A stretch of DNA of 39,777 nt from Kiritimatiellia bacterium (GTDB lineage: Bacteria > Verrucomicrobiota > Kiritimatiellia > RFP12 > UBA3636): positions 1-39,777 of the forward strand of contig JAGCJJ010000087.1 in the NCBI GenBank assembly GCA_017648065.1, read 5' to 3'. The translations under genes and the position numbers were made by a program. The notes under the pieces are model-generated. The model saw only the letters and a list, made by a program, of their open reading frames with translations, did no database searches and was not told where the DNA came from. Positions 1 to 39,777 of the stretch are shown in pieces (the first letter of the stretch is position 1; every line of letters starts with the position of its first letter).

Positions 1-49
1 CCTACACCCCAGTTAGGCGCGTGCAGTACAAAATATTTTTACCATCCCC

Positions 50-84
50 ATTCGTTATTCACTATTCACTATTAACTATTACCT
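50..84. repeat. Degenerate 7-bp tandem repeat, five units
   Basis: Five in-phase heptamers follow one another: ATTCGTT, ATTCACT, ATTCACT, ATTAACT, ATTACCT. The same unit types (ATTACCT, ATTCACT) occur in inverted orientation at 14461-14488. Units vary by one to three bases but the 7-bp period is strict. Short heptanucleotide tandem repeats are known from other bacterial phyla, for example cyanobacterial STRRs. Relation to those is not implied. Confidence 0.6.
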
Positions 85-120
85 AATTCTGCACCTCCGC
101 GTCTCTGCGTCCCTTTTTCG

Positions 121-213
121 CACTTGTTGCTTACGCTTAACACGGAGACGCGGAGGCGCGGAGAATTGTGCAAGCAATCATTACAATTACTCCAGAATCC
201 CTCCGAGTCTCCG
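121..213. repeat. Dispersed intergenic repeat, copy 1
   Basis: This copy shares its block order with 5080-5168. Both have a CAC plus TTGCTTACGC plus TAAC(A/G)CGGAG opening, a variable G-rich middle, the block GTGCAAGCAAT, then CTCCAGA..CCCTCCG..CTCCG. TTGCTT near the start and AAGCAA near the middle are inverted, so the first half can fold. No protein frame explains the conservation. It is probably a non-autonomous dispersed element, but two copies are too few to define its borders. Confidence 0.55.
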
Positions 214-303
214 AATCTCCAAGTAGCGAAAGCAACAAATTTGTGTGCCGTGATGCCAATGGGACACCGAGACACTGAGGGCAATTTTCTCCACCGCAAA
301 CAA

Positions 304-340
304 TTAGGCGTGCAAACAATTACTTGTTATGCACGCCTAA
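304..340. repeat. Inverted repeat, 11-bp perfect arms
   Basis: The arms TTAGGCGTGCA (304-314) and TGCACGCCTAA (330-340) are perfect complements around a 15-nt loop that can itself pair (AACAA with TTGTT). It begins 18 nt after the stop of the gene ending at 359, so on the minus strand it could act as a terminator or an mRNA 3' end. There is no long U-run after the stem. A related GTTAGGCGCGTGCA sequence lies at 12-25, so the arm may belong to the local repeat family. Confidence 0.5.
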
Positions 341-358
341 CCACAAAGTTATCCTCTA

Positions 359-2344
359 TTATTTCAAGAGTTTTGCTCTTATAAAGAAGGAATCTGGCGA
401 ATCCTTAGGTAATATCTTGAATTTAACATCACCATTAACTGGCCCAGCAAGCTCAATTTCAACATTTTCGCTTGAGAAGTTCGCTTCATTACCGAGTGCT
501 GTTGCACCTTCTATTTTGAAGAGCTTTTTCAGATTTTCTTCAACTGCCCCATCACCAACATCAATTTGATTGATATTTACAGAAAACTCAAAGGATCCAT
601 CAGCTGCAACTGCATCCAAAGATGCGATAGCAACATCACCCTCAACCGGCTCATTAGCAATTAGCTTTGACTGGTCAAAAGCAAAGGACATCCAAGCTGT
701 AGAAGAAGCTTTCACCTCGTCCAATGTAGTATTTGGAAGAGATGTTGCCCACTCTCTAAATAAGTTATATTCAGCAAGAGATGTTATATTTTCTGCAAGA
801 CGACTGTCCGCAGAACCATCAAGAGCCTTAGCAATCTCTGAAGCATCTGAAATTTCAGGTATTGGATCTATTGAAGTCAACGGTGTCCAGGTAACACCTG
901 TAACCCAAGCTGCATCTAGGTAGTCTGCATCCTCTTCATCATAGTCATCCTTATAAAATTCCCACATAATCGTATGCTCTCCATCGTCATTAAAGACAAT
1001 AGAAACCTCTTCCCATTCTGTAGATGTGCCATCAATACAAGCAACTTTAATGTCATTTGTATAGACCGTTGCTCTATCCCATGAGAATGAGCCAGAGTCA
1101 TCATGCTCACAATCAACCTTCCACTTGAAAGAGAATATTCCCTCACCTGATACTGTTGTTTTCATCCAAGTAGTGGACATACAACCGATTTCTCCACTTT
1201 CTACAGAATAGTCACTTGGAGAAGAAGCATCCACAATTGGATGCCAATCTGCATCTCCCCCTGTTGTAAACACAAGCTCTTCTGCGCCTGGTGCCTTTGG
1301 AAGTGTTATATCATCCTTAGTGATAACGGCTGTAACATAATCACTCTTAATACCATTAAATACAGCAATAGTCTTTATAGTAGATGTATTTGTAATAACA
1401 AATGGACCTTTGTAACGGTAAGCATCTGTTAAACGTGGTGTTACTCCATTTGGAGAATAATATATTATAGCTCCATCCAATTCACAGGAAATTGTAACTA
1501 TACATGAATTACCAGCAAATTTTGAGCCATTTGGTGGATTTATAACTGGATTAGGAACAGTTACCTCTTCCCATACAGCATATAGCTCAACAACTCCATT
1601 AACCTCAGCTGTCAAATTCTTGACACTGACCTTGTCAGCATATACAACAGCACCATTTTCACTCGTTGACCAACCAACAAAAATATAGCCTTCGCGAGTA
1701 AAGGCATTTGCAGACAATGCCTGCTCTACTCCATGCGTAAAGGTCTGAGAAGGCATTGTGCCTTCTCCACCATTTGCACTAAAGCTTACTGCGTATGTAT
1801 TTGCTTCCCAAACTGCATACAATGTCATCGGCGCTGCCACACTGATGCTTTCACCTGATGTATACGCAATAATTCCATCTACACTTGTTGCCCAACCAGC
1901 AAAGGTGTAGCCTTCGCGAGTAAAGGCATTTGCTGACAGTGCTTGCTCAATACCATATACAAAAGCTTGGTCCGCCATCGTGCCGGAGCCACCATTCGCA
2001 TTGAATTTAACTGAATAACTCATTGACACATTAAACTCTATTGTATCAGTAATATCATCTCCAATTTTATGTTGGAGTTCATATACACCTGATGCTTGTG
2101 GCGACCAATTGTATATACCCTCTCCAGTTTCTGATATAACCGTCTCCCCATTTATAGAGATTGAGGCATCCCCAGAAGCAGAATTATCCCAGCAATCAGA
2201 ATATGTTAGAGGAATTGTAGGCATATTATCATTACAAATAACCGACCTTTCACCCATATTGAGAATACCAGTCTCAGAAAGCACCATTTCTGCGTAGCCT
2301 GATACTCCTATCATCATCATCATAAACGCTATTATTTTTTTCAT
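359..2344 (-). CDS. Secreted modular protein with two InlB repeats and a chitobiase-type C-terminal domain
   Basis: This is a probable exported surface protein of unknown function. A signal peptide (residues 1 to about 18, MKKIIAFMMMMIGVSGYAE) is followed by a short Ig-like segment, then two InlB B-type (Listeria-Bacteroides) repeats at about 111-180 and 185-259, recognisable by FNANGGSGTM, LSANAFTREGY and LYAVWE. A CHB_HEX_C-like domain at about 265-343 contains IYYSPNG.TP and IKTIAVFNG. A predicted beta-sandwich follows at about 355-495, and the acidic C-terminal domain ends FFIRAKLLK, a style of ending I associate with exported proteins of this phylum. A GAGGT ribosome binding site lies 7 nt before the ATG. 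The upstream neighbour is another secreted protein 192 nt away, so co-transcription is uncertain. The repeats are nearly identical in DNA to the one in that neighbour. No catalytic motif is visible; a role in adhesion or glycan binding is a guess. Confidence 0.8.
   Translation of the reverse strand: MKKIIAFMMMMIGVSGYAEMVLSETGILNMGERSVICNDNMPTIPLTYSDCWDNSASGDASISINGETVISETGEGIYNWSPQASGVYELQHKIGDDITDTIEFNVSMSYSVKFNANGGSGTMADQAFVYGIEQALSANAFTREGYTFAGWATSVDGIIAYTSGESISVAAPMTLYAVWEANTYAVSFSANGGEGTMPSQTFTHGVEQALSANAFTREGYIFVGWSTSENGAVVYADKVSVKNLTAEVNGVVELYAVWEEVTVPNPVINPPNGSKFAGNSCIVTISCELDGAIIYYSPNGVTPRLTDAYRYKGPFVITNTSTIKTIAVFNGIKSDYVTAVITKDDITLPKAPGAEELVFTTGGDADWHPIVDASSPSDYSVESGEIGCMSTTWMKTTVSGEGIFSFKWKVDCEHDDSGSFSWDRATVYTNDIKVACIDGTSTEWEEVSIVFNDDGEHTIMWEFYKDDYDEEDADYLDAAWVTGVTWTPLTSIDPIPEISDASEIAKALDGSADSRLAENITSLAEYNLFREWATSLPNTTLDEVKASSTAWMSFAFDQSKLIANEPVEGDVAIASLDAVAADGSFEFSVNINQIDVGDGAVEENLKKLFKIEGATALGNEANFSSENVEIELAGPVNGDVKFKILPKDSPDSFFIRAKLLK
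1568..2014 (-). repeat. Two InlB-type repeat units inside the CDS
   Basis: The units at 1805-2014 and 1568-1792 encode about 70 residues each. Both contain QALSANAFTREGY, and both resemble the single unit at 3359-3568 in the next gene at DNA level. For example, a stretch beginning CCCAAACTGCATACAATGTCAT is almost the same at 1808 and 3361. This points to recent duplication or gene conversion of the module within and between the two genes. Confidence 0.7.
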
Positions 2345-2467
2345 ATTTTTACCTCAAAAAATCAGCAAATAGATTATTAAAATAAACTTAAAATCTCTTC
2401 GTTAGCATTATGTTCGATAAGTATTATTTTATATTGAACCGTTGTATGAAATAATTTTTCCGTACTA

Positions 2468-2501
2468 GCTTTTTCATCCGTGCTGATGCACGGGAAAAGC
2501 A
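2468..2501. other. Stem-loop between the two secreted-protein genes
   Basis: The arms CCGTGC (2478-2483) and GCACGG (2488-2493) pair around a TGAT loop, and the stem can extend through TTTTC/GAAAA past a 2-nt bulge. It lies about 45 nt downstream of the stop of the FGE-domain gene on the minus strand. No U-run follows the stem on that strand, so a terminator role is doubtful; an mRNA-processing or 3'-protecting role is possible. Confidence 0.35.
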
Positions 2502-2536
2502 TCGCACGGAATTTTATTTTTACTACCATAATTATA

Positions 2537-4744
2537 TTAAAGTCCTGCGGGAGCTGCGACGCGGAACCCAAGATCGTCGCTCCTACTGTCCGGGTAGTCG
2601 TTGCCACGAAAAGACGACCTGCAGTCGTAGCCGTAATCGAACCAACCACCACCACGCGAAACGCGATCATTACCCGTAGTTGCACCAACTGGATCTGTAC
2701 CTGAATAGCCACTACTTGAATACCAATCCAAACACCACTCCCAGACATTACCGTGCATATCGTATAAGCCCCATGCATTTGGCTTCTTCAGTCCTACTGG
2801 ATGTGTCTCTTCTCCTGAATTATCTTCATACCAGCCCATCTGATCAATTGTACCCATTGTACCATCTGCAAGTAATCCCCAATCGCCTGAGCTACCTGCT
2901 AGGCATGCATATTCCCACTGTGCTGCTGTTGGAAGGTCAAAATCTATACCTGTCTTTGCTCGAAGCTTACCCATAAAGTTACTTGCATCAACTGCATTTG
3001 ATGCTGGCCACTGTAAGCCATTACTTGTACCTCGGATATCATCGTATGAAACATACTCTACTGGGCGAGATAAGTCGCCATCAAAGCATGATGGATTGTT
3101 TCCCATCACAAGTTCCCACTGCCTTTGAGTTACCTCAAACACACCAACATAATAGTCCTTTGTTAGGGTAATATCAACATCTGTGCGAGGCATTTTGCCA
3201 GCAGTAATCTTGCGTAGAACAAGCTTTGTTGTCTTGTATTCGTCTGTCCAACCACCAGCAGGCACATCGGAAAGCGTTGTCACTGGATAACTTGTAGCAC
3301 TTGTGCCACCAGATAAATCTACAACAATGTAAGTACCTGTAGCGTCTATCGTTTGCTGTTCCCAAACTGCATACAATGTCATTGGCGCTGTCACACTGAT
3401 GCTTTCACCTGCTGTATAAGCAACTTCTCCATCTGCACTTGTTGACCAACCAACAAAGGTGTGGCCTTCGCGTGTAAAGGCATTAGCAGACAATGCTTGC
3501 TTCACACCATGAGCAAAAGTTTGAGAATACATTGCGCCTTCTCCACCATTTGCGTTGAATGTAACTTCGTATGTCTTAGTTATACCTGTCCCTGCGGGAG
3601 CTGCGACGCGAAGCCCAAGATTGTTGTATCTAAAGTCAGGGCCGTTGCCGTAACGACTAGACGACCCGCAAGCGTAGCCGCTACCGTACCAACTACCACC
3701 ACGCCGGACGCGATCATTACCCGTAGTTGCACCAACTGGGTCTGTGCCAGAATAGTCGCTACCTGAATACCAATCCAAGCACCTCTCCCATACATTACCG
3801 TGCATATCATATAAGCCCCATGCATTTGGAGTTTTAGTTCCTACTGCATGCGTTTTGCCTCCCGAATTACCATCATACCAGCCCATAGCATCAAGTGTAC
3901 CCATTGTGCCATCTGCAAGTAATCCCCAATCGCCTGAGCTACCTGCTCGGCATGCATATTCCCATTGTGCTTCTGTTGGAAGGTCAAAATCTATACCTGT
4001 CTTTGCTCGAAGCTTACCCATAAAGCTTGTTGCATCTACTGAATTTGATGCTGGCCAATGTGAGCCATTGCTGCTTCCACGAATATTATTGTATGAAACT
4101 TGCTCTACTGGCAATGTATCGCCATCAAAATTTGATGGATTGTCTCCCATTACAAGCTCCCACTGCTTTTGCGTTACCTCAAACACGCCTACATAATAGT
4201 CCTTTGTTAGGGTAATATCAACATCTGTGCGAGGCATTTTGCCAGCTGTAATCTTACGTAGAACAAGCTTTGTTGTCTTATATTCGTCTGTCCAACCACC
4301 AGCAGGCACACTATCCATATATGTAACATTGAATTTTGGTACTGTCAAACCTCCATATAAGTCTATCACCATGTAAATAGGAGGAACAAAATCAACTCCA
4401 ACTACTACATTCGTTGAAGTAATTGAAATTTTGTCTGCATCAGCATCCCATGTGATGCGATGTGTTCCTTCAGTAATAGGTGGCTCTTTATCAAATGATA
4501 AAGGCGTATATGTTTTACCTACATCATTATCCTTTACAATAAAGCTTACAATAACATCATTTGTTTCTCCAACAATCGTGTAATCTATATCAACCTTATT
4601 ATTCCAAGGGTAACGCTGACGGAATTTAACATCCTTTATTACTGCTGCTCTAGCATCCTTATCTATACCATCAATAGTAGTTGTGGCTGAAAACAATGAA
4701 ATCGCAGTAAGTACGACTAAAAGACCCAACAAAAACTTTTTCAT
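2537..4744 (-). CDS. Secreted protein with two FGE-sulfatase (SUMF1) domains around an InlB repeat
   Basis: I chose the ATG at 4744, not the in-frame one at 4762, because AAGGT lies 7 nt before it and the signal peptide MKKFLLGLLVVLTAISLFSA then starts the protein. An N-terminal beta-domain (about 22-115, containing FRQRYPWNNKVDIDY) is followed by FGE/SUMF1 domain 1 (about 125-385), one InlB repeat (about 392-462) and FGE domain 2 (about 472-735). Both FGE domains carry typical motifs: PVE.VS, FDLPT.AQWEYAC, NAWGLYDMHGNVWE and RVxRGG. True formylglycine-generating enzymes use two cysteines five residues apart after that RGG. Here the first is replaced (Gly in domain 1, Asp in domain 2) and only the second remains, so sulfatase activation is unlikely. 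The fold may serve in ligand binding or another reaction. The two domains are near-copies at DNA level. Confidence 0.85.
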   Translation of the reverse strand: MKKFLLGLLVVLTAISLFSATTTIDGIDKDARAAVIKDVKFRQRYPWNNKVDIDYTIVGETNDVIVSFIVKDNDVGKTYTPLSFDKEPPITEGTHRITWDADADKISITSTNVVVGVDFVPPIYMVIDLYGGLTVPKFNVTYMDSVPAGGWTDEYKTTKLVLRKITAGKMPRTDVDITLTKDYYVGVFEVTQKQWELVMGDNPSNFDGDTLPVEQVSYNNIRGSSNGSHWPASNSVDATSFMGKLRAKTGIDFDLPTEAQWEYACRAGSSGDWGLLADGTMGTLDAMGWYDGNSGGKTHAVGTKTPNAWGLYDMHGNVWERCLDWYSGSDYSGTDPVGATTGNDRVRRGGSWYGSGYACGSSSRYGNGPDFRYNNLGLRVAAPAGTGITKTYEVTFNANGGEGAMYSQTFAHGVKQALSANAFTREGHTFVGWSTSADGEVAYTAGESISVTAPMTLYAVWEQQTIDATGTYIVVDLSGGTSATSYPVTTLSDVPAGGWTDEYKTTKLVLRKITAGKMPRTDVDITLTKDYYVGVFEVTQRQWELVMGNNPSCFDGDLSRPVEYVSYDDIRGTSNGLQWPASNAVDASNFMGKLRAKTGIDFDLPTAAQWEYACLAGSSGDWGLLADGTMGTIDQMGWYEDNSGEETHPVGLKKPNAWGLYDMHGNVWEWCLDWYSSSGYSGTDPVGATTGNDRVSRGGGWFDYGYDCRSSFRGNDYPDSRSDDLGFRVAAPAGL
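2540..4375 (-). repeat. Intragenic duplication of an FGE domain (two copies of about 0.8 kb)
   Basis: Copy 1 is at about 3590-4375 and copy 2 at about 2540-3331. Long stretches are almost base-identical, such as the segment encoding TTKLVLRKITAGKMPRTD in both. The copies are separated by an InlB unit at 3359-3568. The high DNA identity implies recent duplication or ongoing gene conversion. Confidence 0.75.
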
Positions 4745-4776
4745 ATAATACCTTATGTGCATTTATTAAGCACGCC

Positions 4777-4785
4777 AATCTAGCA
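4777..4785 (-). promoter_or_regulatory. Possible extended -10 promoter of the FGE-domain gene
   Basis: On the minus strand TGCTAGATT forms a TGn-extended -10 about 33 nt before the start codon at 4744. No good -35 is seen. The same TGnTAGA(A/T)T form occurs before two other genes in the window. Confidence 0.35.
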
Positions 4786-5273
4786 CAAGAAGATATGGCA
4801 TGCCTTAATTTTCAATCAAAGTTAAATCCACAAGCTTGCGTAATAATATTATTGCTTCTTAAAGCATCTACTTTAAAAAGACAAACTTATATTATAAGAC
4901 TTTTATCATTTTAAATCAACGATTTACCCCGACAAAACAATTATTTTCATGCGTTGTGATTTGCAAAAGTAAAAATAAAAAATCTTTTCGTGTGCTAAAA
5001 TTATTTTTCTCCCGCAAAAACAAATACTTGCGTGGTACCAATAGTACGCAGATATAACACACAAAAAAAATGCTAGTTACACTCATTGCTTACGCCTAAC
5101 GCGGAGTAAGGAGGGAAAGAGGGAAAGTGCAAGCAATAATAACCTCCAGAGCCCCTCCGTGCCTCCGTTCTCAGGAAAATCACACTACGTGTGCTCCGTG
5201 TTTCGCCGAAGGCTTAAAGCGAGAGCGACCATCAGTCATCTCTGCGGGAGAGAGATTAAAGTTGCGACTTTTT
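4786..5273. other. Gene-free AT-rich region
   Basis: No coding frame is supported. The first part is AT-rich with a small palindrome, CTTATA-T-TATAAG. The second part holds the repeat copy at 5080-5168 and further CTCCG/CGAAGG-like sequence up to about 5225. Just before the nadE end there are two small stems: ATCTCT/AGAGAT near 5239-5257, and AAAGT/ACTTT followed by T's near 5261-5277. The second has its T-run on the plus strand, where no gene precedes it. Confidence 0.6.
5080..5168. repeat. Dispersed intergenic repeat, copy 2
   Basis: This is the second copy of the element at 121-213, in the same orientation. It has TTGCTTACGC, TAACGCGGAG, a purine-rich middle (AAGGAGGGAAAGAGGGAAA), GTGCAAGCAAT and CTCCAGAGCCCCTCCG. 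The middle differs strongly from copy 1 while the flanking blocks are conserved. Confidence 0.55.
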
Positions 5274-7169
5274 TTATAGGTCGGATGGGATGGACCAATC
5301 GCTGGCAGAGATGCCTATTGCAAATACGCGTGGGCCCTCTGGAGCGGCAGAACGCTTAAATTGCTGCGTCTTGATTCTGCCCTCAAATACAGAGCATGCA
5401 TGCTCAACCTCTTCTCTTGAAGCATCACCCTCAAAAGCAGCTACAAGCAGCTCCTTGATTGTTGACATGCGCTCATGATAACGCAAGTAGTAATACATGA
5501 TGTAATCATGTAATTCATATCTGCCTAGCACTAGTTCTGTATGCTGTTTACCAGGAACAAGCTCTGGTGAAATTGGTGTAGCAATAACATCTTTCAAGCA
5601 ATCAACTGCTGCAGTGCATGGCTTTGCAAGCTCAATAAATGCCTCTATTATGCCTGCCATTAGAGTCTTAGGCACACCGCAGTTAATGTTATACATGGAC
5701 ATCTGGTCGCCATTATATGTGCACCAACCAAGTGCCAATTCCGACATATCTCCTGTGCCAAGCACAATGCCACACTTAGCATTTGCTACATCCATCAAAA
5801 TCTGTGTACGCTCACGTGCCTGTGCATTTTCGTATGTAATATCATGCTTATCCAAAGGATGCTCAATGTCTTCTAAATGCTGAGTAACTGCCTTAACAAT
5901 GCTTATCTCTTTTAGCTCAACACCAAGCGACTCAGCCAGCTGCTTTGCATTGTTATAGGTACGATCTGAAGTTCCAAAACCCGGCATTGTTACTGCACAA
6001 ATTGTTGTGCGAGGCACATTATATAAATCACAATATAGGCTTGCTGCACAAATAGCAACCGTTGAATCCAAGCCTCCGGAAAGGCCTAAAACTATAGCTT
6101 TTGCACGAGTAGCTGCCATGCGCTTAGCAAGTGCATGTGCTTGAATATAAAGCGCATTTTTATAGAAATTCTTCTCGTTATTTGGATTCCATGGGCTCTT
6201 GCGAAGAAGAAGCTCCGCACCCTTCGTTGCTGAAGAAATTTCTTCAACACAAGGGATGTCACCTGCAACAGGAATTATCTGCTTAACCTTTGCTACCTCA
6301 CCAAAGCCTGCACGTTGCTTACGTAATGCTTTATACCAGCGAGGATTCCATACAAATGAGGTCTCGCTTTGTGAGCAATAGTAATCAATATTCTCTGCGA
6401 CAATAGCGCCATCACTGGCAATTGCGGTAAGTCCGGAAAGCAAGCCTTTCCCTGAGGACTCACCTACTCCTGAACTTGCATAAATATACATGCAACAAAG
6501 CTCTCTGCTGCGAGCAGCTAAGCTTTGCTTAAATAAATCAAATTCACCGGCAATTGCAAAATCGCTTGATGGATTTGCAATAACTGTAGCACCAGCACGT
6601 ACTAAATCTGCTGCAGGAGAAGAAAGAGCTACTCTGTCTGTACCAATCTCTACTCCAAGAGTAAGCGAATCACTTAGTTTAAATACAAGCTTTGTACCTA
6701 CAGAAATTTCAGCATTTTCAAAAGAAATCTTTTCTTCTGGGAATGCATTACCGACTGTAAAATAACGTTGGTCATTGAGCGGACCATTAGCAGAAAGATT
6801 GTTCTTCAAAACAATTCCCTGCACTGCCCCCTCGTAAATTACAAGTGCTGCATTGTATAGCTTATCTAAATAAGCAAAAGGAAAACCAATTACAGCTGCC
6901 TTACCATGTGCCTTTGTTAAGCCATTGCAAACAATTTTAATTGCTGCTTCCACCTCATCAAGATAAGAAGTATCAAATAAAAAATCACCTGCTGTAGAGC
7001 CTGTTAACACTAACTCTGGAAAGACAACCAAAGAAGCATCAGCATTACAAACATATCTGACAATCTTTTCTGCATTTTCACGTGGCTTAGAAATGCTTAC
7101 ACCACAACTATTGGTAGTCGCAAGCGTAGCTGCTTGAAATTTGTAGAAATCCTTATAACGTCTTGTCAT
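5274..7169 (-). CDS. nadE: NAD+ synthetase, long form, with a degenerate glutaminase domain
   Basis: It catalyses the last step of NAD+ synthesis, ATP-dependent amidation of deamido-NAD+. The 631 residues show the long, two-domain form: an N-terminal nitrilase-type glutaminase (1 to about 280) and a C-terminal N-type ATP pyrophosphatase (about 330-620). In the synthetase, SGGLDS at 364-369 is the PP-loop, and GTGDMSELALGW and NGDQMSMYN are standard. In the glutaminase, the Glu (E52 in FPELVLTG) and the Lys (K122) are present, but the nucleophile position 176 is Gly (VEIGTDRV instead of the usual VEICEDLW). The surrounding residues also diverge. The synthetase is therefore probably ammonia-dependent. 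AAGGAG lies 8 nt before the ATG. It follows hisA after 25 nt and is likely co-transcribed with it. Identity is certain; loss of glutaminase activity is inferred. Confidence 0.95.
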   Translation of the reverse strand: MTRRYKDFYKFQAATLATTNSCGVSISKPRENAEKIVRYVCNADASLVVFPELVLTGSTAGDFLFDTSYLDEVEAAIKIVCNGLTKAHGKAAVIGFPFAYLDKLYNAALVIYEGAVQGIVLKNNLSANGPLNDQRYFTVGNAFPEEKISFENAEISVGTKLVFKLSDSLTLGVEIGTDRVALSSPAADLVRAGATVIANPSSDFAIAGEFDLFKQSLAARSRELCCMYIYASSGVGESSGKGLLSGLTAIASDGAIVAENIDYYCSQSETSFVWNPRWYKALRKQRAGFGEVAKVKQIIPVAGDIPCVEEISSATKGAELLLRKSPWNPNNEKNFYKNALYIQAHALAKRMAATRAKAIVLGLSGGLDSTVAICAASLYCDLYNVPRTTICAVTMPGFGTSDRTYNNAKQLAESLGVELKEISIVKAVTQHLEDIEHPLDKHDITYENAQARERTQILMDVANAKCGIVLGTGDMSELALGWCTYNGDQMSMYNINCGVPKTLMAGIIEAFIELAKPCTAAVDCLKDVIATPISPELVPGKQHTELVLGRYELHDYIMYYYLRYHERMSTIKELLVAAFEGDASREEVEHACSVFEGRIKTQQFKRSAAPEGPRVFAIGISASDWSIPSDL

Positions 7170-7194
7170 TGCTAATGCTCCTTTTGGTGGATAT

Positions 7195-7923
7195 TTATTT
7201 AGCAGCTGCTAGAAATTCTGGCAATGTAGCCATATTCTCGTAAAGAGCCTTTCCAACAATCACACCACTTAGGTTTTCATACCCCAATGCTGCTAAAGCT
7301 TTAATATCAGAAGGCTGCTTCACACCACCAGATGCAATCACTTGCATTTGTGGCACGGTGCGAGCCATCTCTGCCATTGCCTCAAGGTTTGGTCCCTTAA
7401 GCATACCATCTGTGGCAGTGTCTGTATAAATCAAAGTGCCCACTCCAAGCTCTTGCATCTTAACAGCAAGCTCTGTAGCCTTAATTGTGGTTGTATCAAC
7501 CCAACCATTGATTTGGACAAAGCCATCACGAGCATCTATACCAACTGCGATACGTTCGCTACCATACTTTGCCACAAGAGCACCAAGTGCAGCAGGGTCA
7601 GAAATTGCACGAGAGCCAATAATTACGCGGCTGGCACCAGCATCAAGCAGTTCCTGAACATCAGCATCTGTACGTAAGCCTCCGCCTACCTCAAATGGGA
7701 TTGTGATATGCTTTGCTATATCGCGTATCACCTCTGTATGTGCTGGATGTCCTTCAAAGGCACCAGTTAAATCAACAAGATGCAAAAACTCAGCACCGAG
7801 ACTCTGCCACTTAAGTGCCATCTCTGTTGGGCTATCGGAATAAATGGTCGCATCATCAGCGCGACCTTGACAAAGGCGCACGCAGCGCCCATCTTTTAAA
7901 TCTATTGCAGGTAAAATTTTCAT
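7195..7923 (-). CDS. hisA: Phosphoribosylformimino-AICAR ribotide isomerase (HisA)
   Basis: It performs the Amadori isomerisation of ProFAR to PRFAR in histidine synthesis, in the cytoplasm. At 242 residues it is of normal length for the (beta/alpha)8 barrel. Catalytic aspartates are visible at D8 (PAIDLKDG) and D130 (VGIDARDG), and the phosphate-binding loops are VGGGLR and ASGGV. No other his genes lie in the window; it heads a pair with nadE. The start has no Shine-Dalgarno sequence, and a good promoter ends 6 nt before the ATG, so the message may be leaderless. HisA is preferred over the related HisF because of the opening MKILPAIDLKDGRCVRL. Confidence 0.97.
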   Translation of the reverse strand: MKILPAIDLKDGRCVRLCQGRADDATIYSDSPTEMALKWQSLGAEFLHLVDLTGAFEGHPAHTEVIRDIAKHITIPFEVGGGLRTDADVQELLDAGASRVIIGSRAISDPAALGALVAKYGSERIAVGIDARDGFVQINGWVDTTTIKATELAVKMQELGVGTLIYTDTATDGMLKGPNLEAMAEMARTVPQMQVIASGGVKQPSDIKALAALGYENLSGVIVGKALYENMATLPEFLAAAK

Positions 7924-7929
7924 ATCACA

Positions 7930-7958
7930 ATTTTACCATAGCAAAGGGTTAATTGCAA
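7930..7958 (-). promoter_or_regulatory. Promoter of hisA-nadE, probably giving a leaderless mRNA
   Basis: On the minus strand TTGCAA (7953-7958), a 17-nt spacer and TAAAAT (7930-7935) form a good sigma70-type promoter, with TGn just before the -10. Only 6 nt separate the -10 from the hisA ATG, so transcription should start at or within a base or two of the start codon. Confidence 0.6.
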
Positions 7959-8080
7959 CAAAAGAACAACAAACCGTAAGTCTAAATATGTATGTGTAAG
8001 CAAATAATGTAGAGACTGTGCCACACGCAATGTAGCACAGAATCCAATTTCACAACAAATTTAGATAAAGTTGCGCGATG

Positions 8081-11000
8081 TTATTCAAATGAAAGATTTT
8101 TGATAGAGAGATTTACTGCTGGGTAATCTGCTTTTGGATTTGATCTGCTCTTATAGTGGAAGTAGAGCTGTCCCATCAGATTACCCTGTTCTGCTGGCTT
8201 GCCTTTCAAAGGAACGCGAATCTCCTGCCATTCGTTACCACCAGAAATAATTACATCTCTGATTGTTTGACCTTTCCAGCCAGCATTTGGAATATTCAGT
8301 TCCATTACAATATCTTTATCTGACTTTGCCATAAAAACAAAGTCAGAGCGTTTGCCTCCTTGTGGTGGAGGAGTAAAGAATATTACGCCAAATGGAGCCT
8401 TTGTTTGTGCTGCTTTATAAGCATTGAAGCTCATATATGCACCTACGCCTTCGGATGCTGGCAATAATCCAATCTTGCCGCCATTTCCATCGCTAATTTT
8501 TCCAGATACTTTCGTTAGGCGGCCCTTATTGATTTCATATTTTTCAGGAGCTACTGGCTTTGGTGTATCTAGCACAAATACCAAATCCTTGAAGGAAATC
8601 TCAGCAGCAGGATATTGATCTGCCTTAATTGTTTTAGATTTATGATAGAAATAAATCTCTTTATGAAGATTTCCCTTCTCTGCTTTTGTGCCTCTTAAAT
8701 CAATATGTATTTCCTGCCATTCGTTACCACCAGAAATTACAAACTCCTTGTTTGTGGAGCCTTTCCAACCTTTTTCTGGCAGCTCAATTCTTAGGAAATC
8801 ATCATTCTTTGATTTTACCTTTAGCACTAGCTCTTTTATCTTTTTGCCATTAGGTGGATTGTAGAACATAACAGCAAATGGTGCTTTGCCATTGCTTGGA
8901 TGAGAAGCAAATTTTAATGTTGCTCCTACTGCACCTGAAAGAGGCTCTATTGAGCCACCATTACCCTCTTTAATTCCTGAAGAGAAGCGCTGGAAGTTAT
9001 TTTTATCAATTGGATATGTGGATGGTGTAGCAGAAGCAGATGCAGTTGTGCTTGGTGCACCTGGCAGCTCGCCTGTAATAGCGAGTAGCAATGGAACAGC
9101 ATCTTCAGCAGCTTCCCACTCATTCTTACCAGCACGAAATGCTTCTGCTGAAATAAAATCAATTGTAGCAATCTGCTTATTTGGATTTGGATTCTTCCAA
9201 GTTGTAACATATGAGCAGCCGCTCATTCCATCACCTACTGGAGCAAGGATGCCAACCTTTGCCTCAGGTAAATCACGCTTGGCCATCCAGTCGCCAATAT
9301 GTACACCAGAAGCACATGTAAATACTTGTGTTGTGCCATCTGCATAATTGATGCGATAATGGCAAGCTGTGCCTTTAAAGCACCAAGCTGCTGTATGCAA
9401 GAAATGAAGCTTTGCAAATTTTCCATTTACTTTGATGCCCTTTACTATTGCTGGGAAATAGCTGCGAGCAGAGCCCTTGAGTCGGATACAGCTTAAGCCA
9501 TTATTTGTGGCAGGGCCTATTACATCAAAAGGAATGCCAGAAGCGACCTGAGTTCCTGTTGGAACATTCTTAAAGTTCTGAGGACCTTGATCTGTCCAAC
9601 CTCCCTTTTTATCTGCATCTACATCATCAGCAAAGCCAGCATTTGCATAAGGACGCAAATCAATTTTCTTTGCAAACTCTGACTTAAGTGAACCATCGGC
9701 AGCGGCACCACCTGACATTGCAGCAACATCAGATACTAGGTTCTTACTCTCAAGTAAGTAGCGAAGAATATTCTCCCAGTAGGTTGCTGCAGCACTGTCT
9801 TCTTTGTAGCACCGCAATACTTGCAATGTATTGATGAAGACTCTGCCACTGCCATGTGTGGCTTCAACAATTGCTGAACCAAAGTTATGTGGAGAGCCAA
9901 TAGTTGGTCCTTTTGATGCAAGGCTTGCCTTCCAATCAAATGGTGAAATATAGGTCTGTGATACAAAGCCACCACCTGCGTTATTCCAGGTTTCAAATTG
10001 CTTCCATGACAAGCCTTTGAAGACTGGATGGCCTTTGTATACCATATCAACAAAGCTGCTATCATGCTTGAATATAGAAATGCCGCCTGGAAGTGCTGTC
10101 ATTGGGTTATGCTGCTCCATTACCAGAATAATACCACCAGCATTCAAATAATCAATAATATCCTTTGAGCGACCGCGGAATACTTGCTCTGTGGCATAGT
10201 CAGGAGGAACAATCAAAACGCTATTATTTACAGGAAGCTCTGTTGCTTTTGCAACTTTCTTGTATGGGATACCATATCGTTCAAGTGCTTCTGCAGCAAT
10301 TGCTGTATTTTCCGGAGCAAGGTCTAGTAAGTATGCTGAGCGAATTGGTTTGATAGGTGCAGCCTCTGATTTTGAAATAAATACATCATAATAATTTCTG
10401 CCAACCTCTTTGCCTGATGCATCATCAAGAGCAATCACGAGACGATATTCTCCAGAGGCAACCTTTGGCACTGTCATTGAGACGACAGTCTTTTCGCTAT
10501 GACCAAAATCTGGCACATTGATTGAAGCCGGTGAAAGCTTCAATTCTGCTACTTGTTGCTTATCTGAATACAAATATGCCTTTAGCTTTGCATTTGGATA
10601 TGGCTTATTTGACACATTATGTACTGCAGCAGCCAACTTTATTTGTTTACCACCAAACAGATTGCGTGGAACAACCTTGTTGGATGTGCGAAGCATTGGA
10701 TAAACTGGTTGAGTCCATAGCTCAACCTCATCAATTGCTCCGGTGTACCAAGGGGCAAAGCCTCGCATACGTGAATCCCAACGAAATTCATCAAACACGC
10801 GGCGACAATAATAGTTTCTTGCCCAATATTCAAAATTCTTTGTATTGATGATATCAAGTGGTGAGCAGCCCATAAAGCCGACAATCTGAGGAGCACCCCA
10901 AGAGAAGTTACGCTTAAAGTAACGACCATACTCACTGCGATCACCTGGCTGATAATTTGGATCTAATTCAATACCCCAAGAGAAGCCAACTAGCTCATAA

Positions 11001-12709
11001 GCAACTGTAGGCATATTACGAGCAGCTGCTTCACCATAGCGCTTCTTATTGTCTTCTACAATACCGGCCAATTCTGCTTGCAAATGACCTACAGGACCTG
11101 ACAAAGATGTGTAGGTATGAAAATCAAGCAAATCTGTCTTTAGAGGGAAATCGCCAGCAAAGCCTCTGCCAACACCTGAAAAGGAACTTACTGGCATTGC
11201 TTTATCTGCTAACAACTTCTTAACTAAATCATAATTGTCATCTACAAGCTTAGCAATTTTCTCATTTTTATAAACGTGAATTTCATTACCTAATGATAAT
11301 GCACAAACTGATGGGTGTTTTTGGCTATAAAGAACAAATTCCTCTAGCTCAACCTTGCTATTTTTACTAAATTCTTCATAATTCAAGTTTGAACTAAAGC
11401 TCCAAGCCCATTCGTGGAAAATGATTAAACCACACTCATCTGCCACACGAAGATATGTCTCGTTGATTGGTTCATGTGCTGTACGAATAATAATGTGTCC
11501 TTCATTGAGGTAGCGAAGCACATTCTTTTCTATAGAGTTTTCAAGTTTTGCCGGATCTTTACCAATTCCATCCCAAGTATTGGAATTTGTATTTTGTGCA
11601 AACATGTAAACCTTGCGTCCATTGAAATAAAATTCTCCATTCTTTATTTCAAAACGGCGTACGCCAAAGCGGAAGGTTGTTACAGAAATTAGCTTTGTCT
11701 TATCTTCATTCCAAAGCTCAACAAAATAATCATAAAGATATGGATTTCCAATTTCCCAGCGTCTTAGCTTACTTGCATCAATTGTTGTGTTAAATTTGCC
11801 TGTGCCGTTAACCTTGCTTTCAGATTTGCAAAGCTTTGTTTTTGGAGCATCAACTGCAGAAGGAACAACATAAGATGAAATTACATATTTTTTATTTTGA
11901 GCTGTAGCACCCTTAAACGAATGTGAAAAAGAGACACTCTTCAGGTCGGCACTTGTTACAGCTGCTAATACATCAAGCTTAGCTTCTGCCTTTGGTGTAG
12001 AGATAAGTGTTACATTACCCCAAAGACCTGCCTTTAGAACACCACGCCACCACTGTGTGCCGTAGGCATGTGTAAGTTTAATTGGCTTTTCTGCAAATTT
12101 ACCAATATCACCTTGGTGGTGAATTGCGATAACATTTTTACCGGGCTTCAGAGCATCTGTTGGAAGTGTGATACGCCATGGATTAAATTCGCTCTTATGG
12201 TCGGCAATTTGTTTTCCATTAAGAAAAACAGTAACATGATATGATGCTACAGAAAAATCTAATTCAAATGATTTTGTCTGATAATCAGCATCTGAAATTG
12301 TAAATTCATTGCGATACCAAGAGCGTACAAACGGATGACCACTCTTGTTATTTGAACCAGGGAACTCCTTATAGGTTGAGCTAGGAAGTGTTACACTCTT
12401 CCAACCCTTTGTGGAGCACTCTATTTTTGATTCAGGCTCAGATGCAAGATCTACATTGAATAAAGTTTTTGAAAACTTTGGGCTTTGCTGCTTCCAACCT
12501 GTATTCATAAGAATACGAGTTGATTTATACTTTGGATATGCTGACAGCAGCTCCTGCTCTGGCACACAAACCAAGCGTTTATGTGCAGGCAAAGGCTCTG
12601 GCAGCCAAGGATTGGCTGCCTCTGCTACTGCATTGACACTGCCACAAGCAAGCATTGCACCAAGTGCAGATACTATGACCTTTCGAAATAAATTTAACCT
12701 ATCTCCCAT
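8081..12709 (-). CDS. Very large exported GH2-family glycoside hydrolase with tandem C-terminal modules
   Basis: This is a probable secreted beta-galactosidase or beta-glucuronidase-type enzyme of 1542 residues. A signal peptide lies at about 1-31. Next come a GH2 sugar-binding jelly roll (about 65-240, RSWYRNEF and GNVTLIS), an Ig-like domain (about 245-350) and a TIM barrel (about 355-650). E476 in SLGNEIHVY is the expected acid/base and E572 in VAYELVGFSWG is the best nucleophile candidate. An Ig-like domain and a glutamine-amidotransferase-like domain (about 790-1000, YLNAGGIILVMEQHNP) follow. The protein ends with two tandem, related beta-sandwich modules (about 1235-1380 and 1385-1542), each with VISGGNEWQEI, which resemble carbohydrate-binding modules. 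An AGGGG ribosome binding site precedes the ATG. It lies 21 nt after the ADP-ribosylglycohydrolase-like gene and is likely in its operon. The substrate cannot be read from the sequence. Confidence 0.88.
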   Translation of the reverse strand: MGDRLNLFRKVIVSALGAMLACGSVNAVAEAANPWLPEPLPAHKRLVCVPEQELLSAYPKYKSTRILMNTGWKQQSPKFSKTLFNVDLASEPESKIECSTKGWKSVTLPSSTYKEFPGSNNKSGHPFVRSWYRNEFTISDADYQTKSFELDFSVASYHVTVFLNGKQIADHKSEFNPWRITLPTDALKPGKNVIAIHHQGDIGKFAEKPIKLTHAYGTQWWRGVLKAGLWGNVTLISTPKAEAKLDVLAAVTSADLKSVSFSHSFKGATAQNKKYVISSYVVPSAVDAPKTKLCKSESKVNGTGKFNTTIDASKLRRWEIGNPYLYDYFVELWNEDKTKLISVTTFRFGVRRFEIKNGEFYFNGRKVYMFAQNTNSNTWDGIGKDPAKLENSIEKNVLRYLNEGHIIIRTAHEPINETYLRVADECGLIIFHEWAWSFSSNLNYEEFSKNSKVELEEFVLYSQKHPSVCALSLGNEIHVYKNEKIAKLVDDNYDLVKKLLADKAMPVSSFSGVGRGFAGDFPLKTDLLDFHTYTSLSGPVGHLQAELAGIVEDNKKRYGEAAARNMPTVAYELVGFSWGIELDPNYQPGDRSEYGRYFKRNFSWGAPQIVGFMGCSPLDIINTKNFEYWARNYYCRRVFDEFRWDSRMRGFAPWYTGAIDEVELWTQPVYPMLRTSNKVVPRNLFGGKQIKLAAAVHNVSNKPYPNAKLKAYLYSDKQQVAELKLSPASINVPDFGHSEKTVVSMTVPKVASGEYRLVIALDDASGKEVGRNYYDVFISKSEAAPIKPIRSAYLLDLAPENTAIAAEALERYGIPYKKVAKATELPVNNSVLIVPPDYATEQVFRGRSKDIIDYLNAGGIILVMEQHNPMTALPGGISIFKHDSSFVDMVYKGHPVFKGLSWKQFETWNNAGGGFVSQTYISPFDWKASLASKGPTIGSPHNFGSAIVEATHGSGRVFINTLQVLRCYKEDSAAATYWENILRYLLESKNLVSDVAAMSGGAAADGSLKSEFAKKIDLRPYANAGFADDVDADKKGGWTDQGPQNFKNVPTGTQVASGIPFDVIGPATNNGLSCIRLKGSARSYFPAIVKGIKVNGKFAKLHFLHTAAWCFKGTACHYRINYADGTTQVFTCASGVHIGDWMAKRDLPEAKVGILAPVGDGMSGCSYVTTWKNPNPNKQIATIDFISAEAFRAGKNEWEAAEDAVPLLLAITGELPGAPSTTASASATPSTYPIDKNNFQRFSSGIKEGNGGSIEPLSGAVGATLKFASHPSNGKAPFAVMFYNPPNGKKIKELVLKVKSKNDDFLRIELPEKGWKGSTNKEFVISGGNEWQEIHIDLRGTKAEKGNLHKEIYFYHKSKTIKADQYPAAEISFKDLVFVLDTPKPVAPEKYEINKGRLTKVSGKISDGNGGKIGLLPASEGVGAYMSFNAYKAAQTKAPFGVIFFTPPPQGGKRSDFVFMAKSDKDIVMELNIPNAGWKGQTIRDVIISGGNEWQEIRVPLKGKPAEQGNLMGQLYFHYKSRSNPKADYPAVNLSIKNLSFE
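8084..9010 (-). repeat. Tandem duplication of a C-terminal module in the GH2 gene
   Basis: The two modules are offset by 489 bp. A core beginning CCTGCCATTCGTTACCACC is base-identical at 8224 and 8713, both encoding GGNEWQE. Both modules also share SDGNGG/EGNGG, APF.V.F..PP, GWKG and the ending YPA..(L/I)S.K(N/D)L. The duplication seems recent. Confidence 0.65.
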
Positions 12710-12730
12710 TATTTTAATCCCCTATCAAAT

Positions 12731-14182
12731 TTATCCACGAACAAAAGCATCTGGCACCCAAAGATTATTTTCATCACCAATGCCAAAAACAACCTCTGCC
12801 TTTTCTTGAGTTGTATTGCTTGGTGTAAGACAAATTGTCATCTTATGCACACCAGCACTCAGCTCTAGATCACAGGATTGATTTAATGGTGCACGATGAT
12901 AGGATGGCACCATATCGCCGAATTCACGTCCGAACTGATAATTCTTATCTACGTATACATGTGAATTTGCATTTGTATTACACATTACACGATATTTACC
13001 TGCCTTTGAAATAATAAATGGAACTGTGATAAGCATAATTCCATCAGGCATTACTTCTCTTAAATCTACTGTGAAATAATTTCCTGGCAGCTTGATATAA
13101 TCAACTATTTTTTGTTCTACCTGAATTGGGAAACGGCGATAATCTTTGCCAAACCAAGGGCGGAAGATATACTTCTCAGCAGAAATTTTATATCTTGCAA
13201 AATCTGGTGCTGGTGACTCCTCTACTTCAAGGGAAACCTTTTCTTTTAATTCAAGAACAAGCTCAGTAAATTCAGCTATTGTTTTTGGTGGATTGATTCC
13301 TGAAATTTCTTTGCTTACAACGATATTATCACCTATTGGTTGTTTCCATCGTTCAGGGATTTTATCGTAAGCAATTATTCCCATAATTGCACCAACTGTA
13401 GCGCCTGTGCAGTCTGCATCCTCTCCAAAGTTTACTGCAGTACAAATTGCCTTTTCAAAATCTCCATCTGAAAGAAGAAGAGCTGCAACCATGAATGGGA
13501 TATTCATTTTTACATCGGTGAAATTTGTTACGCCATATTTATCAAGGATCTGCTTGCGAATTATAAGTGGGTCTGAGGATTGTGTGCACCAGCCAATAGT
13601 ATCACATATTGCTTCAAATAGGCGACAATTACAAGGAATGTATTGAAGTGCATTTCCTATTAGCTCTGGAATATTGCTTGAGCAGAAAGCCATTGCTTCA
13701 AGAGCAGCAAGATATTGTTCTGCATATAAACCGTCGCCTTTATGATCTACGCATGCATCCTCATAGGCGTAGGCGACAGCCTTAGCAGGGTCGCCAGGAG
13801 CAAGTGCTGCCCATAGTTCGCTACGAATTGCGGCACCAAGTCCATCTACAAACCAATTATCGTATGAACCGGTATATGGAGGTTTAAGGCCGATTGAGAT
13901 ATTGCGTAGAGCAATACCATATTCATCAAATGGGAAGCGTACACAATCACGCCATGCTTCTGCGAAGCGTTGTCGATTGATTTTATAATTCCAATCAGTG
14001 GAGAGTTTGCATGCCCAAAGGATTTGCAGGTCCAAATCATCGTTTGGCATCATTTCTGTTGGTTCTGGGGTATAAAAAGTAAGAGATAAAGGGCTGCTGC
14101 AGCCTTCCCAAGGCATGCCGAGAGTTCCGCCGATGGCTTTACCAAGCCACATTCCATAGACTTTTTCTTTAAAATTATTCAT
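12731..14182 (-). CDS. ADP-ribosylglycohydrolase (DraG/ARH) family protein with C-terminal beta-domain
   Basis: Residues 1 to about 290 follow the DraG/ARH fold: an opening GMWLGKAIGGTLGMPWEG, an acidic pair at NDDLDLQ (about 47-53) and GEDADCTGATVGAIMG near 245-260. The last two carry the aspartates that bind the metals in this family. The first motif normally reads GD.LG; here the Asp is Gly, so one ligand position is altered. A C-terminal beta-rich domain (about 340-483) looks like a ligand-binding module. No signal peptide is seen. AAGGT lies 7 nt before the ATG. The gene leads an operon with the exported GH2 enzyme. Family members remove ADP-ribose from proteins or small molecules, but the glycosidase context suggests a role in carbohydrate or nucleoside breakdown. 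That role is inferred and the true substrate is unknown. Confidence 0.8.
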   Translation of the reverse strand: MNNFKEKVYGMWLGKAIGGTLGMPWEGCSSPLSLTFYTPEPTEMMPNDDLDLQILWACKLSTDWNYKINRQRFAEAWRDCVRFPFDEYGIALRNISIGLKPPYTGSYDNWFVDGLGAAIRSELWAALAPGDPAKAVAYAYEDACVDHKGDGLYAEQYLAALEAMAFCSSNIPELIGNALQYIPCNCRLFEAICDTIGWCTQSSDPLIIRKQILDKYGVTNFTDVKMNIPFMVAALLLSDGDFEKAICTAVNFGEDADCTGATVGAIMGIIAYDKIPERWKQPIGDNIVVSKEISGINPPKTIAEFTELVLELKEKVSLEVEESPAPDFARYKISAEKYIFRPWFGKDYRRFPIQVEQKIVDYIKLPGNYFTVDLREVMPDGIMLITVPFIISKAGKYRVMCNTNANSHVYVDKNYQFGREFGDMVPSYHRAPLNQSCDLELSAGVHKMTICLTPSNTTQEKAEVVFGIGDENNLWVPDAFVRG

Positions 14183-14221
14183 AATATTACCTTAATTGCA
14201 ATGCTTCGTTGCAGTGATATT

Positions 14222-14251
14222 ATGATACAAAAATTCAAGTATTTAAGTCAA
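14222..14251 (-). promoter_or_regulatory. Promoter of the ADP-ribosylglycohydrolase-GH2 operon
   Basis: On the minus strand TTGACT (14246-14251), an 18-nt spacer and TATCAT (14222-14227) match sigma70 elements. The predicted leader is about 33 nt and contains a small GCAA/TTGC stem before the AAGGT ribosome binding site. Confidence 0.55.
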
Positions 14252-14460
14252 ATAAAATGCAAGAAAACAGCTAGGAAGAGCTATGGAGTGGCAGGAGTAA
14301 GTGTGGGGGCAAAAAGTGATGTCGCGACTGCTCCTGCACCTCTCACAACCGAAGTATAACCAGTTTATTTTAGATAAATAAATTTGTCCCCACGGTCTCC
14401 TGTGTCTCCATTGTCCCCTAAGCGCTCAAAATTTTATATTCGCGCTAACGAATTAAATTT

Positions 14461-14488
14461 AGCTAATAGGTAATAGTGAATAGGTAAT
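14461..14488. repeat. 7-bp tandem repeat, four units, inverted relative to 50-84
   Basis: The in-phase units are AGCTAAT, AGGTAAT, AGTGAAT, AGGTAAT. Their reverse complements ATTACCT and ATTCACT are the units of the array at 50-84. A CTCC/GTCCCC-rich stretch lies nearby in both places. Confidence 0.55.
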
Positions 14489-14526
14489 AAATAAATAATA
14501 AAAACTTATTGTCTTATGAGTTAAGA

Positions 14527-14567
14527 TTTTACGCAATGCGGGCGTGCAAAGCACACATTGCGTAAAA
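14527..14567. other. Long perfect stem-loop, 12-bp arms
   Basis: The arms TTTTACGCAATG (14527-14538) and CATTGCGTAAAA (14556-14567) are perfect complements. The 17-nt loop contains a second small stem, GTGC-AAA-GCAC. It sits just beyond the terminator stem in the direction of the operon, so it may reinforce termination or be a separate structure. Confidence 0.6.
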
Positions 14568-14598
14568 AAAATTAGCAAGGCAATGGTACCTTGCTAAT
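14564..14598 (-). terminator. Rho-independent terminator of the four-gene operon
   Basis: Reading the minus strand, ATTAGCAAGG and CCTTGCTAAT (14571-14598) form a perfect 10-bp stem around an 8-nt loop, followed at once by a run of T's (14564-14572). It lies about 270 nt past the amidohydrolase stop codon, so the hairpin array at 14627-14731 falls inside the transcribed 3' region. Confidence 0.7.
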
Positions 14599-14626
14599 GC
14601 TTAAATAATTAAACTTTACCGCATAT

Positions 14627-14731
14627 ATTGCATTGCAATGCTTCATATGCCACCGGCATGCTTCATGGTGCTACGCACCGCTTCATAGCGCTTGCGCTGC
14701 TTCATCTAAATTCGGCTCCTGCCGAATTTAG
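14627..14731. repeat. Array of five small hairpins separated by an invariant GCTTCAT heptamer
   Basis: There are five self-complementary units: ATTGC-ATT-GCAAT, ATGCC-ACC-GGCAT, GGTGC-TAC-GCACC, AGCGC-TT-GCGCT and CTAAATTCGGC-TCCT-GCCGAATTTAG. Exactly GCTTCAT lies between each pair (14640-14646, 14660-14666, 14680-14686, 14699-14705). The stems differ completely in sequence yet each pairs perfectly, while the 7-nt linker never changes. The period is 19-20 bp for the small units. Minus-strand RNA from the upstream operon would carry ATGAAGC linkers. Function is unknown. Confidence 0.8.
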
Positions 14732-14787
14732 GCCCCTCTTGGTGCATCACGCACAGCACATGCAGCACCCAAACCAAATCCTATCAA

Positions 14788-14808
14788 TAAAAACAATCGT
14801 CTGATTGT
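14788..14808 (-). terminator. Weak terminator-like stem after the amidohydrolase gene
   Basis: On the minus strand ACAATC-AGAC-GATTGT is followed by five T's, then ATTG. The 6-bp AT-rich stem would terminate poorly and allow read-through into the hairpin array. Confidence 0.35.
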
Positions 14809-14867
14809 CCCAAATGCACAAGTAGTAATTCTGCAAGGCGAGATAGTTTGCAGCTGATTATGCAGGA

Positions 14868-15953
14868 TTAGTCGAGATATTTCTGAGCAAGTTTTTTGAT
14901 TTCTTGCACTGTATTTTCTGCTGTAATTGTAGGCAGATATTTATCAATATATGCCTTCAATGCTGCCTTGTTGATTGGCTTTGGATTTACAGATACACGA
15001 CGCTCAAAATTCTTGTAAAGAATATTTTCAGCAGCCTCATCAGGAAGCTTTAATCCTGTTAATGGTTTATCATCAAAAGTAGGGTTGACCTCATCTGTTG
15101 TAATAAAACGATATAGTCTATCCATACACCAAATTGGGAAACGTGCTGGCCAAGGATGTGTTCCATCTGTACCAACAGAGATTCTGTTACTATTCTTTAT
15201 AAAGAACTCACGATAAAAATCATGATTATTTTCAAAAGAGAAATACATTTCTGTGCCTGGAGTAATATCAACATTCAAATTTGGATATTTATCAAACAAT
15301 GCTTGAAGTTTCTCAGGCTTCTCTCCGCAAAAATAGAAATGTGCAAATGTAATAGCAATATTAGGATTTTTCTCTAAAATCGCCTCTGCTTGTCTATAAA
15401 GCTCTTCATGTGTAGCAAATGACCCATCTCCATAGTACCAGCCTATCTTAATTCTATCTGGTGTTGCTAGCGCAGGATCCCAAAACTCAATAGGGTCATT
15501 AACATGAAATACAAGATGTGTTTTATTCTTTTCTACTTCTGAATAAAAACGCATAAGCTCAGGATGAAGCAAGTTCTTACCAATTCGTTTATGATAATCT
15601 GGCTTTCCTTCCAACATCTTTATTCCATCAAATCCAATCTCCATTAACTCTTTATATTGAGTAACGTAATCAAATCCTTCTTCCAATTTCTCTGGAATTA
15701 CTACTCCAAAATGCTCTAAACAAGCATGCGCAAACACATCTGGATGTGCAATTTTATAAAAAGCACATTGAATATTGTTTGCAGCAGATGAAATAGAATC
15801 TGGTCCAGATTTTATATGTGGAATTGCACAAATGTTGTAGCTTCTAATACCAATATCATCACGATATTTCTCAAATGAATCAATAAAATAACCCTCTTCT
15901 CCACTAAATGCCTCTATGTGAAGATGTCCATCTATTACTTTTTCTATTTTCAT
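14868..15953 (-). CDS. Amidohydrolase-2 family metal-dependent hydrolase
   Basis: This 361-residue protein has the marks of the Amidohydrolase_2 (PF04909-type) TIM-barrel family. The paired metal ligands are H10 and H12 (DGHLHIE), with further likely ligands H150 (FHVNDP), H205 (FAHFYFCGE) and D263 (GTDGTHPWP). There is no signal peptide, so it is cytoplasmic. It is the last gene of the operon that includes the NCS1 permease and a phosphoribosyltransferase-like protein, so hydrolysis or decarboxylation of a nucleobase-like ring is plausible but not shown. A TAGGA ribosome binding site lies next to a 16-bp stem-loop (15964-16001). Confidence 0.8.
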   Translation of the reverse strand: MKIEKVIDGHLHIEAFSGEEGYFIDSFEKYRDDIGIRSYNICAIPHIKSGPDSISSAANNIQCAFYKIAHPDVFAHACLEHFGVVIPEKLEEGFDYVTQYKELMEIGFDGIKMLEGKPDYHKRIGKNLLHPELMRFYSEVEKNKTHLVFHVNDPIEFWDPALATPDRIKIGWYYGDGSFATHEELYRQAEAILEKNPNIAITFAHFYFCGEKPEKLQALFDKYPNLNVDITPGTEMYFSFENNHDFYREFFIKNSNRISVGTDGTHPWPARFPIWCMDRLYRFITTDEVNPTFDDKPLTGLKLPDEAAENILYKNFERRVSVNPKPINKAALKAYIDKYLPTITAENTVQEIKKLAQKYLD

Positions 15954-15963
15954 ACTGTTCCTA

Positions 15964-16001
15964 TTTGTCAGTAGAGAAGTTCACCCTTCCCTACCGACAA
16001 A
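15964..16001 (-). promoter_or_regulatory. Intercistronic 16-bp stem-loop touching the ribosome binding site
   Basis: In minus-strand RNA all 16 positions pair, including two G-U pairs that would be A-C mismatches on the other strand, around a GGUGAA loop. The stem ends directly at UAGGA, the ribosome binding site of the amidohydrolase gene, and no U-run follows. It lies between the permease stop (16028) and the amidohydrolase start (15953). It may stabilise a processed mRNA end or control translation. Confidence 0.6.
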
Positions 16002-16027
16002 ATTCTTTTTATAAAATAAAATTTATA

Positions 16028-17428
16028 TTAGTTGTGCTTACCCTTACGTCCAACATTTGCCCCTAAAATTACATAAACAACAAGTGTTGTCAGCATTGCA
16101 TTAATTGCAGGAAGGCCCATCTTGCACCACTCACCTACACATGGAATATTTACATAACCAAAGCCCATCAGGCCAACCAATGAACCTAATGCCCAAGCAA
16201 TCACTGCACTAATATTTACCTTGGCAAATCCATGCTCGCCATATGGCTTATACTTACCACGGTTGATAATAAAGAAATCTGTAATAAGCAATGCACCTAC
16301 AGGTGGTAGGAATGTATTCAAAATATTCAACCAACCACAGAAATTGTCATACAACCAAATAGCTGCAAGTGTTCCAATTATACCATTAACCAATACTAAA
16401 TACTTCTTTGGCAGCTTTGTAATATTTGACAAGCCCAAACCAGATGTGTAAAGAGCATTATCATTTGTTGTCCAAATATTCAAGCCTAGCACAATAATAG
16501 CTGCACCAAGCAAGCCCTGTGCCTTTAGTACGATTGAAATATCACTGATTCCCCAAACCATTGCTCCTGCTGCACCAAAGAAGAACATTAGCGAATTACC
16601 AATGAAAAATGCAAGAGCTGTTGTTGAAACTGCAATCTTTGAATTGCGAGAGAAACGAGCAAAGTCAGGTGTGCAAGAACCACCAGAGATAAATGAACCA
16701 ATTGCAATTGAAATTGCTGCTGCCATTGTAAGCTGCATACTTGCTTCTGGTGTGTAGCTCTTCATCAATTCCCAGCCATTAGCTACGCCTGCTGCAGTAA
16801 TTGCGTCAACCTTGTCAACAAACATTGCACAATAAGCAGAATAACAACCCAATACCGCAATTGATGGTACAGCAATAATACTGATAATTGAAAGTGCCTT
16901 AATTCCCCAGTATGCAGTACTTGTCATAATTAAACCTGATGCTAATACAATAATGTATAGCAAACGAGCTGGCAAATCTACTTTATCAAATGCAATTCTG
17001 ACTGTTTCACCACCCAATATCCAAGTACCCTGTAAGCATGGCAAATCATTTAGTGCTATTGCTGTAGGGATAGCAAACATTGCAACACCTACACCAAACC
17101 AACCAATCTGTGTGAATGCAAGTGCTGAAGATGGTATAAATGAACCATAAGAACCAAAGGAATAACGAGATAACAAATGAACAGACAAACCTGTTCTTGC
17201 TGACATCAATGCAAGCAAGGATGTGTAAACACCAAGAATTAAGTTACCTACTGTTACTGCAATAATAAACTGCTTTAAGCTTAGACCTGCACCAAGATTT
17301 CCACCTGCCCACATACTTGCAGAGAAGAAGGTGAAGCCCATCATAATTACAAACATCGACCAGAAACCACGCTTTTGTGACTCTGCCACAGATGTTAATG
17401 CAAAATCATGATCATTATTATTACTCAT
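16028..17428 (-). CDS. NCS1-family nucleobase permease (CodB-like)
   Basis: This is an inner-membrane transporter of 466 residues with about 12 hydrophobic segments. The N-terminal pattern WSMFVIMMGFTFFSASMWAGG, then SARTGLSVHLLSRYSFGSYGS and IGWFGVG, matches cytosine/purine/allantoin permeases of the nucleobase-cation-symport-1 family, especially the CodB branch. A later TTNDNALYTSGLGLSNI segment is also typical of this family. It lies 17 nt after the phosphoribosyltransferase-like gene and shares its operon, which supports uptake of a base that is then phosphoribosylated. AAGGA motifs precede the ATG. The exact base cannot be assigned. Confidence 0.88.
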   Translation of the reverse strand: MSNNNDHDFALTSVAESQKRGFWSMFVIMMGFTFFSASMWAGGNLGAGLSLKQFIIAVTVGNLILGVYTSLLALMSARTGLSVHLLSRYSFGSYGSFIPSSALAFTQIGWFGVGVAMFAIPTAIALNDLPCLQGTWILGGETVRIAFDKVDLPARLLYIIVLASGLIMTSTAYWGIKALSIISIIAVPSIAVLGCYSAYCAMFVDKVDAITAAGVANGWELMKSYTPEASMQLTMAAAISIAIGSFISGGSCTPDFARFSRNSKIAVSTTALAFFIGNSLMFFFGAAGAMVWGISDISIVLKAQGLLGAAIIVLGLNIWTTNDNALYTSGLGLSNITKLPKKYLVLVNGIIGTLAAIWLYDNFCGWLNILNTFLPPVGALLITDFFIINRGKYKPYGEHGFAKVNISAVIAWALGSLVGLMGFGYVNIPCVGEWCKMGLPAINAMLTTLVVYVILGANVGRKGKHN

Positions 17429-17445
17429 ATCCTTGTTATTCCTTT

Positions 17446-18441
17446 CTATCTTTTTAATATTTTATCCATAGCACCGATTTGCTCAAGTGCTATAGTGCGT
17501 AAATCTTGTTTGCCAAAACGTGAAGAATCTAAATCTGGGAAGCGCTCCTCAACCAAATCCTTAAATGTCATGCCTGTCTCAGACAGCTTAAGAACCTGTG
17601 TCCAGTACTCCAGAACATCCTCAGCATATTCATTTATCCAAAATGCACGAGAACCTGCATCATAAATTGTGCAGCGCTCAATTGGATAGCTTGCTTTCTC
17701 ATATTGTGATTCAATAAACTCTGGAGCCATAAGGCTTCCCCACCGAACAAGATCTGTACCAGGCAAGCGAATTGTCAAAGGTGTATTTTTATCTGGAACG
17801 ATGAAGCGTCCCTCTAAATAAATTACAACCGTACGCTTGAAATTAGGGAAGGTTGCACGACAACGCTCATCAAGGCGTTGGAATATTTCCTCTGTCTTGA
17901 TACCGCCATAGGTGAAGAAATAGATATTTCTTAAATCGGTCTTATGCTCTACTGCTGCATCAATCAGCTCGTTAAAGCCATATTCAAGGCTTGTTCCTGT
18001 AGCAACGACATCACCAATATAAAGAGATGTAGCACATGGGAAATATAGCTTTTTATAGCTATTTTCCGTAATATGCCATGTACCATCAATTGGAGATTGT
18101 GCTCGCTGTGCACTCAAGAAACATGTGGTATGATAATTCCAACCATACGCATCTGCCAATGCATCACGTAAGCCAAAATTTAAACCTCCGCGCAAGATAT
18201 TTGCTACCATTGCATCTGCTTCTGTAACCCCATCAAGCGGAAGCATCTTTAGCACTTCTGTGCATGCTTTTTGTAATAGTTTTGTATATTCTATTCCGCA
18301 GACCTTTGGATCATTACAAATTGCTCTTGTATATGGTGTAGTGGCAATATATGCCTCTACACGACCAAAACCTGGAGCAATTTTATATATTGCGCTATCA
18401 TTCTGCGCCACAACCTTATCTAATTTGAATTGGGATGGCAT
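17446..18441 (-). CDS. Phosphoribosyltransferase-like protein, 331 residues
   Basis: The middle of the protein looks like a type I phosphoribosyltransferase: NILRGGLNFGLRDAL (81-95) resembles the segment before the catalytic loop, and SLYIGDVVATGTSLEYG (139-155) resembles the PRPP-binding motif. In that motif the first of the usual two acidic residues is Gly and the second is Asp. At 331 residues it is longer than uracil or purine salvage enzymes, with about 150 extra C-terminal residues that I do not recognise. GAGGT lies 3 nt before the ATG, a short spacing. It sits between the GH36 gene (35 nt) and the NCS1 permease (17 nt), so salvage of the imported base onto PRPP is the natural guess. 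The specific family is not identified. Confidence 0.65.
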   Translation of the reverse strand: MPSQFKLDKVVAQNDSAIYKIAPGFGRVEAYIATTPYTRAICNDPKVCGIEYTKLLQKACTEVLKMLPLDGVTEADAMVANILRGGLNFGLRDALADAYGWNYHTTCFLSAQRAQSPIDGTWHITENSYKKLYFPCATSLYIGDVVATGTSLEYGFNELIDAAVEHKTDLRNIYFFTYGGIKTEEIFQRLDERCRATFPNFKRTVVIYLEGRFIVPDKNTPLTIRLPGTDLVRWGSLMAPEFIESQYEKASYPIERCTIYDAGSRAFWINEYAEDVLEYWTQVLKLSETGMTFKDLVEERFPDLDSSRFGKQDLRTIALEQIGAMDKILKR

Positions 18442-18476
18442 AAGACCTCGTTTATATATTTTTAGATTAGAACAAA

Positions 18477-20519
18477 TTAAAAATTGATAGTAAGCTCACA
18501 ATTTGCAGGAAGCTCAATACTTAGCTTATCTTCTGTCCAAGCAAAATCACTTGCAACGCCATTAACAAGTACTGCACTTGGCTTTGTGGCAGAGTAAGCA
18601 ACAAAGCAACCATTACCATGAAGTTTCATAGAGACAGAACCATTTGCTTGCCACTCTAGCTTCTCAATTGCACCTAATGTATTGAACATATTTACTAAAC
18701 CAATTGGAGCAAAGCCATTTTCAATTGGAGATAGTGTCAACAATTCAAATTCGTATGGTGGCAATGACATATCCATTGAATCACCGCGCTTAATTGTTGT
18801 TAACTCTTGGCGGGCATCACTCCAGCAAGCATATGTCTTACCTGTATCTGCAAGCTCTTCAACATCTGCAATATCAAAGCTGCAATCAGATGTTTGTGTG
18901 CAACCCTCTTTTGGAGAAACCATAGAGAAGAATGAACACATTGTTCCATAATTAAATGGAGTAACAAGTCCCAAAGGTGCGCTACCTTCCATCAAATCCA
19001 TAAATACAGAACAAGTCATTGCTCGTGCCGGTGCTACTGCTCGTGGTGTTGTGCCATCAGCAAATACTGTACGCTTTAGCACAGAAGCATCATGCTTACC
19101 AGGCTCATCAGCGAAATACATTGGGCCACCTGAAATTGCTCTTGCAGCTGCATGATACTTACCTGTGGCATGGTCAGAAAGGAACATATCCCAATCCATC
19201 CATAAGAAATTACCAAACCATGTAGCTGTCATTGCGTTTGTATACAAATGCAATGCATGGGAAGCTGGTTCATTAGGGAAATAATCATCTGATGAACGAG
19301 TAATATTATTCTCCATAGAGTTATAGAACACTTCTGGAGCATGCGCCATACATGTAATGAGGTTATTATTAAAATATTTCTTTGTTGTTTGATTCATAGC
19401 CTCACGCATTTGGTTAAAGCGCTTTACTCTGCCACCAAAACCAGAAGAAAGGAAGGTCAATGATGCTTGGTTATCAATCTTTACACCATCAATACCACAT
19501 TCTGCCAAATGTGAATGGTATGCTTCATAGAATTTTGCAAAATCTACTGGAATTGATGATAGCAAGCCCTTCTGCCAATCGCAAATGCTATTATCGCAAT
19601 AACGAAGCACTGTCTTATCTGCAAGCTCTGAATTTGGGAACAAATCCTTTGCTACACCCTGCCAATAACCGCACACAGCATGCCAAACCATAAAGGTATC
19701 AATGCTTGTAAGCTCCTTTACTTTGGCAACAAATTCTTTCATGCTGCCAAACTTTGCATTACCATCCCAGCCGACAAGTACATTACCACCTGTCTTAAAT
19801 GGAGCAACATCCTGCCAACCATCATCAAGGATCAAGGTGCGTGGCTCAATACCAACATCCTTAAGTGTTTGTAATCCCTTGAGCACCTTCTCTGCACTTA
19901 CCTCTTGATAAAAAGCATTCCATGTGCACCACCCCAGTTTCTTAGCAAACTCAGGATATTCCTTATCCTTACGCAGTACCGCTGTAGGCTTAAAGCGATT
20001 TACCTCTTCTGCTGCCTGATTGATAATCTCAGGCAAATTATTGCCATTGATAATAAATGCACCAACACAAGGCTCAACCAATGTATATGCATCACCAGTT
20101 TCACCAAAGAAATTGAAAGCTGGCTCTGTTGGATTGCGCTTCTCACGAGGCATTGGTTTAGGATTCATATAGATGCATGCATTATCAGATGGGATTGCAA
20201 CAATAAATGTATATGAATTGTCCTCATGTGCAATAGCAAGCCATGTAATCTGATTTTTTATATCTATTGTTGGATCTCCGCCAAATGGAGAAAACCAATA
20301 TGGAGTATCTGGACGTAAGTGGCACCCACCCAACCCTTTAGCAGCAATAAATGCGCCTAGATTCTGCAATGTAATTGGGCCATCATTCTCAGGGAAATTG
20401 ATTTTTAGAAATGCACCTGCTTGTGTTTCTATTGGGGCTACTGAAAATCCACCATTAATTGATTTGATTATTGGTTTATCGTTAAGAAATAAAATATCAT
20501 CAACAATTTTTGCATTCAT
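18477..20519 (-). CDS. GH36 alpha-galactosidase / raffinose-synthase-like (Sip1) enzyme
   Basis: It is predicted to act on alpha-galactosides by hydrolysis or transfer. Of 680 residues, the N-terminal beta-sandwich covers about 1-180 and the TIM barrel about 190-520. LGWCTWNAFYQEV (195-207) and LILDDGWQDV (229-238) are the Sip1/raffinose-synthase signature. D349 in DGVKIDNQ is the expected nucleophile, and an aspartate in TRSSDDYFP (D411 or D412) the acid/base. No signal peptide is present, so the enzyme is cytoplasmic. It is the first gene of a four-gene operon with phosphoribosyltransferase-like, permease and amidohydrolase genes. GGAG lies 10 nt before the ATG. The family is clear; the substrate is not, and the neighbours hint at something other than raffinose. 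Confidence 0.88.
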   Translation of the reverse strand: MNAKIVDDILFLNDKPIIKSINGGFSVAPIETQAGAFLKINFPENDGPITLQNLGAFIAAKGLGGCHLRPDTPYWFSPFGGDPTIDIKNQITWLAIAHEDNSYTFIVAIPSDNACIYMNPKPMPREKRNPTEPAFNFFGETGDAYTLVEPCVGAFIINGNNLPEIINQAAEEVNRFKPTAVLRKDKEYPEFAKKLGWCTWNAFYQEVSAEKVLKGLQTLKDVGIEPRTLILDDGWQDVAPFKTGGNVLVGWDGNAKFGSMKEFVAKVKELTSIDTFMVWHAVCGYWQGVAKDLFPNSELADKTVLRYCDNSICDWQKGLLSSIPVDFAKFYEAYHSHLAECGIDGVKIDNQASLTFLSSGFGGRVKRFNQMREAMNQTTKKYFNNNLITCMAHAPEVFYNSMENNITRSSDDYFPNEPASHALHLYTNAMTATWFGNFLWMDWDMFLSDHATGKYHAAARAISGGPMYFADEPGKHDASVLKRTVFADGTTPRAVAPARAMTCSVFMDLMEGSAPLGLVTPFNYGTMCSFFSMVSPKEGCTQTSDCSFDIADVEELADTGKTYACWSDARQELTTIKRGDSMDMSLPPYEFELLTLSPIENGFAPIGLVNMFNTLGAIEKLEWQANGSVSMKLHGNGCFVAYSATKPSAVLVNGVASDFAWTEDKLSIELPANCELTINF

Positions 20520-20547
20520 GAAAGAAATTCTCCATTTTTTATTGGTT

Positions 20548-20556
20548 ATTCTAGCA
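20548..20556 (-). promoter_or_regulatory. Extended -10 promoter of the GH36 operon
   Basis: TGCTAGAAT on the minus strand is a TGn-extended -10 about 29 nt before the start codon. A weak TTTATT lies 17 nt upstream. The form TGnTAGAAT also precedes the GH63 gene at 30387. Confidence 0.45.
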
Positions 20557-20653
20557 TTTTAGAGAGAAATAATAAATCTTTTTTTTGCAAAGGTTGGAAG
20601 AGAAATGGGAATAAAAACCAAGTCAGATTTTGAAAATATTTTCATTTTTTCAA

Positions 20654-20681
20654 TTACTTTATTATTTATGTATGTTATAAT
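20654..20681 (+). promoter_or_regulatory. Candidate promoter of recCBD
   Basis: A perfect TATAAT (20676-20681) is preceded at 16 nt by TTACTT (20654-20659). The predicted transcript starts about 70 nt before the preferred recC start at 20758. It lies inside the in-frame N-terminal extension, which is a further reason to reject that extension. Confidence 0.4.
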
Positions 20682-20757
20682 GCATACGTTGCTTGGGTTA
20701 GTGTTTTACCTTTTTTATTTGTTTTATACCCAAATTAGCGAATTTCCAGGAAATATC

Positions 20758-23700
20758 ATGGCTTTGAAAATCTTTTCTTTAACAAAAATTGAACATTTAG
20801 CAAATAAACTAATAGCAACCCTATTTAGTAATTCTGCAGCGCTTGATCCTTTTGCTAAGCGCCAAATAATTGTTCCAAATAAAAACATTGAAAAATGGCT
20901 GAAATTCTATATTGCTCAAAAGAATAATGTATGCGTAGGCGTAGAATTCCCTTTCTTTGATAAATTTCTTTTCAATACTCTTGCAACGCTTGTTGACTCT
21001 TCCACCTATTTTCAGCAAGTTTCTGAAGCTGACTTGCAAATCAAAATTGCGAACTTAGTTATTTCTGACGAAAGTGATTGGCTCTCCCCTCTTCGTAAAT
21101 ATGTTTTTGGAGATTCTGAAGAAACAGAAATCACACAAACCCAAACTGCCCGTAAGCTTTGGCAACTATCTGGTAAGTTAGCAAACTATATTCGCGAATA
21201 CGAATTTCGACGTATTGATTATATCAATGCTTTCCTAGATGACGATTGGATTAACAAAACAAAAGCAATCATTAAAAACAGTAATGCAAACAAGGAAAAT
21301 CTTGTCTTGGCCCAGGCATATCTTTGTCGCAAGCTATTTCTTGAAATTTATAATAAAAAAGGCAACACACTATCCCTTCGTCAGATGCTTGAGCGTACAT
21401 ACAATGCTAAAGCATCTAAAACAAAGGAAACTTTATACTTCTTTGGTTTGTCAACCTTCTCACCTCTTCATGCTAAAGCTATTCATCTTCTGGCGAAACA
21501 CTACGACATTGAATTCTACCATATCAATGTATGTATGGAATATTGGGGAGATGCAAAAACTCCATGGGAGAAGTTAAAGGAAGCTACTCTTAACGAAACT
21601 ACAGAAAAGCTATTTCTTGGCGACGACCCTCTAATCGAAAATGAACTGCTCAATGCATGGGGATCTGCAGGTCGCGAAACCATGAAGCTTCTCGTTGATT
21701 TAGAAGAAGGCAGCGACACTGAATATTTTGCGGAAGACGATTTTGATGAGTTTGAAACAACCTCTGTTTTGGAAGCTCTGCAAAAAGGTATTAAATCAAG
21801 GTCAAGCAATGCAGATAAAAAAATTATTCAGGATAGCTCTGTACAGATTCTTGCTTGCCCAGATCAGAAACGAGAAATAGAAACTATTTATAATTCTATT
21901 CTTGATACCCTCTTCCATAAACAAGAGAAGAAAACAGATGCGAATGGGAAAATATGCAGCATCTCACCACGAGAAGATATTTCATTATCTGATTTTGCAA
22001 TCCTTGTCCCAAACATGGCAAAATATCGTCCAATCATTGAAACTGTTTTCAATTCACGAGGCGAACTACCTTATGGTTTATTAGACTCCGCTGCATCAGC
22101 AGAAAGCCATTACTTACGTGGCGTCATCGAGCTATTAACTATTGCTCAATTCTGTTACACTCGTTCCAGCATGGTAAGCTTACTTTCAAATCCATGCGTA
22201 ATGGAAACGTGGAACTATTCTGATGATGATTTAGCTATATGGATTGAATATATTGATAAGCTTGGTATTCACCATCACTTTTCACACGATGGCTTAGAAG
22301 AAGATGGACTAATTGCCGGCGACGAATTTACCTGGGATTATGCTCTGTCACGTTTACGTTTAGGTTTAATTACAACAGACGAATTTGATTCAAAAGCTAT
22401 TCCTCTATACACAACAAACAATATGTATAAGGAAAGAATCGAAAAGCTTTCTGCTCTAATTGAGACAATATACCATGCCACAAATCCTTTCAAATCTAAA
22501 TTACTGACAATAGCAGAATGGCTTGAGACATTGCTATCTGCTACTGGCAATATCTTAGGTACTGCAGATGAAAGAATGCTTGGCAATATCATATCTGCAC
22601 TTAAGCAACTTGAAAAAGATTTCTCTAAAGAAGCAAAATTTCATTCTGCTTTAATCTTGGAATATTTGAAAGACAAACTTTCTAATATTTCGTGCAGTCG
22701 TGGTTCTTTCCTTACTTCCGGAGTAACAATTGCTGCAATGCAGCCAATGCGCCCTATTCCATTCAAATACATTTATGTTGTAGGACTTGGAGAGGGAGAA
22801 TTTCCTGGCAACAACCAAGAGTCAACTTTGGATATTCGTGCATTAAAGAGAATGCTTGGAGATACCAGTTTTGCATCGCGTAATTTATACCTATTCCTAG
22901 AACTTGTAATGTCAGCACGCGGGCGACTTGTTCTCTCTTATGTAGCAAAAGACACAAAGAAGGATATTGAGAAGTACCCTTCCCCTGTAATCAACCAGCT
23001 AGAGCGTTTCTTAAAGAATTACATTATCAGCTCAGATTTCAAAGAATTCATTGTACCATTACAGGAATACATTGTTCCAAAAATTGATGCACAGGATAAT
23101 GATAAATTTACAAACCTAAAAAACAACTACAACAACTTTATTACTATTGGGAATAATATTTCTCAAAATATAGAGTACAAGAACGAAATCTTGGAAGCAA
23201 TTTCCTCAAAAGAAAAACTTCAAGATAAACTCTCACGTTCTTTATACAATTTAAAGCCTGATTTCAATGAGCTAATTCAAAATCAAGGTTCACTTGAAAA
23301 AAACGAAGAAATCTACTATTGGAGTTCTTATGTGCTAGCTGATTTTCTCAAGAACTCACGTCAGGCAATACTAAAGCACGTATACCGCGTAGCATCAAAA
23401 TCAGAAGAAATTGATACAACAAAGGATACAGCGCCTAAAGCAATTGATGATGAAAACGAATTTGTTTCTTTTGATTTGGAAAGAAGTATTTTCTCTGAGA
23501 TATTAAACAGAAGAAAATGTAGCAATTCTGAACTTCTAAATAATAAAGATGCGGCTTGGATTATCGCTTCATCATACTTTAAAGCAAAGCGTCAGTCTAT
23601 GACACCTGTCGGCGTAGTAGGTGATTATGATATACGCGTACAGACACAATCTATCCTTGGCGAAAATTACGAAGAAGAACCGGATGAACCATGTCAGCAA

Positions 23701-24522
23701 AATGCAAACATAGATTCTCTCATCAATAAGCTTCCTGAGGGTGGCGAATGGGTAAAAATAAATATTGGTAAGCATAATATCGCCAATGAGGCAGAATCAT
23801 CAGAGAAAGAGTTGGCGTTCCCTGCACTATCATATTCCTTTGAAAACATTAACAATACAAATATATCCGTCTTCTTAGGAGCATCTATAGATAATGTATA
23901 TATTAAAGACAACTCAATTATCTATATTTCTGATAAACGTGCAAATCCTAAAAGCAGATTCTTGAGTACATCTTTACTAAATCCGTTATTGTCTATTATT
24001 ATGTATGTAGCATCGCAAGATGAAAACAAAGATGAAAATATATACTCAATCATAATAAAAACAATTAACACCGATGAGAAAAATACTCAACCTGACTTTG
24101 AAATCAACCTCAGCAAAAAAGAAGCTGCTGATTACATCAATTTACTAGTGAGTGAAATGGTTAATCCTGATTCAATTAAGCAGAATTATCAATACCAATG
24201 CTTATGTGATGTAATTAATCAAACAGCATTTAGCAAAAACAGTATGCTAAAACTAGAATTAGATATTGAAAGTAAGATAAGACTCGATAGGAATGAAATA
24301 GTTGAAAATATTATAAATTATGATTCTAATTCACAAGAAGAATACAGATTAAATATTTCAAATCCTCCATACTGTGAAGGAGCAATAATAGAATTATTCC
24401 CTGAGATTAAATCTATAGACGAAACATTTATAGAAAATTTCATGAATATATTAAATACGCGCTACTATATTCCAATGATACTACCACTAAAAGAAGCAGA
24501 ACTCAAAACAGATGAATGTTAG
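20758..24522 (+). CDS. recC: Exonuclease V subunit gamma (RecC)
   Basis: RecC is the subunit of RecBCD that recognises Chi and splits the strands. The ATG at 20758 is preferred over the one at 20605: AGGA lies 7 nt before it and MALKIFSLTKIEHLANKL matches the family opening, while the 51 upstream residues are a hydrophobic translation of AT-rich leader DNA. The 1254-residue product has the inactive helicase-like region with QPMRPIPFKYIYVVGLGEGEFPG and ASRNLYLFLELVMSARGRLVLSY, hallmarks of RecC. No Walker A motif is present, as expected. It is followed by recB after 10 nt and recD further on, so the three form an operon. It is divergent from the GH36 operon. Confidence 0.92.
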   Translation: MALKIFSLTKIEHLANKLIATLFSNSAALDPFAKRQIIVPNKNIEKWLKFYIAQKNNVCVGVEFPFFDKFLFNTLATLVDSSTYFQQVSEADLQIKIANLVISDESDWLSPLRKYVFGDSEETEITQTQTARKLWQLSGKLANYIREYEFRRIDYINAFLDDDWINKTKAIIKNSNANKENLVLAQAYLCRKLFLEIYNKKGNTLSLRQMLERTYNAKASKTKETLYFFGLSTFSPLHAKAIHLLAKHYDIEFYHINVCMEYWGDAKTPWEKLKEATLNETTEKLFLGDDPLIENELLNAWGSAGRETMKLLVDLEEGSDTEYFAEDDFDEFETTSVLEALQKGIKSRSSNADKKIIQDSSVQILACPDQKREIETIYNSILDTLFHKQEKKTDANGKICSISPREDISLSDFAILVPNMAKYRPIIETVFNSRGELPYGLLDSAASAESHYLRGVIELLTIAQFCYTRSSMVSLLSNPCVMETWNYSDDDLAIWIEYIDKLGIHHHFSHDGLEEDGLIAGDEFTWDYALSRLRLGLITTDEFDSKAIPLYTTNNMYKERIEKLSALIETIYHATNPFKSKLLTIAEWLETLLSATGNILGTADERMLGNIISALKQLEKDFSKEAKFHSALILEYLKDKLSNISCSRGSFLTSGVTIAAMQPMRPIPFKYIYVVGLGEGEFPGNNQESTLDIRALKRMLGDTSFASRNLYLFLELVMSARGRLVLSYVAKDTKKDIEKYPSPVINQLERFLKNYIISSDFKEFIVPLQEYIVPKIDAQDNDKFTNLKNNYNNFITIGNNISQNIEYKNEILEAISSKEKLQDKLSRSLYNLKPDFNELIQNQGSLEKNEEIYYWSSYVLADFLKNSRQAILKHVYRVASKSEEIDTTKDTAPKAIDDENEFVSFDLERSIFSEILNRRKCSNSELLNNKDAAWIIASSYFKAKRQSMTPVGVVGDYDIRVQTQSILGENYEEEPDEPCQQNANIDSLINKLPEGGEWVKINIGKHNIANEAESSEKELAFPALSYSFENINNTNISVFLGASIDNVYIKDNSIIYISDKRANPKSRFLSTSLLNPLLSIIMYVASQDENKDENIYSIIIKTINTDEKNTQPDFEINLSKKEAADYINLLVSEMVNPDSIKQNYQYQCLCDVINQTAFSKNSMLKLELDIESKIRLDRNEIVENIINYDSNSQEEYRLNISNPPYCEGAIIELFPEIKSIDETFIENFMNILNTRYYIPMILPLKEAELKTDEC

Positions 24523-24532
24523 GATTTTAGAT

Positions 24533-27500
24533 ATGAACGAGAATAAAGAGCAAGGAATTTGGGAGCGTATTGATTACAATCGCCATGCAGTAATTGAAGC
24601 ATCAGCAGGTACAGGTAAAACCTATACCCTTGAGCGCATCGTACTCGAGTTAATTTTAAAGCACAAAATTTCAGTAAACGAGATATTGATTGTTACTTTT
24701 ACAGAAAAGGCTGCCGGCGAAATCAAGGATCGCGTCCGTAAAATAATTACAGATGAATATGACAAAGCTCGTGCACAAAACGATGTTACTAATGCTAATT
24801 TATTAAAATCCGCAATAGATTTATTTGATAGTGCTGATATTTCTACAATTCATGGCTTCTGTAAAAAGATGCTGACACAATATGCTTTTGAAAACAATTC
24901 TGCCCTATCACAAGAAATAAGCAATAACACATTCACAATAGAAGCTTTTAATAATGTTATTTTAAGCAAAGACTTTTTTGCTTGTGGCGGCATTAAAATT
25001 TTAGAGAGCTTTTTCTCTGGAGAAAAAATCGCCGATTTAAATGGCGATTTAAGTTTAATTGAAGCCTTTAAGGAAAATGCACTAAACAATATTGTTCTTG
25101 CAGATTATCAGGATTTAGATGATAACGACCTAAAGATTATTGACGATTTTGATAAGCTTTGCATTGAAGTCAAGAATGAGATTACACATATTCTGGAACT
25201 AGGCGATTACAATCCTGAACAAATATATAATATCTCTATCTATAGTGATTTAGGTTCTGGCTGGGGTGTTAACGGAAATAAACTAAGAAATTATTCTGAT
25301 AAATTAAAAGAATATGATCAGACTCTTTCTGACATTTTGAATAAAAAATGTTCTATTACATTTCCTCCTAGCTCAGGTGCATTTAATACAAACTTTTCTA
25401 ACGAAGCTGTATTTTACATTGATAATGGTGCCAAAAAGAAAAATTATCAGACTCTAGAGCAAATTTGTCCTAATCTGCATAGTATTCACAATAGAATCAT
25501 TTGGGCTTGCCAAAAGCTTGTAGATTTATTTGAAAAGAATAAGAAAACCTTCCAAAAGCGACTAATTGATTTAGTTATTAAGGAACGCAAAAGATTAAAG
25601 GAAGAACATCAAACGATTTCTTTTGATGATTTAATTATCAATTTCGATGATGCTCTTCAACCTTCTGCTGCAAATTCTATTGCTCTTATAAATGCTTTGC
25701 GCGACAAATATAAGGTTGCTTTAATTGATGAATTTCAAGATACCGATGGACTACAGTGGGATATTTTCAGCAGGATATTCACATCATTCTACGAAAAAGA
25801 CTATCCTACAAACTCCTTCAACGAGAAACGCAATACACTTATTGTTGTTGGCGATCCTAAACAAGCTATTTACAAATTCCGCGGGGCCGATTTAAACACA
25901 TATTTTCTTGCAAAAGAAATTATAACTAAAAAATTAAATGGTCAGCTTTACAGTCTGGACACCACTTATCGTTGCACAAACGAAATGGTTGATGTTTACA
26001 ACACATTCTTCTGTAATGATTGGTTTAATGTTGCAGGAGCTCCTGAAGTTGCTGGAATTACAGAAATAAAATATAACAATGTAAATTCGCCAAGCGAGAA
26101 CAAAAAAACAACAGCATGGTTTCCAGAAGATTTCTCAACGGTGAATATTGTTGATTGTGACTACAAGAATTTCAGGCAATATATTCAAGGTTGTGCTTGT
26201 GCAATTAAATCTCTTGTAAATACACCAGCTGATGAAGGTAAATGCACATATAGCGACTTTTGTTTTCTAGTTCGCGGAAAAAATGAAGCTCTTAATATTG
26301 CTGAGATTCTAAAAGAATATAAGCTTCCATACCTATATCAAAAAGATTCCTCTCTCTATGAATCTGATGAAGCAATGGGAATAATCATTGTGCTCAAATT
26401 TCTTCTTGAGCCAAACAATCGTAAGCTTAGAAATGCTGCATTATTGACAGACTTCTTTGATGCAGAACCTAGAGACATTCAGGTTTTGGCAAATATAAGC
26501 AGTTTAGATTTACCATGCATTCAAAAGTGGCTGGAATATCTAAATGCAAATCAATGGGAAAAGCTATTCCACTCAATGTTATATGATAGTGGTCTGTATT
26601 TCAGATTATGCGAACGAATTAATGAAGATATTTCTGCAGAGATTAAACTCGGTACATATAATCAACTTTTCGAAGAACTTTTAGTAGCAGCTAAAGAGCA
26701 ACAACTTTCTGTTTACGAATTTCCTACATTCTTGAAAGGAATTAAACGTAAAACAGCTGAGGACGAAGTAGAAAACTCACTTAAAAAGGTTACAGATGAG
26801 CCACGCATACAAATTATGACTATGCATGCATCTAAAGGCTTAGAGTTTAAGGTTGTCTTTTATTGTGCAGGATTCAAAAAAGAACCTGATGGCGGATATT
26901 GCACAGACCACTACTCTATGTCATCTTCATCTGCTAGCGAAGAACTTTCTGGAATAAAATCTCTTTATTTCAATAAGAAGCACATATCTAACTACCATAA
27001 AGAGATTATTATTTACGATGACAAATGCGAGCTACGTCGTTTAACCTATGTAGCAATTACGCGAGCACAATACATGATATTCTTCCCTTGTGGGGAAAAA
27101 GCGATCGAGGATACAGAGAACTCCATACCTTTATTGTATTCAAGCAGCAACCCAATGAAAAACTTTGTTGGGCCTGCCTTGACACGTTTAGCAACATCAA
27201 ATGAAACAAATAATTTAATTAAGCTTTATACACCAGATTTATCAAAGCTAGAATATTATGCATCAAAACAAGAATACAATGGCGAAGAAGATGAAACTAT
27301 AGCTAAAGAAGAACAAGCTTATTCGCCAATATGGGATTTACCAAATTTGATGCGTCATAAAGTATCGCTTGATAGTTTCAGCTCTATCAATCGTCATCAC
27401 AAAGAAGCCCAAAATGAAATTTACTTTGATGACGAGAATGACAAAGAAAATGATGAGCTTGCAAATCAACCTGAAGAAAAAGAACACATTGAGGCAGTTC

Positions 27501-28270
27501 CTACTCTACTGCCTCCTGGAGCAACCTTTGGTAAGTGCTTCCACGATATAATGGAAACACTTGCAAAAGGAAGTAATGGAATTGACTTCGGTTATGTTGC
27601 AAGCATCAAACAAGAATATATCTATACCGACAATAAATTTGATGAAATTGTAAAAGCGGCAATGTTACAATACGGGATACAAAACCAACTCCAGATAGGC
27701 AACGAGAATAAAATTATTGATTCAGCATCAAATGAATTAAAACGCATGGCTTGGAATACTCTTAATATGCCAATTCCAATGCTTCAAGGAGAAAAGCTTG
27801 GTAATCTTAAAACCTCAGATATGAAAGCTGAGTTGGAATTCTATATCAATAAAAATGAATATCTGACTGAGGAAATTAAAAATAATATTATGATTGGTTT
27901 TATTGATCTACTTTTCCGTATAGATAATAAATATTACATTCTTGACTGGAAAACAAATTTAATTCCAAGCTATGACACTGCCACAGTCAATGAAGCTATG
28001 GAAGAAGCAAACTATACACTTCAGCACGAAATTTATTCTATTGCTACTATCCAATGGTTTGCAAAGCTATTTGGAAATGACATTGAGAAGGCAAAAGAAA
28101 TGCTTGGTGGCACGGTCTACCTTTTTGTTCGAGGTGGTGCAAACAATTTAGGAGACAAACCTGGTTGCTATGAAAAAGGTTGGAATCCAAGCGATTTTGA
28201 CCCAACATGTGAGCGTATCAAAGAAGAAATTAAGCAATCAATTTCCTTTGCACAACTAAACGATTACTAA
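24533..28270 (+). CDS. recB: Exonuclease V subunit beta (RecB helicase-nuclease)
   Basis: RecB is the 3'-5' helicase and nuclease of RecBCD. I prefer the ATG at 24533, with TAGGA 8 nt before it, over 24512, which overlaps recC and lacks a ribosome binding site. UvrD-type motifs appear in order: Walker A ASAGTGKT (23-30), VTFTEKAAGEI, STIHGFC, Walker B LIDEFQDTD, VVGDPKQAIYKFRGAD, TYRCT, MTMHASKGLEFKVVF and TYVAITRAQ. The C-terminal nuclease domain keeps GKCFHDIME, GFIDLLFR, ILDWKTN and LQHEIYSIA, so the D-x-K active site looks intact. At about 1245 residues it is close to the usual RecB length. The nuclease and helicase both look functional. Confidence 0.95.
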   Translation: MNENKEQGIWERIDYNRHAVIEASAGTGKTYTLERIVLELILKHKISVNEILIVTFTEKAAGEIKDRVRKIITDEYDKARAQNDVTNANLLKSAIDLFDSADISTIHGFCKKMLTQYAFENNSALSQEISNNTFTIEAFNNVILSKDFFACGGIKILESFFSGEKIADLNGDLSLIEAFKENALNNIVLADYQDLDDNDLKIIDDFDKLCIEVKNEITHILELGDYNPEQIYNISIYSDLGSGWGVNGNKLRNYSDKLKEYDQTLSDILNKKCSITFPPSSGAFNTNFSNEAVFYIDNGAKKKNYQTLEQICPNLHSIHNRIIWACQKLVDLFEKNKKTFQKRLIDLVIKERKRLKEEHQTISFDDLIINFDDALQPSAANSIALINALRDKYKVALIDEFQDTDGLQWDIFSRIFTSFYEKDYPTNSFNEKRNTLIVVGDPKQAIYKFRGADLNTYFLAKEIITKKLNGQLYSLDTTYRCTNEMVDVYNTFFCNDWFNVAGAPEVAGITEIKYNNVNSPSENKKTTAWFPEDFSTVNIVDCDYKNFRQYIQGCACAIKSLVNTPADEGKCTYSDFCFLVRGKNEALNIAEILKEYKLPYLYQKDSSLYESDEAMGIIIVLKFLLEPNNRKLRNAALLTDFFDAEPRDIQVLANISSLDLPCIQKWLEYLNANQWEKLFHSMLYDSGLYFRLCERINEDISAEIKLGTYNQLFEELLVAAKEQQLSVYEFPTFLKGIKRKTAEDEVENSLKKVTDEPRIQIMTMHASKGLEFKVVFYCAGFKKEPDGGYCTDHYSMSSSSASEELSGIKSLYFNKKHISNYHKEIIIYDDKCELRRLTYVAITRAQYMIFFPCGEKAIEDTENSIPLLYSSSNPMKNFVGPALTRLATSNETNNLIKLYTPDLSKLEYYASKQEYNGEEDETIAKEEQAYSPIWDLPNLMRHKVSLDSFSSINRHHKEAQNEIYFDDENDKENDELANQPEEKEHIEAVPTLLPPGATFGKCFHDIMETLAKGSNGIDFGYVASIKQEYIYTDNKFDEIVKAAMLQYGIQNQLQIGNENKIIDSASNELKRMAWNTLNMPIPMLQGEKLGNLKTSDMKAELEFYINKNEYLTEEIKNNIMIGFIDLLFRIDNKYYILDWKTNLIPSYDTATVNEAMEEANYTLQHEIYSIATIQWFAKLFGNDIEKAKEMLGGTVYLFVRGGANNLGDKPGCYEKGWNPSDFDPTCERIKEEIKQSISFAQLNDY

Positions 28271-28305
28271 TTCAAATGCATATTATTACATAGAGGAATG
28301 AATTT

Positions 28306-30258
28306 ATGGAAAACATTTTAATTTCAATGCTAAAAGATGCTGATGATACATTAAAGGCATATACAACTCAGCTTTTTAATGAAAACAAAATTGACATTAT
28401 TGATATACAATATATGCGCGATGCTGTTGCTATAGCAAAAGACAATAAGCTCAGCTACAACACAACTTTAGCTATACTTACATATCAGCTTCTAATACAA
28501 AGAAAAAATGGTGGCTCAGCATTAGACATTGACACAAATGACACTGCCACACTAAATGCTCTTTTTGAAAATTGCGGAATTGCATTCCTAAATGCAGAAA
28601 ATTTTTATACAAATATACAGGATGGAAACGCTTTACAATTTCTTGATTTAAAAGCAAATAAATTGACCTATAACTTTAATTCAATAAACTCAAGACAAAC
28701 ATTTATTGAAGCACTTAAGAAAGAAACAAAACCTCTTATCTATTTCAAAACAGGAACAGGAAAAGACAAGCTTTGTTTCAGGGCCGATTTCTTCAGTGAA
28801 TTCAACACTCTCAAATCATGTACCGAATTAAAGGATAATACTTCTTCATTTGATGGTTTTGAAGTAACTGATGATGAAAGCATAAAAGCATTTGTTAAAG
28901 AAATTAAAGGCGACAAAATAAATGACGAGCAGCTTGCCGCAATCATTGGCGGATGCAAAAATCATATGTCCATTATTACTGGCGGACCAGGCACTGGCAA
29001 AACTACTACGATCACAATGCTACTCCGCTCTCTGCTTCACTATGGTAATGCAGAAGAATTAGCAAAGCAAATTGTATTAGCAGCACCAACAGGTCGCGCA
29101 GCCCAACGCATCAGCGAGGCCGTACGTAATGAAATCGGCAATGACGAATTTGAGCATGCTGAGTTACTAAAAGCAATCCCTGCAAAAACAATTCACGATT
29201 TGCTAAGACAAAGCTTCTCTGCAGAAACAACCTTCCGACACAATGCCACAAACATACTTCATTACACAACAATAATCATTGACGAAGCATCAATGATTGA
29301 CAATAAGCTATTTGAATCATTTTTAGCTGCAGTTGATAAAAATTCGCGCATTGTTATTGTTGGCGACCCACAGCAGCTGCCAAGTGTAAACGCAGGCAAT
29401 ATGCTTCAAACACTTATTAAGCATTTTGATGATGGTGCAGAAATAACAAAGCTAACAAAAACATATCGTGCCAGCGGTGGTGTAGGCGATATTTTTGATA
29501 TGGCTAAAACAAAGCAGCTACTTGAAGAGCAAAAAGCAACAGCTCCTGCAGAAGGCAAAATTGATTATATTTGGGATGACAAGAAAAAACCATATTGTTT
29601 TTATGAATCATCTAGCTATCGTGCTGCAGACTATGTAAAAGCAGTTTGGCATTGGATAAATAAGCTGATAAAAGATACAGAGCTTGAGAATTTAATTTCT
29701 CAGCACTATAATCCAAATGAAAAGAACGAAGGAGAAACTCATACTAAGCTTGTAAAAATCCTGAAGCTTATTGAGGAAGCACAGGCACTTTCTGTACTTA
29801 GAAATGGATTAGAAGGATGCAATTACATCAATGAAAAAATATTTGATGGATTTTGCAGACAAGAGAAAAAACGCTTCCCAAGCTACTACCCTATCATCAT
29901 TACGCAAAACAATTCTGCACTTGGCCTGACTAATGGACAAATGGGCATTGTTCTTTGTGGTGAGAACAAACGCTATCACGCATATTTTCTAGATGGCGAG
30001 CAAGTTCGCTCAATTCCATACGAAAATTTACCGGGCTTTGAAAATGCATATGTAATTACCGTACATAAGAGCCAAGGTTCACAATACAAAAATGTTCTGC
30101 TGGTTCTTCCAAGTAAAGGAGACTCACCTTTGCTCACAAGGAGTATTGTCTATACAGCGGTTACACGTGCTAAGCGTACTGTAACTGTTATTGGAGGTCA
30201 AGCAGCACTTGACACATACGACATAAATGAAGGGGCACGCACTACAGTTTGGAGCTAG
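28306..30258 (+). CDS. recD: Exonuclease V subunit alpha (RecD helicase)
   Basis: RecD is the 5'-3' helicase of RecBCD. In 650 residues the superfamily 1B motifs are Walker A GGPGTGKTT (226-234), APTGRAAQRI, TIHDLLR, Walker B IIIDEASMID, IVGDPQQLPSVNAGNML, a C-terminal VHKSQGSQYKNVLLVLP and YTAVTRAKRTV. The N-terminal domain (1 to about 200) is variable, as is usual in RecD. AGAGGAAT precedes the ATG. It lies 35 nt after recB and completes the operon. The presence of recC and recB makes RecD preferable to RecD2. No clear terminator is seen in the 128 nt that follow. Confidence 0.94.
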   Translation: MENILISMLKDADDTLKAYTTQLFNENKIDIIDIQYMRDAVAIAKDNKLSYNTTLAILTYQLLIQRKNGGSALDIDTNDTATLNALFENCGIAFLNAENFYTNIQDGNALQFLDLKANKLTYNFNSINSRQTFIEALKKETKPLIYFKTGTGKDKLCFRADFFSEFNTLKSCTELKDNTSSFDGFEVTDDESIKAFVKEIKGDKINDEQLAAIIGGCKNHMSIITGGPGTGKTTTITMLLRSLLHYGNAEELAKQIVLAAPTGRAAQRISEAVRNEIGNDEFEHAELLKAIPAKTIHDLLRQSFSAETTFRHNATNILHYTTIIIDEASMIDNKLFESFLAAVDKNSRIVIVGDPQQLPSVNAGNMLQTLIKHFDDGAEITKLTKTYRASGGVGDIFDMAKTKQLLEEQKATAPAEGKIDYIWDDKKKPYCFYESSSYRAADYVKAVWHWINKLIKDTELENLISQHYNPNEKNEGETHTKLVKILKLIEEAQALSVLRNGLEGCNYINEKIFDGFCRQEKKRFPSYYPIIITQNNSALGLTNGQMGIVLCGENKRYHAYFLDGEQVRSIPYENLPGFENAYVITVHKSQGSQYKNVLLVLPSKGDSPLLTRSIVYTAVTRAKRTVTVIGGQAALDTYDINEGARTTVWS

Positions 30259-30347
30259 CATACATTCTTTACAAAAAAATCTTTAACCGTTACAATAACT
30301 CATTAAACCAAGCAATTTTCCTGCAATTTTTAATATATGTTTGCGAG

Positions 30348-30377
30348 TTGATTGCAATTTATGTTTTATGATAGAAT
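30348..30377 (+). promoter_or_regulatory. Promoter of the GH63-like gene, probably near-leaderless
   Basis: TTGATT (30348-30353), an 18-nt spacer and TGA-TAGAAT (extended -10, TAGAAT at 30372-30377) end 9 nt before the ATG at 30387. The transcript would have zero to about three leader bases. No Shine-Dalgarno sequence is present. Confidence 0.5.
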
Positions 30378-30386
30378 GACAACACT

Positions 30387-32132
30387 ATGAAATTAAATCC
30401 TTATCTTATACCTTTTAGTACAACACGTTCTTATTTAGCAATTGCACCACATGAAGAAAACGATTGGTATCGTATTCATCCAGGTGGTCTATTCTTAAGA
30501 ACTGTTCGCACACGTGCAGATGTACCATTTGTTGCTCTATTAACTCCATTAACAAAGAATGGAGAAACAATAGAGTTTACGAACTATGAAATGACTCCTG
30601 ATTGCTTCAAAGCAATTACTTCTCAAGGTTGTATTGAATTTACATTTCTTGATGAATCTACTGTTGTTTCAAAGGCAGACAATTCAAATCTAGGTCTTCG
30701 CCTTGATTTTGTCTCAAAAGGCCTAATGTCTCAATTCCTTTTCCCTATTCCACGTCCAGGCGAATCGACTTCAGATGGAACACTTATTTTAGCTAATGCC
30801 AATAAGAATCGCGCTCGATTCCTTTTAGCAGCTCAATCAGGAAAATTTATTCCTGCTGACCCAGAATGGAACGGTCGCTGCTCTGACAATATGAGTGTAG
30901 ACATTTTCCCTAATGGTGAAGCACCAATTTCTTTCTCAATCAAAGAATATCTTGAGGAATGGGACGGAACTGTTCCATCCTATGATTTCGAGGAAGCTCG
31001 TCAAGCAACTGCTAAGGCATTTGATGATTTTCTAAAAGGCATACCTAGCGTTGCCCCTGAATTTGAGGAAACACGCCAACAAGCAGCATACTTACTTTGG
31101 AGTTGTATTGTAGGTAAATATGGTCTATTGGGTCGCGATGTTATGCTTATGTCCAAGAATTGGATGAACCGCGTTTGGAGTTGGGATCATTGTTTTAATG
31201 CAATGGCTGTGGCTGATGGTCATCCTGATAAGGCATGGGATCAGCTAATGGGACAGTTTGATTTACAGGGTGAAGATGGAAGTCTTCCAGACTTTATCAG
31301 TGAAGGAACAACATTACGTGGCTATGTAAAGCCACCAATTCATGGTTGGACTTTAGCAAAGATTATAGACAAAGTATATCCATCTACTGAGAAACTTGAG
31401 GATGCTTATACGAAAATTTCTCGTTGGACTAAGTGGTGGTTGACTCGTAGAGACCGTAATGGCAATGGGCTTTGCGAATATGATCATGGCAACGATTCAG
31501 GCTGGGATAATTCAACTGTATTTCTTGATTTACCACCTACAGAGACACCTGATTTGGCAACATTTTTATCAATTCAAGCAAATGTATTAGCTGACATTGC
31601 CACACAACTAGGTAAGCCACAAGCAGAAATTGATGAGTGGAAAGCAATCTCTTCACAGCAAATCAGCAGCATGCTTGAGGTATTGTTTGATGAAACTGGC
31701 AAGCCTTTAACACGACAGGCTTATACAGGTAAAACAAGTTCACCAGACACACTACTCTTACGTGTACCTGTATTGCTAGGGGACAGACTTCCAAAGCATA
31801 TTCGTGAGCTATTGCTTAATGATTTGAGGTCTGACAAATTCCTAACCGAGTGGGGATATGTAACAGAAAGTCCAGCTTCACCATATTATGTAAGCGACGG
31901 CTATTGGCGTGGTCCAATTTGGGCACCAAGCACATACATTATTTATGAAGGACTACTTGCATGTGGAGAAGACAAGCTCGCAGAGAGAATTGCATTACAA
32001 TTCTGCAAGATGTGTGCTAAGAGTGGTTTTGCAGAGAACTTTGATGCTCAAACTGGCGAAGGTTTACGCGACCGTGCATATACGTGGACTGCTGCGGTAT
32101 TCTTATTGCTAGCAAGCAAGTTGCAAAAATAA
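30387..32132 (+). CDS. GH63-like (MGH1-type) cytoplasmic glycoside hydrolase
   Basis: This is a probable alpha-glucosidase-type enzyme of 581 residues with no signal peptide. The N-terminal beta-sandwich covers about 1-195. The (alpha/alpha)6 barrel covers about 225-580, with NRVWSWDHCFNAMAVADG (261-278), GNDSGWDNS (368-376) and SDGYWRGPIWAPSTY. These three motifs are typical of GH63 and related GH37/MGH1-like clans, and the acidic residue in the GNDSGWDNS motif is the likely general acid. It is transcribed alone between recD and a bidirectional terminator. The start lacks a ribosome binding site and a promoter sits directly before it. Trehalase and mannosylglycerate hydrolase are alternatives that the sequence alone cannot exclude. 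Confidence 0.8.
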   Translation: MKLNPYLIPFSTTRSYLAIAPHEENDWYRIHPGGLFLRTVRTRADVPFVALLTPLTKNGETIEFTNYEMTPDCFKAITSQGCIEFTFLDESTVVSKADNSNLGLRLDFVSKGLMSQFLFPIPRPGESTSDGTLILANANKNRARFLLAAQSGKFIPADPEWNGRCSDNMSVDIFPNGEAPISFSIKEYLEEWDGTVPSYDFEEARQATAKAFDDFLKGIPSVAPEFEETRQQAAYLLWSCIVGKYGLLGRDVMLMSKNWMNRVWSWDHCFNAMAVADGHPDKAWDQLMGQFDLQGEDGSLPDFISEGTTLRGYVKPPIHGWTLAKIIDKVYPSTEKLEDAYTKISRWTKWWLTRRDRNGNGLCEYDHGNDSGWDNSTVFLDLPPTETPDLATFLSIQANVLADIATQLGKPQAEIDEWKAISSQQISSMLEVLFDETGKPLTRQAYTGKTSSPDTLLLRVPVLLGDRLPKHIRELLLNDLRSDKFLTEWGYVTESPASPYYVSDGYWRGPIWAPSTYIIYEGLLACGEDKLAERIALQFCKMCAKSGFAENFDAQTGEGLRDRAYTWTAAVFLLLASKLQK

Positions 32133-32157
32133 CCTTGCAGACTTTCGATAAAATTGC

Positions 32158-32193
32158 AAAAAAATAGCAGCTCGATTGAGCTGCTATTTTTTT
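32158..32193. terminator. Bidirectional rho-independent terminator
   Basis: TAGCAGCTC-GATT-GAGCTGCTA is a perfect 9-bp stem with A7 before it and T7 after it, so it works on both strands. It separates the convergent GH63-like gene and the potD-like gene. Confidence 0.9.
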
Positions 32194-32218
32194 GTGCTAT
32201 ATTATTGCTTAAACGAGA

Positions 32219-33259
32219 TTACTTGATATTCTTAATCTCATCCCATGTCTTGGTGTAAAGCTCAAGAGCATCGCCCAAATCACCAATTACCTCGCCCTTT
32301 ACAATATCCTCCTCACGAGGGAAAATTGTTGGGTTATTCTTTACTTCATCTGGTAGGAATTCAGCAGCTGCCTTATTTGGGCACCAATATGTGGTGTACT
32401 CAATATTACGAGCAGCAATCTTTCCATCATGTAGGAAGTTGATAAACTTATATGCTAACTCTTTCTGCTGAGATTCTTTTAGAATTACCATCTCATCGCA
32501 TGATAGAGAGAAGCCTTCCTGAGGAAGAACAAATACAATATTCTCATCTTCTAGCTGTAGCTGACCAATATCACCACTATAGCCATGTACTAGATTAAAC
32601 TCACCACTTGCCAAGCCAACCTTATATTGCTCATTTTCAAATTTTGCAATATTACGCTTCCACTCTACAACAATATCACGAGCTTCTGCTAGCTGTGCAG
32701 GATCCCTTGTATTTACACTGTAGCCCTTGTACTTAAGTGCAGCACCAATTGTTTCGCGCATATCTGCAAGAAGTGTCATACGACCCTTAAGCTCTGGGTG
32801 AGTTGCAAATACATTCCAAGATGGCTCAATTTCCTTCTCTACCTTTGCTTTATTATATGCAAAGCCTGTATATGTAACCATGTATGGGATACCATATGTC
32901 ATATTTGCATCTAATGAGCAAGATAGATAGTTAGGGTCAATATTAACCAGGTTAGGAAGCTTTGTCTTATCTATTTCTTCTAGTGCTCCTTCTTCAGCCA
33001 TAATTTTTACCATATAGCTTGATGGGAAAACAACATCGAAGCCAGATGCTCCATGCTGAAGTTTTGCCCACATTGCCTCATTGGAATCAAAGATACCAAT
33101 TACTACTTGGCAATTATTAGCTGCTTCGAATTCACGGACAATATCCATGTCGATATATTCATTCCAGGTATAGATATTAAGTACAGGCTTTTTTTCGCCA
33201 CAGCCTGTCATTACCAGGCCTAACATAGCACATAGTGTAAGTACAAGATTTTTTATCAT
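32219..33259 (-). CDS. potD: PotD-like spermidine/putrescine-binding lipoprotein
   Basis: This is a periplasmic substrate-binding protein of an ABC transporter for polyamines. The start at 33259 is preferred over 33367 because MIKNLVLTLCAMLGLVMTGC is then a lipoprotein signal ending in a Cys and AAGGG precedes it. The mature part shows the PotD pattern: LNIYTWNEYIDMDIV, FDVVFPSSYMV, GIPYMVTYTGFAYN, MRETIGAALKYKGYS and AYKFINFLHDGKIAA. At 346 residues it has the normal length. No potA, potB or potC gene is adjacent: upstream lies V-ATPase subunit A and downstream a terminator. A small stem (33276-33290) sits just before the ribosome binding site. Ligand identity (spermidine or putrescine) is not decided. 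Confidence 0.85.
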   Translation of the reverse strand: MIKNLVLTLCAMLGLVMTGCGEKKPVLNIYTWNEYIDMDIVREFEAANNCQVVIGIFDSNEAMWAKLQHGASGFDVVFPSSYMVKIMAEEGALEEIDKTKLPNLVNIDPNYLSCSLDANMTYGIPYMVTYTGFAYNKAKVEKEIEPSWNVFATHPELKGRMTLLADMRETIGAALKYKGYSVNTRDPAQLAEARDIVVEWKRNIAKFENEQYKVGLASGEFNLVHGYSGDIGQLQLEDENIVFVLPQEGFSLSCDEMVILKESQQKELAYKFINFLHDGKIAARNIEYTTYWCPNKAAAEFLPDEVKNNPTIFPREEDIVKGEVIGDLGDALELYTKTWDEIKNIK

Positions 33260-33275
33260 GTTGTAGCTACCCTTC

Positions 33276-33290
33276 GGATGTTTCACATCC
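33276..33290 (-). promoter_or_regulatory. Small stem-loop just before the potD ribosome binding site
   Basis: GGATGT-GAA-ACATCC on the minus strand is a perfect 6-bp stem directly before AAGGG. Two other short inverted repeats (TGTACAC/GTGTACA and TCCGG/CCGGA) lie within the next 60 nt. It may affect translation or mark the 3' end of the V-ATPase message. Confidence 0.4.
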
Positions 33291-33384
33291 ATTTGTGTAC
33301 ACTTTTTTGGTGTACAATGATTGTTAAGCTCCGGAAAACGCCGGATCGATATTTGCTCTCTTCCCAATTAGGAAAAGCAAGAAA

Positions 33385-35109
33385 TTATTTTATCACAGAA
33401 GCAAGAGCTGTTTCAATACGTTTCTCTTGCTCATTGAATGCGTCAGACTTCCACTCCGCGCTATTCCAATCGCGCATTGTTTGTGTTAGCTGATGGAAGA
33501 AACGGCGAGCGACATCTCTATCTTCAAAATTCATTTTTGAATTAACAATTCTTGAAAGCATATTAAAGATGTAGCGCTGACGCTCTGCTGAGCAAGCTGC
33601 GTCCACAACATGGAAAGAATCCTGCTGTAGGTATACAGCATCAATTAACTCACCCTTTAGATAATCGATAAAGTCTTCAATTGCTGTACCCTCTTCACCA
33701 ACAACCTTCATCATCTGAGAAACATCATTACCATGACGAAGAGCTGCACGAATATTTGCGACCGCATCTGAATCACAAATACTATTATACTTACTCCATG
33801 AATCCAATGGGTCAATTGCTGGGTAGCGGCGAGCATCTGAGCGAGCACGAGACAAGCCGTGGAATGCACCTACAACCTTAATTGTTGCTTGAGTAACTGG
33901 TTCATCAAAGTTACCACCAGCAGGAGAAACAGCACCACCGATTGTTACTGAGCCAATACGTCCATCACGTAGTTTAACACGACCAGCACGCTCGTAGAAT
34001 GAAGCGACTACAGATTCAAGATATGCTGGGAATGCTTCCTCACCAGGAATTTCCTCAAGACGGCCAGACATTTCGCGTAATGCCTGAGCCCAACGAGAGG
34101 TTGAGTCTGCAAGTAGAAGCACGTGCAAGCCCATTTGGCGATAATATGCAGCCAATGTTGCAGCTGTATATACAGATGCCTCACGAGCAGCAACCGGCAT
34201 TGATGATGTGTTACAAATGATAATTGTACGGTCCATCAAGCTGCGTCCTGTACGTGGGTCATTAAGCTCTGGAAATTCACGAAGCATTTCCACTACCTCA
34301 CCAGCACGCTCACCGCAAGCTGCATAAATCACGATATCTACCTGAGCAAAGCGGCTAGTTGTCTGCTGAAGCACTGTTTTACCTGCACCAAAAGGACCAG
34401 GAATACAATAAGTACCACCTAGAGCTACAGGGAAGAATGTGTCAATTGTGCGAGTTTGAGTAACCATTGTCTCATCTGGGCGCATACGCTCAGCAAAGCA
34501 TGTAATCGGAACCTTAACTGGCCAACGTTGCATTAGAGTCACTTCAACCTCATTACCAGCATCATCAGCAAGCTTTGCAACAACATCCTCAACCTTAAAC
34601 TTACCTGCACCAGCAATGCTCTTTACAGTGTAACGACCCTTTAGACCAAATGGCACCATAATGTCATGCTTAAAAATACCTTCAGGCACAGAACCAACTG
34701 GATCGCCAGCAAATACTAGGTCGCCTTCCTTAACTGATGGAGTAAAATCCCATTCAACATCACGTGGCAATGCATCAATATATTTACCACGTTGTAGGAA
34801 AAAGCCGCACTCTGCTGCAAGTTTAGGCAATGGATTTTGAAGTCCATCGAAAACCTGAGTTAAAAGACCTGGTCCTAACTCAACAGATAGCAAATCTCCA
34901 GTAAATTCAACAGTATCGCCACACTTGATTCCGGAGGTATCCTCATATACCTGCATATCGCAACGACGGCCCTTAATACGAACAATTTCGCTCATAAGAG
35001 TCAAGCCATCAACCAATGCATAGCCTACCTCATTAAGAGCAACTGCACCTTCAAATTCAACTGTAATTAGGTTGCCATTTACGCCTGTTACTTTTCCTAC
35101 TGTACTCAT
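33385..35109 (-). CDS. atpA: V-type ATPase catalytic subunit A
   Basis: This is the nucleotide-hydrolysing subunit of the V1/A1 sector, which drives proton or sodium transport or ATP synthesis at the inner membrane. The 574 residues have the usual layout: an N-terminal barrel (MSTVGKVTGVNGNLITVEF), the A-specific bulge domain (about 110-190), the P-loop GPFGAGKT, and downstream YAACGERAGEVVEML, LLADSTSRWAQALREMSGRL and PAYLESVVASFYERAGR. AGGTG precedes the ATG. It is the third gene of an E - DUF2764 - A cluster. The expected B, D, I and K genes do not follow; a potD-like gene does. Symbols differ between naming schemes (ntpA is equivalent). Confidence 0.95.
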   Translation of the reverse strand: MSTVGKVTGVNGNLITVEFEGAVALNEVGYALVDGLTLMSEIVRIKGRRCDMQVYEDTSGIKCGDTVEFTGDLLSVELGPGLLTQVFDGLQNPLPKLAAECGFFLQRGKYIDALPRDVEWDFTPSVKEGDLVFAGDPVGSVPEGIFKHDIMVPFGLKGRYTVKSIAGAGKFKVEDVVAKLADDAGNEVEVTLMQRWPVKVPITCFAERMRPDETMVTQTRTIDTFFPVALGGTYCIPGPFGAGKTVLQQTTSRFAQVDIVIYAACGERAGEVVEMLREFPELNDPRTGRSLMDRTIIICNTSSMPVAAREASVYTAATLAAYYRQMGLHVLLLADSTSRWAQALREMSGRLEEIPGEEAFPAYLESVVASFYERAGRVKLRDGRIGSVTIGGAVSPAGGNFDEPVTQATIKVVGAFHGLSRARSDARRYPAIDPLDSWSKYNSICDSDAVANIRAALRHGNDVSQMMKVVGEEGTAIEDFIDYLKGELIDAVYLQQDSFHVVDAACSAERQRYIFNMLSRIVNSKMNFEDRDVARRFFHQLTQTMRDWNSAEWKSDAFNEQEKRIETALASVIK

Positions 35110-35136
35110 ACTACACCTATCGTAATTATAAAACCA

Positions 35137-35661
35137 TTATTTTCCACTTGCTACAGCAGCTAATCTTGCAGCACCCTTTTCACTATCCATTTGGCTACTG
35201 CGAATATTACAAATTCTTAGCTGAAGAGCATAAGCAAAAATTGCGTTTAGAGAAAACTCATCAAAGCCAGCCAATTCGCTTGCTTTTTCCCAAAGAAGCA
35301 AATCTAATGCTCTTTGACGCAAAGCCGGATTGCGCTCCTGAAATGCGCTTGCCACTCCATTCTCTAGCACTACATCAAAACCAGAATAATCTTTAAGCCA
35401 CTTTCCTGCATCAACTCCATCTAACTTTGCTGCGCGAGCACGTGCTACAGCATTTCGTAGCTGAGTCTCTGCTGAGCGCCATTCAGTAATAAAGGAATTA
35501 TTTGTAGGCAGCTCTTCCTCTGCAAGCAATGCCTCAAGCTCAGAAAAGTCATCTTGACTCAATTGCTCGCGACAAAGCTCCACAAAGTCCTCCATGCTCA
35601 TTGGAGGTTGCTTATCGATGCCAAGCATTGGCAATGTAGAAACTAAATATGGATAGCTCAT
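35137..35661 (-). CDS. DUF2764 family protein of the V-ATPase cluster
   Basis: The opening MSYPYLVSTLPMLGID is typical of DUF2764, a family found between the V-ATPase E and A genes in Chlamydia and some Bacteroidota and spirochaetes. The protein has 174 residues, is largely helical by composition, and has no membrane segment or signal peptide. Its start codon shares the A of TAATG with the stop of the subunit E gene, which indicates translational coupling. The family has no established function; its fixed gene position suggests an assembly or accessory role for the enzyme, possibly similar to an archaeal C-type subunit. That is inference. Confidence 0.75.
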   Translation of the reverse strand: MSYPYLVSTLPMLGIDKQPPMSMEDFVELCREQLSQDDFSELEALLAEEELPTNNSFITEWRSAETQLRNAVARARAAKLDGVDAGKWLKDYSGFDVVLENGVASAFQERNPALRQRALDLLLWEKASELAGFDEFSLNAIFAYALQLRICNIRSSQMDSEKGAARLAAVASGK

Positions 35662-36266
35662 TATTTTTCCGAAATTAACTTAATTAGAGCTGGACGCAAT
35701 AGTTGAGAAAGCTTTTCAAGCACTGCTGCACTTGTAAAATCGTGTTCAACACGTCCCTCTTCCAACATAACACAAATACCTGCGGAGATATCCTTATCTG
35801 CACGAACCTGAACACCACCCTTTTGAGATGCTGCAGCAGCAAATTTGCTCTGTACATAAGCAGCTACTTTCTCTGCATCTGCAGGAGAAACAACAAGCTC
35901 AACTTCTGCATCATCTGCCAAATAATTAGCAACTAGCTTGTCTACTAGGCTTGTCAAATATTCTGCTGAAAGAGCACCCTCTACTTCTGCCTTAAGTGCA
36001 CGCTCAAAGGTTTGCTGAATTGCTTGCTCCAGACCTAAAATAATATCACGAGAAGCCTGCTTTACTGATTGCTGAGAACGAAACTCTGTAGCACATGCTT
36101 CTTCCTTTGCCTTTTCTTGAATAGCTACTGCCTGCTTCTCTGCTGCTGCAACAATCTCTGCTGCCTTAGCTTCTGCATCTGCAATAATTTTAGCGGCTTT
36201 TTCTTCTGCCTTATTTACACCTTCTGCCTGGATTTTATCAAGCAAGGACTGTAATTCTGATACCAT
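35661..36266 (-). CDS. atpE: V-type ATPase subunit E (peripheral stalk)
   Basis: The start at 36266 is preferred over 36302 because AGGAG lies 8 nt before it and the protein then begins MVSELQSLLDKIQAEG, as in the family. The N-terminal half (about 15-85) is an Ala/Lys/Glu-rich coiled coil (EEKAAKIIADAEAKAAEIV), and the C-terminal half (about 95-201) is a globular domain with VVSPADAEKVAAYV and CVMLEEGRVEHDFT. These are the marks of subunit E/NtpE. It is the first gene of the cluster, with a promoter-like TTGACA upstream. It overlaps the DUF2764 gene by one base. Confidence 0.88.
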   Translation of the reverse strand: MVSELQSLLDKIQAEGVNKAEEKAAKIIADAEAKAAEIVAAAEKQAVAIQEKAKEEACATEFRSQQSVKQASRDIILGLEQAIQQTFERALKAEVEGALSAEYLTSLVDKLVANYLADDAEVELVVSPADAEKVAAYVQSKFAAAASQKGGVQVRADKDISAGICVMLEEGRVEHDFTSAAVLEKLSQLLRPALIKLISEK

Positions 36267-36314
36267 AAGATTTTCTCCTATTCGAGAATTGTTTATTCCC
36301 AATTAAATATACGA

Positions 36315-36348
36315 AGTATATTTTCGCATAAACCCGAACAAATGTCAA
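36315..36348 (-). promoter_or_regulatory. Candidate promoter of the V-ATPase cluster
   Basis: On the minus strand a perfect TTGACA (36343-36348) lies upstream of TATACT (36315-36320), but the 22-nt spacing is too long; TTGTTC gives 15 nt to the same -10. The elements are good, but the pairing is unsure. Confidence 0.35.
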
Positions 36349-36532
36349 AGTAAAAGAGGCTTTATAAAATGTTTAATAAAAATAAATTCTGGCGGCAAAA
36401 TAATTCGTTAAAAACAACAAAAAATCAAAACAAGCACCCATTTTTAGTTCATAGCAATACACTACGAACACATATAAAGCCGAATTTTTCTTAAATACTT
36501 TTGCCCAATGGACAGATTCAAATTAGAAAAAA

Positions 36533-37030
36533 TTACTTCACTTCGTCTGCATAAGACACAAGAATCTTCTTGATGATATTTGTTGTTGAAAGGCCTTCAA
36601 CCATATCAGCAAGAACAACCTTGCCACCGTTAGCTTCAACTACATCACGTCCACTAACGTAATGAGCCCAATCCTTACCCTTAACAAGTACGTCAGGAAG
36701 AATTTCAGCTATAACACCTTTTGGCTCTTCATCGTCAAAGAAAACAACATAGTCAACGCAACGTAAAGAACATAGAAGTTTTGCACGATTCTCTTGATTT
36801 ACAATCGGGCGTAGAGGGCCTTTATTCTTTTGCACTGATGCATCTGTATTAAGAGCTAAACAAAGAGCATCACCTTGCTCACGTGCAAATGTAAGGTATG
36901 TAATATGACCAGCATGCAACAAGTCAAAGCAGCCATTTGTAAAAACAAGCTTTTTACCCTCTGCGTGCATTCTATCTCTCTCTGCACGCATCTCCTTTAC
37001 GGACAAGACTTTACCTGAAAACTCACTCAT
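36533..37030 (-). CDS. rfaE2: D-glycero-beta-D-manno-heptose 1-phosphate adenylyltransferase (RfaE domain II)
   Basis: It transfers AMP from ATP to heptose 1-phosphate in ADP-heptose synthesis for lipopolysaccharide. The 165 residues make a single nucleotidyltransferase domain with the HxGH motif HAGH at 39-42 (FTNGCFDLLHAGH), ALNTDASVQKNKGPLRPI and the C-terminal GLSTTNIIKKI. It corresponds to the C-terminal half of HldE; the kinase half is a separate gene not in this window. It follows the pseudopilin-like gene after 13 nt and is probably in one operon with it. Its presence implies a heptose-containing envelope polysaccharide. Confidence 0.93.
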   Translation of the reverse strand: MSEFSGKVLSVKEMRAERDRMHAEGKKLVFTNGCFDLLHAGHITYLTFAREQGDALCLALNTDASVQKNKGPLRPIVNQENRAKLLCSLRCVDYVVFFDDEEPKGVIAEILPDVLVKGKDWAHYVSGRDVVEANGGKVVLADMVEGLSTTNIIKKILVSYADEVK

Positions 37031-37043
37031 TATAAAATCCTAA

Positions 37044-37733
37044 TTATTGTTGATCTACTAAATCCTCAGTAGCTTGTTTATAATTCCACTTATAAACACT
37101 ATTCTCTTCCTCCATAGCAACCTTTGTAACTGCATCAACATGACCGTCGGCAAAGCATACAATTGTTGAGCTTCTATGTCTATAAGAAAGATTTTCATTA
37201 TTATTTAGCAAAGTATTTAAATCAACCTTTGGATTAGCTGGGGTAGGTGTTTCACAAAGGAAAATAAAGAATGCAGGATCTGTTATATTCTGTATTCTAG
37301 CCTTTTTACCCATGCTAACAAGATCAGCATTGATTGCATATGAGCAATAATAAACTTGCTGAGGAGTGCGCTCATAAGTCATTGAAGGACAAATAAAATC
37401 ATCATCATTCGGGATTCGCTCAGGAAAATCTGTTGGCTCCTGCTGTTTAGGTACAAGATCAACCATACGAGGACGCTTTAGACGTTCGGGAAGGATATTA
37501 AACCAAGCACGTGCATTTTCTCTTTCTGTTGCTGTTGGGAAACGGCCCTGAAAATCATCAAGATAGCTAACAAGCTCTGTTCCGTAAGCACGAACATTAT
37601 TCATACATTGAGTACGCTTTCCATTAGCACGTAATCTTGATACGCCTACACTCACAATACCAGAAAGTATGATTAATATTCCAATTACAACCATAAGTTC
37701 TACAAGAGAGAAACCCATTGAAGATTTTTTCAT
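37044..37733 (-). CDS. Type IV pilin-like (pseudopilin) protein with H-X9-DG motif
   Basis: The start at 37733 has GGAG 6 nt before it and gives MKKSSMG-FSLVELMVVIGILI, a prepilin leader cut after G7 with Glu at position +5, followed by one membrane helix. The C-terminal part contains HRSSTIVCFADGHVDAV, an H-X9-DG motif seen in many pseudopilin-like proteins of Lentisphaerota, Verrucomicrobiota and Planctomycetota. At 229 residues it resembles that group, often annotated as type II secretion protein G-like. Its exact role is not known and no secretion genes are adjacent. It lies between uvrB and rfaE2 in the same direction. Confidence 0.85.
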   Translation of the reverse strand: MKKSSMGFSLVELMVVIGILIILSGIVSVGVSRLRANGKRTQCMNNVRAYGTELVSYLDDFQGRFPTATERENARAWFNILPERLKRPRMVDLVPKQQEPTDFPERIPNDDDFICPSMTYERTPQQVYYCSYAINADLVSMGKKARIQNITDPAFFIFLCETPTPANPKVDLNTLLNNNENLSYRHRSSTIVCFADGHVDAVTKVAMEEENSVYKWNYKQATEDLVDQQ

Positions 37734-37812
37734 ATTACACTCCAATACATCATTAAATAAATACACATTAGGTCAAAAGGTACAAATATGCACCTCCCTT
37801 AAAGATATGCTT

Positions 37813-37821
37813 ATTGTAGCA
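37813..37821 (-). promoter_or_regulatory. Possible extended -10 before the pseudopilin-like gene
   Basis: TGCTACAAT on the minus strand, just past the uvrB stop, would give a leader of about 70 nt. The leader contains a strong AAGGGAGGTG (37791-37800) that is too far from the start codon to serve it. No clear -35 is seen. Confidence 0.3.
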
Positions 37822-37839
37822 CATACTTTAATACTCTGT

Positions 37840-39777
37840 CTATGCTAAATTATTCTCTGTTAAAGCCCTAATTTCATCGCGAATAGATGCTGCTCGCTCA
37901 AATTCAAGTGCAGCGGCTGCTTGTGCCATCTCTCGTTTCAATCGCTCTAACTTTGCAGTCAAATCATATTCAGCCAAATCATCATTAACTGTAGCTGAAG
38001 ATATTTCTGCTGTAGCAAATGTTTTTGCAGCGACATCCTCATTAAGTGCACGAGAAGCACTGCGAGGAACAATACCATGCTCTTTATTATAAGCCTCTTG
38101 AGCAGCGCGTCGGCGTTGTGTAATATTCATCATGTGGCGAATAGAATCTGTAATATTATCCGCATAAAGAATTACTCGTCCATTTACATGACGCGCTGCA
38201 CGTCCGGCAGTCTGCACTAACGAAGTAGTACTGCGTAGGAAGCCCTCTTTATCTGCATCTAGCACAGCAACAAGCGAAACCTCAGGCAAATCCAAACCTT
38301 CACGAAGCAGATTGATGCCTATCAAGCAATCAAACTCACCCTTTCTCAAACGTGTGAGAATATCTACGCGCTCAAATGCATCTATATCTGAATGAAGATA
38401 TTCCACGCGAAGTCCTGCATCCCGCAAATATTGCGACAAATCTTCTGCCGTACGCTTTGTCAACGTCGTTGCCAGCACACGATCTCCACGCTCGGAGCAA
38501 GCACGCACTTCCTCCATAAGATCATCAATCTGTGTGGCTAGTGGGCGCAGCTCCACAAGTGGATCAAGCAAGCCAGTTGGGCGAATTATCTGCTCAACAA
38601 CCTGCTCAGAGCGAGCCAATTCATATTGTGCAGGCGTTGCCGATACATATAAAATCTTTCCTAGCTTAGAGGAAAATTCATCAAAATTCAATGGGCGATT
38701 ATCCAGTGCTGAAGGCAAGCGGAAACCATGCTCAACAAGGACGGTTTTTCTTGCTCTATCGCCATTATACATTCCACGTACCTGAGGCACAGTAACGTGT
38801 GACTCATCAATTATTGTAAGAAACTCACCTTGGAAATAATCAATCAGACACTCACCAGGAGTACCTTCCGGGCGTCCTGTTAAATGGCGCGAATAATTTT
38901 CAATTCCTTGGCAATATCCAATTTCTCGGAACATCTCAATATCATACTTTGTGCGCTGAGATAAACGCTGAGCCTCAAGAAGCTTTCCATGACGCTCAAA
39001 CCAAGCGACGCGTTGCTCCAACTCTGCCTGAATATTTTCCAGCGATGCCTCCAATTTTTCATGTGGCATAACAAAGTGCTTTGCAGGAGAAATAATTACG
39101 CGCTCCATGCGTTTAATTGCTTTACCGGTAGTAGCATCAATTTCTGAAAGCTCCTCTACCTCATCGCCCCAAAACGAAATGCGTACACCGACATCACTCT
39201 CATAGGACAAGAAAATATCTACGACATCGCCACGCACCCGAAAATTGCCAGGCGCTGCCTCAATATCATTACGCTTATATTGCATTTCTACAAGACGCGA
39301 AAGCATTGCATCACGGTCAAGCTCCTGCCCCACAGCAACATCAAGCACCATAAGCATATAATCATCAGGTGAGCCTAAACCATATATGCAAGAAACTGAA
39401 GCCACAACAATTACATCATCGCGTGTGAGAAGCGAATTTGTGGCGGAAAGACGAAATCGCTCAATTCCGTCATTTGTGGCAGCGTCCTTTGCGATATAAG
39501 TATCAGTCTGTGGAATATAAGCCTCAGGCTGATAATAATCGTAGTAGCTGACAAAATACTCCACTGCATTTTTAGGAAAGAATGCCTTCAGTTCACCAAA
39601 AAACTGAGATGCGAGTGTTTTATTGTGAGAAATAACAAGCGTTGGCAGCCCCATTTCCTTAATAACATTAGCCATGGTAAAGGTTTTACCAGAGCCTGTT
39701 ACACCCTCAAGAGTTTGGAAATTCATTCCCTTACGAAAGCCATCGCAAATTCTTGCAATAGCATCCGGCTGATCTCC
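37840..39777 (-). CDS. uvrB: Excinuclease ABC subunit B (UvrB), 5' end beyond the window
   Basis: UvrB is the damage-verifying helicase-like subunit of nucleotide excision repair. The reading frame is open to the window edge; the residues before the internal Met at 39726 (GDQPDAIARICDGFRKG) are typical UvrB sequence, so the gene starts outside. Visible motifs are Walker A EGVTGSGKT, the beta-hairpin YYDYYQPEAYIP, Walker B IIDESHVTVPQ, RPTGLLDP, GINLLREGLDLPE, QTAGRAARH and a C-terminal UVR motif (about the last 35 residues, ALEFERAASIRDEI) that contacts UvrC. About 645 residues are present, so only some 20-30 are missing. Confidence 0.97.
   Translation of the reverse strand, partial: GDQPDAIARICDGFRKGMNFQTLEGVTGSGKTFTMANVIKEMGLPTLVISHNKTLASQFFGELKAFFPKNAVEYFVSYYDYYQPEAYIPQTDTYIAKDAATNDGIERFRLSATNSLLTRDDVIVVASVSCIYGLGSPDDYMLMVLDVAVGQELDRDAMLSRLVEMQYKRNDIEAAPGNFRVRGDVVDIFLSYESDVGVRISFWGDEVEELSEIDATTGKAIKRMERVIISPAKHFVMPHEKLEASLENIQAELEQRVAWFERHGKLLEAQRLSQRTKYDIEMFREIGYCQGIENYSRHLTGRPEGTPGECLIDYFQGEFLTIIDESHVTVPQVRGMYNGDRARKTVLVEHGFRLPSALDNRPLNFDEFSSKLGKILYVSATPAQYELARSEQVVEQIIRPTGLLDPLVELRPLATQIDDLMEEVRACSERGDRVLATTLTKRTAEDLSQYLRDAGLRVEYLHSDIDAFERVDILTRLRKGEFDCLIGINLLREGLDLPEVSLVAVLDADKEGFLRSTTSLVQTAGRAARHVNGRVILYADNITDSIRHMMNITQRRRAAQEAYNKEHGIVPRSASRALNEDVAAKTFATAEISSATVNDDLAEYDLTAKLERLKREMAQAAAALEFERAASIRDEIRALTENNLA

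Follow-up and report, generated by a model that had tools for sequence, protein, structure and literature searches.

What process sets several unlike hairpins between copies of one invariant 7-mer? The window, by which we mean the whole 39,777-nucleotide stretch of DNA analysed, raises this question at positions 14627-14731. Here, five perfect palindromes of 12-26 bp each are adjacent, with GCTTCAT exactly between every neighbouring pair (Table 1). All stems pair perfectly and four of four linkers are exact, as originally described. The setting first given for the array, between the last gene of a four-gene operon and its terminator, was also confirmed. Four minus-strand ORFs (20519..14868) are followed by the array and then by a terminator-like hairpin (14598-14571). 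Note that this hairpin, outside the array, is the region's only terminator-like site; none of the array hairpins forms an intrinsic terminator (a hairpin with a T run). Taken singly, GCTTCAT motifs show no enrichment in the window, with 15 present where 10.8 would be expected. Beside the array are a AATAGTGAATAGG tandem stretch (14460-14497) and a CATTGCGTAAAA hairpin (14527-14567). Each is a separate dispersed repeat that also occurs at other loci.

Table 1. Parts of the hairpin array and adjoining features in the window
Feature	Position	Strand	Remark
Terminator-like hairpin and T run, beyond the array	14571..14598	-	Hairpin, then T run
Lead-in ACCGCATAT	14618..14626	+	Type A element; in most type A copies, with small changes, directly before hairpin 1
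Hairpin 1, ATTGC-att-GCAAT	14627..14639		ATTGC/GCAAT in 49 of 57 copies
Linker GCTTCAT (minus strand, ATGAAGC)	14640..14646	+	Exact
Hairpin 2, ATGCC-acc-GGCAT	14647..14659		Loop mostly GNA in other copies
Linker GCTTCAT	14660..14666	+	Exact
Hairpin 3, GGTGC-tac-GCACC	14667..14679		Perfect stem
Linker GCTTCAT	14680..14686	+	Exact
Hairpin 4, AGCGC-tt-GCGCT	14687..14698		Most compensatory variants of any stem in the family
Linker GCTTCAT	14699..14705	+	Exact
Hairpin 5, CTAAATTCGGC-tcct-GCCGAATTTAG, long end hairpin	14706..14731		End often adjoins a gene stop codon in the family
Last gene of the upstream operon	14868..15953	-	3' end faces hairpin 5

Type A copies in the genus share stems and stem order

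We scanned for linker pairs, defined as two GCTTCAT motifs 8-34 nt apart, with the reversed pattern as the control. The original prediction had been staked on an excess in such a scan. An excess is what the window's own genome (G000) yields, with 54 pairs against 0 for the control. Two genus-mates have about 215 (G006) and 24 (G007), again against 0, while 16 genomes from the family's other genera gave 0 or 1 match apiece. G006 matches record JAFPBK01 (Kiritimatiellae bacterium RGIG990, cattle rectum).

At most places in G000 the scan finds the same element, type A: ..CCGCATAT-[ATTGC nnn GCAAT]-GCTTCAT-[ATGCC nnn GGCAT]-GCTTCAT-[GGTGC nnn GCACC]-GCTTCAT-[AGCGC nnn GCGCT]-GCTTCAT-[CTAAATTCG..CGAATTTAG]. 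The five stems occur in identical order in many copies of two species of the genus; a third has fewer. Arrays of G007 largely carry other stem sets (GCTCATTTATGAGC, AGCACGCATGTGCT, GGCATGCAATGCC, ACGGCAAAGCCGT). Modules have been lost from some copies and are reordered in one (L267). The stems had been called unrelated and freely varying. They do differ from one another, but each is conserved at its own position in full copies. Free variation does not apply within this genome, where order and sequence are the same (32 full copies, two species); it applies between lineages, where the linker is constant and the stems differ yet pair. The idea that new palindromes are grown between fixed 7-mers is not supported within this genome. 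Since type A stem order and sequence are common to dispersed copies, we conclude that the array is copied as a block.

Immediately to the left of many type A copies stands a further hairpin array, whose linker is TAACTGGG; the window copy is without that part. This further array (for example, L277, about 1817-1990) combines the fixed TAACTGGG linker with a fixed GTCCYC loop and the stems GTGTAGGAC, CTGTAAGAC and CRGCATGGC.

Genes within 100 nt of the hairpin 5 end present their ends to it in 18 of 19 cases in the genus. The hairpin 1 side has no gene-end bias, and the overall orientation of neighbouring genes is mixed. Selection against insertion near promoters could account for part of the 18 to 1 bias.

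At the G006 site orthologous to that of the window's array (L294), where the gene has 78% DNA identity, a type A array again lies behind the stop codon. All its linkers and stems 1 to 4 match the window copy exactly, and the loops differ. Comparing G006 with G000, sampled as about 0.9 Mb of stretches, some of them overlapping, we found six orthologous sites with the array in G006 and none in G000 (flank identity 78-98%), and others with the array in both. Their flanks are too rearranged and diverged for a precise junction to be read, and we found neither a clean empty site nor a duplicated target there. Several copies are close to contig ends in these metagenome-assembled genomes (MAGs), so the repeats may break assemblies.

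Stems keep pairing as loops drift

Full copies were aligned (32 copies, two species, 116 columns), and 98.2% of pair cells are paired. Loops drift while the stems keep pairing. Because the copies are related, three further counts are of non-independent events: 22 double-sided changes, most in hairpin 4, versus 6.8 after shuffling and 0 or 1 in slid controls; 23 G-T (G-U) versus 21 A-C mismatches, with no strand asymmetry; and an excess of reverse-complement loops (135 versus 28.9 in hairpin 1, 26 versus 14.1 in hairpin 4). The original view that stems vary yet stay paired is supported in that paired positions change together.

Coupled change of this kind also speaks for an alternative that we consider unlikely. 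Here, the array is a structured RNA element, kept at transcript 3' ends (of tRNA operons too), that protects, processes or terminates the RNA, with AUGAAGC/GCUUCAU linkers serving as protein sites or pairing partners. The gene-end bias beside hairpin 5 points the same way. The equal G-U and A-C mismatches do not, and nor does the mixed orientation of neighbouring genes. Furthermore, judged by pair agreement with the predicted fold, just one of 32 copies has the hairpin chain as its minimum-energy RNA structure. Selection on structure, as originally proposed, is therefore not favoured at the RNA level. Arms may also be kept alike at the DNA level: PMC8604942 reports that template switching between arms leads to arm homogenisation as well as spacer inversion. 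Gene conversion between copies could contribute too.

Most testable Lentisphaeria arrays lie behind tRNA genes

Relatives were found by pattern scan, followed by a filter for palindromic spacers. Among 388 genomes of the phylum, many linker pairs occur only in the window's genus and in families f42 and f48, which include Lentisphaeria MAGs. The latter carry hairpin arrays linked by GCTTCAT/ATGAAGC, with stems other than those of type A. Within f42, genus g80 contains array-rich as well as array-poor genomes. Similar arrays in other gut genomes had been anticipated, and were found here and in one Clostridia genome.

In Lentisphaeria, 25 of the 30 testable arrays (those with enough upstream sequence, after three opposite-strand duplicates among 33 listed were removed by hand) have their start no more than 90 nt past a tRNA gene of the same strand. 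The tRNA genes concerned have at least nine specificities within this one class. The plan is tRNA-CCA, a T-rich/A-rich hairpin, ATGAAGC, a closing stem, GCTTCAT-linked hairpins and then ATGAAGC-linked hairpins. The closing stem covaries (CGTCAGGC/GCCTGACG, CTGAAAAGGC/GCCTTTTCAG, CTGTCAAGGC/GCCTTGCCAG). The CGTCAGGC of some copies is part of a paired stem and alternates with CTGAAAAGGC. The outer stem has a paired fraction of 0.78, versus 0.58 when shuffled, and 0 of 2000 shuffles reached 0.78. This covarying stem favours the RNA element described above, as does the location of arrays after many tRNA genes, on the same strand and in several genera. Such steady placement could reflect a retained function, and a purely RNA-based role is possible for these tRNA-anchored arrays, whereas it is not favoured in the window's genus.

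Where the RNA gene is tRNA-Val, tRNA-Ala or tmRNA, the hairpin at the junction repeats the end of that gene in mirror form (CACCATTTTTGCC..GGCAAAAATGGTG). At seven loci (L344, L365, L368, L370, L372, L089 and L300) the hairpin at the junction of tRNA or tmRNA and array mirrors the gene 3' end (CACCATTTTT..AAAAATGGTG), as though the target had been copied backwards. One array (L349) contains a 21-bp unit in four identical tandem copies.

Of the array-less tRNA genes read in these genomes, most end in CCA and a T run, and other hairpins are often inserted there. A tRNA-Arg gene of G034 (L382) is followed by a different hairpin array with a CTTCAC-like linker, and several other tRNA genes of G034 and G079 carry other hairpin-rich inserts. 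Behind a tRNA-Pro gene (L070, 7065-7470), about 280 bp is inserted, flanked by a duplicated tRNA 3' half. Such duplication is the usual mark of tRNA-targeted integration.

Arrays in Clostridia and on a phage fragment

One Clostridia genome (G400) has the same linker with other stems. Of the three loci read, two follow tRNA genes and the other has a terminator-like hairpin next to it. In Clostridia the array lies past an intrinsic-terminator-like hairpin, which argues against the RNA element. No further array with palindromic spacers was found in 391 sampled genomes of the class.

A 7.3 kb phage fragment from IMG/VR (L235) has four GCTTCAT-linked hairpin arrays, also with other stems. The two that read in the ATGAAGC sense follow the stops of its large minus-strand ORFs at a distance of up to about 110 nt; the remaining two are upstream of ORF starts. 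Judged from the translations, the fragment has terminase- and portal-like ORFs. Viral spread was considered and rejected: among viral-contig matches this fragment alone passed the palindrome filter, and the window copy had no blastn match in phage or plasmid collections.

Candidate movers and comparison with described repeats

Dispersed palindromes are common, and what identifies the known REP families is either a constant tag of 4 nt or the sequence of the palindrome. The arrays resemble REP, BIME and REPIN elements in being short palindromes with many intergenic copies and a constant unpaired motif by each hairpin (PMC3733652, PMC8266576). Like the arrays, REPs are mostly near gene ends, some of them in mosaics with other repeats, and perfect palindromes about as short as these are among the REPs reported (PMC3733652, PMC8266576). 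The high copy number and extragenic palindromes expected of REPs are also found here. The differences are that GCTTCAT/ATGAAGC is the linker in all types, in place of the GTAG or CGTC tag of the REP super-families, and that several different palindromes stand in fixed order, anchored to tRNA genes in Lentisphaeria. No array type has an unpaired GTAG or CGTC tag at one end; the CGTCAGGC of some Lentisphaeria copies lies in the paired closing stem.

A RAYT (Y1) transposase is reported for GTAG REPs, and CGTC REPs are without one (PMC3733652, PMC8266576). The arrays could be REP/BIME members moved by such an enzyme, and Y1_Tnp genes are indeed present in the genus (one in G000, one in G006, three in G007), and the arrays are themselves short palindromes, dispersed between genes, that share an unpaired motif. 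Besides the missing tags, no array lies within 1.5 kb of the Y1_Tnp loci read in these three genomes. In Lentisphaeria, Y1_Tnp matches are missing from 12 of the 22 array-rich genomes, several of these 12 being 94-98% complete. With neither linkage nor co-occurrence, we rejected a RAYT mover and regard REP membership of this kind as very improbable. An integrase-type element was also rejected, since ORFs downstream of the tRNA arrays looked, by eye, unrelated to one another.

Growth in place, by a polymerase or repair process that adds linker and snapback units beside a hairpin (a terminator or tRNA trailer) and so makes new palindromes between fixed 7-mers, would suit the constant linker with stems that differ between lineages, the Lentisphaeria and Clostridia arrays that begin next to either a long hairpin or a mirrored tRNA end, and the identical units of L349, but is highly doubtful because genus copies share stem order and sequence, needing block copying, and no source for the 7-mer is known.

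Other families were compared. BOX elements of Streptococcus pneumoniae are likewise modular, hairpin-forming and dispersed, with a variable number of internal modules (PMC3049150). Module loss, duplication and reordering all occur in the arrays. The comparison is one of architecture, and the modules here are 19-21 bp palindrome-linker units with a 7-mer constant across two phyla. In Methanopyrus kandleri, roughly half the tRNA genes are followed, at about 10 bp, by a palindromic motif (PMC5217627). The likeness is a palindrome just behind many tRNA genes; the difference is that one sequence-conserved motif in one archaeon stands against bacterial multi-hairpin arrays with fixed linkers. MITEs are also small, non-coding, structured and multi-copy, but for these arrays we found neither terminal inverted repeats of a known transposon nor, at the diverged orthologous sites, a target duplication. 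With Rfam 15, the window region had no match over the gathering threshold, a point against an RNA element, and six relative loci matched tRNA and tmRNA only. In open-access literature we found no paper on GCTTCAT palindromes, on REP with Lentisphaerae, or on such arrays by name. The earlier view that no named element fits agrees with these searches.

Discussion

Our data suggest that the array in the window is probably a single copy of a non-coding repeat, dispersed in the genome and built of several hairpins, acting as a non-autonomous mobile palindromic element (REP/BIME/BOX-like) that is copied as a block. We infer that an enzyme acting in trans would copy the whole array as DNA. The enzyme would recognise the hairpins together with the GCTTCAT/ATGAAGC linker, and insertion would occur beside 3' ends or existing hairpins. 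Stems would need only palindromy, and so could drift between lineages while the linker stays. That the linker is the sole constant sequence across lineages would follow if any hairpin can be recognised along with it. Perfect palindromes may in part be maintained, and loops could be flipped, through switching of template between arms or through conversion from other copies.

A wider proposal is more tentative, and we would not yet lean on it. The arrays may belong to a mobile family spanning gut phyla, with the 7-nt linker as sole conserved sequence and palindromy as sole other constraint. In such a family, a structure-reading, non-RAYT enzyme would insert arrays in fixed orientation beside tRNA or gene 3' ends, or terminator hairpins.

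In two phyla the 7-mer is the same although stems have been replaced without loss of pairing, unlike the recognition of REPs by tag or palindrome. Hence, these arrays provide a case in which to examine how palindromes stay perfect, be it by selection, template switching or conversion, and they point to an undescribed mover.
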